From: Candidatus Zixiibacteriota bacterium
GTDB lineage: Bacteria; Zixibacteria; MSB-5A5; GN15; JAAZOE01
Assembly (NCBI GenBank): GCA_030668485.1
Contig: DAOUTW010000023.1
Location: forward strand, 1-63,059
Length of the DNA stretch: 63,059 bases
Direction of reading: 5' to 3'
Shown one piece after another: positions 1 to 63,059 of this stretch. The notes beneath the pieces were generated by a model that saw only the letters and a list, made by a program, of their open reading frames with translations, was not told the origin of the DNA and did no database searches. The stretch's first letter is position 1, and each line of letters opens with the position of its first letter. The position numbers and the translations under genes are program-made.

Positions 1-1
1 C

Positions 2-97
2 CTTAATGGCGATCTGGAATTGGACATTGGTGACGCCGTCCTTCTCATCAATTTTATTTTCCGCAACGGCCCGCCCCTCGATTGCATAAACAAATAA
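2..97 (+). CDS. Dockerin-like C-terminus of a secreted protein (5'-truncated)
   Basis: The reading frame is open from the window edge and ends at TAA 95-97, giving 31 residues. They read as the second half of a type I dockerin: a calcium-loop-like segment with alternating Asp/Asn (NGDLELDIGDAV), a helix LLINFIF and the tail RNGPPLDCINK. In the dockerin family this Asp-rich loop plus helix binds calcium, and the same layout closes the subtilase at 47215-48639 in this window. The catalytic or adhesive part of the protein lies outside the window, so its role cannot be stated. A terminator-like hairpin follows at 130-160. Confidence 0.7.
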   Translation, partial: LNGDLELDIGDAVLLINFIFRNGPPLDCINK

Positions 98-555
98 AAA
101 CCGGGCGGCTAAACAGAATGTGGTTGAATATCGGGCCGTATATGCGATGGCCCGATTGTTTACGATGGCTGGCAGGCATCCACGTCTACCAGCCCGTATT
201 TTAATATATGACACTGACTGATATTCCTGATGGGTCTATCGAGAAGCGGAATGGTCTGTGCGACAGTGAATTGCGAGATCACCCCCAATTTTTTGTCCTG
301 TATGTCCCTCATGCCGCCACCTTCTCAACAGTTCGAAGATCATCAATGAAGGCCAGCATGAATATATCATGTTTTTGGCTGTCGCCATTATGATCTGACT
401 CAATGAGAAGAGGATTGTCAAGAGCACAAGGTAAACAACCTACGGACTAACTGTGAGTCAAGAAGTTACAAGCCATCTCAAATGTGAATATTCCTGCGTC
501 TCATCATTCGCCGAGCTAATGTAAAAGCCACATTTCATCAGAATAGAGTGTTCCT
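98..555. other. Intergenic region, no convincing gene
   Basis: Apart from the hairpins near 130-195 I see no coding signal. The short open frames here have no ribosome-binding site and no recognisable protein pattern. The region separates a plus-strand gene end from the 3' end of the minus-strand ThyX-like gene. Confidence 0.6.
130..160 (+). terminator. Terminator-like hairpin after the dockerin gene
   Basis: ATCGGGCC (130-137) pairs perfectly with GGCCCGAT (149-156) around an 11-base loop, followed by TGTTT. A second, weaker pair, GGCTGG/CCAGCC, lies just downstream at about 167-195. The position 33 bases after a stop codon fits a Rho-independent terminator, though the T tract is short. Confidence 0.5.
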
Positions 556-1911
556 TTATTCATCTAAAGCGATGATATCTTGTTCCCCTCTTTTAATATC
601 AAACCGGTTTGGTTCCGGGTCCACATTCAATCTTATGCCTAAATGATGAGTAATTTGCTCTCCAATATTATGGGCTACTTTTTGCAATGTTGGGTGCACA
701 AACCTGGAATCTCGAATTTCCACCATGTAAACTGTCGCCGGTAAATCTCCTGTAAATTTATTTGACGTATTATATCCTATCGGTATAAAATATTGTTGCA
801 ACTCTCTGGAAATGCTCATTTCACCAATTGTGCTTTCAATCATATTTAAATGTTCCGGTAGTTTTTCTCTGACCTTTTTCGGAAGATTATCAATATACCA
901 TTGATTGAATCCCAGGTCAGTAGTAAGTAAGGGCATCCTTTGAGTTATGGCCCGGTGTCTTTGAATATCTCTAAAGGAACCAAAATCTAACTGATATTTA
1001 ATTTCAAGGGTGCCTATTTGCCCGACAAATTTCGGAAGTCCCGTCTTGGGAGGTCTTTTCTTGAAAAGGTCATCATATTTTTTCAATTCACTATGATTAA
1101 TGTTTTTAAAATTTATTACCGGTTCATCAGAACATTCCGGATCATGGTAATAATAATTTTCTGCTATTAAATTTTGATATGTTTCAGTTTCATTAGGTAT
1201 TTCATGTCCAAAAGAATGAGGGTGATGTTTGTGAAGCGCCTCTTTTATGCTCGAAGCCATATTTCTGACTTCCGATAAAGGATGATGCATTAAAAATAAC
1301 AATTTATCTGCTGCTTGTCTGAGATCCGTATGCCATGCAAAATTCGTAGATGCTCCTGCCGGAAGAAGACTTCTGGTAATATCAAATGTCCTGGCATCTA
1401 TGGCCTTTTCATAAATCGATATTTTTTCTTCCTCGTTTCTGAGGTGAAGTTTTTTCAAATATTCTCTCGTAGGTTCATGAGCATCAATATAGAATTGTCG
1501 CTGCAATTCTAAGAGGGCATTTCCTTCTTCTGACTGTGTTGGGTCGATAAAGGACTGTTGGGAAAAATCAAGATACCTCGTAGAAGATTCCTGTCCCCTA
1601 AAAAGAGGATTATCCTGAACCGCCTTGACGGCAGGCATAGATACGCCTTCTATAAATATTGTCGTGTCTCCACAATCCCCTATTGAATGATGTCCGTAAC
1701 CAATGTAAAATTTCTCCATAAAATTGTCGGCCCCTTTTTCGGCCAATATTTTTAAATGACTTCTTAACCCTCCTGTAGAACGTGAATGCAAGGCCTGCAG
1801 CATCGCTTCTGCTTCTGCATCGATAACTGATCCTGTATCAATTATTATAACTTCTCCACCGTCTTTTATATTCACGGTTGTATGTTTTAACCTGGAAAGA
1901 TCTTTGGCCAT
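556..1911 (-). CDS. Divergent two-lobed ThyX-superfamily protein (FAD-dependent thymidylate synthase-like)
   Basis: The 451-residue product carries ThyX-family patterns in both halves. The N-terminal half has a YGHHSIGDCGD segment followed by ESSTRYLDFS. The C-terminal half has FRDIQRHRAITQRMPLL, which corresponds to the ThyX flavin/dUMP motif RHRx7S but lacks the terminal Ser. Classical ThyX is about 220-250 residues and works as a tetramer, so a double-length chain looks like a fusion or duplication of two ThyX folds. Genuine ThyX methylates dUMP using methylenetetrahydrofolate and FAD. Whether this divergent form does so is uncertain. The gene is visibly more AT-rich than most of the window and stands alone between intergenic gaps, which suggests transfer. 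The ATG at 1911 is the only start near the conserved region. Confidence 0.75.
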   Translation of the reverse strand: MAKDLSRLKHTTVNIKDGGEVIIIDTGSVIDAEAEAMLQALHSRSTGGLRSHLKILAEKGADNFMEKFYIGYGHHSIGDCGDTTIFIEGVSMPAVKAVQDNPLFRGQESSTRYLDFSQQSFIDPTQSEEGNALLELQRQFYIDAHEPTREYLKKLHLRNEEEKISIYEKAIDARTFDITRSLLPAGASTNFAWHTDLRQAADKLLFLMHHPLSEVRNMASSIKEALHKHHPHSFGHEIPNETETYQNLIAENYYYHDPECSDEPVINFKNINHSELKKYDDLFKKRPPKTGLPKFVGQIGTLEIKYQLDFGSFRDIQRHRAITQRMPLLTTDLGFNQWYIDNLPKKVREKLPEHLNMIESTIGEMSISRELQQYFIPIGYNTSNKFTGDLPATVYMVEIRDSRFVHPTLQKVAHNIGEQITHHLGIRLNVDPEPNRFDIKRGEQDIIALDE

Positions 1912-2295
1912 CTTTTATTCCTCTAAATCAGTTTTTGTAAACAGACCAGTACATTTTGTTCAAGATCAAATATAAAATACAGATACTTAAATGGCTATGA
2001 GAAATAACACTTTTGAGGAAAGAATTAAAGGCAAGCTTACTTGGTTGGCGGGCTTGGCCAGAGTCGAACACACCTCGTCTCCAAAATGAAAAGGCAAACA
2101 ATTAACCGTGACTTTCAGGATTTAATCGAGACAAAACTGGTCAAGTAAAGGACAATCTTTGATCGCGAATATATAATTGTCTTTATTTTAGCGTCATCGA
2201 CCATGGTTTGGTCGATAGTGAAACAAAGCAATAATATTGGGGGCTTGACCGCCAAATAAACTATGGGCTTTACAACGAGATACGGGAGTTTTTCT
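1912..2295. other. Divergent intergenic region between the ThyX-like gene and the exported protein
   Basis: This region holds the promoters of two divergent genes. AT-rich stretches are present, but no -35/-10 pair is convincing. Read on the minus strand, 2043-2085 resembles the 3' part of a tRNA (a TTCGACT-like loop and a terminal CCA), but there is no 5' half, so I did not call an RNA gene. Confidence 0.45.
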
Positions 2296-2877
2296 ATGTT
2301 AAAATCAGTTGGCGTTATTTTGCTGGTATTTTCCGTGACAGCGGTTTTATCTCTGACTGCCGCCGCGGTCAATCTGCAGGCCGATTATTTTAAGTCGATC
2401 GGCAATTATTATGGTATATCCACCGATGAGGTGGAGGAAATTTCTCAGACCGGTATTGTCGATGAGGATTTGCCGGTAGTGTTCTTTGTCGCCGATCACG
2501 CTGACGCCGCACCAAAAAAAGTCGCAAATATGCGTCATAACGGGGCTTCGTGGTCATCCGTCTGTGAAAAATATTCTATCAAAGCCACCGATTTCTATAT
2601 CATCATCTCGGGATCAATCAAGAGTGAGGCCTACGGACCGATTTATGAAAAATTCAATACCACTCCCCAAAGGAAATGGAAAGAAATTCAGTTGACCGAT
2701 GATGAAATGGTCAACATGGTTAATCTGAAGCTTATCTATAGTCTGCACGATTATTCAGTCTATGAAATCATGGCGATGCGTGATTTCGGGAAAAGTTTCA
2801 CCAGGATTAATCAGCAGGTCTATCTGGCCAAGGAAGAGATGAACGAAGAGCGCAACAAAGTGCTCGAAGCTCGATAA
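2296..2877 (+). CDS. Small exported protein with two helical repeats, unknown function
   Basis: About 193 residues. I chose the ATG at 2296 because GGGAG lies seven bases upstream; an in-frame ATG at 2263 would add eleven residues before the signal peptide. The N-terminus MLKSVGVILLVFSVTAVLSL.. is a signal sequence. The mature part has two related segments, VANMRHNGASWSSVCEKY and IMAMRDFGKSFTRINQQV, each a helix ending in a Gly/Ser-Trp/Phe turn, so it is probably a short repeat protein of the periplasm. It is not a family I can name. A strong terminator at 2943-2974 makes it monocistronic and separates it from the cytochrome island. Confidence 0.65.
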   Translation: MLKSVGVILLVFSVTAVLSLTAAAVNLQADYFKSIGNYYGISTDEVEEISQTGIVDEDLPVVFFVADHADAAPKKVANMRHNGASWSSVCEKYSIKATDFYIIISGSIKSEAYGPIYEKFNTTPQRKWKEIQLTDDEMVNMVNLKLIYSLHDYSVYEIMAMRDFGKSFTRINQQVYLAKEEMNEERNKVLEAR

Positions 2878-2942
2878 CTTCCTGAGCCGATGGTTCCGAT
2901 TAATCGGTGAATTTGCAAATTCTGACAGGCAAATAGTAATTG

Positions 2943-2974
2943 ATGCCGTCGCCCTGCAAGGCGGCGGCATTTTT
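2943..2974 (+). terminator. Rho-independent terminator
   Basis: ATGCCGTCGCC (2943-2953) pairs over 11 positions, with one G-T wobble, with GGCGGCGGCAT (2960-2970), followed directly by TTTT. It lies 66 bases past the stop of the exported protein. A second perfect 8-bp inverted repeat, AATTCCGA/TCGGAATT, follows at 2976-2999. Confidence 0.8.
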
Positions 2975-3092
2975 AATTCCGAGTTTCCGATCGGAATTAG
3001 GGCGAGAAATTCAGGTGCTCCCGACTGATGATAACGGCAGCATCGTTGACAAAGAAGAGAGCGAATAAGGATAAATTTGGTAATGTTTGCCC

Positions 3093-3120
3093 TTGACTTT
3101 CTGCTGATTTCGATTAATAT
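3093..3120 (+). promoter_or_regulatory. Putative sigma-70 promoter for the 3193 cytochrome operon
   Basis: TTGACT (3093-3098), a 16-base spacer and TAATAT (3115-3120). The -35 box is good and the -10 box matches four of six. It lies about 70 bases before the cytochrome start and after a terminator, so transcription must begin here or nearby. Confidence 0.4.
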
Positions 3121-3192
3121 TCCAAGCGATTGTTTACAATCGACCGATGAAGAATCATCGGGGGGAAATAGTCTATTGCAACTGGAGTTATG

Positions 3193-4455
3193 ATGAAAAG
3201 ACATACTATCTTCTGTCTCATCGCGGTCGCCGTAATATTCAACGCCGGTAATGTTTATGGTCAGGGTGATGCTCAGTGCGTAAATTCAAAGTGTCATGCC
3301 GATATGGGAACCAAGAAGTATGTTCATGGTCCGGTTGGAGCGAAAGTCTGTACCGTTTGCCATGTCCCGACCCCGGATAAGGATCATGAATTCACGTTTT
3401 TTGCGGCCAAAGAAGAATTATGTCTGGGGTGTCATGAAACCAGCCGGGATATGATGCTTCAGGAACATGTGCACAGCCCGGTTTCCGATGGCAATTGTAC
3501 CGGTTGTCACGATCCCCACCAGAGCGATTTTCAGTATACTTTAAAAGGTAAGGCTGCCGATCTCTGTTATAATTGCCACAAAACCGATAAATTCAGCAAA
3601 GAGTTTGTCCATGGTCCGGTCGGTGGAGGCGATTGCAATGTCTGTCATAACCCTCACGCCTCTCAAAATATCAACCAACTGGAAAAAGCGCCGGAAGAGC
3701 TTTGCCTCAGTTGCCATGTGGAAATGACTGAAACGATGGGAAAACGGCATGTCCATCCTCCGGTGAAGGAAAAATGCACCAATTGCCATGACCCCCACTC
3801 GAATGCAGCCCAATACATGCTGGATACTAATCGTCCGCAAGTATGTTTTGGTTGCCATGAAAACCTGGCGGTGAACCCTGAAGTCGAACACCCTCCGGTG
3901 GCCTCCGGCGATTGCAGCGCCTGTCATAACGTTCACGCCACCGATTATCCGCGGATGCTTCTGGAGCCACTGAATGAATTATGCTTCACGTGCCATGAGG
4001 AATTAGGGGAGCTTGTCGATAACAGTACGCACAAACATGGACCGGTTCAGGATGGAGATTGTAATGCCTGTCATAATCCTCATGGAAGCGAGAATTACCG
4101 GCTGTTAAAGAAATACTTCCCACATGACTTCTATATGGCGTATAATACTGAGAACTATGCCATGTGCTTCGAGTGCCATAATAAGGATGTTGCCCTGGAC
4201 GAAAAGACTTCAACCTTGACCGATTTCCGTGACGGAGAGATCAATTTACATTATCTCCATGTCAACAAGGAAGTTAAAGGAAGAAGTTGTAAGGCCTGTC
4301 ATCAGTCCCATGCCACCGATCAGGAGAAGCACATCCGGAAGTCGGTACCTTACGGATCGGTCAATTGGGATCTCCCGGTGGCCTTCACCAAGCTGGAAGA
4401 TGGCGGAAGTTGCGTCGTTGGGTGCCATGCTCCTAAGGAGTACCATCGTAAATGA
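3193..4455 (+). CDS. Secreted multihaem c-type cytochrome (13 CXXCH plus 2 variant sites)
   Basis: 420 residues from the ATG at 3193, chosen over the ATG at 3190 because GGAG at 3184-3187 then sits five bases away. A signal peptide (KRHTIFCLIAVAVIFNAG) is followed by 13 CXXCH sites, an unusual CX4CH (CVNSKCH) at the start and a CX3CH (CVVGCH) at the end, so up to 15 haems. The spacing is of the doubled-CXXCH type: pairs of sites separated by HGPV/HSPV and followed by DPH or NPH, whose His residues are probable distal haem ligands. Such proteins carry electrons along a haem chain in the periplasm or at the cell surface. It overlaps the next gene by ATGA. The physiological partner is unknown. 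Confidence 0.9.
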   Translation: MKRHTIFCLIAVAVIFNAGNVYGQGDAQCVNSKCHADMGTKKYVHGPVGAKVCTVCHVPTPDKDHEFTFFAAKEELCLGCHETSRDMMLQEHVHSPVSDGNCTGCHDPHQSDFQYTLKGKAADLCYNCHKTDKFSKEFVHGPVGGGDCNVCHNPHASQNINQLEKAPEELCLSCHVEMTETMGKRHVHPPVKEKCTNCHDPHSNAAQYMLDTNRPQVCFGCHENLAVNPEVEHPPVASGDCSACHNVHATDYPRMLLEPLNELCFTCHEELGELVDNSTHKHGPVQDGDCNACHNPHGSENYRLLKKYFPHDFYMAYNTENYAMCFECHNKDVALDEKTSTLTDFRDGEINLHYLHVNKEVKGRSCKACHQSHATDQEKHIRKSVPYGSVNWDLPVAFTKLEDGGSCVVGCHAPKEYHRK

Positions 4456-4991
4456 ACCGTTCGCGGTTAACGCGTTTTTTTGAAATTTGTCTGGTCTGTA
4501 TTATTCTGTTCGCTGCCAGCCCACTTCCGGGTGATGATACGGGCAGTACATCCCGAAATATCAGACTTGAAGCCCGGAATCTTCTTCGGGCTGCTAACAC
4601 CAGTTTTGGCGAAGGGAATTCCGAACGGGCGCTGGCTAAGATCGATTCGATTCTGGCCTTAGACTCATTGAATCCCGACGCTTTTTTTCTCCAGGCCAAA
4701 ATCTCTCTTGCCGGTGGTGACACCGCTTCGGCGACAGAAATACTGGAACTGGCCCGCCACAAAGCACCCCGGTCGACAAGAATAAAAATACTTCTGGCGC
4801 GAATATTCATACACCGGGGCGAATATGAGATGCCGTTGGCCCTGACCGAGGAGATCCTGAAATTTAAGCCGTCTGACGGGGAAGCTTCATTCCTCCACGG
4901 CTGGGGTTTGCTTATAAAAGGTGATACCGTCCAAGCCGCCGACGCCTTCGAAAAAATCCTGACCGATAAGCTAGCGGGAGGCAAAAAGTGA
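4452..4991 (+). CDS. Exported TPR protein
   Basis: 179 residues; the ATG at 4452 overlaps the cytochrome stop (ATGA). The N-terminus is a signal peptide (RFFEICLVCIILFAASPLPG) and the rest is about three tetratricopeptide repeats: ARNLLRAANTSFGEGNSERA, then a repeat around NPDAFFLQAKISLAGGD, then one around GEASFLHGWGLLIKGD. TPRs are protein-docking modules. In this context the protein may help assemble or hold the cytochrome in the periplasm. The stop TGA shares its A with the next start. Confidence 0.75.
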   Translation: MNRSRLTRFFEICLVCIILFAASPLPGDDTGSTSRNIRLEARNLLRAANTSFGEGNSERALAKIDSILALDSLNPDAFFLQAKISLAGGDTASATEILELARHKAPRSTRIKILLARIFIHRGEYEMPLALTEEILKFKPSDGEASFLHGWGLLIKGDTVQAADAFEKILTDKLAGGKK

Positions 4992-6109
4992 TGCGTCTTC
5001 CCTCGATCAGCATTTTTAGGCGGGTGGAACTGGTTTTGGCCATCATTATTATCATGGCCGCCGCCAACGCTTCGGCGGCATTCAAGTATACTGCCGTCGG
5101 GATGGATGCTCATGATTTCTCGGGGGAAGATATTATCTCCGGAAATTCGATATCAATCAGCGATCTATATCGGGATAATCTTGTTATTGTGGTGTTTTGG
5201 GCAACCTGGTCGCCCCGGTCTCTGGCTCAATTGCGGGACATGAATGAATTGAAGGCGAAATACGCCGATTATCCGATCGAAGTAGTGGCGATAAATGTCG
5301 ATGGCCAAAAAACAACCCCGGCGGTCCGGTCAAAAATAGACCGAGCGATTGAGGATTTGGGCCTTCAAATCCCGGTGATTATCGATGAGGGGCTTGAAAT
5401 ATTCTATAAGTATGGCGTTGTCGCCGTGCCATCGACCGCCGTAATTGACACTGCCGGCATAGTCCGTTACGATCCTTGCGGTTATGGGATGATGATTCAG
5501 GATGTACTGGTAGATTCCGTCAAGGTTTTTCTGGGACTGGCCGAGAGCAAACAAACACATATTTTTGCCGCGGGATACCAACCGCAAAAGAAATCGTCTC
5601 GTTATTACAATCTGGCTCTGAGGTTAAACCAAACCGGTATGCACGACCGAGCCCTGGAGAATCTTGAATTGGCTCATCAAGCCGATACACTCTTCCCCGG
5701 CCCTCTGGCTCTTAGGGGAGAAATTCTGAGGTTTCAGGGGAAGCTTGAGGCATCTCAGGAGGCGTTTGCTCGGGCCGCGGAACTCGACAGCAGCCTTACA
5801 ACAACCTGGGCCGGATGGGGACGAACCTTATTGCGCAATCAACAGATAGAGCAGGCCCGTGAAAAATTATCCCGCGCCCTGGAACTTGAAGAAACGTATA
5901 CGCCGGCCCTGATCGATCTCGGCTTGTGCCAGGCGCATCTGGACAGCATTGAGCCGGCCATAGAGTCTCTTTTGCAGGCCGCGGAATTGAACCATGGCAA
6001 TCCGATGATCCACTATTACCTGGGCCAGGTATATCGCCGGGCAGGACGAGAAGGAGAGGCGGCGCAGGCGTTTCTAAGGGCGCTGTCTATTATTTATCCG
6101 GAAGATTGA
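4991..6109 (+). CDS. Exported redoxin-like protein lacking the CXXC, fused to TPRs
   Basis: 372 residues from the ATG at 4991, one base into the upstream stop; a GTG at 4988 is the alternative. After a signal peptide, residues ~25-180 match the TlpA/ResA/CcmG thioredoxin-like fold (VVFWATW near residue 70, VVAINVDG, and a cis-Pro segment VAVPSTAVID). The active-site CXXC is replaced by Ser74-Pro-Arg-Ser77, so both redox cysteines are lost. The C-terminal ~180 residues are four or five TPR units. Known relatives reduce apocytochrome haem-binding cysteines. This one cannot do dithiol chemistry and is more likely a scaffold or chaperone for apocytochromes. That role is inferred from position only. 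Confidence 0.8.
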   Translation: MRLPSISIFRRVELVLAIIIIMAAANASAAFKYTAVGMDAHDFSGEDIISGNSISISDLYRDNLVIVVFWATWSPRSLAQLRDMNELKAKYADYPIEVVAINVDGQKTTPAVRSKIDRAIEDLGLQIPVIIDEGLEIFYKYGVVAVPSTAVIDTAGIVRYDPCGYGMMIQDVLVDSVKVFLGLAESKQTHIFAAGYQPQKKSSRYYNLALRLNQTGMHDRALENLELAHQADTLFPGPLALRGEILRFQGKLEASQEAFARAAELDSSLTTTWAGWGRTLLRNQQIEQAREKLSRALELEETYTPALIDLGLCQAHLDSIEPAIESLLQAAELNHGNPMIHYYLGQVYRRAGREGEAAQAFLRALSIIYPED

Positions 6110-6119
6110 GGAGAAATGA

Positions 6120-6959
6120 ATGATTAAAAATAGAATCCACCGATCAAGCGTCATTTCTATGATCGGCAAACTATTCATCGCCGTGCTCATCCTGTCGGTA
6201 TCCGCCGGAGGATATGAGAAATTTCACGGTGGGAACAATGAATCATGGCCGAAACTGAACTATGATTCGCTTTACACTGCCGCCTCTTCCCTGGCCGATT
6301 CGCCCGATGGCCGGCAGATCGTTGAAAAATGCCTGGCCGCTTACGGTGGTATCCCTCACCTTGAAAAACTTAATTCCGTCACCCAATATTGGCGGATGCT
6401 GGAATTGATGACCCGGGACTCGGTAGATATAAACAGAACCGCGGCCACCGGCCGTCGCTATAAAATAGAAAAGAAACATCCCGGCGGTTTTGAAGAACGC
6501 ATGATCGATGGTGATCAGGCCTGGTTTCAAACTTCCGATACTTTGATTTCCTTGAACAGTGGCCGGTACAAGGCGGAATTGTTCAGTTATCTGGTGCTGT
6601 CAATGCCGCTGGCAATAGAAAAGGAACGTTTCGACGGCATTCGTTATGGCATCAGGGCCGATGATCCTCTGCATTACCTCTACTTTGACAAACAGGATAG
6701 CTTAATGTTGGTCGTCGGCATCGACCCGGATAGCCATTTGATTAGAAAGGCCGAAGGGGTCATACGCCAGGATAGCGCCTCCTTTGTATTCATCAACCTG
6801 TTTGACGACCACAGGGAAAACCATGGATATATCTTCCCCCATTCCCTGACCAATATCTCAATGGGTCTGACCGTCGGCAGGGCTGTTTTAAAAAATGTAG
6901 AAGTTAATTTCGACCCGACCGCGTCCTTTTTCTCCCCGATTGACCCAATCGGGGATTGA
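6120..6959 (+). CDS. Exported LolA/LolB-like lipid-binding-fold protein
   Basis: 279 residues with a signal sequence (SVISMIGKLFIAVLILSVSAGG). The mature N-terminus IVEKCLAAYGGIPHLEKLNS is the pattern that opens outer-membrane lipoprotein-sorting-protein-like domains. It is followed by alternating beta strands (RRYKIEKKHPGGFEERMIDG, DQAWFQTSD and others) and a C-terminal NVEVNFDP strand, as in that half-barrel fold. It may shuttle a lipid, lipoprotein or hydrophobic cofactor across the periplasm. It follows the redoxin-TPR gene by ten bases with AGGAG before the start and belongs to the same operon. No lipobox is seen. Confidence 0.6.
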   Translation: MIKNRIHRSSVISMIGKLFIAVLILSVSAGGYEKFHGGNNESWPKLNYDSLYTAASSLADSPDGRQIVEKCLAAYGGIPHLEKLNSVTQYWRMLELMTRDSVDINRTAATGRRYKIEKKHPGGFEERMIDGDQAWFQTSDTLISLNSGRYKAELFSYLVLSMPLAIEKERFDGIRYGIRADDPLHYLYFDKQDSLMLVVGIDPDSHLIRKAEGVIRQDSASFVFINLFDDHRENHGYIFPHSLTNISMGLTVGRAVLKNVEVNFDPTASFFSPIDPIGD

Positions 6960-7043
6960 CAACCGGGCGTCATTAATATAGATATTGCCTGTGTTCTGCG
7001 AAGTCGCGGCATTTATTGCCCGGATTTGCGGGTATAAACGGGT

Positions 7044-8357
7044 ATGTGTATGAGCTTTTTTCAAAATATAGTCCTCAAGGCCAGCCGGGCAGCCATGATC
7101 GGAATTCTAGTCGGCATTATAGTGGCTGCGTTGCCCCTCGCCGTCAACGGCGAGGAAATAAAGGCCTGTCTCGATTGCCATCCCGGATATTATGATGATT
7201 TCGAAATGGAATTCAACCATGCTCCTTTCGAGCAAGAGGATTGTTATTCCTGCCACCGGTTCCATGGATTTCGTAATGCCGTGGAACTTGACGGGCCGAT
7301 CAGGATTATCTGTGGCAGATGTCATGTGGACATTTCTGAAATAAGCGATGATTTCATTCATCAGCCGATCGCCGACGAAGATGCCAGTTGCACGAACTGC
7401 CACGATCCGCATTCGAGTGAATTCCCCGGCTTACTTTCTCGACCGGTGGATTCCCTTTGTACTGAATGCCATGATTCCCCGGCCGATGCCTCAGGGACGA
7501 TTCATGCTCCGTATGGAGATGCCAGTTGCATAGTATGTCATGATCCCCATGGCTCACCGTTCGGTTCCAATTTCCTGATGCCGCCCGAGTATATCTGTCT
7601 CGAGTGCCATGTCAATGATTTTGAGGGGCTTGACCCCGGCATGCTTCATGCCGTCGACGAAGAACAGGGTTGCGATAAATGCCATAATGGTCACGAATCA
7701 TCGCATAGGTCGCTGCTCAAGGCAGAACCCGAGCAGTTGTGCCTCGACTGCCACGCCTCAATGAAGGCCGAATTGGAGACAGCGCCCAAGCATTCCATCC
7801 TGGAGGGTGAAGACTGCCTGATCTGTCACAAACCTCACTTTATGCTATCAGGCGGCCATCTTATCAGCGATGAAAAAGAGCTTTGTCTCACTTGTCATGA
7901 TGATATTGCAGAACTGATGCAGGCCAAGGTGGTGCATGCCGCCGTTGAAGATAATTGTACCGTTTGTCATAATCCCCATCTTCAGATGTCGCCCGACTCT
8001 CAATCGGGTATTTGTGCCGACTGTCACGACCTTGAAGATGAGTCTTTCATCGACAGCCATTATGGCCTGACACCGGGAATATGCACCGATTGTCATAATC
8101 CTCATGGCTCTTCGGAAGCGAAATTGATCAGGCCGATCAGTCATGTTCCCTTTGCCGAGGGGGAGTGTGATGCCTGCCATGATCAGGGCGGTTCTGATGA
8201 CCGGCTTCAGGACAATGAATTATGTCTCGATTGTCATGATTTCGAGACGGAGGGCAAAATTCATAGCGAGGTTGATTTGAGTACCGATAAATGTCTCGAT
8301 TGTCACGCCTCTCATGCCTCCAAGCAGCCGGGACTGCTGAGATCCAAGGCTAAATAG
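7044..8357 (+). CDS. Secreted 17-haem c-type cytochrome
   Basis: 437 residues (ATG 7044; an in-frame ATG at 7050 is also possible). A hydrophobic segment AAMIGILVGIIVAALPLAV serves as signal or anchor. Seventeen CXXCH sites follow, with no variant sites, most in the doubled arrangement ..CxxCHDPHxS...LLS...LCxxCH. DPH, NPH and HGS elements supply likely sixth ligands. The chain is notably acidic between haems. It probably forms a long linear haem wire in the periplasm or outside the cell. It starts 84 bases after the LolA-like gene, so it may be co-transcribed with 3193-6959. It is followed by a 407-base gap and a new promoter. Confidence 0.9.
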   Translation: MCMSFFQNIVLKASRAAMIGILVGIIVAALPLAVNGEEIKACLDCHPGYYDDFEMEFNHAPFEQEDCYSCHRFHGFRNAVELDGPIRIICGRCHVDISEISDDFIHQPIADEDASCTNCHDPHSSEFPGLLSRPVDSLCTECHDSPADASGTIHAPYGDASCIVCHDPHGSPFGSNFLMPPEYICLECHVNDFEGLDPGMLHAVDEEQGCDKCHNGHESSHRSLLKAEPEQLCLDCHASMKAELETAPKHSILEGEDCLICHKPHFMLSGGHLISDEKELCLTCHDDIAELMQAKVVHAAVEDNCTVCHNPHLQMSPDSQSGICADCHDLEDESFIDSHYGLTPGICTDCHNPHGSSEAKLIRPISHVPFAEGECDACHDQGGSDDRLQDNELCLDCHDFETEGKIHSEVDLSTDKCLDCHASHASKQPGLLRSKAK

Positions 8358-8575
8358 CGGGACGATTTTTTCTCGAATAAAGTCAGATTTTCGAAATAGA
8401 AGACAAAATAAGACGGGTATTTTTTCAGCGTCACGACTTTTATTTCAGGACGATTATTATCGACTTTTGCTAAAGCATCGTATCTTGTTATGGTGTAATC
8501 TATTACAAGAATACGTAAAGACCAGATAGTCTAGGAAAATATCTCCATATACGATAAATTAGACCTTGTAAATCC

Positions 8576-8604
8576 TTGACAGAAGATATATCGCGTATTA
8601 TATT
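8576..8604 (+). promoter_or_regulatory. Strong sigma-70-type promoter
   Basis: TTGACA (8576-8581), a spacer of exactly 17 bases, then TATATT (8599-8604). This is the best promoter match in the window and should start transcription near 8611. It probably drives the main cytochrome/propeller operon beginning at 8765. Confidence 0.7.
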
Positions 8605-8610
8605 GAGACA

Positions 8611-8764
8611 ACTGATTTTGAGAAACCCGACGAAGGGTTTGAAGACAGGCTTGTGAAATTAGTCACAAGGAAGACAAGAATAGGCCTTAGTACTCGATGA
8701 TAACGATGGACGACAGCTTGGGTGGGTATGGCTTGATGAAACATTCTGAAAGAGGATACTTTTT
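8611..8764 (+). promoter_or_regulatory. Structured 5' leader, candidate cis-regulatory RNA
   Basis: Between the inferred transcription start and the ATG at 8765 lie two hairpins: AAACCC/GGGTTT (8623-8640, loop GACGAA) and CTTGTGA/TCACAAG (8650-8669, loop AATTAG). They are followed by the purine-rich spacer GGAAGACAAGAATA and GGCCTT, which could pair back to AGGC upstream of the second hairpin. The ribosome-binding site (AAAGAGGA) lies near the end. I do not recognise a known riboswitch consensus. The length and order of the stems suggest regulation of translation or elongation. Confidence 0.4.
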
Positions 8765-10312
8765 ATGAGTCGATATCGCGCGCTTATGCTTACGGTAGGG
8801 TTAATTGTCATTACCGTCATGATTGCCGGGCAGCTTATGGCTGCGGAAGGTCCCAAGTGGATCGGCGCTTTTTATATTAAGGGACGAGTCGGTTTGAAAT
8901 GGCAGGCAATGGAGGGTGCTTCCGAATACACAGTTTATCGCAAAGCTGGAAGCGGTGAATTTGTGAAATATGCGACCACGGCCAAGACTCAGCACTTTGA
9001 CACTGAACTAAGCCCCGGCGAAATATACAGTTACAAGATTTCGACGGTTGGCAGCGACGGGGCCGAGTTGCTTTCTGTAGAAAAGAAAGTGACCATTCCC
9101 GGTGCTCCTGTCGGAGAATTCAATCCGCCTGAATGGTCGGGACTCCGGCTTGACCGCAATAAAGTAATGTTGCGTTGGGATCCTGTGCCGGGATCCATCG
9201 CCTATAACATATATCGATCAAACACTTCCGGCTCCGACTATGAAGTTGTCGGCAATGCCACGGCCACGCGGTATGCCGATAGCGACAACCTTGTCCGCGG
9301 TGAAACCTACTATTATGTTATTACCGGCCTCAACGAGGAGTTCGAAGAGACAGAGTACTCGAAGGAGCGCAGCTTCTTATTCGGGATCAGTGATGAGGAC
9401 TTGAAAACCCAGGAAGAAGAGAATAAGATTGTCCTCGAAGATATTTCTTTGAAATATCTGTTCGATATCACCAAAGCGGGTGGCAATCTTAATATGAACC
9501 AGCCGGCTGATGTATTTGTCAATTCCAAAGGGAATATATATATCACTGATGCCTTGAATTTCCAGGTCAACTGCTACGATGGCAGCGGCAAACACCTGTT
9601 TTCCTTCGGCGAACAGACTCCCGGAGATATGGTCGACAATCCGCCCCAGGGTACCTTTTCGTATCCCTTCACTCTTTTCATAGACAAAAGCGACAAGGTA
9701 TATGTAACCGATGTGAAGAACGGCGATATCCAGGTATTCACTGTCGACGGCAAATTTGTCCGCCGCATCACGGTTGCGGTTGAAGAAGGGATGGAGTCTT
9801 TCCGCCCCAACGGCCTGGCTGTACTGGATGACGGCCGAATGATTGTCACCGATGCCGGAAATCATCGTTACGTGATCCTTGATAAAGATGGAAAAATCCT
9901 GTCCTCCAAAGGCGAGCGGGGTTCCGATCCCGGTCAATTTGTTTTCCCGGACGAGTTGGTTGTTACCGATGACGGCACTATTTGTATTGTCGACGTTATC
10001 AACTGTCGTATCCAGGAATTCGATATGGAAGGCAATTTCATCCGGGCCTTCGGGCATGCGGGACAGACAGCCGGAACCTTCGGACGCCCCAAAGCGTTGA
10101 CGCTCGACAATACCGGCCATGTCTGGGTAAGCGATGCGATGGCCAACATAGTCCAGATTTTCACCCTGGATGGCAAAGTTAAGTCGGCGATAACTTCTTT
10201 TGAAAGCGACGATATCTTTTTGGCCACACCACGCGGCGTATTTGTCAAGGACGGCCGTTTCTATGTGGTTAACCGTTTGCCGCACAGGTTATTGGTTTTT
10301 CAGATAGGCTAA
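8765..10312 (+). CDS. Secreted two-fibronectin-III plus beta-propeller (NHL-repeat) protein
   Basis: 515 residues. Signal peptide to about residue 26 (LMLTVGLIVITVMIAG..MAAEG), then two fibronectin type III domains at ~30-110 and ~118-205 (each with LKWQAMEGASEYTVYR- or LRWDPVPGSIAYNIYR-like cores), then a six-bladed propeller at ~225-515 built of NHL-like blades (GNIYITDALNFQVNCYDGSG, DKVYVTDVKNGDIQVF, GRMIVTDAGNHRYVILD and so on). Such propellers are non-enzymatic binding platforms outside the cytoplasm. It is the first gene after the strong promoter at 8576 and is followed by a cytochrome 88 bases on, so it may scaffold the haem proteins. Partner and ligand are unknown. Confidence 0.85.
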   Translation: MSRYRALMLTVGLIVITVMIAGQLMAAEGPKWIGAFYIKGRVGLKWQAMEGASEYTVYRKAGSGEFVKYATTAKTQHFDTELSPGEIYSYKISTVGSDGAELLSVEKKVTIPGAPVGEFNPPEWSGLRLDRNKVMLRWDPVPGSIAYNIYRSNTSGSDYEVVGNATATRYADSDNLVRGETYYYVITGLNEEFEETEYSKERSFLFGISDEDLKTQEEENKIVLEDISLKYLFDITKAGGNLNMNQPADVFVNSKGNIYITDALNFQVNCYDGSGKHLFSFGEQTPGDMVDNPPQGTFSYPFTLFIDKSDKVYVTDVKNGDIQVFTVDGKFVRRITVAVEEGMESFRPNGLAVLDDGRMIVTDAGNHRYVILDKDGKILSSKGERGSDPGQFVFPDELVVTDDGTICIVDVINCRIQEFDMEGNFIRAFGHAGQTAGTFGRPKALTLDNTGHVWVSDAMANIVQIFTLDGKVKSAITSFESDDIFLATPRGVFVKDGRFYVVNRLPHRLLVFQIG

Positions 10313-10400
10313 CAGAAAAGAAGAGAACCTTAGAATAAAGAGAAACACGTTGAGTAACGTTACTAGTAACCAAACAACATTACGAGGAGCATTTGAAGTG

Positions 10401-11549
10401 ATGAAGAAACTCAGCGCAATCGCGGTAGGTTTCGCCCTTCTGACTCTGCCGATGACAGCCCTGGCTGGTGTTCAGGGATCTGATCATGATCTTACCGGTG
10501 GTGGTCAGAAGCTTTGCCAAGCCTGCCATACTCCACACAACGCCCTGGGCGACAATTTGTGGGCGTCAGCACCCAGCGGTACCTTCACCGGAGTGGCGGA
10601 TCTCTGTTATACCTGCCATGATGGTGGTGTTACCAGCGTCGGTGTAACAACTGCTTTTGATGATACCAAAGAGCAGCATGCAACAGTCGGGGCCGACTGT
10701 TCCGGTGACGGAGCATGTCATGATGTTCATAACCAGAACCCGAATTTGACCGGTCGATTCACGGTGGCCGGTGTCACCCAAACCGGTGGCAGTTATTGCG
10801 AAACTTGCCATGATGCCACTCCGTTCACCGGAGCTGAGGGTCTTGGCGATCATACCGCTGGTATTACCCACTTTACCAACGGTGGTACCTTTACCTGTAA
10901 TCAGTGCCATACTATCCACGGCGCTACGGCTCAGACTGTCAACCCGGCCGGATTGACCAATCCGATCTTGCTGTCTGAAAATGACAACGGCACCTATAAT
11001 GGTGTTTTCTGTGCCACGTGCCATGGCGGTATTGCACCCACGGAAGCGGTTCCGGGTACGGGTGGCGAGACGGTCACCGATATCTATGCCTATGCCGAGT
11101 ATACGGCTGATGGAACCGAAACCAAGCATCCGACTTCGACGGCTGCTGCGGGTGGTTGTAACCTCTGCCACGACGTTCATGACCCGGCCGGTACAGCCAC
11201 CGGTTATTTGCTGATGGCTGATAACGCTAACTCGGCCTACTGCCTTTCCTGCCATACGACTGGCGGAGCTCCGGCAGTTGGCGCCAATACCCACTATACT
11301 GGAGTGCCCTCCAATACCAGTATGAACAATGGATTGAATCCTCCGTTGCCGTGGGCGAATCAGATCGATGAAGATGCTTTGACGGCTAACGGTGCCGACT
11401 GGGCGTCAGCCACACCCAATAATATGGTTTGTGAGACCTGTCACTCGGTACACCGTAAAGGCTCCACCGGTGCAGATGCGCAGTATTTCCTGCGCGAGGA
11501 AAATGGATCAACCAACCAGTTATGTACGGCTTGTCATACGGCAAACTAG
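10401..11549 (+). CDS. Secreted multihaem cytochrome (9 CXXCH plus one CX5CH)
   Basis: 382 residues from the ATG at 10401 (GTG 10398 is the alternative; GAGGAG lies upstream). The start gives a canonical signal peptide, MKKLSAIAVGFALLTLPMTA, ending ALA-G. Nine CXXCH sites are present plus a CX5CH (CSGDGACH). The first site has the context CQACHTPHNALGDNLW, typical of extracellular multihaem proteins that begin CxxCHTPHN. The chain is rich in Gly, Thr and Ala, unlike the acidic 7044 protein, as expected of a surface or polymer-forming cytochrome. The protein at 20867-21574 shares the opening pattern. A strong hairpin follows the gene and may make it the most abundant product of the operon. Confidence 0.9.
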   Translation: MKKLSAIAVGFALLTLPMTALAGVQGSDHDLTGGGQKLCQACHTPHNALGDNLWASAPSGTFTGVADLCYTCHDGGVTSVGVTTAFDDTKEQHATVGADCSGDGACHDVHNQNPNLTGRFTVAGVTQTGGSYCETCHDATPFTGAEGLGDHTAGITHFTNGGTFTCNQCHTIHGATAQTVNPAGLTNPILLSENDNGTYNGVFCATCHGGIAPTEAVPGTGGETVTDIYAYAEYTADGTETKHPTSTAAAGGCNLCHDVHDPAGTATGYLLMADNANSAYCLSCHTTGGAPAVGANTHYTGVPSNTSMNNGLNPPLPWANQIDEDALTANGADWASATPNNMVCETCHSVHRKGSTGADAQYFLREENGSTNQLCTACHTAN

Positions 11550-11590
11550 TAACCGGCTGATTGGATTAAAAAGAGCTATTGCTTTTGCAG

Positions 11591-11621
11591 GGCAGGATCC
11601 GGCCGCCGGCTGGATCCTGCC
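11591..11621 (+). terminator. Strong GC-rich hairpin between two cytochrome genes
   Basis: GGCAGGATCC (11591-11600) pairs with GGATCCTGCC (11612-11621), and the stem can continue through a G-T wobble and GCC/GGC to a three-base loop, giving about 13 bp. The downstream run is only CTCTTGTATAAAT, so it is either a weak terminator or an mRNA-stabilising/attenuating hairpin between the 10401 and 11634 genes. Confidence 0.55.
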
Positions 11622-11633
11622 TCTTGTATAAAT

Positions 11634-12728
11634 ATGAAGTACATACTGTTGACAACTATCATTATTTTTGTTGCAATGAACACCGGCTGGTGTGCATCAA
11701 TCACAATGCTGATTCCCTCTGAATATCTGAGTACAAGCAATGATCATCTCTATCTGGTCGGCAAAACTGATGCCGCTCGGGTTCAGGTAACGGTCAACAC
11801 CATACGGCGGTATGAAGTCGCTGTCGTTGATTCCGTATTCCATCTGTTAATCAATTTTGGATACGGAGTCAATGAAATAGTGGTCAGTCCCCTGAGCGAT
11901 GATTCGATGACGACCGGAGAGGTGGCGCGGGTAGAGATATTATCAAGTCCGCATTCCACAGGTCGGCTGAAAAAATTATATCCGCCCTATCAATTTCATG
12001 CCTCAGCGGAGGAAGGCGGCTGCCTTGATTGTCATCCCAGAGAGAAACACTCTCGGCCGGGGGCACCTCTTTCTGATGCCGAGGGGTGTACCGAATGCCA
12101 TACCGATTTCGCGGATCGGACTCTTTTACATACCAGTCTTAAAACCGAAGACTGCGCTACCTGCCATAATCAGCAAACCAATCAAGTACGTAAGACGGGC
12201 GCTTTCGATTCTCGAAATCCCTGCTATAACTGTCACTCCGACAAAATCGAAAAATTTGACCGGGAATTTATCCATGGCCCGGTAGCGGGAGGCAGTTGTA
12301 CCGTTTGCCATGATCCTCACGGCTCCCCATTTCAAAACAGCCTTGTCAATGTTGAAGAGGTGCTCTGTTTTTCCTGCCATGAGTTCAATCGGGAGTTCAA
12401 GGAAATGAGCCACCAGCATAAGCCGTTCCGGGACGGCCATTGTGGTGCTTGTCATGATCCGCACGCGACCAGCAATCGATGGGTCCTGTCAAAATCTTCG
12501 GAGGATCTTTGTTTCGAATGTCATTCCTCAGAAGAAGGGCTATTCAAAAATCACACCCATCCGTATAATGTACGACCGAAGAAACGGTATATGGGATCGA
12601 TACAATTATCGAAATCGGGGAAACTTGAGTGTATCTCGTGTCACGATCCCCATGCCAGCAGTTCCGAACACTTGCTGCGTTGCGATCAGGAAAATACCTG
12701 TCTGGGGTGTCACACGGAGAAGTTATGA
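11634..12728 (+). CDS. Secreted decahaem cytochrome with N-terminal beta-sandwich domain
   Basis: 364 residues. Signal peptide (TTIIIFVAMNTGWCA), then an Ig-like beta domain of about 100 residues without cysteines (SITMLIPSEYLSTSNDHLYL ... VEIL), then ten CXXCH sites between residues ~125 and 360. Haem pairs are separated by HGPV and followed by DPHGS or DPHAS, the doubled-CXXCH layout also used by the 3193 protein. An internal stretch HGPVAGGSCTVCHDPHGS closely resembles segments of the 3193 and 7044 proteins, so these are paralogues. The N-terminal domain may dock it to a partner. The gene overlaps the next by ATGA. Confidence 0.9.
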   Translation: MKYILLTTIIIFVAMNTGWCASITMLIPSEYLSTSNDHLYLVGKTDAARVQVTVNTIRRYEVAVVDSVFHLLINFGYGVNEIVVSPLSDDSMTTGEVARVEILSSPHSTGRLKKLYPPYQFHASAEEGGCLDCHPREKHSRPGAPLSDAEGCTECHTDFADRTLLHTSLKTEDCATCHNQQTNQVRKTGAFDSRNPCYNCHSDKIEKFDREFIHGPVAGGSCTVCHDPHGSPFQNSLVNVEEVLCFSCHEFNREFKEMSHQHKPFRDGHCGACHDPHATSNRWVLSKSSEDLCFECHSSEEGLFKNHTHPYNVRPKKRYMGSIQLSKSGKLECISCHDPHASSSEHLLRCDQENTCLGCHTEKL

Positions 12729-13753
12729 CCGGTCGATATACGAAATTTGTGGTTATCATCGGGCTGGCGTTGATATCGCTGACGATATTACCCGGCTGTG
12801 CCGGTACTCGTCCGCAGAATATTGACATTACCTGGCCGCCTCCTCCGGAAGAGCCTAAAATAGTATATGTGGATATGATTTATGGAAGCGCCAGCCTTTC
12901 CCGCGGCCTGTTGACGAGTATCAAAGATTTCTTTTTCGGCAAACCTGACGAAACTCGTATCGGGAAACCTTACGGCGTGATGCAGGGTCGTGGGAAAAGG
13001 TTATATATAGCCGATACCGCTCGAAAGGGCATTCTGGTAATAGACCGGGGCTCAGGGCGAACGTCGTTTTTCAATTCCCTCGGCCCTTACGGTTCTTTAA
13101 GCGAACCGGTTTATGTCATCACCGATTCTGCAGAAAATATATATGTGGCCGACACCAAACTGGGCAAGGTTGTTGTTTTCGACAAGGATTACCGATTCGT
13201 ACGTTTCATCGGTGAAGGACAACTGAGAGGACCAGTCGGTCTCACTTTTGACCGGCAGGAAAACAGACTTTATGTCGTCGACGCGCAGTTACACCAGGTG
13301 ATGGTTTTTGACCGTGAGGGACAACTGATGACAACTATCGGCCGGCGCGGTGATGAAAAAGGCGAGTTTCATTTCCCTCTAACGGTCGCCCTGAGCCGCT
13401 CGGGCGATACCCTGTATATTGTCGATTCATTCCATTTTGCGGTTCAGGCTTTCGACCTTGACGGCAATTATCTGTTCAGTTTTGGGCCGACCAAAGTCGG
13501 AATCGGTACTATGGCCCGCCCACGGGATATCGCCGTTGATTCGGATGGGCATGTTTATGTAACCGATGCCGTTCGGAACAATGTCCAGATTTACGACTCG
13601 CTTGGTAACCTGCTCTTGCGCTTCGGAACGGCAGGAACCGGGGCGGGACAGTTCCGCCTCCCGGCCGGAATCTGCATAGATAGCGAGGATACCATCTACA
13701 TCTCAGACTCTGTCAACGGCAGAATTCAGGTGTTTAAGTATGTTGGCACTTAA
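12725..13753 (+). CDS. NHL-repeat beta-propeller lipoprotein
   Basis: 342 residues from the ATG at 12725, which overlaps the previous stop (ATGA). The N-terminus ends in a lipobox (LTILPGC) followed by AGTRP, so the mature protein is lipid-anchored. After the signature ITWPPPPEEPKIVYV come six NHL-like blades (for example GKRLYIADTARKGILVID, NIYVADTKLGKVVVFD, GHVYVTDAVRNNVQIYD). It is a clear paralogue of the 16613 protein, which opens with LVWPPSPDTARIAFL. Each is followed at once by a tetrahaem cytochrome, so the pair behaves as a module. It probably acts as a periplasm-facing docking platform, with no enzymatic role implied. Confidence 0.85.
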   Translation: MTGRYTKFVVIIGLALISLTILPGCAGTRPQNIDITWPPPPEEPKIVYVDMIYGSASLSRGLLTSIKDFFFGKPDETRIGKPYGVMQGRGKRLYIADTARKGILVIDRGSGRTSFFNSLGPYGSLSEPVYVITDSAENIYVADTKLGKVVVFDKDYRFVRFIGEGQLRGPVGLTFDRQENRLYVVDAQLHQVMVFDREGQLMTTIGRRGDEKGEFHFPLTVALSRSGDTLYIVDSFHFAVQAFDLDGNYLFSFGPTKVGIGTMARPRDIAVDSDGHVYVTDAVRNNVQIYDSLGNLLLRFGTAGTGAGQFRLPAGICIDSEDTIYISDSVNGRIQVFKYVGT

Positions 13754-13764
13754 TTGAGGTAAAT

Positions 13765-14430
13765 ATGAAAAGGGTACTATTTGCAACTTTGGCGATCTTG
13801 ATTATCATGGCCGCAGCCGTCTCTCTGGCCGGAGTCATCGAGACCAAGCACAATTTTACTTCAGTGACATACAGCCCCAATGCATTCTTTTACGGCACCC
13901 GCCAGGTATGTGTTTTTTGCCATACCACTCACAACGGCGACCAGTCCATAGGAGCGCTCTGGAATCACGAGAACAATCCCCCGCTTTATCAAACATACAA
14001 TTCGTCGACAATCGATATGACCATTTCTCAACCTCATGATGGTTCGCTGGTCTGTCTGACCTGTCATGACGGCACGATCGCAGTCAATTCCCTCAATAAT
14101 CTACCCGGTCCTGAAGGTGCAGGAAATTATGGGACACCCGGCGGATCGGGGCTGGATGCCGGTGGCAAACTGACAAGCAGCTCTCATGCCTATGTTGGCA
14201 CCGACCTTACTGACGATCACCCGGTCGGCGTGACATATGACGCTTCTAAAGATCCCACTGGGTTCGTCTCCAAAACAGGCAATGGTCAGTTGTATCCGGA
14301 CAAACTGCTGGATGACGGACTATACGTTGAGTGCTCTTCATGCCATAATCCGCATGACGACACCTATACGAATTTTCTGATCGAATCGAATGAAAACTCC
14401 AATCTTTGCACGAGATGCCATACCAAGTAG
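13765..14430 (+). CDS. Secreted tetrahaem c-type cytochrome
   Basis: 221 residues with a signal peptide (ATLAILIIMAAAVSLAG). Four CXXCH sites (CVFCH, CLTCH, CSSCH, CTRCH) sit in a conserved frame: VCVFCHTTHN..LWNH at the start, LVCLTCHDGTIAVN, a DHPVGV segment, ECSSCHNPHD and a final LCTRCHTK. This frame is found in secreted tetrahaem cytochromes; filament-forming OmcE-like proteins have the same haem number, but I cannot establish homology by eye. The DHPV and CHxxH histidines are candidate distal ligands. It sits directly before the predicted outer-membrane barrel and has a paralogue right after the barrel (17590). Confidence 0.88.
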   Translation: MKRVLFATLAILIIMAAAVSLAGVIETKHNFTSVTYSPNAFFYGTRQVCVFCHTTHNGDQSIGALWNHENNPPLYQTYNSSTIDMTISQPHDGSLVCLTCHDGTIAVNSLNNLPGPEGAGNYGTPGGSGLDAGGKLTSSSHAYVGTDLTDDHPVGVTYDASKDPTGFVSKTGNGQLYPDKLLDDGLYVECSSCHNPHDDTYTNFLIESNENSNLCTRCHTK

Positions 14431-14444
14431 GGCGGCGAAATGTA

Positions 14445-16607
14445 ATGCGAAAGGTACTGGGACATATAGGCTTGCTGCTACTGACGGTTATCCTGGCGGC
14501 GGCCGCCACGGCTGAAACCGATCTGACCGGAGAAATCGGAGTTGATCTGCAAACCTTGTCTTATAAGACCGATTTGAACGATACGTCATTGAGCTATTCG
14601 GCCAACCGCACCGGGTCGCGCCATTTTCTCAACCTGAACCTGATGGGACCGCTGGTTAACAGCCATTTCGCCAATTATGCCACAAATCTGAGGCTATACG
14701 GGACCTATATCCGCTCCACGAATGATTTTGAATCGACAACCGACTATGTTTCACCGGGGGTTAGAGGATTTTACGGTCAGGCGACATTCCTGCCGGAAAA
14801 GCGTTTCCCGCTACGTATTTACCGCTCTGATGCCATTGAGTATCCCCTGCAATATGAACCAAACAACCGATCGGATCGTGAACGCTTAAAGCCGGCTCTG
14901 TCGATTGTCCGCCGCTACCGGCAAGATCGCGATGCAACCGGCGCCGAATGGCAATTCACGCCTTCGGACAATGTCCGATTCATGGCCGAGTATAAACAGG
15001 AGAATTATGAGGCACGGCGCATATATGATTTTGGCGAGGACGATGATATCTGGGTCTCTTTTTTAACTTCGGGGCCACGTCCCGGTGATACGATGTTCAC
15101 GGTCCTGGTAAAAAACGGTCTTCCTGACACCGCCGATATCGAAATCATCAACCTCGACTCCCTCGATGCCAATCCCAGCTTTCCGCCCGTGAATATCGAA
15201 GATCTTCCTCCCGATTTCACTCGCACAATATATCTATTTCCCGGTCGGACCGAGATACAAATAGCATCTCCGGGAACCAATCCTTATTTTAATATCATCA
15301 ATGTTGATTCTAACTTAATCATTGTGATAAATTATGATGATCCGTCCTCACCCAACGATCTGGACCAGAGGCAAAAATCGATCACCAATATACTGAGACT
15401 CGGTAATGAAAAGAGCCGGGCAAAGAATGAAACTTTATACGAATATTCCGACCAGCGTGAAATGTTCAAGAAACAACTATCGTACCGGCACAATCTGTCA
15501 AATACGGCTAATTACAAGGTGTCCGACAAAATCAATGCTGACATGTTGTCCAATCTTCAGGAAACTCGGACCCGGATTGATACCGTATCGATTCAATGGA
15601 CCAAAGTGTTGATGAACCAGACCACGATGAGTTATTTCAAGCGCCGGGGTTTGTCCGGTTCTCTGTCGCATATCTTTTCGCGCAACGATTCCCATATCGG
15701 AAATCCTCAATCCCCCGATACGACCGTAGTAGCGACCAATGACACCCTGCGAAGCACGATGAACAATTTCGTCGGTCGCCTGACCTATCCGAGCAGGAGA
15801 TTGAATCACCGCTTTGACCTGCGGACCAATGTTTCCCTGCTATCGGATAATACCGATTATATCAACAATCAATACACCGGCGAAGTAATCAACACCATGG
15901 AACTCTTTGCTATTGGCGTTAAATGGCAGCCGCAGCATTCTTTCAAGTATGCGAGAAATGTGCAGAAAAATCCTAGTAAAGACGCCCAGGAAATTGAAAC
16001 CAAATTTATCTTTGTCGGCAGCAGATCGACCTCACTTCTGGGAGACATGAGGTGGCGCAGCGAGCTTTCCTATCGCAATCGTTGGGACGCTATTGGAAGC
16101 GATATCCAAAAAAGGTACCTGGTCGATTTTTCCATAATTCGTAAATTCGGAGACGACCTGCGGGTAAGTTTCCTGGGAAATCAGACATGGGAGATCACCG
16201 GTGGGTCGGCGCCGTCGTCGGGCAGTTCATCATCGGGCAGCGATACGAGATACAAATCATCGTACAAAGTCGATATCAGCGCCGTACCGTGGGAGGATTT
16301 AAACTTGACCGGGAGCATGATGATTATATCTCAAGGGGACAATTCTCTCAGCAAATACGGTTTTTCAGTAAATACCGTTATCCCCTGGATAAAAATGCCA
16401 TTGAAGTCGCTGATACTGGCAGATTCCAGGGAACTGAAAGGGCAGGATCCTCAGAGCCAGTTCAGAATAGAAACCAGCGTCAGTCACCGGATCCGCAAAA
16501 TCACTATTACCCTGAAGCACATTTATTTGAAGGAAAATCTCAGTTTCGAATCTTACTCGCTGAATGAAATTCGAGGCAAGATATCGCGGCAGTTTGGAGT
16601 GCTTTAG
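14445..16607 (+). CDS. Predicted outer-membrane beta-barrel (porin-like) of the cytochrome island
   Basis: 720 residues from the ATG at 14445; longer in-frame starts would overlap the upstream gene. A signal peptide ends near ATAET. The rest is a long series of amphipathic strands of 9-12 residues with alternating hydrophobic and polar positions, Tyr/Arg-rich turns and no cysteine motifs, closing with ISRQFGVL, the aromatic/hydrophobic C-terminus used by the barrel-assembly machinery. A periplasmic-type insert of ~130 residues (about 200-340) and a low-complexity Ser/Gly loop near residues 585-605 interrupt the barrel. Its place between two tetrahaem cytochromes suggests the barrel of a porin-cytochrome conduit. 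No similarity to MtrB/PioB can be shown by eye. Confidence 0.7.
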   Translation: MRKVLGHIGLLLLTVILAAAATAETDLTGEIGVDLQTLSYKTDLNDTSLSYSANRTGSRHFLNLNLMGPLVNSHFANYATNLRLYGTYIRSTNDFESTTDYVSPGVRGFYGQATFLPEKRFPLRIYRSDAIEYPLQYEPNNRSDRERLKPALSIVRRYRQDRDATGAEWQFTPSDNVRFMAEYKQENYEARRIYDFGEDDDIWVSFLTSGPRPGDTMFTVLVKNGLPDTADIEIINLDSLDANPSFPPVNIEDLPPDFTRTIYLFPGRTEIQIASPGTNPYFNIINVDSNLIIVINYDDPSSPNDLDQRQKSITNILRLGNEKSRAKNETLYEYSDQREMFKKQLSYRHNLSNTANYKVSDKINADMLSNLQETRTRIDTVSIQWTKVLMNQTTMSYFKRRGLSGSLSHIFSRNDSHIGNPQSPDTTVVATNDTLRSTMNNFVGRLTYPSRRLNHRFDLRTNVSLLSDNTDYINNQYTGEVINTMELFAIGVKWQPQHSFKYARNVQKNPSKDAQEIETKFIFVGSRSTSLLGDMRWRSELSYRNRWDAIGSDIQKRYLVDFSIIRKFGDDLRVSFLGNQTWEITGGSAPSSGSSSSGSDTRYKSSYKVDISAVPWEDLNLTGSMMIISQGDNSLSKYGFSVNTVIPWIKMPLKSLILADSRELKGQDPQSQFRIETSVSHRIRKITITLKHIYLKENLSFESYSLNEIRGKISRQFGVL

Positions 16608-16612
16608 AAAAC

Positions 16613-17593
16613 ATGAAGACGACCATTTTCATATTTATTTTCCTGTTGGTTTCGGCTGCTACCGCCGCCGATAAACCGACCGAACTCGTCTGGCCTCCCT
16701 CGCCCGATACCGCCCGGATTGCTTTCCTCGGTGAAATCAGGTGTGACCGACTCAACCCCAAAACCGGTTTTCTGGGTAAATTGACACGACTGATCGGCGG
16801 AAAAAGCGATGATGAACAATTGTCGTATCCCTTCGATATCGCCGCCGGCGAAAAGTCACTGTTTATTATTTGCCAGAATATACCGGCGCTGGTGGAAATC
16901 GATCGGGACGATATGACCTTTAAGCTCCATCGCTGCAAAGACGCCCCCTTTGTTTACCCGGTTTCCCTGTGTCGTAGCGGCAGCGATATCTTCATCACCG
17001 ACCCCGAGGCCCAAGCGGTATATCGGTTCTCGGACGGGAAGGTTTCGCAGTTTATCAATCATGGATTGATTCGGCCCACCGGGATCGCGGCCCTGCCTTC
17101 GGAGAAAAGGTTATATGTTATCGATACCGGCGACCATACACTCAAAGTTTTCGATTTCGACGGTCAATTGATAAGGACGTCGCCCGATGATAAGGATTCG
17201 ACGTTCTCGCTGCATTATCCCACTTTTGCGGCGTCTGCCGACCATCAGATACTGGTCAATGACGGGCTCAACTATCGCATTCGGCGATTTGACTCCGATG
17301 GCAGACAGGTTCTGGCATTTGGAAAAGAAGGAGATGGCCCGGGTCATCTGGCCCGTCCCAAAGGACTGGCGGTCGATTCTGACGGGCATGTCTACGTGGT
17401 CGACAATATTTTCGACAATGTCCAGATTTTCGACGCCGAGGGACGACTGCTGCTGGTGATCGGAACGACCGGACATGAATACGGGCAGTTCTGGTCCCCG
17501 GCCGGGATCGATATTGTCAACGATACCATTTACATTGCGGACATGTTCAATAACCGGATTCAGATTATGCATTATTTGGGAGATGGCAGATGA
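16613..17593 (+). CDS. Secreted NHL-repeat beta-propeller protein
   Basis: 326 residues, five bases after the barrel gene. A signal peptide (TTIFIFIFLLVSAATA) without a lipobox Cys is followed by LVWPPSPDTARIAFLGEI, the opening shared with the 12725 lipoprotein, and then six blades such as KRLYVIDTGDHTLKVFD, GHVYVVDNIFDNVQIFD and DTIYIADMFNNRIQIM. Unlike 12725 it appears soluble or loosely bound. Its stop overlaps the next start by ATGA, so it is translationally coupled to the tetrahaem cytochrome at 17590. It is inferred to be a binding platform in the conduit. Confidence 0.83.
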   Translation: MKTTIFIFIFLLVSAATAADKPTELVWPPSPDTARIAFLGEIRCDRLNPKTGFLGKLTRLIGGKSDDEQLSYPFDIAAGEKSLFIICQNIPALVEIDRDDMTFKLHRCKDAPFVYPVSLCRSGSDIFITDPEAQAVYRFSDGKVSQFINHGLIRPTGIAALPSEKRLYVIDTGDHTLKVFDFDGQLIRTSPDDKDSTFSLHYPTFAASADHQILVNDGLNYRIRRFDSDGRQVLAFGKEGDGPGHLARPKGLAVDSDGHVYVVDNIFDNVQIFDAEGRLLLVIGTTGHEYGQFWSPAGIDIVNDTIYIADMFNNRIQIMHYLGDGR

Positions 17594-18246
17594 TAAGACA
17601 ATTTCTCGGTATAATGATTCTGTTGACTCTTATCCCGTGTCAACCGGCCCGATCGGAAGGCAGTAGTTCGGTGTTTGAATCCCGTCACAATCTGTCGGCT
17701 TCAGGGCCCGGGGAAATTAAATCGCCCTCCGAGACACGCGTGTGTATTTTCTGCCATAGTACGCACAATACCTCCAAGGAAGGTCCCCTCTGGAATCACC
17801 AGACGACGGCGCAGAAAAGTTTCACTACCTATAAACGAGCCACGATGTCAGGCCAGCCGGAACAGCCGAACGGAGCCACCAAACTCTGCCTCTCCTGCCA
17901 TGACGGAACCATCGCTGTCGGAGCCGTGCGGGGGCTTTCACGACCGATTCCGATGCAGAATGTCGGATCCGGGGGAGAAATTCCGGCGACCAGGAAGGGT
18001 AATTTCAGCCTCGACTTATCCGGCACTCATCCGGTTTCGGTGAAGTACAAGCAGAGCACCGCCTTGGCCGTGAAACATCTTCGCTGGCCGCCTCTCGACC
18101 CGGAGAAAAGCGTCGGACCCGATGCCGACGGCTATGTGCAGTGTACATCATGCCACGATCCTCATGACAATTCCAAATCGGATCGATATCCGTTCTGGAA
18201 AAAAGCGACTTTTGACGAAGTGTGCCTGACATGCCATACTTTTTAG
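17590..18246 (+). CDS. Secreted tetrahaem c-type cytochrome, paralogue of 13765
   Basis: 218 residues. The signal region LGIMILLTLIPCQPARSEG could also contain a lipobox-like LIPC, so a lipid anchor cannot be excluded. The four haem sites (CIFCH, CLSCH, CTSCH, CLTCH) keep the frame of the 13765 protein: VCIFCHSTHN..GPLWNH, LCLSCHDGTIAVG, THPVSV, QCTSCHDPHD and a C-terminal CLTCHTF. The two tetrahaems lie on either side of the barrel gene, each preceded by a WPPxP propeller, so they may serve opposite faces of the membrane. The gene is coupled to the propeller by ATGA. Confidence 0.88.
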   Translation: MIRQFLGIMILLTLIPCQPARSEGSSSVFESRHNLSASGPGEIKSPSETRVCIFCHSTHNTSKEGPLWNHQTTAQKSFTTYKRATMSGQPEQPNGATKLCLSCHDGTIAVGAVRGLSRPIPMQNVGSGGEIPATRKGNFSLDLSGTHPVSVKYKQSTALAVKHLRWPPLDPEKSVGPDADGYVQCTSCHDPHDNSKSDRYPFWKKATFDEVCLTCHTF

Positions 18247-18256
18247 GTCTATGCAT

Positions 18257-19318
18257 ATGAAAAAGACTGCCTTATATATCGTTGGCCTCGTAGGCCTGAC
18301 ACTCATTCCGGCTTCGGTAGCGACCCATGTCGGGAGCGTCTATATGCCGGAAGGGTGTGGCTCCTGTCATGTCGGACACGGCATGTCCAACGAACCGATG
18401 CTGTCGGCTTCCCAGGAAGACGCCTGTTACCAGTGTCATGGTTCGGTTGATAAGAAATCGGTGATGATCGCATCGGGGAGGCTGTCTCCCGCGGTGTCGC
18501 TGGCCGATATCGAAGCCGAATTTGACAAGCTGTACCATCACCCCGTCGAAAACAGCGGAGAACATTCCCCCGATGAACGTCTGCCCAGCTTTTCCAAATC
18601 ACAAATGGCCCATGCCGAATGTGTTGACTGCCATAACCCTCACCAGCGTGTTCATGATGGTGTCAATTCGGTGGCCCGTGTGACAGGGTATTCTTTATCG
18701 GGGCAGTACTTGGAGGAGGCATCACAGGAATATGAGATTTGCCTCAAGTGCCATTCGGAAGTCATCGGCGGCCGCTCGGATGCCGATATGCGGACACAAT
18801 TTTCGCCGGTAGTTACCTCGATGCACCCGGTGACGAGGCCATCGTCGGGAAAGGGGCAGGTCAGCCTGACATCATATTCGCAGGGCAGGACAACGATGAA
18901 CTGCTCCGATTGTCACCGGAGCGAGGATCCCTCCGGGCCGCGGGGACCGCATGGTTCGATGTACAAGTTTATGCTGAGCGGGAATTACAGCGTTGAAGCC
19001 GAAGCGGATGAAAGCCCGCTGGCATACCAGTTCTGTTATTCCTGCCATGAGCGCAACAGTATCCTGGGTAATGAGAGTTTTCCACTTCACCGGGAACATA
19101 TTGTGGGCGATCCTTTCAAGGGGATACCGGGGACGTCATGTTACACCTGTCATGCCTCGCACAGCTCGGAACGCAATCTCTTTCTGGTCCGTTTCAACCG
19201 TGAGGCCGTCAGCAAAACACAGCCGGACAATCGCATGGAATTTCGTTCTCTGGGCGCAAAATCAGGTGAATGTTATTTGATGTGTCATGGAAAATCTCAT
19301 GATCCGGCTCGGTATTGA
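18257..19318 (+). CDS. Secreted octahaem-type cytochrome (7 CXXCH plus CX3CH)
   Basis: 353 residues from the ATG at 18257, eight bases after AGGT; the ATG at 18251 is the alternative. A signal peptide (TALYIVGLVGLTLIPASV) is followed by seven CXXCH sites and a C-terminal CX3CH (CYLMCH). The protein parallels the haem domain of the giant 21599 protein: HPVENSG, HAECVDCHNPH, EICLKCH, NCSDCHRS, GPHGS and LFLVRF-like stretches appear in the same order. It is therefore a stand-alone version of that C-terminal domain. It starts ten bases after the tetrahaem gene. Confidence 0.87.
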   Translation: MKKTALYIVGLVGLTLIPASVATHVGSVYMPEGCGSCHVGHGMSNEPMLSASQEDACYQCHGSVDKKSVMIASGRLSPAVSLADIEAEFDKLYHHPVENSGEHSPDERLPSFSKSQMAHAECVDCHNPHQRVHDGVNSVARVTGYSLSGQYLEEASQEYEICLKCHSEVIGGRSDADMRTQFSPVVTSMHPVTRPSSGKGQVSLTSYSQGRTTMNCSDCHRSEDPSGPRGPHGSMYKFMLSGNYSVEAEADESPLAYQFCYSCHERNSILGNESFPLHREHIVGDPFKGIPGTSCYTCHASHSSERNLFLVRFNREAVSKTQPDNRMEFRSLGAKSGECYLMCHGKSHDPARY

Positions 19319-19334
19319 TATGAAGAAGGGTAAA

Positions 19335-20858
19335 ATGCTGCATAGGAAACTGACAATACGATTGGCCATCATACTCGTCGCTGGTCTAACCGGCGCAGGA
19401 GCCGCCGCTCTGGATGTCGAATATGTGGGTTCCATTGTCGAAGGCCTTCATTCTCCGACTTCGGTCGTGGCCGGTGAAGAATTCGTGGCCGTGCTCGATC
19501 CCTATGCCGGTAATCTATCGCTTTTTTCACCCGATGGTCCGGTTGTCCGCAAAATTCATCTTCAGGGCGCCGCTCATTCCCTGACCAGAATCGCGTTCCA
19601 GACATATGCCTTCTGTGATCGTGCCCGAAAAACCGTGGCGGCCTACGATTTCGCCGCCGACCGGCAATTTGATTATCTTGATATGCAAACCGGACTGATC
19701 GATCCCGTAGACCTAGTCCTGGACGGATCTTCCCTCCATGTTCTCGACGCCGGCAATTCAGCCATAGTCATCTTCGATGAGAACCGTATCCCGATCGACA
19801 TTATCTCTTTGAAGGACGAAACCGGGACAAATTTGAGATTCGCTTCAAGTTTTGCATACGATGCCGGCGGGAAATCGTACTATGTCTTCGATCAGACAAA
19901 CTCGCGGATTTGCCGGTTTGACATCGAGGGAAAATATCTTGGCAGCCTGGCCTCCTTCGGGTCGGGAGAAGGCCGTATTACGCGTGGCGGAGATATCGAA
20001 CTGACAAGCTACGGTCAAATCCTGGTCACCGACCGGTACCAGGGACGAGTTGGGATTTTCGGAAGTGACGGTGATTTTCTGGGATTTTTCGGTGCTCATC
20101 AGAACGACCGACCGTCATTATCAATCCCCACTGGCATAAGCATCGATGAAAACGGCCTGGTTTACGTGGCCTCAACCATGGGCGCCAGTGTTGCCGTGTA
20201 TTACCTGCCCCCGATAGTCACCGAGGCGGAATTGTTGACGGTTATGCAACATTACCCGGAAGATGGCGCCGAAATAAGCGCCAAGAATCTTACGTTGGAG
20301 GCATATATCGAAGCCTACCAGGCGGCTGAGCAGATAACCGGGTTCGAATTCCAGATTTACGATAATGAGTCCGCCGTTACACCGCTCGATGAATCGATGC
20401 TGATTGATCCTGATTCTCATATCGATTTGCCGGGAGGCAGACAACGAGTAAGCGCTTACTGGACCCCGGGGTTTGACTTCAAAGAGCAAATAAATTACCG
20501 GTGGCGTTCGCGTGTTCATACCGTCGATACCGTCGGCGAGTGGTCCGCCCTGAAATCATTTTATGTCACCGCTCTACCCAGGCATTATCGCCTGGATCAG
20601 AATGTTCCGAATCCCTTCAACCCGGAAACCCGGATATCATATACTCTGGCAGATGAAAGCGATGTTGTTTTGGAGGTGATCGATCTGCTTGGGCGCAAGG
20701 TACGCACCCTTGTGCAGGATCGTCTCCCCGCCGGAGATTATCAGGTCATTTGGGACGGAACCGACAATGAGGGCCGCCAGACTGCTTCCGGAATATATTT
20801 CTACCGGATTCAATCGGGCGAATTCTCGCAGTCAAGGAAAATGGTGCTGCTAAAGTAG
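19335..20858 (+). CDS. Secreted propeller protein with FlgD-like/type IX-style C-terminal tail
   Basis: 507 residues from the ATG at 19335, chosen because AGAAGGG precedes it; in-frame starts at 19320 and 19287 give 5 or 16 more residues. Signal peptide, then a six-bladed NHL-type propeller to about residue 310 (for example QILVTDRYQGRVGIFGSDG, GLVYVASTMGASVAVYYL), then an Ig/fibronectin-like domain (~325-425) and a C-terminal ~80-residue FlgD-Ig-like tail with NVPNPFNPETRISY, LLGRKV, GTDNEGRQTASGIYFYRI and KMVLLK. In FCB bacteria such tails mark proteins for export across the outer membrane by type IX-like systems, so this propeller is probably on the cell surface, unlike its relatives at 12725 and 16613. 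Confidence 0.83.
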   Translation: MLHRKLTIRLAIILVAGLTGAGAAALDVEYVGSIVEGLHSPTSVVAGEEFVAVLDPYAGNLSLFSPDGPVVRKIHLQGAAHSLTRIAFQTYAFCDRARKTVAAYDFAADRQFDYLDMQTGLIDPVDLVLDGSSLHVLDAGNSAIVIFDENRIPIDIISLKDETGTNLRFASSFAYDAGGKSYYVFDQTNSRICRFDIEGKYLGSLASFGSGEGRITRGGDIELTSYGQILVTDRYQGRVGIFGSDGDFLGFFGAHQNDRPSLSIPTGISIDENGLVYVASTMGASVAVYYLPPIVTEAELLTVMQHYPEDGAEISAKNLTLEAYIEAYQAAEQITGFEFQIYDNESAVTPLDESMLIDPDSHIDLPGGRQRVSAYWTPGFDFKEQINYRWRSRVHTVDTVGEWSALKSFYVTALPRHYRLDQNVPNPFNPETRISYTLADESDVVLEVIDLLGRKVRTLVQDRLPAGDYQVIWDGTDNEGRQTASGIYFYRIQSGEFSQSRKMVLLK

Positions 20859-20866
20859 GTGAAGTT

Positions 20867-21574
20867 ATGAAACTGATCGGAATAATAGTCTGCGCAGGGT
20901 TGACGTTGTTTACCACAGGTAATCTTTTCGCAACGGATGATCCGCACGGAACGACCGATGCCATATATTGCGATCAATGTCATATCACCCATAACACGCT
21001 GGGTGATATTCTGGTCAATGCCACCGATTCCCTGGTTTCGACTCTTTGTCTGTCATGCCACACTCCGGGCGGATGGGCTGGAATGTCTAAGGTTCTTTCT
21101 TCGGCCGATAAAGCCGACCCCGGAACCTCAGGCACTTCTCATGCCTGGGATGTACCCGCCGACAACAGTGCTCGTGGCGCAGCACTGCCCACTACCCAGG
21201 TGCTTCTGGATCACTTGTCGGCCGATAATAAAATAACATGCGCCACCTGCCATGATCCCCATGCAAACTCGATCTCACCATTCCTGCGTCTTGATAATTC
21301 CGCCGACGCTCTCTGCCTGGATTGCCACAGTTCCCGCAACATGAGTTCGGTTAAAACGTACACCGGCCAAAATTTATCCCATCCTGTCGGCCAAACGCTT
21401 CCCGCGACCTCGACCTATCATAGCACGCCGCTCGATGTTGACGGTAACCCCCAGCCTTCGGATGGTAACACAACCAATGATTTGTCACTGCTGGGGGGGA
21501 CAACGGTCAGTTGTGTCTCCTGTCATGGTGTCCATTATACCGATTCCAATTCCGGAACGGTGGACGGGCCATAA
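20867..21574 (+). CDS. Secreted pentahaem c-type cytochrome
   Basis: 235 residues with a signal peptide (GIIVCAGLTLFTTGNLFA). Five CXXCH sites (CDQCH, CLSCH, CATCH, CLDCH, CVSCH). The first site, YCDQCHITHNTLGDILV, aligns with CQACHTPHNALGDNLW of the 10401 protein. TCATCHDPHANSISPFLR and LCLDCHSS..NLSHPVG give further His ligands. The C-terminal region is Thr/Ser/Asp-rich. Eight bases separate it from the upstream propeller gene, and the giant cytochrome follows. It probably works with the latter at the cell surface. Confidence 0.87.
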   Translation: MKLIGIIVCAGLTLFTTGNLFATDDPHGTTDAIYCDQCHITHNTLGDILVNATDSLVSTLCLSCHTPGGWAGMSKVLSSADKADPGTSGTSHAWDVPADNSARGAALPTTQVLLDHLSADNKITCATCHDPHANSISPFLRLDNSADALCLDCHSSRNMSSVKTYTGQNLSHPVGQTLPATSTYHSTPLDVDGNPQPSDGNTTNDLSLLGGTTVSCVSCHGVHYTDSNSGTVDGP

Positions 21575-21598
21575 AATGGAAATGAGTTGGTAAGTACC

Positions 21599-24500
21599 AT
21601 GAGAAGAAGATCGAATATCAGATTGGTCCCGGGTATCGCGACTCTGTTGGTCTGCGGCCTCCTGTTGGTCACCCCGGTGCGGGCGGCCGACGTAATAACC
21701 AATGGTACCTTTGACACCAATCTGAATGACTGGAATCATTCCGATAATGCCAACGGATCGGTTTCACTCGACAATACCAACTTTGGCGCCGGCGCCGGAT
21801 CAATTCAAAACCTGAGTAATACCGGTCGTAATACTATCTATACGTGCGCCGATTCCCAATATATATCCACTTCGATCACCGCCGGTGACAGTGTTTTTCT
21901 CAGTTTATGGTGGTACAAATACAGTGGAGTTGCGGATGCTGGCCGCCTCGATGTTTCCATAGAAATTACCAAACCGGATCTGACATTGGCCACGATATGG
22001 TCGGAAACTTCTATCCCGGTGGCGAATAATTCATTGACAAGCACCGTGACCCATTTCGACGTCACTTCGTTTTTTGATCAATCGGGCAACTATTCCATCA
22101 AAATCCTCGGCGATATAAAAAATGGTCGCAACGCGTCGGCATACGGACAATTCAACCTGGACGATATAATTCTGGATGTTGTTTCCACTGGCGGTAATGC
22201 TGCCCCCCAGGTTACACCGGGTGCGACGGCGGTGAGTGTATCGCCGGTTAACCGTTTCGGAGCGAATACGACAGTCATCTCGACCGATTTCACCGATACC
22301 GATCAGCCGGGTGTGGGAGCTTTTACGGCCACCTTCAAAATTCGTGAGCCAAACGATGTCACCGAACTGACCCTGGTCGACAACCAACCCAACGGCGGTG
22401 GCGGGTTGACTATTACCGACAATGGCGGTGGATCATACACCGCCAGTTATACCTATAATCCCGATGACGCTCAGACAACAGGTCTCTATGATCTCTACTT
22501 CGAAGTTAGCGATGGCACCGACAATGCCATCGATGATTACACTAACAACCTCGATGAACTGGAAATTAATGAAGTTCTCGTCAATAATGCTCCGACCGTT
22601 GTGTCAGGAGCAACGGCGGTGAGTGTATCGCCGGTTAACCGTTTTGGTGCGAATACGACAGTCATCTCGACCGATTTCACCGATACCGATCAGCCGGGTG
22701 TGGGAGCCTTCACGGCCACTTTCAAAATCCGTGAGCCGAATGATGTTACCGAGCTAACTCTGGTCGACAACCAGCCGAGCGGCAGCGGCGGGTTGACCAT
22801 AACCGACAACGGCGGCGGGTCATACACCGCGAGTTATACCTACAATCCCGATGATGCTCAAACTCTCGGCTTATATGATCTATATTTCGAAGTCAGCGAT
22901 GGTACTGACAATGCGATAGACGATTATACCAGCAATCTCGATGAGTTGGAAATCAATGAGGTTATCGCCAACAACGCCCCGACCGTTGTGGTGGGAGCAA
23001 CCGCGACTAGCGTTTCGCCGGTGAATCGTTTCGGAGCCAATACAACTGTAATCTCAACAGACTTCACCGATACCGATCAGCCGGGTGTGGGAGCCTTCAC
23101 GGCCACTTTCAAAATCCGTGAGCCGAACAACTCCACCGAATTGACATTGGTGAGCAACCAGCCGAACGGTAGCGGCGGGTTGACCATAACCGACAATGGC
23201 GGCGGATCATATACCGCGAGTTATACCTACAATCCCGATGACGCTCAGACAACAGGTCTCTATGACCTCTATTTCGAAGTCAGCGACGGTACCGACAATG
23301 CGATAGATGATTATACCAACAACCTTGACGAGTTGGAAATTAATGAGGTTATCGCCAACAACGCTCCGACTGTTGTGTCAGGAGCGACGGCGGTAAGTGT
23401 TTCACCGGTTAACCGATTCGGAGCCAATACAACTGTTATCTCGACCGATTTCACCGATGCCGATCAGCCGGGATCAGGAGGATTTACGGTAACGTTTAAG
23501 ATTCGTGAGCCGAATGATGTCACCGAGCTAACTCTGGTCGACAACCAACCCAACGGCGGTGGCGGGTTGACTATTACCGACAATGGCGGTGGGTCGTATA
23601 CTGCCAGTTATACCTATAATCCTGATGATGCTCAAACTCTCGGCTTATATGATCTATATTTCGAAGTCAGCGATGGTACCGATAATGCCATCGATGATTA
23701 CACTAACAACCTCGACGAGTTGGAAATTAATGAGATTATCGCCAACAACGCCCCGACAGTTATTTCCGGGGCAACCCAGGTGAGTGCTTCTCCCGTGAAT
23801 CGCTTCGGGGCTAATGCCACCGTTATTTCCGCTGATTTTACCGATTCCGATCAGCCTAGTGTGGGTGCCCTTACGGTAACATTCAAAATTCGCGAGCCAA
23901 ACAACAGCTCTGAACTGATCCAGGTCAACAATCAGCACCATGGTAGCGGCGGGTTAAACATAACCGACAATGGCGGCGGGTCATATACTGCAAGTTATGC
24001 GTATAACCCTGATGACGCTCAGACAACAGGTCTCTATGACCTCTATTTCGAAGTCAGCGACGGCACCGACAATGCCATTGACGATTATACCAACAATCTC
24101 GACGAACTTGAAATCATCGAGATTCTTGCCAACAATGCTCCTCAGGTGACCCCGGGAGCGACCCAGGTAAGTGTCTCGCCTGTCAACCGTCTGGGTGTGA
24201 ATACAACTGTTATCTCGACCGACTTCACCGATTCCGATCAACCGGGCGTAGGAGCCTTCAATGTCATCATCAAGATACGCGAACCAAACAACAGTACCGA
24301 ACTGACGCTGGTTAACAACCAACCCAATGGCAGCAGCGGGTTGGTCATCACCGATAACGGTGGCGGATCATATACCGCCAGTTATACCTATAATCCCGAT
24401 GACGCTCAGACGACCGGTCTCTATGACCTGTACTTCGAAGTAAGCGATGGTACCGACAATGCCATCGATGATTACACCAACAATCTTGACGAACTTGAAA

Positions 24501-27500
24501 TCAATGAGGTTATCGTCAATAATCCACCCGTTGTGGCTGCAGGAGCAACGATTGTCAGCAAAACACCGGTAAACCGCATCGGATCTGACAATACCGTCAT
24601 TTCGGCATCTTTCAATGACGCCGACCTTCCCGGAATAGGCGCTTTCTCGGCCACCTTCAAAATACGCGAGCCGAACAATGTCACCGAGTTGATTTTGGTA
24701 AACAATCAGCCTAACGGTTCCGGTGGTCTGACCATTACAGATCTGGGAAGCGGAACCTACCGGGCGGAATATACCTATAACCCCGATGATGCCCAGACTA
24801 TCGGTGCCTATGATCTCTATTTTGAGGTCAGCGATGGCTCCGACAACACCATTGACGATTATGCCAACAATATTGACGAACTCAGCCTGCTGAGCCAGGA
24901 GATTAATTTCCCGCCGGCAATGGTGGCCGGGACGACATCGGTTGCCCCTTCTTCCATGGACCGCGTCGGGGCCGGCACGGTAACTTTCTCAGCCAATTTC
25001 AGTGATGCCAATCAACCCGGTATAGGCGCCTTTTATGTCACATTCCAAATCCGCTATCCATATAACGAGGGATTCCTGACAATAGCGGACAGTTTGCAGA
25101 ACGGACAGGGAGGAATGACCGTCTCCGATCTCGGCAGCGGTAATTATTCAGCCGGTTTTGCCTGGAATCCTCCCGACAACATTACACTTGGATACTATGA
25201 CCTGCAAGGCCAGATTTCGGACGGCATCGATATCGGAGTGGACGATTTTGCCGATAATCCCGATGAGCTTTTGATATCGAACGGAGGAGAAAATATCCCG
25301 CCGGTAGTACCCTCGGATAATACCTTTGCATCTCCGGCAGGAGTGGAACGGATAGGTACCAATCCGACGACAATTTCAGCCACCTTCACCGACGGCGATG
25401 CCGCCAGTGTGTCGGCCTTCAATGTTTCCTTCAAACTTCGCGAACCGGACAATTTGGATGAAATAGTGCTGGCCGATAACCTTTCTCATGGTGCCGGCGG
25501 CGTGACCATCACTGACGGTGGCGGAGGAATCTATACCGCTTCGATTTCGTGGGACCCCTCCGACGTCCAGACGCTTGGCTTTTATGATCTCTATTTTCAT
25601 GTTACCGATGGAATCGACATTTCCTACGATGTTTATACTTTCAACATCGACGAACTTCAAGTTCTCAATGCCATCTCCAACAATCCGCCGACACTTGTCG
25701 CAGATACCACCCGTGTTATACCCAATAGCATTAACCGGATCGGTTCGGAATATACCATGATTACGACGGTCTTTACGGATGTTGACGTTCCGGGCACCGG
25801 TGCTTTCGTGGTGACAATAAAAGTTCGCGATCAATCATCGACCGAGTATACTCTGGTCAATGCTGCTCATCACGGCGAACAGGATTTACGCATCAGACAC
25901 CTCCTGGGTAATGATTACGAAGCTTCCGTCCTGTGGGACCCGCCAGTCAGCCAGCCGACCGGGACATATGATCTGTACTTTTATGTCGAAGATAATGAAA
26001 CCGCCTCGGTAACCGATGATTATACCGTTAATGCCGATGAGTTGACCATTACTTCGGAGGCCATCCTCGGCGACGGTTTTCTCCTTCGGCGCACCAATGA
26101 TGCCGATGGCTGCGGCGGCCCCTCTTCAGCCTGCCATAATATAGCCGACCACCAGAGTCAGGATTGTCGTGTATGCCATACACCGCATTCTTCGAACAAT
26201 ATTTACCTGGTGCGCGACAGCATTCAGACGCCATCGTCGGGCAAAATGGAAGTTATTTTCAAGACACTTGGAATAGGCGATCCCTTCAATGATCCCGACC
26301 CAATCATCGGTGATCCCACCTCCGGGGTTATGGCCGATGACTCAGATCATGTTCATACCGGTGTATGTGAAGTATGCCACAGGACAACGACCCATCATAA
26401 CAATGATGATACCCATACGATACAGGGTCATTACAATGCCGAAATCTGCACCGGTTGCCATCCTCATGCCGACGGATTCGCCAATACCGGCGGCGGCGAA
26501 TCGAGCGGCGGGTCGGGCTGTACCTGCCACAATTCGATTTTTAGTCCTATGAATACATCTACGACCTCATACCACCACCAGATGAACGGCAGTGGGGCCG
26601 ATTATACGATTTCATCGAAGACATGTCTGATGTGCCATGTCGATCATGATATATTCCGTCCTGACCTTAACCCCGGATTCGCCACCCGGGCCAAAAATCT
26701 GCGGGCCGATATAACCTCTTCGGTGGTTCAGGGGGATAATACCGTTCTGCTGGATTCAGACTATCAGTCGTCCGGAACCGGTGGTATCTGTTTGTCGTGC
26801 CACACATCAACACAATCCAAGGGATATACACAGCCTGATGCTACAACCCAGACTCCGGCCATGTCAAAGACAGATTATGATGCCGCCACCTCCGCTCATA
26901 ACTATAATGCCCCCTCGACTTATTCGACCGACGGATCAACCTTCAACGCCAACTGCGTCAAATGCCATAATGATAATATGACCAAGTCATACCAGAATTC
27001 GACCGACAAATTCGGCACCCATAATTCCGATTACCGGAGAATTGAGGCTCCCCTGGGTGTCGCTTCACCGACCGATCCCCTGGAAGAAAAATTCTGCTAC
27101 CAGTGCCATTCCAGCACCTCCAATCCCAATGCCGGATCGAATCAGGATTACTATGGTGTCAAAAGTATGACCAACGCCAACTCTCTCAAGATTGAACAGG
27201 CATTTGGATACACCTATACTCATCCGGTGACAACCTCAGGAAGGCACAAACCAATTGAATCGGCCTCTGATCTGGCCGACGGCAACCGTCACGCCGAATG
27301 CGAAGACTGTCATAGTCCGCACGCCGCCCAGCAGGGCACCCATAATGGATCGTCGAACCTTGTCTCCAACGCGCTCAAGGGCACCTGGGGAGTGGAGCCA
27401 ACATCATGGGCCAACCCACCGACGACACCGACCGACAACGGCAATGTTTACGATACTCCGGCATCCTATACCAAAGTCGAACCGGCCCAGAAGGAATACC

Positions 27501-28156
27501 AGATTTGTTTGAAGTGTCATTCCAATTATACAACCCTGCCAACCGGCGCTCGTAATCTGGGCGAGGAAATAAATCCCAATTATCCTTCTCAGCACGGTAT
27601 CGTCCAAGCCGGTGACAATCCTTTCTGCAATACCAATACCATGAATGAACCGTGGGCCAGTTCGAAGATAAACTATTGCTCCGATTGTCACCGCTCATCA
27701 GTCAGCACCGACCCCGAGGGGCCTCACGGCTCGAATATGGAACATCTTTTAGTGGCTACCGTAACATCCGACGGCACGGTGGGTACGCCCTTGTGCTATG
27801 TCTGTCATCTTGAACCCGTGTACTGGAGTGACAGGAACGCAGCCGATGTCAGCCGCTATCCGGATCATCCGTCGGCTCAGGGTGCCCACCAACTGGGCAA
27901 CGGATGCTTCAGTTGCCATATGTGGGACTATGCCAGCACGGGTGGCCTGGGTTTGCAGACGACCGATGATATTTCAGCGGGCACAATCAACGTCCACGGC
28001 CAGAATAGAAAATGGGTATTCAACGAGCAGGACGGCTCGGCTGGCTCCGGCGATTCGGCAGACGCCTTTGTGAATGGGTATATAGCCGACATGGATTATG
28101 CCAATCGAGCGTGTTGGACCGAAACCTGCAAGGTTCACTCAAACAAAGCCTATTAA
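21599..28156 (+). CDS. Giant surface protein: lectin-like domain, ten Ig-like repeats and a 12-haem cytochrome domain
   Basis: 2185 residues from the ATG at 21599 (an in-frame TTG at 21587 is also possible). Signal peptide (ATLLVCGLLLVTPVRAAD), then a ~170-residue jelly-roll-like domain (VITNGTFDTNLNDWNH .. FNLDDIILDV, a carbohydrate-binding-module pattern), then ten tandem ~129-residue Ig-like repeats (about residues 200-1490), then a haem domain of ~700 residues with twelve CXXCH sites, one CX6CH (CGGPSSACH) and one CXCH (CTCH). The haem domain is a longer relative of the 18257 cytochrome. There is no FCB tail. The layout is that of a long stalk carrying a cytochrome head, perhaps binding a mineral, polysaccharide or neighbouring cell. 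It is the largest gene of the operon and directly precedes resB and resC. Confidence 0.88.
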   Translation: MRRRSNIRLVPGIATLLVCGLLLVTPVRAADVITNGTFDTNLNDWNHSDNANGSVSLDNTNFGAGAGSIQNLSNTGRNTIYTCADSQYISTSITAGDSVFLSLWWYKYSGVADAGRLDVSIEITKPDLTLATIWSETSIPVANNSLTSTVTHFDVTSFFDQSGNYSIKILGDIKNGRNASAYGQFNLDDIILDVVSTGGNAAPQVTPGATAVSVSPVNRFGANTTVISTDFTDTDQPGVGAFTATFKIREPNDVTELTLVDNQPNGGGGLTITDNGGGSYTASYTYNPDDAQTTGLYDLYFEVSDGTDNAIDDYTNNLDELEINEVLVNNAPTVVSGATAVSVSPVNRFGANTTVISTDFTDTDQPGVGAFTATFKIREPNDVTELTLVDNQPSGSGGLTITDNGGGSYTASYTYNPDDAQTLGLYDLYFEVSDGTDNAIDDYTSNLDELEINEVIANNAPTVVVGATATSVSPVNRFGANTTVISTDFTDTDQPGVGAFTATFKIREPNNSTELTLVSNQPNGSGGLTITDNGGGSYTASYTYNPDDAQTTGLYDLYFEVSDGTDNAIDDYTNNLDELEINEVIANNAPTVVSGATAVSVSPVNRFGANTTVISTDFTDADQPGSGGFTVTFKIREPNDVTELTLVDNQPNGGGGLTITDNGGGSYTASYTYNPDDAQTLGLYDLYFEVSDGTDNAIDDYTNNLDELEINEIIANNAPTVISGATQVSASPVNRFGANATVISADFTDSDQPSVGALTVTFKIREPNNSSELIQVNNQHHGSGGLNITDNGGGSYTASYAYNPDDAQTTGLYDLYFEVSDGTDNAIDDYTNNLDELEIIEILANNAPQVTPGATQVSVSPVNRLGVNTTVISTDFTDSDQPGVGAFNVIIKIREPNNSTELTLVNNQPNGSSGLVITDNGGGSYTASYTYNPDDAQTTGLYDLYFEVSDGTDNAIDDYTNNLDELEINEVIVNNPPVVAAGATIVSKTPVNRIGSDNTVISASFNDADLPGIGAFSATFKIREPNNVTELILVNNQPNGSGGLTITDLGSGTYRAEYTYNPDDAQTIGAYDLYFEVSDGSDNTIDDYANNIDELSLLSQEINFPPAMVAGTTSVAPSSMDRVGAGTVTFSANFSDANQPGIGAFYVTFQIRYPYNEGFLTIADSLQNGQGGMTVSDLGSGNYSAGFAWNPPDNITLGYYDLQGQISDGIDIGVDDFADNPDELLISNGGENIPPVVPSDNTFASPAGVERIGTNPTTISATFTDGDAASVSAFNVSFKLREPDNLDEIVLADNLSHGAGGVTITDGGGGIYTASISWDPSDVQTLGFYDLYFHVTDGIDISYDVYTFNIDELQVLNAISNNPPTLVADTTRVIPNSINRIGSEYTMITTVFTDVDVPGTGAFVVTIKVRDQSSTEYTLVNAAHHGEQDLRIRHLLGNDYEASVLWDPPVSQPTGTYDLYFYVEDNETASVTDDYTVNADELTITSEAILGDGFLLRRTNDADGCGGPSSACHNIADHQSQDCRVCHTPHSSNNIYLVRDSIQTPSSGKMEVIFKTLGIGDPFNDPDPIIGDPTSGVMADDSDHVHTGVCEVCHRTTTHHNNDDTHTIQGHYNAEICTGCHPHADGFANTGGGESSGGSGCTCHNSIFSPMNTSTTSYHHQMNGSGADYTISSKTCLMCHVDHDIFRPDLNPGFATRAKNLRADITSSVVQGDNTVLLDSDYQSSGTGGICLSCHTSTQSKGYTQPDATTQTPAMSKTDYDAATSAHNYNAPSTYSTDGSTFNANCVKCHNDNMTKSYQNSTDKFGTHNSDYRRIEAPLGVASPTDPLEEKFCYQCHSSTSNPNAGSNQDYYGVKSMTNANSLKIEQAFGYTYTHPVTTSGRHKPIESASDLADGNRHAECEDCHSPHAAQQGTHNGSSNLVSNALKGTWGVEPTSWANPPTTPTDNGNVYDTPASYTKVEPAQKEYQICLKCHSNYTTLPTGARNLGEEINPNYPSQHGIVQAGDNPFCNTNTMNEPWASSKINYCSDCHRSSVSTDPEGPHGSNMEHLLVATVTSDGTVGTPLCYVCHLEPVYWSDRNAADVSRYPDHPSAQGAHQLGNGCFSCHMWDYASTGGLGLQTTDDISAGTINVHGQNRKWVFNEQDGSAGSGDSADAFVNGYIADMDYANRACWTETCKVHSNKAY
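22197..26066 (+). repeat. Ten in-frame tandem repeats of about 387 bp
   Basis: Copies begin near 22197, 22584, 22971, 23358, 23745, 24132, 24519, 24909, 25290 and 25680. Each encodes one Ig/cadherin-like module with the markers NNAPTV, SPVNRFGANTTVIS, FTDTDQPGVGAF, FKIREPN, NGGGSYTASYTYNPDDAQ and LYDLYFEVSDGTDNAIDDY. Copies 1-6 are nearly identical over long stretches of DNA, while copies 7-10 are progressively diverged. This indicates recent duplication or gene conversion at the N-terminal end. Confidence 0.9.
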
Positions 28157-28177
28157 TTCCCTGTATATGGATATAAG

Positions 28178-29254
28178 ATGCGATTTAATCCCGGTTCCAT
28201 GAAGCTGGCCTTTTCACTACTGGCAATCCTCTTAGTTCTGATGGTCTTATCGGCCATTATTCCTCAGCAGGGTTTGGCCGATAGTCAGATGATCGATTGG
28301 CCGAGTGCCCTCGGGGACAAATATGCCATAATCGAAAACCTGGGATTGGATCGTATCTACTACACACCGACCTTTTTTATCGTCCTCGGTTTGATGGGTA
28401 TCAATATCGCCTTTGGAAATATCCGCAGATTTCGCGCCATATATAAAACAGAGAAAAGCCTTCTCAAACTTAGACATCTCGGTTCGGTCGTTTTTCATCT
28501 GTCTCTCTTGCTTATTATGGGGGCGGTGATTCTAAATTATTTATATAAATATGACGGCGTCTATGCTCTCACCGAGGGGCAATCCGTTTCCGATCGCCCT
28601 GAAGATTACTTCAGGGAATTCAAGGGGCCGCTTTACGGCGAAAAATACGGCAGCTTTGACCTCAAGCTTGACGCTATTAACGTGAAGGAAGACAGCACGG
28701 CTGATCAAACCGTTGTGGCCAACGTGACCCTTCAAACATCGTCGGACTCAGAGGTCCGGTCGGGAGCGATTTCTACCAACCGTCCCCATAAATATCAGGA
28801 TATAGAGTTTCACTACGGTCAGATAACCGGCTATTCCCCGGAATTGATAGTCAGCGATAGCGCTCGGCAAAAACTATTCAGGGGTTTTGTGAGGCTGGCA
28901 GCCAGGCCATCCGATGATGGGATTATCCATTCGGATTTTATAAACATCCCCGAACGCAATCTCCGGATTGAGCTTGAAGTACTCCCGGCAGAGCCGATGG
29001 CCGGGCCGGTTAGCTATAAAGTTAGCGTTGCGGCCGGTATGGAAACATTGTATGATGGTGATATCATAACCGGGGAGTCATTTCAAGTTGATGATCTGAC
29101 CATATCGATTCCGCGACTTCGTCGCTGGTGTTATATCGATGTTGTCAGAAGCCCGTTTCTAAACTTGATATTTATCGGTTTCTGGACCGGTCTGACCGGT
29201 CTGGCAGCAGGCGTTATCGGAAGAACAGTAAACGCCAGGGGGAGGAAAAAATGA
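28178..29254 (+). CDS. resB: ResB-family cytochrome c biogenesis protein (System II)
   Basis: 358 residues. Transmembrane segments at ~9-30 (LAFSLLAILLVLMVLSAIIP), ~65-82 and ~100-122 (VVFHLSLLLIMGAVILNYL), a large extracytoplasmic domain (~125-325) and a last membrane helix (FLNLIFIGFWTGLTGLAAGVI). IPQQG after the first helix and the GSVVFHLSLLL helix with its His are typical of ResB/CcsB. With ResC this protein exports haem and attaches it covalently to CXXCH cysteines outside the cytoplasm. Its position right after nine cytochromes suggests it is dedicated to them. It overlaps resC by ATGA. Confidence 0.85.
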   Translation: MRFNPGSMKLAFSLLAILLVLMVLSAIIPQQGLADSQMIDWPSALGDKYAIIENLGLDRIYYTPTFFIVLGLMGINIAFGNIRRFRAIYKTEKSLLKLRHLGSVVFHLSLLLIMGAVILNYLYKYDGVYALTEGQSVSDRPEDYFREFKGPLYGEKYGSFDLKLDAINVKEDSTADQTVVANVTLQTSSDSEVRSGAISTNRPHKYQDIEFHYGQITGYSPELIVSDSARQKLFRGFVRLAARPSDDGIIHSDFINIPERNLRIELEVLPAEPMAGPVSYKVSVAAGMETLYDGDIITGESFQVDDLTISIPRLRRWCYIDVVRSPFLNLIFIGFWTGLTGLAAGVIGRTVNARGRKK

Positions 29255-30072
29255 ACGGCGGTGAATCGATACTGTACTGGACGGCCGCTTTGTGCACGGC
29301 GGTGACATTTTTTCTGACCATTGTTTCCCTTGTCTTCAAAAAAACGACGCTTTTTACGTCCGCCCGGGCCACAATCGTGGCAGCCTTTGTTCTAATTACC
29401 ATTTTCGGCATCAGTCGGTGGATCGAGTGGGGCCACCCGCCTTTTGTCACTTTGTTCGAGTCGATGATAACCTCGATTTGGTTTTTACTCCTCATGTATT
29501 TGATGGTAAGCTACTTCTCCAGAAAGACGGTTATCCTTCTTCTACCGGTTTCGCTGGCAGCTATGCTTCTTATGGGATGGTCGGCTTCACTATCTTCCGA
29601 AGGGTCGCCGCTCTCCGAGGCGTTAACCAACACCTGGCTCTTCATTCATGCCTCTTTCGCCACTGCCGGAGCTTCCGCCTTTCTGATCGCCGCCTCATTT
29701 TCGGTTTTATTCCTGATGGGAAAAGATCGCATGGAACGAATGCAGACTATCAGCGCCCAGGTACCCGATTATTCCGATTTGCCTCGCTCTATCCTCAATT
29801 TCCTTCTCTTCGGCCTCGTTCTCTGGGGTGTTATGATCGTCTCCGGATCGATCTGGGCCCATACCGCATGGGGCCGTTATTGGGCCTGGGACCCGATCGA
29901 ATTATGGTCGCTGATTAGCTGGCTGCTCTACGGTGTCGTTGTCCATGCCCGACTGGCCTTCAAACTTCCCTTGCGGGTATTTTGCTGGCTTACCATTGCT
30001 GCAGCCCTGACTGTCGCCTTTTCGCTCTGGGGTGTCGGGTACCTCTACAAAACAATTCATTCATATGGATAA
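29251..30072 (+). CDS. resC: ResC/CcsA-family cytochrome c biogenesis protein (System II)
   Basis: 273 residues from the ATG at 29251, overlapping the resB stop. About eight transmembrane helices. The diagnostic haem-handling motif WGRYWAWDPIELWSLISW lies near residues 208-225, flanked by conserved His residues (FIHASFATAG upstream, VVHARLAF downstream). CcsA/ResC presents haem at the outer face of the membrane for ligation to apocytochromes. The thiol-reducing partner (ResA/CcsX) is not seen with an intact CXXC in this window; the redoxin at 4991 has lost it. Confidence 0.88.
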   Translation: MNGGESILYWTAALCTAVTFFLTIVSLVFKKTTLFTSARATIVAAFVLITIFGISRWIEWGHPPFVTLFESMITSIWFLLLMYLMVSYFSRKTVILLLPVSLAAMLLMGWSASLSSEGSPLSEALTNTWLFIHASFATAGASAFLIAASFSVLFLMGKDRMERMQTISAQVPDYSDLPRSILNFLLFGLVLWGVMIVSGSIWAHTAWGRYWAWDPIELWSLISWLLYGVVVHARLAFKLPLRVFCWLTIAAALTVAFSLWGVGYLYKTIHSYG

Positions 30073-30078
30073 GCGGCA

Positions 30079-31074
30079 ATGATGATCAAATGTCTGGCAC
30101 CGGTATTTACTGCCCTGATCATCGTTTCGATTTTGTCGAGTTGTGGGGGGGAAGATACAACCGTCGAATCGTCGTATACCAATTTGCCTGTCTTGGAATC
30201 GACCTATTTGGCCGGCGGCGAAGGCAGACAACTCAGTCCGGTCAGGCTTTTCCTGAAGGATGATACTCTCTATGTGGCTTATACCGGCGTGGCCCGCATC
30301 GATCTCTTCGACAAGGCTCTGAATTCGATCGGAAGCATCCCCTTGGATGACCCGGAACTAGTTTATCCGACAGATTTTATCGTCGCCGATTCCGAAATAT
30401 TCGTTTGTGACCATGCCAAGCAAATTATCGTCGTTTATGATCGCGACGGCGATTTCCTGGAATCGTACGGGAAATTGCCCGACAATATGACCCAATTAAG
30501 ACCATTTTCTCTTGCCTACCTCGGGGGTGTCCTCTATGTCGGGGATGCCGGCCAGCACGGGGTACTGGCCATTTCAATGACGGACGCGCCCGGGATTACT
30601 GAGAAAGGCGAATTAATACTGACGATCCCGATGGACAGCGCCTTTGCCATCGGTTTTCCCTCGGCCCTGCTGATCACTGTCGATGGGCGAATGTTGATCG
30701 GTGACGCCTCCAATGGTGAAGTGAAGGCTTTTACCTGCGATGGGCGGTATATCTATCCCTTTGACAGTGTCAAAACGAAATTTCGGATGGCCCCACAGGG
30801 GTTTGCGATCGACAATATCATCGATCCCTGCTTACAGGACACCACTTCTTTTGATCCCAGCGGTCTCCGGGGCATCGGACGAATACATATGGTCGATGCC
30901 GTTGCCGGTCAAATCCACATGTTTAATCCCGTGGGAAAGTACATCGCTTCTTATCCTGCTGGAGATTTACTCGATAAACCATCGGATATCGCCATAGATA
31001 CCGACAGCAACCGCGTATATGTTGCCGAACCGGTCACCGGACGAATTCTGGTTTTCAGATACGGGGATAATTGA
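30079..31074 (+). CDS. Beta-propeller lipoprotein of the cytochrome island
   Basis: 331 residues. A signal peptide with lipobox (VSILSSC) is followed by GGEDTTVESSY. The mature part is a divergent NHL-like propeller with blades such as DTLYVAYTGVARIDLFD, EIFVCDHAKQIIVVYDRDG, GVLYVGDAGQHGVLAIS and NRVYVAEPVTGRILVFR. It is the fifth propeller of the island and more diverged than the WPPxP pair. It lies six bases after resC and directly abuts the next gene. A role in docking or organising cytochromes is inferred from context. Confidence 0.8.
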   Translation: MMIKCLAPVFTALIIVSILSSCGGEDTTVESSYTNLPVLESTYLAGGEGRQLSPVRLFLKDDTLYVAYTGVARIDLFDKALNSIGSIPLDDPELVYPTDFIVADSEIFVCDHAKQIIVVYDRDGDFLESYGKLPDNMTQLRPFSLAYLGGVLYVGDAGQHGVLAISMTDAPGITEKGELILTIPMDSAFAIGFPSALLITVDGRMLIGDASNGEVKAFTCDGRYIYPFDSVKTKFRMAPQGFAIDNIIDPCLQDTTSFDPSGLRGIGRIHMVDAVAGQIHMFNPVGKYIASYPAGDLLDKPSDIAIDTDSNRVYVAEPVTGRILVFRYGDN

Positions 31075-31431
31075 ATGAGCGGTATCCTGATAATGATCGC
31101 CAATTATTTTCACGACCTCGCCGTGGGAACCCTGGCGGCGGCGGTTTTTATGATTTACCTGCTCGGGCGGCACCTTGATAATCATCCCGAAAAAGATATC
31201 GATCTTTCGGCGATTATCCGGAAATTCTCATTGTTGTCCTATGGTGCCCTGGCGTATATCATATTGGGCGGAGCCCTAAGATCCTGGTTTTTTATGGATT
31301 TTGAATGGAATCCCGCAGTCGGGAAAGGACAGATCACAGCTCTGGTGGTGAAACATATTGTTCTGGTGGTCCTGACAGTAGTCGGCCTCACCGTGCAGAT
31401 TCGATATACGAGAAAATATGGCCGAAAATAA
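31075..31431 (+). CDS. Small three-helix membrane protein, unknown function
   Basis: 118 residues starting immediately after the previous stop (TGAATG). Three hydrophobic helices: LAVGTLAAAVFMIYLLG, LLSYGALAYIILGGALRSWFF and HIVLVVLTVVGLTVQIRY. Histidines sit at helix ends (YFHDLA, GRHLDNH, VVKHIV), which could bind haem or metal as in CopD-like proteins, but similarity to that family is only suggestive. The last 14 bases overlap the radical SAM gene, so the two are translationally coupled. It may be a small haem-b or quinone-interacting subunit. I am not sure of the function. Confidence 0.6.
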   Translation: MSGILIMIANYFHDLAVGTLAAAVFMIYLLGRHLDNHPEKDIDLSAIIRKFSLLSYGALAYIILGGALRSWFFMDFEWNPAVGKGQITALVVKHIVLVVLTVVGLTVQIRYTRKYGRK

Positions 31432-32884
31432 AAACATACTGTTTGTGACGCCGCCCTACCATTGCGGTGTCGTCGAAGTGGCCGGCAACTGGCCACCGCT
31501 GGGTTTCGTCTATCTCGGCGCCCAGGCCAGAAAAGCGGGATGGGACGCCGAGGTTTACGATGCCATGACGCTCCGTCATAATCATGATCGGATCATCCGG
31601 CATCTGGACAACGCCGAGTTTGATGTCTTTGCCACCACCGCCATAACTCCGACCTTTCCCGATGCTGTCGAAATATGCCGGTCGGCCAAGCGTGTTAATC
31701 CCTCATGCACGACTATCATCGGCGGCGTTCACCCCACTTTTTGTTACACCGAGATATTATCCGACCCTGACTGTCCGGTTGACTATATAATCATGGGTGA
31801 GGGAGAATTGCCTCTGTATCATTTCCTCCGCCATTTCGATAATATCGATCGGCGTCACCGGACGCCCAATTTGGCTTACGCTGTCGACGGCCTTCCGGTA
31901 ATCAATCCCAGACTTCCGCTATGCGCCGATCTTGATTCGTTGGAAACAGCCTGGGATCTGCTCGATTGGAAGCTTTACACCTATTATGTCATCGACGACT
32001 CAGTCTTGGGAGCGATATCGACTTCACGCGGATGCAGCCATCAATGTACTTTTTGCTCGCAGCAAAAATTCTGGAATCAAACCTGGCGCGGCCGTCGGCC
32101 GGATAAGGTTGTCGAGGAAGTGAGCCGGCTTTATAACGATTACGGTATAAATGTTTTCCTCTTCACCGATGAATATCCCACCTATGAGCGGGAGCGGTGG
32201 GAACGAATTCTGGATTTGCTGATCGAACGGGACCTGCCGATCCATATCCTGATCGAAACCAGGGTCGAGGATATTATACGCGATGAGGCGATCCTTCCCA
32301 AATATCGCCGGGCCGGCATCATTCATGTCTATGTCGGAGCTGAAGCCACCGATCAGGAAACGCTTGATCGGATCAATAAGGAAATTACTGTCAGCGATTC
32401 TCGCCGGGCCATTGAACTGCTGGCTCAGTATGGCATGATTTCTGAAACATCATTTGTTCTTGGCTTCCCGGAAGAAACCCCCGAATCTATCGAACGTACC
32501 TTTCAAGCCGCCAGGGAGTTTAACCCCGATTTCGCCCATTTTTTGGCGATTACTCCATGGCCCTACGCGGAGTTCTATAACGAGGTGAAGGACCATATCG
32601 CCGTTCATGATTATCGCCTCTATAATCTGATCGAGCCGGTGATTAAACCGGTGAAGATGACCCTGAGGCAAATCGATCGGGCCATAATCGACTGCTATCG
32701 ACGCTTCTATATGCCAAAGATGCTGGAGTTTCGCAAGATCGAAGACCCTTTCAGAAAAAACTATCTCCTGACATCGATGAAACTTATCATGAAATCTTCG
32801 TTCTTGCGCGATAAATTCGCCCGCCTGGGACTCAATCCAAAAACTGTCATGGAAAAAATGTTCGATAAGCGCCGTGCCGGTTAA
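31418..32884 (+). CDS. B12-binding-domain radical SAM protein
   Basis: 488 residues. Residues 1-~150 form a cobalamin-binding domain (ILFVTPPYHCGVV, PPLGFVYLGAQARKAG, IIGGVHPTF, YIIMGEGE). Residues ~190-400 form the radical SAM barrel with the cluster motif GCSHQCTFCSQ (CX3CX2C). The family includes BchE-type cyclases, hopanoid methylases and other enzymes that act on unreactive carbons. The substrate is not evident. As the last gene of a cytochrome/haem-attachment operon it may modify haem, a quinone or a lipid. It overlaps the membrane protein gene by 14 bases and ends the long plus-strand run; the next gene is convergent. Confidence 0.82.
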   Translation: MAENKNILFVTPPYHCGVVEVAGNWPPLGFVYLGAQARKAGWDAEVYDAMTLRHNHDRIIRHLDNAEFDVFATTAITPTFPDAVEICRSAKRVNPSCTTIIGGVHPTFCYTEILSDPDCPVDYIIMGEGELPLYHFLRHFDNIDRRHRTPNLAYAVDGLPVINPRLPLCADLDSLETAWDLLDWKLYTYYVIDDSVLGAISTSRGCSHQCTFCSQQKFWNQTWRGRRPDKVVEEVSRLYNDYGINVFLFTDEYPTYERERWERILDLLIERDLPIHILIETRVEDIIRDEAILPKYRRAGIIHVYVGAEATDQETLDRINKEITVSDSRRAIELLAQYGMISETSFVLGFPEETPESIERTFQAAREFNPDFAHFLAITPWPYAEFYNEVKDHIAVHDYRLYNLIEPVIKPVKMTLRQIDRAIIDCYRRFYMPKMLEFRKIEDPFRKNYLLTSMKLIMKSSFLRDKFARLGLNPKTVMEKMFDKRRAG

Positions 32885-32901
32885 AGTTTAGATGTCGGTT
32901 A

Positions 32902-33705
32902 TCATTGTTCTATGATCACGCGGCCGCGGTCGCTGTTTTCCTGCTGCCATGCTCGTAACGCCTGCTCGTTTTTCTCTTTTAATTGTTGGTCGACGTCCCG
33001 ATTGTGTTCATTTATCAATATATTTTCTTCGGTAATCTGGGCATTGGCTTGCTCTATATTATGGGTTTTCCTTTTCGATAACACTTTTCCGAGAATCAAT
33101 GATCCGGCCGAAAGAATCGCTCCGGAGATAATCATGATATTTGCCTCCTTACGATCATCCTCGTCCACGATAAACCGGGCAAGAATTCCCTGCCCCAATG
33201 GGATAATGGCAAACGTCTCTGCCGCCCGATTGTAAGAACTGCTTACCCGATCGGCAGCATTGATATCCTCAAGAATCTTTTCAGGTAGATACATCAGGCC
33301 CAATGACTCTGCGGGAATCGGGGGAGGAGGAAATGATTTCAAGATAAACCGAGCCGATATCCTTTGGCCGGTCAAGAGGTTGAGTTTGTAAGTCAACGGC
33401 TCAAACCCTTCTTTGGCAGCTTCCAATCGATATACCCCGGTATCGAGAATCATTTCCATCGGTGTCATTCCGGCCGAGGCTTGATCATCGACGGTTATAA
33501 AGGCGCTATCGGGTGAGGAAGTGACGGTCAGAAAAGATGAATCTGCCTCCGGCGCGATAGCCTGATCGGTTGGATCAAGTGGCTGCGTAATAGTGTCGGA
33601 TCGATTGTCCATGGTGTCGACCGGATTCTGTGCTAATAGATTCGGGCCCGCCGACAGACTGATGAATATGACGCCGATCCATATGATACTATAAAATTGT
33701 CTCAT
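32902..33705 (-). CDS. Exported PEGA-domain protein
   Basis: 267 residues with a signal peptide (FYSIIWIGVIFISLSAGPNLLA). Residues ~58-118 match a PEGA domain (LTVTSSPDSAFITVDD, GMTPMEMILDTGVYRLEAAKEGFEPL). A hydrophobic segment at ~190-210 (ANIMIISGAILSAGSLILG) is followed by a charged, Gln/Glu-rich coiled-coil-like tail. PEGA domains are common surface or periplasmic binding modules of unknown ligand. The gene converges on the radical SAM gene with a 17-base gap and faces the sigma-54 activator divergently. Its relation to either cluster is unclear. Confidence 0.7.
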   Translation of the reverse strand: MRQFYSIIWIGVIFISLSAGPNLLAQNPVDTMDNRSDTITQPLDPTDQAIAPEADSSFLTVTSSPDSAFITVDDQASAGMTPMEMILDTGVYRLEAAKEGFEPLTYKLNLLTGQRISARFILKSFPPPPIPAESLGLMYLPEKILEDINAADRVSSSYNRAAETFAIIPLGQGILARFIVDEDDRKEANIMIISGAILSAGSLILGKVLSKRKTHNIEQANAQITEENILINEHNRDVDQQLKEKNEQALRAWQQENSDRGRVIIEQ

Positions 33706-33905
33706 CCGTTACCATCATCCGGCTTTAAAAGAACTCCTTATATAAGATAATAATAGACCGTTTTAAGTCAAGGATGGATATTGTATTTTGGCCTGAGCGG
33801 GCTCGATGGAAATCGGTCCGGAGGGCTTAATTAAATACTGATATCTGCAAAATAAATCGATTAAATTCCCGCCGATATCAATCCCGATATTTTGATTATT
33901 TATTA

Positions 33906-33936
33906 GGTTGCAAAAACGCAACCATTGTGATATAAT
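33906..33936 (+). promoter_or_regulatory. Sigma-70 promoter overlapped by a palindromic operator
   Basis: TTGCAA (33908-33913), 17 bases, TATAAT (33931-33936, perfect -10), 28 bases before the activator start. The perfect inverted repeat GGTTGC-N6-GCAACC (33906-33923) covers the -35 box. A related sequence, GGTTGC-N6-GCACCA, lies beyond the gene at 35335. The arrangement fits autoregulation of the activator gene. Confidence 0.55.
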
Positions 33937-33963
33937 TGAACTTGGAATAACCAAAGGTATACT

Positions 33964-35304
33964 ATGACTGACAGAAGCGGAAAAAGCGATCAGACCGAGA
34001 TTATCCTCGATTCAATTGCCGACGGAGTTTTTACTGTCGACCGCGATTGGCGGATTACTTCCTTCAATCGTGCGGCAGAAGAAATTACAGGCATCCCGAA
34101 AGAAGAGGCGCTTGGCCAGCGTTGTTGCGACGTTTTCCATGCTTCCATTTGTGAAACCAATTGTGCCATCCGTGAATCGTTCCGCACCGGACAACCGGTG
34201 GGAAACCAGGCGGTATATATTATCGACGCCACCGGCGAACGGATTCCGATCAGCATTTCAGCAGCAGTTCTGAGGGACAAAGCCGGTGAAATAATTGGCG
34301 GCGTGGAAACGTTTCGGGATCTGAGCGCTATCGAGGAACTCCGCCGCGCGCTCGAGGAAAAGTATTCCTTTGAAGATATTATAAGTAAAAGCAGCCTGAT
34401 GTCGAAAATATTCGATATCCTTCCCAGTATAGCGGAGAGCGACAGCACCGTCTTGATCGAAGGTGAAAGCGGCACGGGTAAAGAACTGATAGCCCGCGCC
34501 ATTCATAATTTGTCACATCGCAAAGATCGGAAGATCGTGACCGTTAATTGCGGCGCGCTTCCGGATACTCTTCTTGAATCAGAATTGTTCGGATACAAGG
34601 CAGGCGCTTTTACCGACGCTCGCAAAGATAAACCGGGCCGGTTCGCCCTCGCCGAAGGTGGTACCATATTTCTCGATGAGATCGCCGACATCTCGCCCGC
34701 TTTGCAGGTGCGTCTCCTGCGTGTCCTTCAGGAACGAACCTATGAACCTCTCGGGACTGTCGACCCGGTCAAGGCCGACGTGCGAGTGATCACAGCTTCA
34801 AATACCAAACTTGATGAGCTTGTGACGGAGGGGAAATTCCGCGAGGATTTATTCTATCGCATCAACGTGGTGCGCGTATCCCTGCCGCCGCTGCGTGACC
34901 GCAAGGAAGATATCCCGCTTCTGATCGATCATTTCATTCGACGCTTCGGCAACCTCAAGAAAAAGCCGATTACCAGCATTTCGCCCGAAGTGTTGGCAGC
35001 GCTGATGAACTATAATTTCCCCGGAAATATCCGCGAACTGGAGAATGTTATCGAACACGCCTTCGTCATGTGTCGCGGAACGATTATTGATATCAATGAT
35101 CTTCCTGAAAATGTCAGGCCAAAAGAGGCCAAACCAATGATCCCCTTGGCATCGCTGGGCGATCTGGAGGCAGTCTATCTGACCGAGGCATTGAAACGAA
35201 ACCGGGGGAGCAGGAAAAAAACAGCCATGGAACTGGGTATTCATAAAACCACCCTATGGCGCAAATTAAAAAAATTGGGCATTGAAATCCCAAAAAATTC
35301 ATGA
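33964..35304 (+). CDS. PAS-AAA+-Fis sigma-54-dependent activator of the ORP-like cluster
   Basis: 446 residues. The N-terminal PAS domain (~10-125) contains Cys54, Cys55, Cys63 and Cys67, a CC-x7-C-x3-C set that could hold a metal, Fe-S cluster or haem and sense redox state. The AAA+ domain (~140-370) has Walker A GESGTGKE and the sigma-54 contact loop as GAFTDA (residues 214-219) instead of GAFTGA. A Fis-type helix-turn-helix lies at the C-terminus (GSRKKTAMELGIHKTTLWRK). It directly precedes the NifX/MinD genes as in Desulfovibrio ORP loci, where such an activator controls the cluster with sigma-54. The start is set by AAAGG before the ATG. Confidence 0.85.
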   Translation: MTDRSGKSDQTEIILDSIADGVFTVDRDWRITSFNRAAEEITGIPKEEALGQRCCDVFHASICETNCAIRESFRTGQPVGNQAVYIIDATGERIPISISAAVLRDKAGEIIGGVETFRDLSAIEELRRALEEKYSFEDIISKSSLMSKIFDILPSIAESDSTVLIEGESGTGKELIARAIHNLSHRKDRKIVTVNCGALPDTLLESELFGYKAGAFTDARKDKPGRFALAEGGTIFLDEIADISPALQVRLLRVLQERTYEPLGTVDPVKADVRVITASNTKLDELVTEGKFREDLFYRINVVRVSLPPLRDRKEDIPLLIDHFIRRFGNLKKKPITSISPEVLAALMNYNFPGNIRELENVIEHAFVMCRGTIIDINDLPENVRPKEAKPMIPLASLGDLEAVYLTEALKRNRGSRKKTAMELGIHKTTLWRKLKKLGIEIPKNS

Positions 35305-35352
35305 TTGCATAAATGCATCACACAGCACTAACAAGGTTGCGTATGCGCACCA
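35302..35352 (+). promoter_or_regulatory. Candidate upstream activator sites
   Basis: Two palindromic elements lie 100-150 bases before a -24/-12 promoter: TGCAT-AA-ATGCA (35306-35317) and GGTTGC-GTATGC-GCACCA (35335-35352). The second resembles the perfect GGTTGC/GCAACC repeat in front of the activator gene. Distance and symmetry fit enhancer sites for a sigma-54 activator. Confidence 0.4.
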
Positions 35353-35448
35353 TTTCTTATTTTAACTCTCCCCTCAAGTTAGACACCTGATCCCATAACT
35401 TCTTCTTAATCAATGTCTTAAAAAATATCTATAGCGATTACTCAATTC

Positions 35449-35464
35449 AGGCATATCCTATGCT
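35449..35464 (+). promoter_or_regulatory. Putative sigma-54 (-24/-12) promoter
   Basis: AGGCATATCCTATGCT has the GG (35450-35451) and GC (35462-35463) pairs ten bases apart, as sigma-54 requires, and matches TGGCAC..TTGCT at most other positions. It lies 19 bases before the first NifX-like gene, giving a short leader. The adjacent sigma-54 activator gene supports the call. Confidence 0.5.
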
Positions 35465-35482
35465 CTAATTCTGAGCAGAACT

Positions 35483-35902
35483 ATGAAGATTGCAATTTCG
35501 ATATGGGATGGGCGCGTATCGCCAGTTATGGATACCGCCAGCACTCTGCTAATAGCGGAAGTGGTAAATGGAGTGGAAGTGTCACGAAAAGTCATCACCA
35601 TTCCACCGGCCAATATCTGTGGCCGAGCCAGTTTCATTTCCGGTCTCGGAATTGATTTGCTGATTTGCGGGGCCATTTCTCATCGGTTTGAGCAGATGCT
35701 TCTTGCCGATGGCGTTAAACTGATGCCCTGGTTCCGGGGTGATATCGATGATGTCATTGCGGCCCATCTGAACGGAAACCTTCAATACCAAAATTTCTGT
35801 CTGCCGGGATCAGATCGCCGGGGACGCTACGGCAGAAAATGCCGCAGGCGTGGAGGACCCAGCGGGTCGGTCAGACAGGGAAAACATTGGGAGGATCGAT
35901 GA
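35483..35902 (+). CDS. NifX/ORP-like protein with basic, cysteine-containing tail
   Basis: 139 residues. The first ~110 match the NifX/NafY/ORP-type dinitrogenase-cofactor-binding fold (MKIAISIWDGRVSPVMDTAS, GLGIDLLICGAIS). Members bind molybdenum-containing or Fe-S clusters; in the Desulfovibrio orange protein a mixed Mo-Cu cluster is carried. The C-terminal ~30 residues are very basic (GSDRRGRYGRKCRRRGG), an extension not usual in the family. No nitrogenase genes are nearby, so a nitrogen-fixation role is unlikely. The gene overlaps the next NifX-like gene by ATGA. Confidence 0.78.
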   Translation: MKIAISIWDGRVSPVMDTASTLLIAEVVNGVEVSRKVITIPPANICGRASFISGLGIDLLICGAISHRFEQMLLADGVKLMPWFRGDIDDVIAAHLNGNLQYQNFCLPGSDRRGRYGRKCRRRGGPSGSVRQGKHWEDR

Positions 35903-36261
35903 AAATAGCGATTTCATCTCAGGGGCAGGAATTAACCAGTAATGTCGACAGCCGTTTTGGTCGCGCCCCTTATTTCATAATCTACGATACCGAATCCGAA
36001 AAAACTGACGTCGTGGCCAACGAACAAAACATAAATGCTCGACAGGGGGCCGGGATTCAGGCGGCCCGAAATGTCGCCGCCGCGCATCCCGATATCGTTG
36101 TTGCCGGAAATATCGGTCCCAAGGCGTTTCAAGTCCTTTCAGCAGCCAAGATAAAAGCGGTGCTGTGGGCCGATGGCACGGTATCGCAGGCGATAGAACT
36201 GGTTCGAAACAATAAGCTCAAGGCAACTGACGGCGCCAATGTTGAAGGACACTGGGTTTGA
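35899..36261 (+). CDS. NifX/ORP-like cofactor-binding protein
   Basis: 120 residues from the ATG at 35899, overlapping the upstream stop and preceded by GGGAGG. Family features are MKIAISSQGQELTSNVDSRF, PYFIIYDTES, an alternating alpha/beta core with AAAHPDIVVAGNIGPKAF, and a C-terminal LKATDGANVEGHW. The NVDSRFGRAPYF segment is typical of the ORP/NifB-C-terminal group. It probably binds an Fe-S or Mo-containing cluster and works with the MinD-type ATPases downstream. Confidence 0.8.
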   Translation: MKIAISSQGQELTSNVDSRFGRAPYFIIYDTESEKTDVVANEQNINARQGAGIQAARNVAAAHPDIVVAGNIGPKAFQVLSAAKIKAVLWADGTVSQAIELVRNNKLKATDGANVEGHWV

Positions 36262-36295
36262 TATCTAATCTCTAGTCGGAAGAGAGGTGATCGGT

Positions 36296-36589
36296 ATGTC
36301 GGAAAGAACAGGTAAACGCACAGCCGATTTCGGCGGTCAAAAAGCCCGCAGGCGTATGCGAGGGATGTTTAAGAGCAAAACCGGCAGGAGCATCGGTATT
36401 GCCTCCATCGCAGCCCCCCTGATCGGATACGTTGTGAACGACCTCCAAAAACCTGACAGCATGATCCGTGCTCTGGTCGAGCGTTCCGTCAGAAGGCTTT
36501 TACCGTCATACGCGCAAAAACGTGAAATAATCGACATAAGTGACAAAGTCGAAATCATAGAAGATAGCAGTCAACGAAAGGAGATATAA
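36296..36589 (+). CDS. Small basic protein of the ORP-like cluster, unknown
   Basis: 97 residues from the ATG at 36296, eight bases after GAAGAGAGG; a GTG at 36287 is the alternative. The N-terminus is highly basic (ARRRMRGMFKSKTGRS), followed by a moderately hydrophobic stretch (IGIASIAAPLIGYVVNDL) and an amphipathic C-terminus. It may associate with the membrane or nucleic acid. I do not recognise the family. It ends one base before the next gene, so it belongs to the operon. Confidence 0.55.
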   Translation: MSERTGKRTADFGGQKARRRMRGMFKSKTGRSIGIASIAAPLIGYVVNDLQKPDSMIRALVERSVRRLLPSYAQKREIIDISDKVEIIEDSSQRKEI

Positions 36590-36590
36590 A

Positions 36591-36971
36591 ATGCCAGGTG
36601 GAGATAAAACAGGACCCGTAGGAGCCGGACCGATGACCGGGCGAGGAATTGGTCTTTGTGCCGGTTACGGTATGCCGGGATATATGAATCCGATTCCGGG
36701 ACGTGGTTTTGGACCCGGTGTCGGCTGGGGCAGAGGTATGGGTAGAGGTTTTCGCGGCGGCCGAGGCCGGATGAGTTATGGCGCTGGTTTCGCCGGATGG
36801 GATAATCGGCACGGATTCCATGTCCCGCAGTCTCCGGTATATGCTCCGACCACGCCGTATTCCGGGAGTGAAGAACTTCGGGATTTAAAAAATCAGGCAA
36901 AGCACTTTAACGATATGTTGAGTGATATCAACAAAAGGATTGATGAACTCACCAAGGAACGGGAGGGGTAG
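36591..36971 (+). CDS. DUF5320-type Gly-rich protein
   Basis: 126 residues. It opens with the family hallmark MPGGDKTGPVGAGPMTGRG followed by GLCAGYGMPG, continues through a Gly/Arg/Phe-rich region and ends in a predicted coiled coil (SEELRDLKNQAKHFNDMLSD..). Such small proteins regularly accompany NifX-like and Mrp/MinD-like genes in anaerobes. Their function is unknown, perhaps cluster scaffolding. Start ATG 36591 follows GGAGATATAAA. Confidence 0.75.
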   Translation: MPGGDKTGPVGAGPMTGRGIGLCAGYGMPGYMNPIPGRGFGPGVGWGRGMGRGFRGGRGRMSYGAGFAGWDNRHGFHVPQSPVYAPTTPYSGSEELRDLKNQAKHFNDMLSDINKRIDELTKEREG

Positions 36972-36974
36972 CTA

Positions 36975-37295
36975 ATGCAGTTTTCATTCGGAAAAGGCGG
37001 CGGCGGTAAAGGCGGTGGTCAGGGGGGCGGCCAAGGCGGCGGCCAAGGTGGCGGTCAGGGTGGCGGTCAGGGCGGCGGTCAGGGCGGTGGTCAGGGTCGT
37101 GGCCAAGGCGGCGGCCAAGGTGGTGGACAGGGTGCCGGCCGCGGAATAGGAAGAGGAAAGCGGGGCGGAGCGGCGCTGGGGCCCGGCGGTATGTGCGTTT
37201 GTCCCTCATGCGAGACAAAGGTGCCTCACACCCAGGGCGTACCCTGCATAAATATAAAATGTCCGCAATGCGGCCAACAGATGACACGGGAGTAA
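36975..37295 (+). CDS. Gly-Gln repeat protein with C-terminal zinc-ribbon-like domain
   Basis: 106 residues. Residues ~8-60 are tandem GGGQ units. The C-terminal ~40 residues carry four paired cysteines and a His (CVCPSC..VPHTQGVPC..CPQCGQQM), a rubredoxin/zinc-ribbon-like knuckle pair preceded by LGPGGM. This domain often accompanies DUF5320 and NifX-like proteins. The flexible Gly-rich arm is length-variable by nature because its DNA is a 12-base repeat. It may deliver metal or bind a partner. Confidence 0.7.
   Translation: MQFSFGKGGGGKGGGQGGGQGGGQGGGQGGGQGGGQGGGQGRGQGGGQGGGQGAGRGIGRGKRGGAALGPGGMCVCPSCETKVPHTQGVPCINIKCPQCGQQMTRE
36996..37143 (+). repeat. 12-base tandem repeat encoding GGGQ
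   Basis: Units of the type GGCGGCCAAGGC / GGTGGTCAGGGC repeat about a dozen times with third-position changes, interrupted by one GRGQ and one GAGR unit. The array is in frame with the zinc-ribbon gene and is prone to slippage in multiples of 12. Confidence 0.85.
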
Positions 37296-37302
37296 TCGGC
37301 TT

Positions 37303-38187
37303 ATGCCATCAGGGATTACTATTTCCGTCGCCAGTGGCAAGGGCGGGACTGGCAAGACAACCATTGCCACCAATCTTGCCCTTGTCCTGGCTAAAAGAGG
37401 TGAAAAGGTCACCTATCTGGATTGCGACGTTGAAGAACCGAACGGTCACATATTCTTGAAGCCGGATATCATGCAAAGCAACCCGGTGAATGTTCCGGTT
37501 CCGCAGGTTGACCATGAGAAGTGTAACTTCTGTGGCAAATGCGGTGATATTTGCGAGTTTAATGCCATTGCCGTTCTGGAGGACAAAGTATTGGTGTTTC
37601 CTTCTATATGTCACAGTTGCGGTGGATGTACCAGCGTTTGTCCGGAAGGAGCCATCAAAGATGTACCGAGGACCATCGGCGAAATACACAGCGGTAACGG
37701 TCTGGGTATCGCTTTTCACGAGGGAAGGCTTAATGTCGGCGAAGCGATTGCCCCGCCGATAACAAAAGTCCTGCGGAAATCGGCTGGGGCCAGCGATATC
37801 GTTTTGATTGATGCTCCCCCCGGCACCTCCTGTCCCGTTATCGAGGCGGTCAAAGATACCGACTTTGTACTCCTCGTAACCGAGCCGACCCCGTTCGGTC
37901 TTAATGATCTCAAACTGGCTGTGGGCATGGTACGGGCGTTGAACTTGCCCTTTGGGGTGGTAATAAATCGGTCCGACTCAGGTGATGATGGCGTCGAAAC
38001 ATACTGCCTGAAAGAAGATGTTGACATTATGATGAGAATCAGATTCGACCGGAAGCTGGCAGAAGCATATTCCTCCGGGGGGATGCCGTTGGCTGAGGAT
38101 CCTGATTACGCCGAGAAGCTTTACCTGATGCGTCAAAATATAGAAAGAAGATTAAATGGCGGAAGAACTTGTCATCCTGAGCGGTAA
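37303..38187 (+). CDS. MinD/Mrp-type P-loop ATPase with inserted ferredoxin domain
   Basis: 294 residues. The deviant Walker A motif SGKGGTGKTT lies near residue 8-17, and the switch motif VLIDAPPGTSCP near 165-176. A 2x[4Fe-4S] ferredoxin domain is inserted at ~65-120: CNFCGKCGDICEFNA and CHSCGGCTSVCPEGA. This architecture is that of the ATPases in Desulfovibrio ORP loci and related NifX-linked clusters, where they are thought to couple ATP hydrolysis to Fe-S or Mo cluster handling or to cell division. It overlaps the next ATPase gene by 32 bases. Confidence 0.88.
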   Translation: MPSGITISVASGKGGTGKTTIATNLALVLAKRGEKVTYLDCDVEEPNGHIFLKPDIMQSNPVNVPVPQVDHEKCNFCGKCGDICEFNAIAVLEDKVLVFPSICHSCGGCTSVCPEGAIKDVPRTIGEIHSGNGLGIAFHEGRLNVGEAIAPPITKVLRKSAGASDIVLIDAPPGTSCPVIEAVKDTDFVLLVTEPTPFGLNDLKLAVGMVRALNLPFGVVINRSDSGDDGVETYCLKEDVDIMMRIRFDRKLAEAYSSGGMPLAEDPDYAEKLYLMRQNIERRLNGGRTCHPER

Positions 38188-39103
38188 AGGCGGAACCGGA
38201 AAAACAAGCGTAGTCGGTTCGCTGGCCGCTCTGGCCGAGAACAAAATAATGGTCGATTGCGATGTCGATGCGGCCGATCTGCATCTAATCGTTGGAGGCG
38301 ATATCGAGCAGGAACATGAATTTATCGCCGGCAGCAAAGCCTTCATCGACGTTGACCAGTGCACCGCTTGCAACACCTGTGTGGCCTACTGCAATTTTGA
38401 CGCCATTAAGTATGAAGACGACGCCGATACCAGGTTCGGCGTAAGATTTTGGGTCGATCAGTACTCATGTGAGGGGTGCGGGGTATGCCGTTATTTCTGT
38501 CCCGACCAGGCCATTGAATTCAATCCGGTCGTCAGTGGCAGATGGTTTATATCCCGCACCAGGCTTGGCACCTTGATTCATGCCCGCCTCGGAATCGCGG
38601 AGGGTAACTCGGGCAAACTGGTTTCCGTCCTCCGTAAAACGGCACAATCGATGGCCGAGTCAGAAGGTAAATCGCTGATCATCACCGATGGCCCTCCGGG
38701 AATCGGATGTCCGGCGATCGCCACGATAACAGGCGCCGACTATGTCCTTATCGTCACCGAACCGTCTCAATCGGCGCTTCATGATATGGATAGAACCATC
38801 CAGTTGATCTCGAATTTCTCGATTCCTACCGGAGTTTGCATCAACAAATTCGACATCAATATCGAACTGACCGAAGAAATAGAAAACCATCTTAAGGAAA
38901 AAGGTATTCCCGTGCTGGCAAGAATTCCCTTTGATCCCCTGATAACCAAAGCACAGATTGCGGGAAAACCATTCGTTGAGTTCACTGATAACGACACCAG
39001 TCGATCTCTAAAGTCACTTTGGAATAGATTGCGGGAGGAGCTTTACTCCGCCCAATCCGGCCAGGTTTTATTAAAGGCCGTCAACCATTTAAAACAGAAG
39101 TAA
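38156..39103 (+). CDS. MinD/Mrp-type P-loop ATPase with inserted ferredoxin domain (paralogue)
   Basis: 315 residues. Walker A LSGKGGTGKTSVVGSL, switch motif IITDGPPGIGCPA, and an inserted ferredoxin domain with CTACNTCVAYCNFDA and CEGCGVCRYFCPDQA. It is the partner of 37303-38187; in ORP-type loci the two probably form a heterodimer. Its start lies inside the upstream gene (32-base overlap), which ensures coupled, equimolar synthesis. The C-terminal ~35 residues extend beyond the first paralogue. Confidence 0.88.
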   Translation: MAEELVILSGKGGTGKTSVVGSLAALAENKIMVDCDVDAADLHLIVGGDIEQEHEFIAGSKAFIDVDQCTACNTCVAYCNFDAIKYEDDADTRFGVRFWVDQYSCEGCGVCRYFCPDQAIEFNPVVSGRWFISRTRLGTLIHARLGIAEGNSGKLVSVLRKTAQSMAESEGKSLIITDGPPGIGCPAIATITGADYVLIVTEPSQSALHDMDRTIQLISNFSIPTGVCINKFDINIELTEEIENHLKEKGIPVLARIPFDPLITKAQIAGKPFVEFTDNDTSRSLKSLWNRLREELYSAQSGQVLLKAVNHLKQK

Positions 39104-39122
39104 AAGCCATGGAGTTATGTTT

Positions 39123-39518
39123 ATGAAAATCGCGATACCGACAGCAGAAGGACAATTGTGCGCCCATTTCGGCCATTGCCAGCAATTTGCAGTGATCGAA
39201 GTTGATATTGAGAAAAAAGCGATACTTAATAAGGAAATGATTACTCCGCCTCCCCATCAGCCCGGTGTTTTGCCGCAATGGTTGAACCAGATGGGGTGCA
39301 ATACCGTCATTGCCGGCGGAATGGGCCAGCGCGCTATCGGCATGTTTTCTCAATTCGGAATCAATGTCGTTACCGGTGCAACGCCGGGCAACCCGGAAGA
39401 TATCGTTACCGACTTTTTGCACAAAAAACTGGTGACGGCCGATAATATTTGCGATATGTCCGAGCATCACTCTCATGGTGGAGAGGGATGCCGGTCGCAC
39501 GAGGAAAACTCCCAATAA
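39123..39518 (+). CDS. NifX/ORP-like protein with His/Cys-rich tail
   Basis: 131 residues from the ATG at 39123 (GGAG eight bases upstream; ATG 39117 is the alternative). The NifX/NifB-C-terminal-like core reads MKIAIPTAEGQLCAHFGHCQ, VIAGGMGQRAIGMFSQFG, GATPGNPEDIV. The CAHFGHC segment is a plausible cluster ligand set. The tail CDMSEHHSHGGEGCRSHEE looks metal-binding. This is the third NifX-like protein and the last gene of the cluster. A convergent hairpin follows. Confidence 0.8.
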   Translation: MKIAIPTAEGQLCAHFGHCQQFAVIEVDIEKKAILNKEMITPPPHQPGVLPQWLNQMGCNTVIAGGMGQRAIGMFSQFGINVVTGATPGNPEDIVTDFLHKKLVTADNICDMSEHHSHGGEGCRSHEENSQ

Positions 39519-39552
39519 GTACCGTCTTCTTCTGTATTGCATTATGGAAGAA

Positions 39553-39581
39553 CCTGCCCTGCCGTACAACGGCAGGGCAGG
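39553..39581. terminator. Bidirectional hairpin between convergent genes
   Basis: CCTGCCCTGCCGT (39553-39565) and ACGGCAGGGCAGG (39569-39581) form a perfect 13-bp stem with a three-base loop. The flanking T tracts are weak, but the hairpin sits between the stop at 39518 and the stop of the convergent minus-strand gene at 39621. Confidence 0.7.
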
Positions 39582-39620
39582 AATAGAATGGCGCACACGT
39601 CTCCGCTCCCAATTCATCAG

Positions 39621-42600
39621 CTACTTTAATAACACCATCTTCTTTTCGGCCCTGAAGCTGTCAGAGATTATCCGATAGAAATAGATTCCGCTCGCGACAA
39701 CTTCACCATCAGCGTTAGTACCGTCCCAGATTATACTGTGAGCGCCTGCGGGCTGATCGCTATCGACCAGAATCGCAGTCCGCCGTCCCAGGAGATCAAA
39801 AACCTCCAGCAATACATGCTGCGATGCCGGGATTTCATAAGATATGGTGGTACCGGCATTGAATGGATTAGGACGGTTTTGATGCAGGGCGTACCGATCC
39901 GGCAGGGCACCGCCTTTATCGAATGATACCGGTATCGGATTACCGAAGTAGTCGACCATCTCGACATCGTCTATGCGCAGAGAACCATTTCCCATTATCG
40001 GAAGAACCAGGAGATCATCAGATCCGGAAGGAATGGCTCTTCCTTTTTCAAAACTATAAATCAGGATTTTGAGCTTTCCACCGACATCGCCGTGTTTGAG
40101 CGACATTTGTGAAACGGTTCCAGATAGATATGGATCGCCAATGTCATAACCGGAATATTCCAGGATCGTATATATGGCGCCGATGTCGGCCGGAGAATTG
40201 GTCGCGATAGTAACCGTCGAATTATCGACAGAAAGGCTTACCGATGCCTCTGTGGTGTGAGGCAGTATCCTGGGGATAGGATCGGCATCATTGGTCAATA
40301 CCCGCACCAGTTGGACCAGATCGGCCACTGAGAGCGTTATTCCGTCGTCATTGGCGTCGGTTGAGGCAATAGATTCCTCGACATGACTGCCGAAAGCACT
40401 CAGCCCGCTGATGAAGTAATTGGAAAACACAACCGCGTCGGCAACTTCATATGCCACTCCGTTGACATTGACATCGCCTCGCAGAACGATTTCCGACACA
40501 TCGGCATCAATGTTAAACGAAATTGTATTCATCCATCCGCCGTAGGCGATACCGTCAAATGCACGAACCCGCCAGTAATAAGTTAATCCATTTTCCAGCG
40601 GAAGGGCAACCTTCCACGAAACCAGGTCACTATCTCCCGGAATTCCACCTGAGTATGACACCAGTGAAGAGAAATTGGACACCTTAGATACCTGAAAGTA
40701 GTAAATCAGAGGCGTGCCATCCGGGTCGGTAACTTTATTTACGATCAGGGTCGGCTGCAGTCTGTCAACCGTTCCCTGGTTCGGGGGCGAATATCCGATT
40801 GGCGCGGGTGGTGGGCTGTTCGGGGTAATAAAACTGAATACCGCCGACCAACCGGAAGTCACCGTTCCATTATAGGCTCGACAGCGCCAGTAGTAACGGG
40901 TACCTTCATTCAGCGGTAGATAGTTGAGGTAGCAGGTGCCTCCCGTTCCTTCGCTGATCCATCCCGATTGCCGCGCGATCAGATTGAATCCGGGATTTTC
41001 CGAAATTTGAAACTGATAGCTGATCGGTTCGGGACATTCACCATGATTGGAGTTGGAAATACACAGGGTCGGATTGTTTCCCGTTGATGATTCTGCTGGC
41101 GGTGCGATCGGGATCGGCGAAGATGGAGGCATCCCGCAGGAGTCAGCGGTGATCAGGATTTTGCCCGTATACGGTTTGAGATAAAAAACTGAATCGGCGG
41201 TAACCGAGGTATCGGCGTTCACATCGATTTCGCGGTACATAAAATGCATGTTTACCGCCACGCTGTCGTTGACCCAGTCGACCGCACCATGAGATGTTCG
41301 CAGTAAGACCGCTACCGAACCGTTGTTGTAATTTCGGCGCATGACGGCGACCTTGTCATATCCTGTTCCGGTTGAACTGATTTCATAGGCGGGACCATCA
41401 GGCTCCCCGAAATCGACCTCGTAGATATCACGCCAACGGGTGGTGTCATTAAATCGGGCCGGGCCGCAAAAAGCATTGGTGTCACGAACCTGCAGGAAAA
41501 AGGCGTAATGCGTCATATAAATGCGGCTGGAATCGTAACGCCAGTCGCCCGGATCGGTTGAACAGAGAAAGTCACCGAGAAACAACCAGTTTATATAGCG
41601 CTCCGGATGCCGGGCCATAGTATCGGCAATGGCATACCATTGCTCCCAGCCACTCGGCCACGCCTTCTCATAATCGACCGGATTTTCCAGGTTGATATTG
41701 GAATAGGTGACCTGAAAACCGACATGCTGAGCCGAAAACTTGTCAACATTGGCAAACCCGTGGATCGACCGCAAACCATTGGCGACGCATGCCGAATCCA
41801 ATACCGCCTCAACGGTTGAATCGATTAACATGGTTGAATGATCATAGTAATTCTGATTGGCTCCGATATCATTGCCGATCCCCGGCTGTTCCACCCAGTC
41901 CAGTCCGCCGGTGGGGCCGCCGCCGGTGGTATAGATCGTATAATATGAATAAAGACGGGGTGCATAGCCGGTCCGATACTGGTTATCCATGAAGTAGGCC
42001 GTCCAGTGATGATTACCCGGGCCATAAGCCACCGAATCCTCGATCAGATGCCGTCGGTAGGCATAAGCGATCGCATGCCTGGTATCACGGTTGTATCCAT
42101 TCGCCAGCCAGGTATAACCAGCCGGGAAAAACATCGTATCCGAGGCGGTATTGTTCCAGTATTGGTAAGTAAATCTCTTCTTGTGATATGGTAACCCCGA
42201 CAGGCTATACTCCCGGAAACCATCGCCATGCTGTGAAATTGATACGAAGTCGTCATCAATATGAACTACCAGCGATTCGGGAGAGACACCGATGCTGTCC
42301 ATATAATGTTTGGCATAAATATATAACCAGTTCGCATCTATCTTCGTCAGCCGCTCGTTATACTGCGCTCCGGGATTATAGCGATCATACAGATTGATCT
42401 CCTGACTTGAGGCATATGGCCCGCACCAGAATTCTTTGCCTGCCGCAGCCGCAGAGTTGTAAATACTGTCGAACATCCCCGGCCAGTCGCTTAGACCGGC
42501 GATTCCGACATCATACCTCTGAGCGAGCCAGGTCACAGACGCATTTCGAGGGCCAAAATAGCTGTTGCCTCCGAATACAAATTTATATGGAGTTTTGTCC

Positions 42601-42653
42601 TGGGCCGATAGAACTGTGCCGGTCAGCCAAAGCAGAATCACAAGACGCTTCAT
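39621..42653 (-). CDS. Large secreted protein, glycosidase-like N-terminus, with fibronectin, dockerin-like and FCB sorting domains
   Basis: 1010 residues with a signal peptide (RLVILLWLTGTVLSAQ). Residues ~20-500 form one large domain that looks like a TIM-barrel hydrolase (KFVFGGNSYFGPRNASVTWL, VVHIDDDFV, WLFLGDFLC, AVMRRNYNNGSVAVLL), but I cannot place the family. Then come two fibronectin-like domains (~510-720), a dockerin/EF-hand-like stretch (~725-800: LRGDVNVNGVAYEVADAVVF and STDANDDGITLSVADLVQL), an Ig-like domain, and the tail RPNPFNAGTTISYEI .. SGIYFYRI .. KMVLLK. It is therefore probably exported to the cell surface by a type IX-like route. It is unrelated in content to the neighbouring ORP cluster. 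Confidence 0.75.
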   Translation of the reverse strand: MKRLVILLWLTGTVLSAQDKTPYKFVFGGNSYFGPRNASVTWLAQRYDVGIAGLSDWPGMFDSIYNSAAAAGKEFWCGPYASSQEINLYDRYNPGAQYNERLTKIDANWLYIYAKHYMDSIGVSPESLVVHIDDDFVSISQHGDGFREYSLSGLPYHKKRFTYQYWNNTASDTMFFPAGYTWLANGYNRDTRHAIAYAYRRHLIEDSVAYGPGNHHWTAYFMDNQYRTGYAPRLYSYYTIYTTGGGPTGGLDWVEQPGIGNDIGANQNYYDHSTMLIDSTVEAVLDSACVANGLRSIHGFANVDKFSAQHVGFQVTYSNINLENPVDYEKAWPSGWEQWYAIADTMARHPERYINWLFLGDFLCSTDPGDWRYDSSRIYMTHYAFFLQVRDTNAFCGPARFNDTTRWRDIYEVDFGEPDGPAYEISSTGTGYDKVAVMRRNYNNGSVAVLLRTSHGAVDWVNDSVAVNMHFMYREIDVNADTSVTADSVFYLKPYTGKILITADSCGMPPSSPIPIAPPAESSTGNNPTLCISNSNHGECPEPISYQFQISENPGFNLIARQSGWISEGTGGTCYLNYLPLNEGTRYYWRCRAYNGTVTSGWSAVFSFITPNSPPPAPIGYSPPNQGTVDRLQPTLIVNKVTDPDGTPLIYYFQVSKVSNFSSLVSYSGGIPGDSDLVSWKVALPLENGLTYYWRVRAFDGIAYGGWMNTISFNIDADVSEIVLRGDVNVNGVAYEVADAVVFSNYFISGLSAFGSHVEESIASTDANDDGITLSVADLVQLVRVLTNDADPIPRILPHTTEASVSLSVDNSTVTIATNSPADIGAIYTILEYSGYDIGDPYLSGTVSQMSLKHGDVGGKLKILIYSFEKGRAIPSGSDDLLVLPIMGNGSLRIDDVEMVDYFGNPIPVSFDKGGALPDRYALHQNRPNPFNAGTTISYEIPASQHVLLEVFDLLGRRTAILVDSDQPAGAHSIIWDGTNADGEVVASGIYFYRIISDSFRAEKKMVLLK

Positions 42654-43224
42654 CTGTGGAATCCCTTCCGAAGTACGATCATTGACGTCAACGTTTAGTG
42701 AAGGCTATGTTTTCTAATACCTTCATTTAACAAGCGACAATAAACCTCCGGTATAAAAACATTAAACGTCGTCCGTGAAGACATGACGGCAAGTAATGAC
42801 TGACGCTCTTATTATGCGAAATTTCTCGTCTCTTGTCAATATGTTTTGGCGAATCCGACGGTTTGATATTTAGAATTCGGCTACTTGCCGATCCAGCTTA
42901 TGATATACAATAATCGATGCCTTTATCCAACTCACGGACAATGTTATTCGATTAAATGCGCAGAATTGAATTTCAGATAATAATAATCTGACCGTAACCT
43001 TCCCTTCGCGGTAGACATTTTGCATGATTTAGGCCGCAAATGTGGTATCAGCGACGCCACCTATTACAAATAAAAGTCAAATGGCCATGCAGAGAGTCGA
43101 ATTAAATTTGGGGTTAGGCCAATTCACGGCTGCCGGGCTCGGTCTATCCCACCAAACCGCGAATTATCTTGTTCAATCCGTTGTAATGTAATATATTGTA
43201 GCGTTCGGTGGGATATTACTCATT
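42654..43224. other. Divergent intergenic region
   Basis: A 571-base AT-rich spacer between two divergent genes. I find no coding signal. A probable promoter for the sigma-factor gene lies at 43169-43197. The remainder shows only scattered short inverted repeats without a pattern I can name. Confidence 0.55.
43169..43197 (+). promoter_or_regulatory. Putative promoter of the sigma/CHAT operon
   Basis: TTGTTC (43169-43174), 17 bases, TATATT (43192-43197), 27 bases before the sigma-factor start. Spacing is optimal and the boxes are moderate. Confidence 0.4.
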
Positions 43225-43827
43225 ATGGCAAAACACCCCGTAGCATACCTCAGCAATCTTATCGACCAATGCAAAAAGGGAGATGAAAAAGCGTGGCATG
43301 AACTGATCGACCTGGTCGGGCCGGTGATATTCTCATTATGCAAAAAAAGCCGACTTTCCCGGGATGAGAGTTTTGACATCTTCGGCCGGGTCTCATTACA
43401 GTTGGTAAATAGTATCAAAGCTCTGAAATCGCCTGAAAAAGTCATGTCATTTACCGCCACGATTACCCGTCGGCAAATTTATAACTTTTATCATAACCTG
43501 CAAATAATCGAGTATTTCGACGATCAGACCATACAATCGGTGCCGGATAAAACCGGCGAAAGCCCTGATAAGATATACGAAACGACCAAATTGCGACAGA
43601 TTTTGATGGAGGCGATGTATCATCTCCCCGAGCGGGATTATAAGCTGATAAAAATGTTATTCTTCGATCCTGATGAGCCAACGTACAAGGAGATATCGGA
43701 GAAACTGAGGATGCCGGTATCCTCAATTGGGCCAATCAGGGCCAAGGTGCTGGCCAAACTATACCAAGTGTTGAAAAAGAAAAAGTGGAAATTTGGGGTA
43801 TTTTCAGGTTCCGAAAACGAGACCTAA
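43225..43827 (+). CDS. ECF-like sigma-70 family RNA polymerase sigma factor
   Basis: 200 residues. The sigma region 2 helices lie at ~8-95 (LIDQCKKGDEKAWHELIDLV, FDIFGRVSLQLVNSI, FTATITRRQIYNFYHNLQ) and region 4 at ~130-185, with the helix-turn-helix YKEISEKLRMPVSSIGPIRAKVLAKL. Only regions 2 and 4 are present, as in extracytoplasmic-function factors. The operon that follows (anti-sigma-like protein, TPR-CHAT protease, subtilase) suggests proteolysis-linked control. The C-terminus is basic (KKKKWKFG). Confidence 0.85.
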   Translation: MAKHPVAYLSNLIDQCKKGDEKAWHELIDLVGPVIFSLCKKSRLSRDESFDIFGRVSLQLVNSIKALKSPEKVMSFTATITRRQIYNFYHNLQIIEYFDDQTIQSVPDKTGESPDKIYETTKLRQILMEAMYHLPERDYKLIKMLFFDPDEPTYKEISEKLRMPVSSIGPIRAKVLAKLYQVLKKKKWKFGVFSGSENET

Positions 43828-43841
43828 TGAATGGGTAAACT

Positions 43842-44432
43842 ATGGATGATAAGAAGAAACAATTAGAGTTGCTGATCGACTACGTCAGGGGACGTTTAAG
43901 CCCCGAGGAAAGTTCCTCCATGAAGGCGCAGGTTGAGGACGATCCTGTTTTGCAGAAGATGGTTGCGGTTTTGTCCGGTTTGCGCGACGAAGTTGATCAA
44001 ATCGAATGGCAGAAAATGCAGAACCCGTCTCATGCCCTTTTCGATCGCCTTCTCAAGGATGTCAAATCCCGAAAGGGTAAAACCGGTCCCAAAAGGGGTG
44101 TCACTATTTTTGATTCCGGTTTGCTGCCTCTTCCCGACGGAGTCCGCCCCGCTGAGGTGGATACCCGCCGTCTAAAATACCTTATCGGCGAAGCGCAATT
44201 GGAGATATCCATCTATCCGATATCACCGGGATCATATGAATTAATCGGCCAGATATCCAATCTGGAAGAGATAAAATCGCTTTCGATCGAGCTACGCCGC
44301 GGGAAGTCCAAACTCAGCGCCGAGGCCAACCAATTCAACCTGTTCCGGTTCCCCCGGGTACCGGCCGGCGCCTATCATTTAAATTTTCGCGATGGACGTA
44401 CTGTTATAGGAAAAATCGAACTTGAGTTATGA
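43842..44432 (+). CDS. Anti-sigma-like protein without zinc motif
   Basis: 196 residues. The first ~60 residues follow the pattern of anti-sigma domains (LLIDYVRGRLSPEESSSMKA .. DDPVLQKMVAVLSGLRDEV), but the HxxxCxxC zinc ligands are absent. The C-terminal ~100 residues form a beta-rich domain (LEISIYPISPGSYELIGQIS .. VPAGAYHLNFRDGRTVIGKI). No membrane helix is seen, so it should be cytoplasmic. It lies between the sigma factor and the TPR-CHAT protease and overlaps the latter by ATGA, which makes it the obvious candidate for a sigma inhibitor and possible protease substrate. This is inference from position and pattern. Confidence 0.6.
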   Translation: MDDKKKQLELLIDYVRGRLSPEESSSMKAQVEDDPVLQKMVAVLSGLRDEVDQIEWQKMQNPSHALFDRLLKDVKSRKGKTGPKRGVTIFDSGLLPLPDGVRPAEVDTRRLKYLIGEAQLEISIYPISPGSYELIGQISNLEEIKSLSIELRRGKSKLSAEANQFNLFRFPRVPAGAYHLNFRDGRTVIGKIELEL

Positions 44433-47191
44433 TTTCTTTAGCGGACATATCCCGGCTACATTCCAAAGACAGCATTGACCGACATATTCAAGAATGTTAC
44501 GATGGCGATACTGCTCGCTATATATCCGATATAAATTCAACCGTAAACAAACTACTGCAAACCGATCTCAAGCAAGCTCAACAATTTATAGATAAACTGG
44601 CGCCATGTTTTAAACATCTTTCTCTTTTGCATCGCCCACGATTGCTGGCTATCGAAGCTCGTTATGCCCACTGGGCCGGTCAAAGTAAGACCGCTTTGCG
44701 CAAATATAAAACGGCGATTGAGCGACTTCAAAAAGTGAGAAACTTCGATGCAGTCGCTCGTGCTCGCCAGGGTTTGATGGATGTTTATATGTATTTGGGT
44801 GATTATCAGGCAGCCTTGGAGGTCGGACGGCTCGCCCTCGCCTATTTCCGCCGCATGGGGAATAAATACAATGCTGCCCGGGTAATGACCAATATCGGGA
44901 ACATCTATCATCGCCTGGACCGCAATAAATTATCCCTGAGGTACTATGACCGCGCGCGCGAGTTCTTCGAATTAAAAGGCGGCGTTCCTCTGGCAATTCT
45001 GGATTTTAACCGGGCAAATATATTTACCAATCTCAATCAACTGGACAAAGCCGAGGAGTTGTATAGATCGGTTTCGGATCAGTTCCGAAAAAATAATATG
45101 GATCTGGCCGTCGGCAAAGCCGAATACTCCCTGGCATACCTCTATTTTCTGGGTGACAAATATAGTCTGGCGTTAAAGGCGTTCGATCAGGTGATGGATA
45201 CTTTTCGAGAGTCGGGTGATACGAAAGCGGTGGCCATAACCCAGCTTGATCTGGCCGAGATCAATACTCATCTCAATCAATTCGGTTCAGCCGTCATGAT
45301 GGGTGAACGGGCGTCGGCAACCTGCGGTAAGCTGGGTCTGCGATATGAGGCGGCCAAGGCGGCCTACTTCGTGGCTGAGGCATATCGTCAGTTGGGAGAT
45401 AATCAACAGGCCACTCGCTGTCTAAAGCGCGCCGAACGGTTATTTATTCAGGAAGATAATAAACTCTGGCAGGGCATGGTCCATCTGACTCGATCCCGGC
45501 TCAAGACGGCGGCCAGGCGTTACTCCGAAGCACAAACGACGGCTGGCGCCGCTAATCGCTTGTTTAAGCAAAGCGGGGACAAGAGACGAGGCATCGACGC
45601 CGAGATTACTCTCATGGAAAACTATCTTGAGGGAGGCCGGCCCGAAGAAGTTATTCGGCTTGGAAAAAATCTGTTAAAAAATCGTCTCGTCAGTTATCAG
45701 AAGCATCTAGTCCTATATCATATCGGGCTTGCCTGTCTCCATCAATCCGACACCGTAACCGCCTTGGATTATCTGAAACGCGCCATTGATGTCGTTGAAA
45801 AAATGTTGGAAAACATATATCCTGATGAGATCCGCTTTTTCTTCGCTCTCGATAAATACCCCACATATTTGGCGGCGGTCAATTGTCTGTTGAAAATGAA
45901 TCGAGTGGAGGAATCTTTCCTTCAGCATTCTCGTGCTTTGGCGGTACTCAATCAGCGGCAAATATCAAGTACAGCATTAAGCCGGGAAGTTCCCGCTCAT
46001 CTTCTCGAAACCCGATCCGGCCTGCGGGCCTCGTTGAAAAAACTCAGCCGCGTTCCGGATAGTCCACAAAGACAGTTGACCGGCACCAGGACGATGTACA
46101 GCGAGGAACACCGCTTGTGGGAAACTGAAAGGAAAATCCGCTCATACTCGTATCCCTCGCAGAAAACCCATCAATTACCAACACCAAGCCCTCAAGCGTA
46201 TTCGGAACTTATTGCCCCCCACGAAGTTTTAATTAATTTCTTTTCTACCGGTGAGACCATCGGAGCTTTTTGTGCCTATCAGGGATCTACTCGGTTTATT
46301 CCCTGCCCCGTCCGACAGTCGGATCTGGAAGCGGCAATTCGGGAATTACATTTCCTTATGGAAATGACAGTACACGCTCCCGGCGGAAGTAGCCAAAATA
46401 GAGAAGTGATTGGTCATTATTTGCAGAAACTGTATGAGTGGTTGATAGGCCCCATAGATATTCCGAAAAAGACACGCACTCTGGTGCTGATGCTGGATGG
46501 GCTTTATGCTCAACTACCATTTCCGGCCCTGGTGAATTCACAGGGCAGATGGCTGAAAGACCGTTACGATATTCGAATTATTGTCAATCCTGATGATTTA
46601 CGAAACAAAGGCAATTCCACTCGCTTTTCCAGCCGCGGCCGGAATGCTGTTTTTGCCCCCGCCAATGCCGGTTTGCCTCTGGTTGAAGTCGAAGGATTGA
46701 GAATTAAAGAATCATTTTCAAGAGCGCATTTATACCTGGGCAAAAAGGCCGATATCCAGAATCTCCGGCGAGAATTGAAGCAGGCGGGCGGTTTTGTACA
46801 TATCGCAACTCATGCCTCCCGGTCGTCGGAAAATCCGCTATTTTCCAAAATTATGATGAGCGACGGACCATTTTTCCCGTTCGACCTCTTCGGGACCGGG
46901 ATTAAGGCCCGTTTGGTTAGTCTTTCTGGTTGTCAAACTGCCGCTCCGGGTATATATTACGGTAACTCGTTTAGTTTGGCCAAGGCCTTTTACCAGGGAG
47001 GAGCCAACCATGTACTTGCCTCGCTCTGGCCAATTTCCGACAAGGTCAGTATGATATTCATGACGGAATTTTATAAAGGTCTGAAAGTACATGGGGATAT
47101 CCCGACTGCCTATGGTATTGCAATGAATAAGACCTGTGAAATAAACGATAATCCGGCCTTTTGGGCTCCATTTATAATGCTGGGAATATAA
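44429..47191 (+). CDS. TPR-CHAT caspase-like protease
   Basis: 920 residues; ATG overlaps the upstream stop. Residues ~30-490 are about ten TPR units (ARVMTNIGNIYHRLDRNKLS, LAYLYFLGDKYSLALKAFDQ and so on). Residues ~600-920 form a CHAT domain with the catalytic dyad His795 (FVHIATHASR) and Cys835 (VSLSGCQTAAPG), followed by GGANHVLASLWPISD and a C-terminal FWAPFIMLGI, all family hallmarks. CHAT proteases are separase/caspase relatives. TPR-CHAT proteins include Csx29, the protease of type III-E CRISPR effectors. Here there is no CRISPR partner. The operon partners are a sigma factor, an anti-sigma-like protein and a subtilase. No signal peptide is seen. Confidence 0.88.
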   Translation: MISLADISRLHSKDSIDRHIQECYDGDTARYISDINSTVNKLLQTDLKQAQQFIDKLAPCFKHLSLLHRPRLLAIEARYAHWAGQSKTALRKYKTAIERLQKVRNFDAVARARQGLMDVYMYLGDYQAALEVGRLALAYFRRMGNKYNAARVMTNIGNIYHRLDRNKLSLRYYDRAREFFELKGGVPLAILDFNRANIFTNLNQLDKAEELYRSVSDQFRKNNMDLAVGKAEYSLAYLYFLGDKYSLALKAFDQVMDTFRESGDTKAVAITQLDLAEINTHLNQFGSAVMMGERASATCGKLGLRYEAAKAAYFVAEAYRQLGDNQQATRCLKRAERLFIQEDNKLWQGMVHLTRSRLKTAARRYSEAQTTAGAANRLFKQSGDKRRGIDAEITLMENYLEGGRPEEVIRLGKNLLKNRLVSYQKHLVLYHIGLACLHQSDTVTALDYLKRAIDVVEKMLENIYPDEIRFFFALDKYPTYLAAVNCLLKMNRVEESFLQHSRALAVLNQRQISSTALSREVPAHLLETRSGLRASLKKLSRVPDSPQRQLTGTRTMYSEEHRLWETERKIRSYSYPSQKTHQLPTPSPQAYSELIAPHEVLINFFSTGETIGAFCAYQGSTRFIPCPVRQSDLEAAIRELHFLMEMTVHAPGGSSQNREVIGHYLQKLYEWLIGPIDIPKKTRTLVLMLDGLYAQLPFPALVNSQGRWLKDRYDIRIIVNPDDLRNKGNSTRFSSRGRNAVFAPANAGLPLVEVEGLRIKESFSRAHLYLGKKADIQNLRRELKQAGGFVHIATHASRSSENPLFSKIMMSDGPFFPFDLFGTGIKARLVSLSGCQTAAPGIYYGNSFSLAKAFYQGGANHVLASLWPISDKVSMIFMTEFYKGLKVHGDIPTAYGIAMNKTCEINDNPAFWAPFIMLGI

Positions 47192-47214
47192 CTTCTTACC
47201 GGAGATATTGTGTT

Positions 47215-48639
47215 ATGCGGACGAAAAAACATTTGATCATTGCTCTGATGGTCTTTGCTATTCTTGCCGTTTCTCAACCGGTAATGGTCCAGGGAGATCC
47301 TATCCCGGGGCAGGCGGTCATGAAAATGACCTCGAATGGGAAACCGGAAGACGTCTTGCAGGGAAGCAGCGCCAAAGTAGATGACAGCATACCCGGATGC
47401 CAGACATATCTGATCGAAATGGGTATCGGTGACGATTGGGATGCGGTCCTGGCTGAACTGGAATCAGACACCCAGGTGATATTCGTAGAACCGAACTATT
47501 CGGTGGAATTACCTGAAAGCTTCCAGATGAGTATCTCTTTCCCGGATGATTATGCTCCTCCACTGCTGGATGGTGTAGAACCTAGCAATTTCTTTGAGCA
47601 ATCATCAATATATTCGGTTGGTGTCGATCAGGCTCAGCAAATCGTCACCGGGACCGGTATCACCGTCGCCATTATTGACAACGGCGTTGATTTTTCCCAC
47701 CCCCTGCTCTCTCCCAGGCTTTTGCCCACCGGATATGATTTTGTCGATAACGATAGCGACCCCGGATATGAGACGGGAGCGGTCACCAGTCACGGTACTT
47801 TCGTTTCGGGCCTGATAGCACTTATTGCCCCGGATTGTAAAATCCTCCCCCTCCGAGCTTTTGATGGCGATGGCTACGGCACTACCTATGCCATCGCTGA
47901 CGCCATATATAATGCCGTCGATCAGGGAGTCGATGTCATAAATATGAGTTTCGGCACCGTTGAATCTAGTCGCATAATGATCCAGGCCACCAATCAAGCT
48001 ATCTTAAACGGGGTTTCATTGGTCGCGGCCAGCGGCAACAATTCACTGGAGGTGCCTACCTACCCCGCCGCATTACCCGGCGTAATTGCTGTATCCGGTA
48101 TCGATGCCAACGACTATCTCGCGACTTTCTCAAACTATGGTGAATATATCGATGTCTGTGCCCCGGCGGTGAACCTATACAGCACCCTGGCAGGTGAAGA
48201 TGAATGGGGAACATGGAGCGGCACTTCTTTTGCTGCGCCATTTGTTGCCGCCGCCTGCGCCCTGGTCCGACAAATCAGTCCTGACTACTCGACTTTCATC
48301 ATGCAGGAACATATCCGTCAAACCGCCTCAACCGACTTCCAGTGGGGAACCCTGGTTCCGCCCGATCCCTCGTATGGCTATGGGCGTATCAATATCTTTA
48401 ACGCCGTCAACCTGTCGGCCGAAGCCTTCACTATCGAATTTGGGGATTTGAACGGCAACGGAGCGGTTAATGCCGGGGATGTTGTCTATCTCGTACAATA
48501 TGTATATTCTGGGGGGCCGCCACCAACAGCGCCGGGAAATCCCGATATGAACTGCGACGGTATCGTAAATGAGTTTGATATCGAATATTTTGTAAATCGT
48601 ATTTACAACGACGGTCCGCGATGCGGTCGCTGTAATTAA
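47215..48639 (+). CDS. Secreted subtilisin-like (S8) protease with C-terminal dockerin
   Basis: 474 residues from the ATG at 47215 (CGGAG ten bases upstream); the longer frame would run into the CHAT gene. A signal peptide (LIIALMVFAILAVSQPVMV) is followed by a ~75-residue I9-like propeptide. The S8 catalytic triad is Asp155 (VAIIDNGVDFSHP), His193 (SHGTFVSGLIA) and Ser338 (GTSFAAPFVAAA). The C-terminal ~65 residues are a type I dockerin with two loops (GDLNGNGAVNAGDVVYLVQY, DMNCDGIVNEFDIEYFVNRI) ending in PRCGRCN. It is probably released or displayed outside the cell. It follows the CHAT gene by 23 bases, so an intracellular and an extracellular protease share one operon. Confidence 0.88.
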   Translation: MRTKKHLIIALMVFAILAVSQPVMVQGDPIPGQAVMKMTSNGKPEDVLQGSSAKVDDSIPGCQTYLIEMGIGDDWDAVLAELESDTQVIFVEPNYSVELPESFQMSISFPDDYAPPLLDGVEPSNFFEQSSIYSVGVDQAQQIVTGTGITVAIIDNGVDFSHPLLSPRLLPTGYDFVDNDSDPGYETGAVTSHGTFVSGLIALIAPDCKILPLRAFDGDGYGTTYAIADAIYNAVDQGVDVINMSFGTVESSRIMIQATNQAILNGVSLVAASGNNSLEVPTYPAALPGVIAVSGIDANDYLATFSNYGEYIDVCAPAVNLYSTLAGEDEWGTWSGTSFAAPFVAAACALVRQISPDYSTFIMQEHIRQTASTDFQWGTLVPPDPSYGYGRINIFNAVNLSAEAFTIEFGDLNGNGAVNAGDVVYLVQYVYSGGPPPTAPGNPDMNCDGIVNEFDIEYFVNRIYNDGPRCGRCN

Positions 48640-48652
48640 AGAACAATTTTTC

Positions 48653-48699
48653 TAAAATACCCCTTTTTTGAAAAAAATAGGAAAAGGGGTATTTTATTT
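48653..48699 (+). terminator. Rho-independent terminator of the sigma/CHAT/subtilase operon
   Basis: TAAAATACCCCTTTT (48653-48667) pairs over 15 positions with AAAAGGGGTATTTTA (48682-48696), followed by TTTG. It begins 14 bases after the subtilase stop. Confidence 0.8.
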
Positions 48700-48762
48700 G
48701 TTCTGGACAGATACCTACTAATGATGCCCTTGGTGGCATTCTTCCGAATCTTGAAACGCTGG

Positions 48763-48801
48763 GGTCGGGCAAGGTGGTACTCTTGCCCGACCTATTTTTT
48801 T
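48763..48801 (+). terminator. Second Rho-independent terminator
   Basis: GGTCGGGCAAG (48763-48773) pairs perfectly with CTTGCCCGACC (48782-48792) and is followed by TATTTTTTT. It lies 67 bases beyond the first terminator, with a small ATGCC/GGCAT hairpin (48724-48739) between, so it could end a separate short transcript. Confidence 0.75.
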
Positions 48802-48891
48802 CGGAGAATGCATTATTTATGGAAAAAAGCGGCTTTTTTGCCGCATCGAGACTATTATTGAGCACGTTACAGCATGGGGGCCTTAACAGCG

Positions 48892-48926
48892 ACCCGGCAG
48901 CCCACATGGGCTGACCGGGTTTTTTA
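48892..48926 (+). terminator. Third Rho-independent terminator
   Basis: ACCCGG-CAGCCC (48892-48903) pairs with GGGCTG-A-CCGGGT (48908-48920; one bulged A) and runs into TTTTTT. A GCGGC/GCCGC hairpin around a T6 loop lies upstream near 48828-48843. Confidence 0.75.
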
Positions 48927-49262
48927 ATTGGTAATATCTATCCTCTATATCAATCGTCAATTTCAATCAAAAACCTTTTTACTCCTGCAAAAACCAAATT
49001 AACAGGTATTTTTTTGGCTCTTCGACCTCACTCAAATAGTGTAAGAGGAAGGGATCGGTTGTGAGATTTTCTTTTCATGCGTACGATAGTATGGCTCTAT
49101 TCACACGCAGTATATCAATCTTAAAGATTTGTATTCGCATAGGGAAATGCTGAAAGCCTTTCATATGCTGACTTCAACCAGAGGGGGTGATATCGGGATA
49201 ACATAACTATTTTTATTGACCGCCAGTCAGTGTGAACCTTTCACCATTTCATCGGAGGAAAG

Positions 49263-51875
49263 ATGAGAAAGCTAACTTTTACACTTCTTCTGGCAGCACT
49301 TATCGTTTCCAGCGCTGCCTTTGCAGACAATGTTATCAAAGTAGATCGTGAGCTAGGATCCTCATTTGTGGGATATGCTCCCGACAGATGTATCGTTATC
49401 TTCAAAGAGGGAGCCTCACCCAATTCCGGTCAGAAGGCCCTCTCAGCAATACACGGCAAATACCAGGTCGGACATTTCGATCAGCAATTCCCGATGGCGG
49501 AAAAAGCTGGTTTCACCCATCCGACCGACCGAGTCCTGACAAATTATTATAAAGCTCGATTCCCCGAAGGCCAACTCGACGAAGTGATGGCAGCCTATCG
49601 TGAACTGCCGTTTGTGGAGAAAGTCGAACCGGTCGGAATGTATCTGGTCAGCGCCACTCCGAATGATGCTTATTATGATGACCCTCCCCCGGAATTCCCA
49701 TACGATCAGTGGCATTATTGGGATTCCTACGGGATAGAAGCCGATATGGCTTGGGATCTGGAAACAGGTGATCCCGATGTTGTATGTGCCGTTATCGACG
49801 GCGGCGTCCGGTACTATCACTATGATCTGGGCGGAACCAATCCGCCGGGACCGGCTGACAACAGCACCAACGGTAATATCTGGGTCAATAACGGCGAAAT
49901 CCCGGGTAATGGCCTCGACGACGACAATAATGGATATGTCGACGATGTTATCGGTTGGGATTTTGTCGACGAAGCTCCCCAGTGTGTCGATACCGATTGT
50001 GGCATAGCCGATAATGATCCGTCCGATCATGGCGGTCATGGCACTCATGTCGCCGGCACTATTGCGGCCATTACAAACAATGATCCCACCTTTGGTGTCG
50101 CAGGCGTTGCCGGTGGATGGAATGACGGCACGACTGAATTTACCTCCAACGGTGTTAAAGTTATGTGTCTGCGGGCCGGATTCACCAGCCGCAGAGGCGG
50201 CGTAATGTATATGGACATGGTCTCCGAGGCGCTTTATTATATTGCCACCATGGTAGACAAGGGTGTCAATGTCACCGCTGTCAACTGTTCATGGGGATCG
50301 TCCTATCTTATTGAGGCTGCCATCGACGCCGTGCTTGCGCGTGACGTTATGGTGATCGTTGCCTGTGGCAACGCCAATAACACGACCGCCGATTACCTCG
50401 GCGCTCGCGAGGATTGCCTCGATGTTGGCGCTACCGCCCAGAACGGCGATCCGGCCAGTTTCTCGACCTATGGCACCTGGGTTGACATTGCCGCACCCGG
50501 CGTTGCGATTCTCAGCACCTATCATAATTCCGATGATCCCGATGGCGATTACATTGCCACAATGGATGGTACCTCGATGTCCTGTCCGCATGTGGTTGGT
50601 GTTGCCGGATTGTTGGAATCGTATGATCCCAGTCTGACCAGTCAGGATAAATGGGATCTGATAATGGAGAATTCCAAGCCGTATAATCCGACGAAGTATG
50701 TCGGTGTCGGTATTGTCGATGTACGGGCTTGTCTCGATGCTATTGGCGGCGGATGCGATGTTACCGCCGACTTCTCCGGTGCTCCGACCTCCGGTTGTGC
50801 ACCGCTGACAGTCGGATTCACCGATCTGTCTGCCGGCCCGGTTCTTTCCTGGGATTGGGACTTCGGCGATGGTGTCGGTACTTCGACAGCTTCAGACCCG
50901 TCCTATCAGTACAATTCGCCCGGTACTTATACTGTCACTCTGACAGCGACCTCGGCGGCCTGTTCTGATGGCGAGACGAAAACCGGTTATATTACGGTTC
51001 AGACCGTTCCGGTGGCTGACTTCTCAGGTTCACCGACCACCGGTTATGCGCCGCTGACAGTAGACTTTGCCGATCTGTCAACCGGTAGCCCTGACACATG
51101 GAGTTGGAATTTCGGCGATGGCGTAGGTACCTCGACGGCTCAGAACCCGACATACATTTACAACGATGCCGGGACTTACACCGTCACTCTGACCGCGTCA
51201 AATGCTTGCGGTTCCGATGGCGAGACCAAAACCGGTTATATCATAGTCGATCCCGCTGGTGAAAACACTATGCATGTCAGTGCCATGACTGTTATTCGTG
51301 TTGGCAACAACCAGAAGAACGGCCGCGCTATGGTGACTGTACTTGACCAGAACAATGATCCTGTGGGCGGAGCTGTTGTATACGGTTACTTCAATGCGCC
51401 GAATACAAATACCAAATCGGGTACCACCCTTTCAACCGGAGTTGCAACCATTTCCTCTGATCGTACCAAGGTATATCCGAGTGACTGGTGCTTCACGGTC
51501 ACCGATGTGGTTCTTGCCGGCTATACATATGATGCCGGAGCCAACAATGTGACTGAGGCCTGCGAAAGCGGACCGGTTTACAGCGTTGCCAGCCGCTCAG
51601 GCGCGGCTCTGCCGGAAGGATTCACCCTCGATAACCGCCCGAATCCGTTCAACCCGGCCACGACCATTGCCTTCAACCTTCCTGCCTCATCCAACGTCCG
51701 GCTCGAAGTCTATAATGTCGTCGGACAGCGGGTAGTCACTCTGGTCGATGAATATCTCACTGCCGGTGAGTATTCATTTGATTGGGACGGCAGTAAAGTG
51801 GCAAGCGGTATTTACCTCTATCGTCTGACCACCGATGAGTTCAGCGAAACGAAGCAGATGGTTCTTATGAAGTAG
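49263..51875 (+). CDS. Secreted subtilisin-like (S8) protease with two PKD domains and FCB sorting tail
   Basis: 870 residues; ATG 49263 follows CGGAGGAAAG. A signal peptide (TFTLLLAALIVSSAAFA) and a ~110-residue propeptide are followed by the S8 domain with Asp179 (CAVIDGGVRYYHYD), His259 (HGGHGTHVAGTIAA) and Ser438 (GTSMSCPHVVGVAG). Two PKD domains span ~497-580 and ~580-665 (each with PLTVxFxDLS and WDFGDG or WNFGDG and GTYTVTLTA), then an Ig-like domain (~670-780) and the tail RPNPFNPATTIAFNL .. SGIYLYRLT .. QMVLMK. It is an exported, surface-targeted protease, larger than and distinct from the dockerin subtilase upstream, and is separated from it by three terminators. Confidence 0.9.
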   Translation: MRKLTFTLLLAALIVSSAAFADNVIKVDRELGSSFVGYAPDRCIVIFKEGASPNSGQKALSAIHGKYQVGHFDQQFPMAEKAGFTHPTDRVLTNYYKARFPEGQLDEVMAAYRELPFVEKVEPVGMYLVSATPNDAYYDDPPPEFPYDQWHYWDSYGIEADMAWDLETGDPDVVCAVIDGGVRYYHYDLGGTNPPGPADNSTNGNIWVNNGEIPGNGLDDDNNGYVDDVIGWDFVDEAPQCVDTDCGIADNDPSDHGGHGTHVAGTIAAITNNDPTFGVAGVAGGWNDGTTEFTSNGVKVMCLRAGFTSRRGGVMYMDMVSEALYYIATMVDKGVNVTAVNCSWGSSYLIEAAIDAVLARDVMVIVACGNANNTTADYLGAREDCLDVGATAQNGDPASFSTYGTWVDIAAPGVAILSTYHNSDDPDGDYIATMDGTSMSCPHVVGVAGLLESYDPSLTSQDKWDLIMENSKPYNPTKYVGVGIVDVRACLDAIGGGCDVTADFSGAPTSGCAPLTVGFTDLSAGPVLSWDWDFGDGVGTSTASDPSYQYNSPGTYTVTLTATSAACSDGETKTGYITVQTVPVADFSGSPTTGYAPLTVDFADLSTGSPDTWSWNFGDGVGTSTAQNPTYIYNDAGTYTVTLTASNACGSDGETKTGYIIVDPAGENTMHVSAMTVIRVGNNQKNGRAMVTVLDQNNDPVGGAVVYGYFNAPNTNTKSGTTLSTGVATISSDRTKVYPSDWCFTVTDVVLAGYTYDAGANNVTEACESGPVYSVASRSGAALPEGFTLDNRPNPFNPATTIAFNLPASSNVRLEVYNVVGQRVVTLVDEYLTAGEYSFDWDGSKVASGIYLYRLTTDEFSETKQMVLMK

Positions 51876-51906
51876 AAAAATACCTCTTACGCATGGAGGT
51901 CTCTAT

Positions 51907-51948
51907 ATTCCTCGGCGGCATATTCGACGTCGCCGGGGAATTTTTTTT
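51907..51948 (+). terminator. Rho-independent terminator after the PKD subtilase
   Basis: ATTCCTCGGCG (51907-51917) pairs with CGCCGGGGAAT (51931-51941; one wobble) over 11 positions and is followed by a T8 run. Confidence 0.85.
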
Positions 51949-51973
51949 GCCTGTAGCTAATTTTTCCTCAATA

Positions 51974-52007
51974 AAAAGTCAGGAGCCTGAGAAGACTCCT
52001 GACTTTT
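51974..52007. terminator. Bidirectional terminator hairpin
   Basis: AAAAGTCAGGAG (51974-51985) and CTCCTGACTTTT (51996-52007) form a perfect 12-bp stem with a ten-base loop. T runs follow on both strands, best on the minus strand, where it ends the DUF1573 gene. Confidence 0.8.
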
Positions 52008-52051
52008 ATATTCTATCTGTTTATAAATTCTTATGCCGGGATAAGTCCGAC

Positions 52052-53161
52052 CTATTTTCGACTGTATATGTTATAACTGACGACGGCGGTTCCCTGATCC
52101 GGATTGTCGGTGGTGATTTGAATAGTGCCCCGGTAATAATTTCCATCGCCCAGGGTTTCCTCAATCAAACTGGCCTCGACTTCATATTTCTGGCCCTCCT
52201 CCACTGTATTTATAACCAGATCAAGGCGCCCGTCCGGGTCTTCGACACTTAGAATGTGAAGCTCCCTTTCCTCAGACAGGTTGACAACCTGAAATTTCTG
52301 GAATTTGGAGGTTTTCTCGCCTTTGATCGGGAATCGATCAAAGCGCAGCGTTTCAGGAATAAGTTTGATATCCCCGATCACGGAGCCGGAAAGACGGATA
52401 TTGGATTTCGGCTTGCTTTCCAGATTGGAATGAGCGGTGATCGTTCCAGTTATCCTACCCGGAACTAAGCCGGGCAGCAAGGTAATTTCAATCTCAATTT
52501 TGGCCGCCCCATTATCACCCGGAATCGTCTCCAACTGCTTAGCGGTGATAAATTCCGACGTTGATTCCAATTTCGTAATCTGGGTATTGGCCGCATCCTT
52601 GACCGTTACAAACACATTTTTGCTGAACGGTTCATCCAGTTTGACTTCTCCGAAATTCAGACCGCGCAATGCGAAATCGAACTCAACTTCGATTAACGCC
52701 TTAACCTTGACTTTTGTCTTGGGATTTTCGGGATCATTGGAGGTAATCGTGACCGTTTTAGTTTGCTTACCCTTTTTGCCGGCCGTGCTAAATGTTACCT
52801 GTACTTCACCTTCCCCGCCCGGGGGAATATCGGCTTTGGTCAAAACCGCAGCCGTGCAGCCTCACGACCCTTTCGCTTTTATCAATTTCAGGGGCGCGGT
52901 TCCGATATTCTTGATGATAAACTTATGTGACGGCTTGTCTCCCTGAGACACCGTACCGAAATCGTGTGTGGTTTCCACAAATGATATTATAGGGACGGCG
53001 GTTGGAGGTTGCCCCTCCTCGCCGGTATTTTGAACCTTTAGGGTGTCGCCTTCACCGGCATCTGTGGCTTGGTCTGAGGCATTTCCCGGAGACCATCCGG
53101 CCAGGACGACAGCAAATACTAATAACGCTACAAAGATGACAAATTTCTTATGCATAACCAT
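52052..53161 (-). CDS. Exported DUF1573-domain protein, candidate selenoprotein (in-frame TGA)
   Basis: 369 codons read through TGA at 52864-52862. Upstream of the TGA are a signal peptide (KFVIFVALLVFAVVLAG) and the start of a DUF1573 domain (HDFGTVSQGDKPSHKFIIKN, APLKLIKAKGS). Downstream, in the same frame, the domain continues GCTAAVLTKADIPPGGEGEV and then two further beta-sandwich domains. In DUF1573 proteins this point reads SCGCT, so the TGA stands exactly at the first, conserved Cys and would give S-Sec-GCT. No frameshift or other lesion is visible. A hairpin follows the TGA at the distance used by bacterial SECIS elements. The alternative is a nonsense-mutated gene or a sequencing error. 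DUF1573 function is unknown; a redox-active selenol beside Cys would fit an exported thiol-redox role. A hairpin terminator lies at 51974-52007. Confidence 0.75.
52831..52854 (-). promoter_or_regulatory. Candidate bacterial SECIS hairpin
   Basis: On the minus strand, seven bases after the TGA, CGGCT (52854-52850) pairs with AGCCG (52835-52831). Inside, GGT/ACC closes a TTTG loop, with a GC/AA internal loop between the stems. The apical part starts about 18 bases after the TGA, within the range reported for bacterial SECIS elements. The upper stem is short, so support is moderate. Confidence 0.45.
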
Positions 53162-53885
53162 TCTCCGTTAATATCTCTGAAGTCTTCCCTTGTGACAAAA
53201 ACAATATATACAAAATTAGTAATTTATCAACGGGTTTTTTGATAACCATGTTTGGCTCTGTGAGATGCATATCTCAAGATGTTCTGGACGGCTACAATCT
53301 CAATTCGCGATCTTCAGGGGTGAATTTTGACTTGATTGGTTAGTCATCCAAACGCTTGCCAAAATCCGGCCCCTGCCGGTGGCTTTGTTTGCTCATTTTT
53401 AAAGAATCCCGGGGTCTTCTCCCGGTCCTTTGCTGGTTTGAGCCCCCCCAATACGAGTCAAATCGTTGAGCGGTAATGGCTTCATGGTATTCTTGCATGG
53501 TAACATTCGGATATCCTTTCTTATGTGGCGTTCTATTTAACAGTCCGGTTCAGGAATCTACATTGATCTTATGTTAAAATTGGTATGGGAGGGAATCGCT
53601 TTGGATGCTGGGTTAGAGACCCGGAGCCGAGCTCCGGGCCACGCCCCCTTTACTAATAGGCTGCGGATCAGTTTCTGTATTGATTTTGTATCGAAATTGG
53701 ATATATTGGGAACGGTGCTGGGGAAAGACAACTTGCGCTGGCATCAATAGTACGGAAAAACGGTACGAAATCGAGGGTATGGCACCGTCGACGAAGCGAT
53801 GGTCAAGGTGCAGGTTAGACATTTGTCCCTTTAGCCGGTAATGTACCCGGAAATTATGAGTAAGAAACCTCAAGGAAAGCACAAA
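53162..53885. other. Long intergenic region with a palindromic repeat
   Basis: About 720 bases without a supported gene between the divergent DUF1573 and trypco2 genes. A perfect palindrome at 53620-53638 followed by CCACGC recurs at 60014. The rest contains GC-rich patches near 53360-53460 without recognisable features. It marks the boundary between the GC-balanced region and an AT-rich accessory stretch. Confidence 0.5.
53620..53638. repeat. Palindromic intergenic repeat, copy 1
   Basis: CCCGGAGC-CGA-GCTCCGGG is a perfect 8-bp inverted repeat followed by CCACGC. Copy 2 at 60014-60032 shares ACCCGGAGC, GAG, TCCGGGCCACGC and the spacing. Both copies flank the 53886-59807 segment. Confidence 0.65.
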
Positions 53886-54290
53886 ATGAAAAGAGCATTA
53901 TCAATAAATGATCTCATACAACAGGTCCGTGATGAATTGCACGAAACTGCACTTGAAAGTCAAATGCGAGGTAAGGCGCCACTATTTTTGGTAAATAAAT
54001 TAACAATTGAAGTGAATTTTGTTGTAGCCGAGAGCTCTATGGGCAAAGGGGGCGCGAGTCTCAAGATAGTGACCGCTGAAGGGAGCAAGGAATATAATGA
54101 GAAGCAGGTTCACAAGATCACATTGGAATTAATGGCATTAGATACAGCTCAGTTAATATCCAAGGCATCTACAAAATCAAAAAAACCAAAAACGAAATTC
54201 GACACGTCAGAAATATTAAATTCGCCTGTGGAAAAGCAACTTGAGATTCTGGAAAAAATAATTTCTGGAGAGCGGTATTTTACAATGTAA
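53886..54290 (+). CDS. Trypco2-domain protein
   Basis: 134 residues from the ATG at 53886 (AAGGA nine bases upstream; in-frame ATGs at 53856 and 53841 are alternatives). The core fits the trypsin-co-occurring domain 2 pattern: SINDLIQQVRDELHETALES, a strand FLVNKLTIEVNFVVAE, a Gly-rich turn MGKGGASLKIVTAEGS, then HKITLELMAL. The C-terminal ~45 residues are Lys/Ser-rich and probably flexible. In bacterial conflict systems this domain is thought to link an effector or protease to other components. No effector gene lies directly next to it. The gene is much more AT-rich than the rest of the window. Confidence 0.65.
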   Translation: MKRALSINDLIQQVRDELHETALESQMRGKAPLFLVNKLTIEVNFVVAESSMGKGGASLKIVTAEGSKEYNEKQVHKITLELMALDTAQLISKASTKSKKPKTKFDTSEILNSPVEKQLEILEKIISGERYFTM

Positions 54291-54450
54291 GAAGCGAAGA
54301 GATTGAAATCATCATCCGTTTTGCAGGATTTCCAGGTCGAGATTAAATAAAGAAAGGGATGTTAGCCAGCCAGTTGCTTGAATGCATGTTATACCTGAAT
54401 ATGTTAATTTGTCCGGGTGAGATGGTTTTGAAGATTTTTGGGAGGATAAT

Positions 54451-54687
54451 ATGTATGATCGTGAAAAGCATCTCCAGTTGCTTGCGAAAGCCGATATAGC
54501 TTGGCGACAATATGAGAGCTTTATCAAAACCGAGCCCTTAATCCCCGGCCAAAGGCTGGAGCCAACGGATTTCGAGGGGCTTAAGAAAGCTGACAAGGAA
54601 TATGAGGCGGCCAGGAAAGTTGAACGAGATTATTGGCAACAATTCTTCAACAATAATGGACGTTTTGATCCCAAACTAGACGAATAA
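54451..54687 (+). CDS. Small acidic/basic helical protein, unknown
   Basis: 78 residues. ATG 54451 has a strong ribosome-binding site (GGGAGG eight bases upstream). The protein is predicted to be all helical and highly charged (ADKEYEAARKVERDYWQQFF), with a conserved-looking C-terminal GRFDPKLDE. I do not recognise a family. It lies between the trypco2 and DUF4238 genes in the AT-rich accessory stretch and may belong with them. Confidence 0.55.
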   Translation: MYDREKHLQLLAKADIAWRQYESFIKTEPLIPGQRLEPTDFEGLKKADKEYEAARKVERDYWQQFFNNNGRFDPKLDE

Positions 54688-54721
54688 ATACTTAGAAATG
54701 TTCCTTAAGTAGGGGGATAAA

Positions 54722-55633
54722 GTGGCAAAACAACGTACAAAGGGACAGCATTACCTTCCTCGATCAGCATACCTTGAACACTTTGTTGACAGCTCAACTG
54801 ATAAGCCTGTTTTGTGGGTATATCCTTTTGATAATAATGGGATCCGAATTAATGAAGAAAAGGGAATTCCTGCAGCACAATTATGTAAGGAAACATATTT
54901 GTATGAATCTCCATTATTTCGCGTTAATGAAGTTGAGCAATATCTTGAAAAAGTAGAGTCAGGATATAGTAAAATTCTAAAGGCTAAAATACTTAATAAA
55001 ATCCCAATCACTGATGATGAAAAACTATTATTGTCTCTTTTCATCACAACACTGGAAGCACGCTTGCCCTCGACCCGAGATAATTTACTGCAATTTATTG
55101 ATAATATTGAAGAAAAAATAAAGGCACTCGAAGATCAATATAATGAGGGAAAGGAAACTAAAGAGCATCAAGATATAAAAAAAGCGAAGGGAACAATATT
55201 TTCTCAGAATATAGCAATCGCTTCGGAATTGAATCGATGGCAATTTTCAAGTTTTATGTTTTTACATAATGAGCATTTTGAGGATCCAAAATATGGAGGA
55301 TACTTTATAACCTCAGACAGCCCTGTATCTCTATATGATTTTACATTCATGAATAGTCTTATGGGTGTTCCACCATCATCCCCTACCGCAGAATTATTGA
55401 TTCCTCTAACACCCTCATTATTACTATTTATTAATAATAGAGGTCTAAATGGGTATAATGCAATTGATCCAAATTTTATCGCTGAGGCCAATAATCGAAC
55501 CCTTAATCGTGCCCAAAAAAGGATTATATCACCTTATCGGATTGATGAAAAGGTCGTCGAAAGAATTATTAGACGTCAGAGACAGAGCTTTATCCTGCAA
55601 TACGAGATATTTGAGCATCCCAAATCCGACTAG
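54722..55633 (+). CDS. DUF4238-domain protein
   Basis: 303 residues with a GTG start preceded by AGGGGG. The N-terminus GQHYLPRSAYLEHFVDSSTD is the DUF4238 signature (HY-P-xx-YL-xxF), and further hallmarks are FITSDSPVSLY near residue 200 and PLTPSLLLFINN. The domain is widespread in bacterial and phage accessory regions. Its activity is unknown. Codon use is strongly AT-biased, as in the trypco2 gene, so the three genes probably arrived together. Confidence 0.75.
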   Translation: MAKQRTKGQHYLPRSAYLEHFVDSSTDKPVLWVYPFDNNGIRINEEKGIPAAQLCKETYLYESPLFRVNEVEQYLEKVESGYSKILKAKILNKIPITDDEKLLLSLFITTLEARLPSTRDNLLQFIDNIEEKIKALEDQYNEGKETKEHQDIKKAKGTIFSQNIAIASELNRWQFSSFMFLHNEHFEDPKYGGYFITSDSPVSLYDFTFMNSLMGVPPSSPTAELLIPLTPSLLLFINNRGLNGYNAIDPNFIAEANNRTLNRAQKRIISPYRIDEKVVERIIRRQRQSFILQYEIFEHPKSD

Positions 55634-55653
55634 ATATTCTTAATCACTCGGCG

Positions 55654-55681
55654 TCAGGAACCCGCTCTACTGGGCTCCTGA
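55654..55681. terminator. Hairpin between convergent genes
   Basis: TCAGGA-A-CCC (55654-55663) pairs with GGG-C-TCCTGA (55672-55681) with one A-C mismatch. It lies between the DUF4238 stop and the convergent aldehyde dehydrogenase. The T tracts are poor. Confidence 0.45.
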
Positions 55682-55705
55682 ACTACGAGAGATTTTCCCC
55701 ATGCA

Positions 55706-57127
55706 CTATATATTCGGGAGGTAGAAGCAGACTACTTTTGGTTCGGTCAATTCCTGGAGGGAGAATTTGAGACCCTCGCGGCCGAGGCCGGAATATTTGA
55801 CGCCACCGAATGGCATCGAATCGAGCCGGTAATCGGTCGAATCGTTGATCATCACCCCGCCGCAATCAAGATCATATGACGCCTTGAAGGCAACATCGAT
55901 ATTGCTGGTAAATATCCCCGCCAGCAAACCATAAGGCAGCGAATTGGCTTCCTTGATGGCTTCATCAAGGTCATCAATCTGGTATAGATTAACTGTCGGG
56001 CCGAATACTTCTTCGCAATGAATGGTCACATCCGGAGGAAGGTTTTCTAAAACAGTCGGTTCATAGAGAGAGCCTGTGCGTTTGCCTCCACAGAGGACAT
56101 TCGCGCCCTTTTGGGCGGCTTCATTGACCCACTTCTCGACGCGAATCGCTTCGCCTTCGGTAATCATCGGACCCATATCGGTATCTTCTTTCATCTTGTC
56201 ACCGATTTTATACTTCTTGGTCCGTTCCACGAAACGAGTTTTGAATTCATTGTAAATATCTTTGTGCACCAGCAAACGCTGGACGCCGATGCAATTTTGG
56301 CCGGCGGCCCAGAATGACCCGGAGACGCACGAATCGACCGCCAGATCGAGGTCGGCGTCTTTCCATACGATCACCGGCGAATTGGAACCGAGTTCCATAC
56401 CGATTTTCTTGATACCGGCTTTTGAGGCGATGTGTTTACCGGCTTCAACTCCGCCGGTGAATGATATCATCCTTACCCGTTCGTCGGACACCATCGGGTC
56501 GCCGATTTTGGAACCGTAGCCGGTAATAACCTGAATCGCCTGCGGCGGCATCCCGGCCTCGACCATCGCCTCGACCAATTTGATGGCCGAAAGCGGTGTG
56601 ACGGTGGCGGGCTTGAGTATCACGGCATTGCCGGCTGCGAAGGCCGGTCCGATTTTATGCGCAACGAGGTTGAGCGGATCGTTGAAAGGAGTAATGGCCA
56701 GCACCACCCCGATCGGGAAGCGATAATAATAGCCGCGCCGCTTTTCCCCTCCGGGAAAGGAATCGAACGGGATAGTCTCGCCCAATATCCTCTTGGATTC
56801 TTCAGCCGATGCCGTCATGGTATTGACGCATCGCGAGGCTTCCGTGCGGGCTTCGTTGATCGTCTTGGATCCTTCACGAGCGATGATTGTCGCGAATTCT
56901 TCGAGTCGTTCTGAAATAATCGCGGCGGCCTTAAATAAAATCTGTGCCCGGTCATAGACCGTCATCTTCTTTGTAATTTCAAATCCCTTGACTGCTGATT
57001 TCAGAGCCGTTTCGCAGTCATCGGCATTTCCACTCGGAACGGTATCGATCACAGAATTATCGAAAGGATCGATCACATCTATTTTTTCATCGCGGTCAAC
57101 CCATTGACCGTCAAGCAACATCTTCAT
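55706..57127 (-). CDS. NAD(P)-dependent aldehyde dehydrogenase
   Basis: 473 residues, the usual ALDH length. Motifs: the Asn of the active site in ITPFNDPLN (~147), the cofactor-binding FTGGVEAGKHIA (~220), the general-base Glu in GMELGSNSP (~243) and the catalytic Cys in GQNCIGVQR (~277). It is related to the semialdehyde/lactaldehyde dehydrogenase groups. The substrate cannot be read from the sequence. The start overlaps the stop of the homoserine-dehydrogenase-like gene by four bases, so the two probably act in sequence: alcohol to aldehyde to acid. Confidence 0.88.
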   Translation of the reverse strand: MKMLLDGQWVDRDEKIDVIDPFDNSVIDTVPSGNADDCETALKSAVKGFEITKKMTVYDRAQILFKAAAIISERLEEFATIIAREGSKTINEARTEASRCVNTMTASAEESKRILGETIPFDSFPGGEKRRGYYYRFPIGVVLAITPFNDPLNLVAHKIGPAFAAGNAVILKPATVTPLSAIKLVEAMVEAGMPPQAIQVITGYGSKIGDPMVSDERVRMISFTGGVEAGKHIASKAGIKKIGMELGSNSPVIVWKDADLDLAVDSCVSGSFWAAGQNCIGVQRLLVHKDIYNEFKTRFVERTKKYKIGDKMKEDTDMGPMITEGEAIRVEKWVNEAAQKGANVLCGGKRTGSLYEPTVLENLPPDVTIHCEEVFGPTVNLYQIDDLDEAIKEANSLPYGLLAGIFTSNIDVAFKASYDLDCGGVMINDSTDYRLDSMPFGGVKYSGLGREGLKFSLQELTEPKVVCFYLPNI

Positions 57128-58143
57128 CGTTTTCCTCCTGCATTGATAATGTCGATCAACGCGCTGTAACCGGTTTCGACCCGCCCCGCTCCGGGGCCGA
57201 CGATAGTTACATCGCCGAGGGTATCGGTGGAAATAGTCACGGCATTGGTAGCGCCCATAATTCCGGCCAGAGGGTGAGTCATATCGATTTCTTCGGGAGC
57301 GACACTGCCCTTGACGGCATCGCCATCGCGCCAGACTTTGCCGATCAGTTTGAACCGCTTGCCGCGTGATTTGGCTTCTTTGATGGCCTCGGCTGTAATT
57401 TCGGTGATTCCCTTACATGAGAAATCATCCGGTTTACAGTCGGCGCCAAAAACCGTATTGGCCAGAATCGTCACTTTAGCCAGCGCATCCCATCCCAGGA
57501 CATCGGCATCCGGAACCGCCTCGGCATATCCAAGTTCCTGAGCTTTTTTGAGAGCTTCATCGTAACCGAGGCCCTCTTCCATTTTGGACAGGATATAATT
57601 GGTGGTGCCGTTTAGAATCCCTTTGATTTCCTTGAAATCGCTTCCTGCCAGGGTTTCGCGAGCCAGGTTCAGAAGCGGCGTGCCGCTTATGACGGTCCCT
57701 TCATACAGAAACTTGACCTTTTTCTCATCGGCCAGTTTCTTTAGTTCATGAAAGTTGAGCGCCAACGGCCCCTTATTGGAGGTCGTGATATGCATCCCTT
57801 TTTCGAGTGCGGCCCGGATATGCGATGTGGCCGGTTCAGCGGTTTTGATATCGGTATAAGTCATCTCGATCATCATATCCGCCTCAGTCGCCTTGATCAA
57901 TTCCAAAGCATCACCTTCGAAGGCATCGGGGAGATCGGATATTTTCTCGCCGGCTTTTGCCTTTTCGAGAGCACCCTTAAGATCGACACCGTTCGGGTTG
58001 TAGAGACTGCCTTTCAGCATATCGCCGATCCCGACGACTTTCACCTCAAGATCGTTCTCGTCGCGGAGCTTTTGCTCCTTTTCTATAAGGAGCTCTGCCA
58101 GCCCCTGTCCAACGGTTCCAAAACCGAGAAATAACAAACGCAT
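57124..58143 (-). CDS. Homoserine dehydrogenase-like oxidoreductase
   Basis: 339 residues. An N-terminal Rossmann fold (FLGFGTVGQGLAELLIE) is followed by the homoserine dehydrogenase catalytic domain (TSNKGPLALNFHELKKLA, YEGTVISGTPLLNL, GILNGTTNYILSKM, PDADVLGWDALAKV with the catalytic Lys region). There is no C-terminal ACT domain, so it is not the threonine-regulated form. Homoserine dehydrogenase interconverts homoserine and aspartate semialdehyde. Coupling with an ALDH and a cupin rather than thrB/thrC suggests a catabolic or atypical role, perhaps on a related hydroxy-amino acid. The start is the ATG at 58143. Confidence 0.85.
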   Translation of the reverse strand: MRLLFLGFGTVGQGLAELLIEKEQKLRDENDLEVKVVGIGDMLKGSLYNPNGVDLKGALEKAKAGEKISDLPDAFEGDALELIKATEADMMIEMTYTDIKTAEPATSHIRAALEKGMHITTSNKGPLALNFHELKKLADEKKVKFLYEGTVISGTPLLNLARETLAGSDFKEIKGILNGTTNYILSKMEEGLGYDEALKKAQELGYAEAVPDADVLGWDALAKVTILANTVFGADCKPDDFSCKGITEITAEAIKEAKSRGKRFKLIGKVWRDGDAVKGSVAPEEIDMTHPLAGIMGATNAVTISTDTLGDVTIVGPGAGRVETGYSALIDIINAGGKR

Positions 58144-58208
58144 TATATTAAACCTCCTGCAGTTCTAAAAGTATCGCGCACCTGTGTGCGCATTAAAACA
58201 TTACACAC

Positions 58209-58565
58209 CTACTTGGCGGCCCATCGGTCCGGGGCGTCGAAATAATCGATGACATTGACCCGGGTGGTGAATTTGGCTGAATGAACGACCCCTTCCGGGA
58301 TGTAATAGGTGTCGCCCTTGCGATAGGTTTTGGTTTCACCGTCAATGGTCAGCGCCATTTCACCGGCCAGCATTATTCCCCACTGGGCACAATGCGAATG
58401 CGGCGGTACCTCACCGATCGGTTCGATATCAAAAAATACGGCCTGTTGTTTGCCGCCCTGGAACAGCCAGGCACGAATACCCTCGAAGGGCATATCCACT
58501 TCCGGGAGATTTCTGATCATATCGGGATAGGTCGTGCCGTCCCATTCTTTTTTCATATCATCCAT
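58209..58565 (-). CDS. Small single-domain cupin
   Basis: 118 residues. Both cupin motifs are present: motif 1 PPHSHCAQWGIMLAGEM (~58-74) and motif 2 YYIPEGVVHSA (~88-98). The His and Gln/Glu residues provide a plausible metal site. Small cupins of this type are isomerases, dioxygenases, or sensors in metabolic operons. It lies 65 bases before the homoserine-dehydrogenase-like gene and 12 bases after the unknown enzyme on the same strand, so it is part of the operon. Confidence 0.8.
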   Translation of the reverse strand: MDDMKKEWDGTTYPDMIRNLPEVDMPFEGIRAWLFQGGKQQAVFFDIEPIGEVPPHSHCAQWGIMLAGEMALTIDGETKTYRKGDTYYIPEGVVHSAKFTTRVNVIDYFDAPDRWAAK

Positions 58566-58577
58566 TTTGATTCCTCA

Positions 58578-59807
58578 TCAACGATACGCGATTTTCGCGA
58601 ACTTTGCCTCGTGACCGCGGCGCATTATCTCTTTGACATCCTTATCGCAACGAATGCACTTATGATAAATGACATCGCCGATCAAATCAGCCTTTTCATT
58701 CCTCTCCTCATCGGACAGGAAATACGCCTCCATAGTGTCGTATGGTCGCGCGGTTCCGTCGCTCTCGTATTTGATGGTAATATCGGTGCCGCTGTCGAGG
58801 ACTTTGTGAGCGTTTTCGGTCCAGTCAAAATTCTCCATACCGAGATCGGGGTTGATCCGCAGGTGAGCGGCCAATGTGACCGGCAGACCGGAGGCTTTCA
58901 TTTCTTCGCCACACTGAATGAACGTTTCCGGACTGGCGGCGTTGCCGATATTGATTTCGTAGATAGGGCAGGTACCGTCGTCCCGGAGAAATTCCTTGAA
59001 TATGTTCATCAGCATCCGGAGTTGGAGGGCATTCTGAGTTGATAGGAGCATCGATATTTTGAAACTGATGGCCGGAATATGGCGACCATAATAGCAGGCG
59101 GCGATGATTGTCGACCAACTGGGATTGAGGAAGAAGTTGTTGCCGGTTTCGAGGGCGGCTCGGGTAATGCCGTCGAGATATACGAGATGATTGTTGTCTC
59201 CGACTTCGACGCCTCCGAGATTTCCGAATGCCGTTCCCATATTCTTCAGTATAAGCTGACTCATGCCGTCGCCCAGGTCACGGCGGTCGAACTTTTCACC
59301 GGTGACTTTTTCGATGAGGGCGAATCTATCTTCCAACATCGGAATACCGATCAGGTTGGTCGAGCAAAATATGCTGGCCCCCATGATATTCTCGGCCATC
59401 GCCAGGGTTGCCAGCAGATCACCCGAATAAACATAATGATCGGTGAGGGCAACCACCGAGATCATTTCGGTTGGAAATAGGACGTCCTTATTCTCGGCCA
59501 GCCGGCGCATGCAGTCGGAGGTAACGTAGGCCCCCTGAAAGCCGGAGACCTGGGTGGTACAAACGCCCTTCTTGTCGGTCTTTATCCCTTCCCTGGCGAT
59601 AAAATCCTCAACTTTAGGAAAATCCTGTGCATACTTTTCCGCCTTGCCCAGCATATCTCCGAAACCTTTTTCGCCGGCTATCTTTTTACGGGTTTCATAC
59701 TGCCGCATGTCTTCGATTTTCTGATTTATGGCAGCCGCTCCGCCATAGGACTCAATGAGGCCATCTATCGCCTTCATATCCTTGTCGCTTAAAAGCTTGA
59801 AGTGCAT
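58578..59807 (-). CDS. Conserved cytoplasmic protein, probably an enzyme, unknown
   Basis: 409 residues, first gene of the minus-strand operon. There is no signal peptide. The N-terminal ~80 residues are helical and charged. The centre has alternating strands and helices rich in Gly and small residues (TTQVSGFQGAYVTSDCM, VVALTDHYVYSGDLLATLAM, TAFGNLGGVEVGDNNHL, YEINIGNAASPETF), suggesting an alpha/beta barrel. The C-terminus has a Cys pair (HKCIRCDKDV) that could bind metal. I do not recognise the family. The operon (cupin, homoserine-dehydrogenase-like, ALDH) implies it acts on a small metabolite. The start is the ATG at 59807 with GGGG nearby. Confidence 0.65.
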   Translation of the reverse strand: MHFKLLSDKDMKAIDGLIESYGGAAAINQKIEDMRQYETRKKIAGEKGFGDMLGKAEKYAQDFPKVEDFIAREGIKTDKKGVCTTQVSGFQGAYVTSDCMRRLAENKDVLFPTEMISVVALTDHYVYSGDLLATLAMAENIMGASIFCSTNLIGIPMLEDRFALIEKVTGEKFDRRDLGDGMSQLILKNMGTAFGNLGGVEVGDNNHLVYLDGITRAALETGNNFFLNPSWSTIIAACYYGRHIPAISFKISMLLSTQNALQLRMLMNIFKEFLRDDGTCPIYEINIGNAASPETFIQCGEEMKASGLPVTLAAHLRINPDLGMENFDWTENAHKVLDSGTDITIKYESDGTARPYDTMEAYFLSDEERNEKADLIGDVIYHKCIRCDKDVKEIMRRGHEAKFAKIAYR

Positions 59808-60013
59808 CCCCGGTCTCCTGAATTATGTTTAAATAACTTTTTTTTGCCTATAAAAAATGTACTACGGTCACGCCCCATTGGCAGATTCCGTTAGTTGAGA
59901 AGGTAATCGAAAGTGGCCCTCAATTCAAGCCATTTCTGGGATTTTGACCTTGCCGCCTATTTGAAGGTGAAAATATGTTTGTTATCGGCAGATGATTAGA
60001 ATTTGGTTTGAAA

Positions 60014-60059
60014 CCCGGAGCGGAGTTCCGGGCCACGCACCCGCGACCATAGGTCGCGG
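60014..60059. repeat. Palindromic intergenic repeat, copy 2, with adjoining hairpin
   Basis: CCCGGAGC-GGA-GTTCCGGG (60014-60032) matches copy 1 at 53620, including the following CCACGC. Directly after it a perfect 8-bp hairpin, CCGCGACC-ATA-GGTCGCGG (60041-60059), is added. It lies just past the KTSC gene stop and could also act in termination. Confidence 0.6.
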
Positions 60060-60067
60060 TCACCCGT

Positions 60068-60298
60068 CTATTTTATTTGAATATATCGATATCCACCCTT
60101 TTTGATATATCTGTCAAAGTATCTCCCAACCGAGTCTGCTGAAAGTAGACCCTTAAAATGATTTTCAGGTACATCAAAATAGTGATACTCAGAGTTATGA
60201 TTGAAAATTACGCCCAAAATTGATTTGGCCGCATCATAGCCTACGGCTTTAATGCTTGTGGATTGGACATTTGTATAGTTCATTCTTTTTAACTCCAA
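60068..60298 (-). CDS. KTSC-domain protein
   Basis: 76 residues. The KTSC pattern is clear: VQSTSIKAVGYDAAKSILGV, then FNHNSEYHYFDVPENHFKGL, then SVGRYFDRYIKKGGYRYI. The domain was named for its occurrence at the C-terminus of some lysyl-tRNA synthetases and as stand-alone small proteins; it is probably nucleic-acid-associated. It lies five bases after the OLD-family gene and is likely co-transcribed with it. Confidence 0.8.
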   Translation of the reverse strand: MELKRMNYTNVQSTSIKAVGYDAAKSILGVIFNHNSEYHYFDVPENHFKGLLSADSVGRYFDRYIKKGGYRYIQIK

Positions 60299-60303
60299 TA
60301 CTA

Positions 60304-62232
60304 TTATTTCCCTTTAGCAAATTTCAGTATATTTTCACATGACTTTTTTAATAAGTTACAGTGTAGTCCATCCCTCAAAGCTGCATCCAGAGCGTCAGCG
60401 ATTAACAGGTAACTTTTTTCAATCTCGCCTGGGTTGCTATAGTTATTTCTTGCATTACTCAATATTCTGTCGTATTTCACAGAGCCAATATCTTCTTTTA
60501 CCTCTCTACCAATTTCTGATTTCCACACAATGAAATTTTTGCCCCATCTATTTTGGTTGGGAAACGGATTTGGTTTTTTAAGGCCCAACAATGTAAGTAG
60601 TGCCAAATTATCAGCTTCATGCTGTTTCCGGTGGTTTTCGTTGGTAACATGACCATCAGCATCAAACACAACAAAGCAGGGGATTTTTAGGGCAATCGCG
60701 GTGATAAGTGGACGCACGATACTACTTTTACCACCAGCAGGAACAAAATGGCAGCCCAATCGCCTAAATTCATCCCACATATCGATTAAATGCATGTAGG
60801 ATGTTAAATAGGCCAAATCTTCATGGCCTTCTACTAGGATAATCGTTTGAGCAAAAAACATTTCATTGAGCTCTGGTTGCAACGCTTGATGGATTTTGAT
60901 TAGAGTACCTTTCGGCTTTTCCAATTTTCGGTTTGGATATGCCCCTGAAATTGCAGAAGCCAATTGGTCCATAGTTATATTTGAGACCGTAGTACTACCC
61001 TTTTTAAAATCCTTTCTCACCAGACGAACGTCCTCAAACGAATCACCTGATACAAAATGTGGACTATGAGTGCAAAGGATTATTTGTGAGTTTTGTTTAC
61101 TCAATTGACGAAACACATTAGCCAAGTGCCTAAGTTGAGGTGGATGTTGGAATAATTCGGGTTCTTCGCAACCTAAAATAAGTGTAGGTCCATCAGCTTC
61201 ATCGCAGCTTGATAAAATATGTAAGATTGCGAAGAGATAGCTGCGTTGAAGTCCGTGCCCGAATCTGGCCATGTTTCCTTCGAAGTTTCCCTCACCTGGT
61301 ATAATTTCCGCAAAAGGAGCCTGAATTTGCACAGATTTTTCTGGGTCCTTTTTCCACTCAAGCCTTAGTGAAGTATTCGGGTGCGCCCATTGCCGGAGTT
61401 TTTCCTGTAGCTCTATCGATAGGATATTCAAAGCTTCATTTTTTGAATCGAGAATCGCACCGTACCGCTTAATTAACTCCTGTTTCAAGGTCGCTATTTC
61501 ATCAGAAAATTGAACTTTTGCCCGTACTGTTCTTTCCAAAATTTTCCCTAATGCAGTATTACGCCCTTCCATTTGTTCGGCTAAGACATCTTTGACCGCG
61601 GGTACAAATATCCATTGGATGTGTTTTCCAAGCCTCCCTCCTCCTTTGGCGGAGTCATAAAATTCTTCTGCGCTTTCAATCAAAGTGCATTTTTTTGAAT
61701 ATTGTGCTTCATATTCATGTAATGCTGCTGTCATTTTCGGTTGCGTTGATGGCTTCGGAAGATCTAAATAATTGTTACGAATTTCTTCATAAATCAGCTT
61801 TAAAGCAGGTACTTTTTCTCCTCGTTTTTTGGCTTCAAAGTAGCGTCTAAAATCATCTATTCCCCTTCGCAAGCCATATTGCTTAACTTCTGCGGTCTTG
61901 TTATTCTCATCATACTTAGCAATAGCGCTAACTGTCAGTTCACCATGGCGGTAATAGTCAGCGAAGTCTTCTTGTGCCTGCATACTTAAGTTGACAAATG
62001 TAATAGTTATTCTTATGGGATCAGATGTTTTTTTCTGATGAAAATCCTCCTCCTGTAATCGTGTAGTATCAGTTGGTATATCTGATAACTCTCGAAAGAA
62101 TATGTTGAGTGCGTGAAGAATCGTTGATTTCCCAGAGCCATTTGCCCCAATAAGGCATGAATATGGGTCAAAAGGAATTGTAACCTCTTTGATCGCCCTT
62201 AGATTTTCAATTCTGAGACTTGATATTCTCAT
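60304..62232 (-). CDS. OLD-family ATPase/TOPRIM nuclease
   Basis: 642 residues. An N-terminal ABC/SMC-like ATPase domain (RIENLRAIKEVTIPF, Walker A IGANGSGKSTIL at ~32-43) is interrupted by a long helical insertion (~95-300). Walker B is in LILGCEEPELFQHP, followed by CTHSPHFV. A C-terminal TOPRIM domain (~455-560) has ILVEGHEDLAYL and FVVFDADGHVT, the Glu and DxD metal ligands. OLD proteins are nucleases found alone or in defence systems such as Gabija (GajA with the helicase GajB) and retron or PARIS-like sets. No helicase is seen here; the only partner is the KTSC protein. The gene is AT-rich, as expected of a mobile defence gene. Confidence 0.88.
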   Translation of the reverse strand: MRISSLRIENLRAIKEVTIPFDPYSCLIGANGSGKSTILHALNIFFRELSDIPTDTTRLQEEDFHQKKTSDPIRITITFVNLSMQAQEDFADYYRHGELTVSAIAKYDENNKTAEVKQYGLRRGIDDFRRYFEAKKRGEKVPALKLIYEEIRNNYLDLPKPSTQPKMTAALHEYEAQYSKKCTLIESAEEFYDSAKGGGRLGKHIQWIFVPAVKDVLAEQMEGRNTALGKILERTVRAKVQFSDEIATLKQELIKRYGAILDSKNEALNILSIELQEKLRQWAHPNTSLRLEWKKDPEKSVQIQAPFAEIIPGEGNFEGNMARFGHGLQRSYLFAILHILSSCDEADGPTLILGCEEPELFQHPPQLRHLANVFRQLSKQNSQIILCTHSPHFVSGDSFEDVRLVRKDFKKGSTTVSNITMDQLASAISGAYPNRKLEKPKGTLIKIHQALQPELNEMFFAQTIILVEGHEDLAYLTSYMHLIDMWDEFRRLGCHFVPAGGKSSIVRPLITAIALKIPCFVVFDADGHVTNENHRKQHEADNLALLTLLGLKKPNPFPNQNRWGKNFIVWKSEIGREVKEDIGSVKYDRILSNARNNYSNPGEIEKSYLLIADALDAALRDGLHCNLLKKSCENILKFAKGK

Positions 62233-62512
62233 TTGACCGACCTTTTGGTGATAGATTGCTACTTAGTCGCTACAAGTAAAGCACCCCAAGCGTATGATTA
62301 ATTTCTTATATCGTCACCGTATCAATGCCATCGATGCGCCTACCTCCCCTGTGACATAACAAATATAGATTAATTTCTTAATAAATCAATGCTGAAATTA
62401 GAAGCTTTTACCCTCGATTATGATGCATTTCTGCGCAGTTTCACCACAACTTTAGCGTTGAATACGATTGCGGGGGGGTATAGTAGAAACCTTTAACGGG
62501 ATGGAAAGCCCC

Positions 62513-63059
62513 ATGTCTATATCAAAAAAACAACTAATCGCCAATCGCCAAAACGCCCAAAAATCAACCGGCCCAAAAACAACCGAGGGCAAAAACACCG
62601 TCCGCCTCAATGCCCTCAAACACGGCCTCTATGCCAATGATGTCGTCCTCCAATCCGATAAACACGACGAGGCCACCGACGACTACAACCTCCTCCTGGA
62701 AACCATCACCGAAGAACTCCAACCGGTCGGACTTCTCGAAGAATCCCTTGTCTACAAAATGGTCAATTCCCTCTGGCGGTCCCGCCGCGCCCTCCGCGCC
62801 GAATCGGCCCAAATCGTCCACGGCGTCGAAAACCCCGAAAGCGAATTCAGTTCCGAAGCCTTCTTTGATATGCTTAGCAACCAATGCGATCCCCGGCGCG
62901 AAAAACCGCTCACACGTCAAAAAATGGCCGATATTATCCAACTGTTGAAAAAATGCCGCGCCTTCCTCCAAAATCACGGCCACCTCACCGAATCTCTGTT
63001 CGGATTCCTCTACGAACTCTATCCCCTGATCGATAACACCCCCAACCGGTTGAGCCATC
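62513..63059 (+). CDS. NAQKSTGP-family protein, 3'-truncated by the window
   Basis: The frame is open from the ATG at 62513 (ATG 62501 is in frame too) to the window end, 182 codons without a stop. It begins SISKKQLIANRQNAQKSTGP, then TTEGKNTVRLNALKHGLYAN, the signature of a widespread family of bacterial proteins with (A/S)NRxNAxKSTGPxTxEGK..xNALKHGL at the start. The rest is helical with many Arg/Lys and Glu. The family is often multicopy in genomes of Planctomycetes and FCB bacteria and has no established function. A longer minus-strand open frame across the same bases has no start context and is a shadow. Confidence 0.75.
   Translation, partial: MSISKKQLIANRQNAQKSTGPKTTEGKNTVRLNALKHGLYANDVVLQSDKHDEATDDYNLLLETITEELQPVGLLEESLVYKMVNSLWRSRRALRAESAQIVHGVENPESEFSSEAFFDMLSNQCDPRREKPLTRQKMADIIQLLKKCRAFLQNHGHLTESLFGFLYELYPLIDNTPNRLSH

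Follow-up and report, generated by a model that had tools for sequence, protein, structure and literature searches.

The window analysed here, a 63,059-nucleotide stretch of a Candidatus Zixiibacteriota genome, carries on its minus strand a gene that very probably (roughly 95%) encodes a selenoprotein of the DUF1573 (OS_HP2) family, with selenocysteine (Sec, U) predicted at residue 100. The analysis established the frame, the conservation of its internal TGA, the Sec machinery of the host genome, the family, a downstream hairpin seen by comparison of related genes and an association of the subfamily with arsenic operons. On this genomic evidence, Sec would actually be incorporated at the TGA.

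Reading frame and position of the TGA

Translation of positions 52,052–53,161 (minus strand) gave one 369-residue frame with a single internal TGA and a TAG terminator. The ATG at 53,155, located 7 nt behind a GGAG (53,166–53,163), was preferred as the start codon over the ATG at 53,161, and the likely coding sequence is thus 52,052–53,155, or 367 aa including Sec (369 from ATG 53,161). The ordinary ORF list splits this gene into two ORFs of 99 and 263 aa. The in-frame TGA lies at 52,862–52,864 (minus strand) and is residue 100 when counted from ATG 53,161, in the context KAKGS-U-GCTAAVLTKADIPPGGEGEV. It takes the place of the first Cys in the CGC motif of DUF1573, turning S-C-G-C-T into S-U-G-C-T, and its reading as Sec is based on the translated frame, the paralogues and the relatives. 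The DUF1573 domain (PF07610) was matched at residues 59–154 with 100.3 bits against a gathering cut-off of 26.1. A previous sequence-only reading had proposed that two minus-strand open frames are one gene, that the TGA sits where DUF1573 proteins have the SCGCT cysteine, and that the frame is kept and the domain continues past the TGA. All three proposals hold: there is a single 369-residue frame, translation and homologue comparison place the TGA at that cysteine, and the PF07610 match runs across residue 100.

Conservation of the TGA and alternation with cysteine

Four of the five DUF1573 genes of the host genome have TGA at the same column (U-G-C motif). At least 28 interrupted DUF1573 matches occur among 98 relatives; the 28 best matches listed, from 22 genomes, each have exactly one TGA, which was located at the U-G-C motif in every case, including one in G094. 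A whole-protein search of 132 genomes of the class yielded 16 matches of the three-domain subfamily to which the window protein belongs (15 covering most of the protein and one partial at a contig end), and all 16 have the TGA. Neither TAA, TAG nor a frame lesion was found at the Sec column among the 28 listed interrupted matches or the 16 subfamily matches. A single-protein search of the genome contigs gave no match; the alignment-based search did find homologues.

These results bear on two trivial explanations. The first, that the TGA is a nonsense mutation and the two pieces predicted by standard ORF calling are remnants of a pseudogene, is refuted by the conservation of the TGA across orthologues: the same column carries it in dozens of divergent genomes with approximately 30–45% protein identity and intact frames, and the interruption is never TAA or TAG. 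The second is a sequencing or assembly error, which might be suspected in a genome of 139 contigs; independent assemblies share the TGA, as do three further paralogues within the host genome, so that a read error at this codon is extremely improbable.

A motif scan of named genomes identified 54 Sec and 6 Cys DUF1573 proteins, a ratio that is not an unbiased frequency because one of the Cys calls (L122) is spurious, its motif lying outside the domain, and because the search patterns favoured the three-domain subfamily. The scan takes in ten Zixiibacteriota-type loci; the nearest named records are mostly from Candidatus Zixiibacteriota, and several of these records are evidently contigs already present among the relatives. 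Sec forms were found in Zixiibacteriota, Myxococcota, Desulfobacterota-type and CSSED10-310 genomes, and Cys forms in Ratteibacteria and Bacteroidota. The alternation of Cys and Sec at the TGA column, which the sequence-only reading had suggested checking by alignment, is confirmed among DUF1573 homologues. In L155, L162 and L164 the second Cys of U-G-C is replaced (UGL, UGS and UGV) and U is retained, an indication that the reactive residue of the motif is Sec. One homologue (L131) has Thr at the Sec column.

Selenocysteine machinery and genetic code of the host genome

The host genome is nearly complete (99.95% completeness, 1.34% contamination), and selA, selB, selC and selD, which had been named earlier as genes to be looked for in it, were all found. 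On contig C40, selA (506 bits, cut-off 268) adjoins selB (328 bits, cut-off 242), and the gene of tRNA-Sec (selC), with a tca anticodon (UCA), lies approximately 12 kb from this pair. The selD gene (387 bits) is located on C39 and is itself a selenoprotein gene (L047, G000:C39:9758-10681), with an in-frame TGA at the catalytic motif, SCAGUASK. The Cys-to-Sec interpretation of the window gene is supported by the presence of the four genes, the TGA kept in independent genomes and the sole use of TGA at the site in the interrupted matches of relatives.

The identity of the inserted residue rests on genomic evidence, and UGA could in principle be read as another amino acid, through a code change or suppression, or passed by plain readthrough. 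Such decoding is very improbable given complete Sec machinery with a UCA tRNA and a TGA that aligns with Cys, as it also does in selD. TGA serves as a normal terminator elsewhere in the host genome as well, for example at the end of the L004 Sec gene, and a global code change is therefore unlikely. Among the relatives (Candidatus Zixiibacteriota), tRNA-Sec is present in 77 of 98 genomes and in 20 of the 22 with listed TGA-interrupted DUF1573 matches, a co-occurrence that is weak evidence and discriminates little since the tRNA is so common in these relatives anyway. As for the two genomes without a tRNA-Sec match, selB was found in G003, and neither gene was found in G002.

A downstream hairpin as candidate bacterial SECIS

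A candidate bacterial SECIS hairpin, identified by folding, cross-gene comparison and covariation, spans 52,831–52,854 (minus strand). The hairpin described previously, starting seven bases past the TGA, is present as the minimum-energy fold, with 5 bp, an internal loop and 3 bp. In the conserved stem, 52,848–52,844 are paired with 52,835–52,831 around an 8-nt loop; the alternative minimum-energy 5′ arm is 52,854–52,850, with the same 3′ arm. On its own, the window hairpin does not exceed dinucleotide shuffles in stability (z = +0.7). Averaged across 32 Sec genes, the fold z-score comes to just −0.34; z-scores of single sequences were uninformative.

Comparison between genes was more telling. 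For the segment 9–45 nt from the codon start, the folding energy is −9.8 kcal/mol in Sec genes (n = 34) vs. −6.0 kcal/mol in Cys genes (n = 27), the two sets having almost the same GC content (Mann–Whitney p = 4.7e-5), and control segments before and after the hairpin region showed no Sec–Cys difference (p = 0.34 and 0.29); the compared sequences are related, which makes these p-values optimistic. Strong folding was also observed in 44 Sec genes outside the phylum (p = 1.6e-6), at a GC content of 0.65 vs. 0.56. Within the subfamily, the stretch 16–33 nt from the UGA (counted from its U) forms a 5-bp stem around an 8-nt loop, with 88% pairing. None of 500 shuffles reached the covariation of this stem, and pairing in slid versions did not exceed 51%, although the stem had been chosen by hand from the same sequences before these tests, a choice that favours it. 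RNAalifold returned a trivial structure for the 46-column alignment and did not pick the proposed stem. Because the stem was picked by eye and not chosen by RNAalifold, the hairpin is graded as a probable SECIS and not as a proven one. An Rfam scan of the window found no RNA family.

Domains and predicted structure

The AlphaFold model of the window protein is a chain of β-sandwich domains with a mean pLDDT of 85. The DUF1573 domain, an ASH/HYDIN-like Ig fold with the SUGCT motif, is encoded at 52,700–52,987 (minus strand), and two further β-sandwich (Ig-like) regions follow at 52,064–52,681 (minus strand), as judged from the model and from Foldseek matches to tandem Ig/ASH repeats. In the model, U100 is placed on a tight turn of the first domain, between strands 93–98 and 102–106. 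The hydrophobic N-terminus, encoded at 53,072–53,155 (minus strand; boundary approximate) and modelled as a helix at residues 4–21, is a predicted signal peptide or membrane anchor. Orthologues have N-termini of signal, lipoprotein-like or anchor types, and the window protein is predicted from its N-terminus to be exported.

Foldseek searches with the model retrieved generic Ig/ASH-repeat proteins, none with a query TM-score above 0.27, and no enzyme was found among these matches. A profile search of the PDB gave a single marginal match to an uncharacterised protein, 2qsv (E value, 0.008).

Relationship to the known DUF1573 selenoprotein family

The sequence-only reading did not know DUF1573 as an established selenoprotein family, a point that has to be corrected. 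OS_HP2/pfam07610, with the motif UGC, was presented as a predicted selenoprotein family in 2008 (PMC2398784), and DUF1573 appears among the selenoprotein families in passages of papers from 2022, for prokaryotes (PMC9312934), and 2026 (PMC13188914), as well as in the NCBIfam model NF041425 (OS_HP2). The 2026 passage attributes the family to a 2007 paper on an Olavius symbiont; according to the passages on its origin, it was first reported from the deltaproteobacterial symbiont of Olavius algarvensis and from marine metagenomes, with the motif UGC/UxC. Since DUF1573 (OS_HP2) proteins have already been published as predicted selenoproteins, the window gene is a new member and does not define a new family. 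The literature retrieved for selenocysteine together with the phylum name "Zixibacteria" (that name only) mentions the phylum just in passing.

The window protein and the OS_HP2 family have in common the Pfam domain, the CGC cysteine that is replaced by Sec, the existence of Cys homologues and Sec machinery in the genome. It differs from the family as described in belonging to a three-domain Zixiibacteriota subfamily, for which only Sec members were found in its class, and in the linkage of this subfamily to ars operons, which the literature passages on the family do not mention. Against NF041425 it scored 95.6 bits, under the curated cut-off of 100, and is therefore not filed under that model; six other Sec-DUF1573 proteins tested scored 49–98 bits, all likewise under the cut-off. 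An entire exported and Sec-dependent subfamily of an uncultured phylum is thus split by standard gene calling, and its proteins score slightly under the cut-off of the NCBI model available for these selenoproteins.

Cys-DUF1573 proteins of Bacteroidota, Ratteibacteria and Zixiibacteriota have the same domain, with a C-G-C-T motif, and are likewise exported. They differ from the Sec proteins in having Cys for Sec, a weaker RNA structure downstream and no ars genes beside them at the 20 loci compared.

Gene neighbourhoods and arsenic operons

The three-domain Sec-DUF1573 gene lies among arsenic genes at 6 of 16 loci, from five taxonomic families (C116 of the host genome, G027, G084, G093, G102 and G126). 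With similar flanks, ars genes were found near none of 20 Cys-DUF1573 loci (Fisher p = 0.004) and near none of 16 short Sec-DUF1573 loci (p = 0.009), the loci in both comparisons being phylogenetically non-independent. The paralogue on contig C116 has ArsC and ACR3 as neighbours. Neighbours named by NCBIfam at the ars-linked loci include an ArsE-type thioredoxin, ArsF, ArsG, ArsR and ACR3, accompanied by SaoE/SO_0444-like permeases and by an ArsC-type reductase whose NCBIfam score is under the equivalog cut-off. Four more loci of Desulfobacterota type have ACR3 within 3 kb of the Sec gene, and at L144 the order is DsbD_TM protein, ACR3, Sec gene, rhodanese, MauE/DoxX protein and ArsR regulator. 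The tree of ars linkage is weak and has at least three label changes, compatible with a single as well as with multiple origins. In several Desulfobacterales (L141, L142, L147, L148 and L154), a gene for a Rex-like redox-sensing repressor stands just before the Sec-DUF1573 gene, an assignment confirmed by Pfam in L142 only.

Six subfamily members are thus encoded inside ArsEFG or ArsC–ACR3 operons, and the window copy stands outside: it has no ars neighbours and is flanked instead by a convergent subtilase, a Trypco2 protein and a DUF4238 protein. A DUF1573 selenoprotein is not known to us from any ArsEFG or ACR3 operon described so far. As far as the literature passages naming DUF1573 go, they contain no link to arsenic, and the linkage of the subfamily to ars operons is, within that coverage, new. 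No function is given for DUF1573 selenoproteins in the passages on the family, and the operon linkage provides a first clue to one that is testable.

Proposed function of the Sec-Gly-Cys site

In the proposed mechanism, SelB and tRNA-Sec would decode the internal TGA, aided by the hairpin just downstream, and yield U-G-C where homologues have C-G-C. The protein would consist of three tandem Ig-like domains, with Sec-Gly-Cys on a tight turn of the first. The selenol would most likely be the reactive group of a periplasmic protein of thiol/selenol redox or metalloid handling, with the second Cys as its usual resolving partner. The frequent encoding of the subfamily with a CcdA/DsbD-like ArsG, a thioredoxin-like ArsF and the arsenite exporter ACR3 suggests electron transfer to the selenol; electrons would cross the membrane for the detoxification of arsenicals or for general oxidative detoxification. 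We accordingly infer that the protein is exported and acts in selenol redox chemistry or metalloid handling, with a CcdA/thioredoxin relay as its presumed electron supply.

A redox role of the selenol in proteins of the window type is moderately probable. More tentative, and rather doubtful at present, is an arsenic relay of Zixiibacteriota and Desulfobacterota, in which a CcdA/ArsG–thioredoxin/ArsF chain would end at the selenol of the three-domain Sec-DUF1573 protein and arsenicals would be detoxified outside the cytoplasm. Probably no more than part of the subfamily has a specific arsenic role, and any such role of the lone window copy would be hypothetical. Passages of PMC13188914 describe Sec in arsenic or organometal biochemistry, in arsenite methyltransferase, arsenate reductase and the SAO system. 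The window protein resembles these in that respect and differs in fold, its Sec being on an Ig-like (ASH/HYDIN) domain. If the relay were real, it would mean a function for DUF1573 selenoproteins and a selenoprotein scaffold of Ig-like instead of thioredoxin-like type.

The main alternative accepts the selenoprotein and holds that Sec-Gly-Cys is chiefly a ligand site for a metal or metalloid rather than a redox centre. It would suit the association with ars operons, in which ACR3 and SaoE/SO_0444-like permeases are encoded, and metal ligation by Sec is proposed for some other selenoproteins in passages of PMC13188914. The partners, however, include CcdA/DsbD-like and thioredoxin-like proteins, and Sec has persisted after loss of the second Cys, which one would expect less of a two-ligand site. 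We consider a ligand site unlikely and prefer the redox role.

Other features of the window

TGA-interrupted frames elsewhere in the window were scanned and judged by eye, and no other convincing Sec site was found. The subtilase convergent with the Sec gene (49,263–51,875, plus strand) has PKD domains and a C-terminal Por_Secre_tail (type IX secretion) domain. A 2189-aa predicted protein (21,587–28,156, plus strand) contains about six tandem repeats of 387 bp (129 aa) at 22,229–24,519, with 79% match, and many CxxCH haem-binding motifs in its C-terminal part, which resembles a multihaem cytochrome. A subtilisin-like ORF at 47,161–48,639 (plus strand) has a C-terminus resembling a dockerin type I module (DLNGNGAVNAGDVVYLVQY...), a type of tail that was also recognized by eye in ORFs of contig C116.
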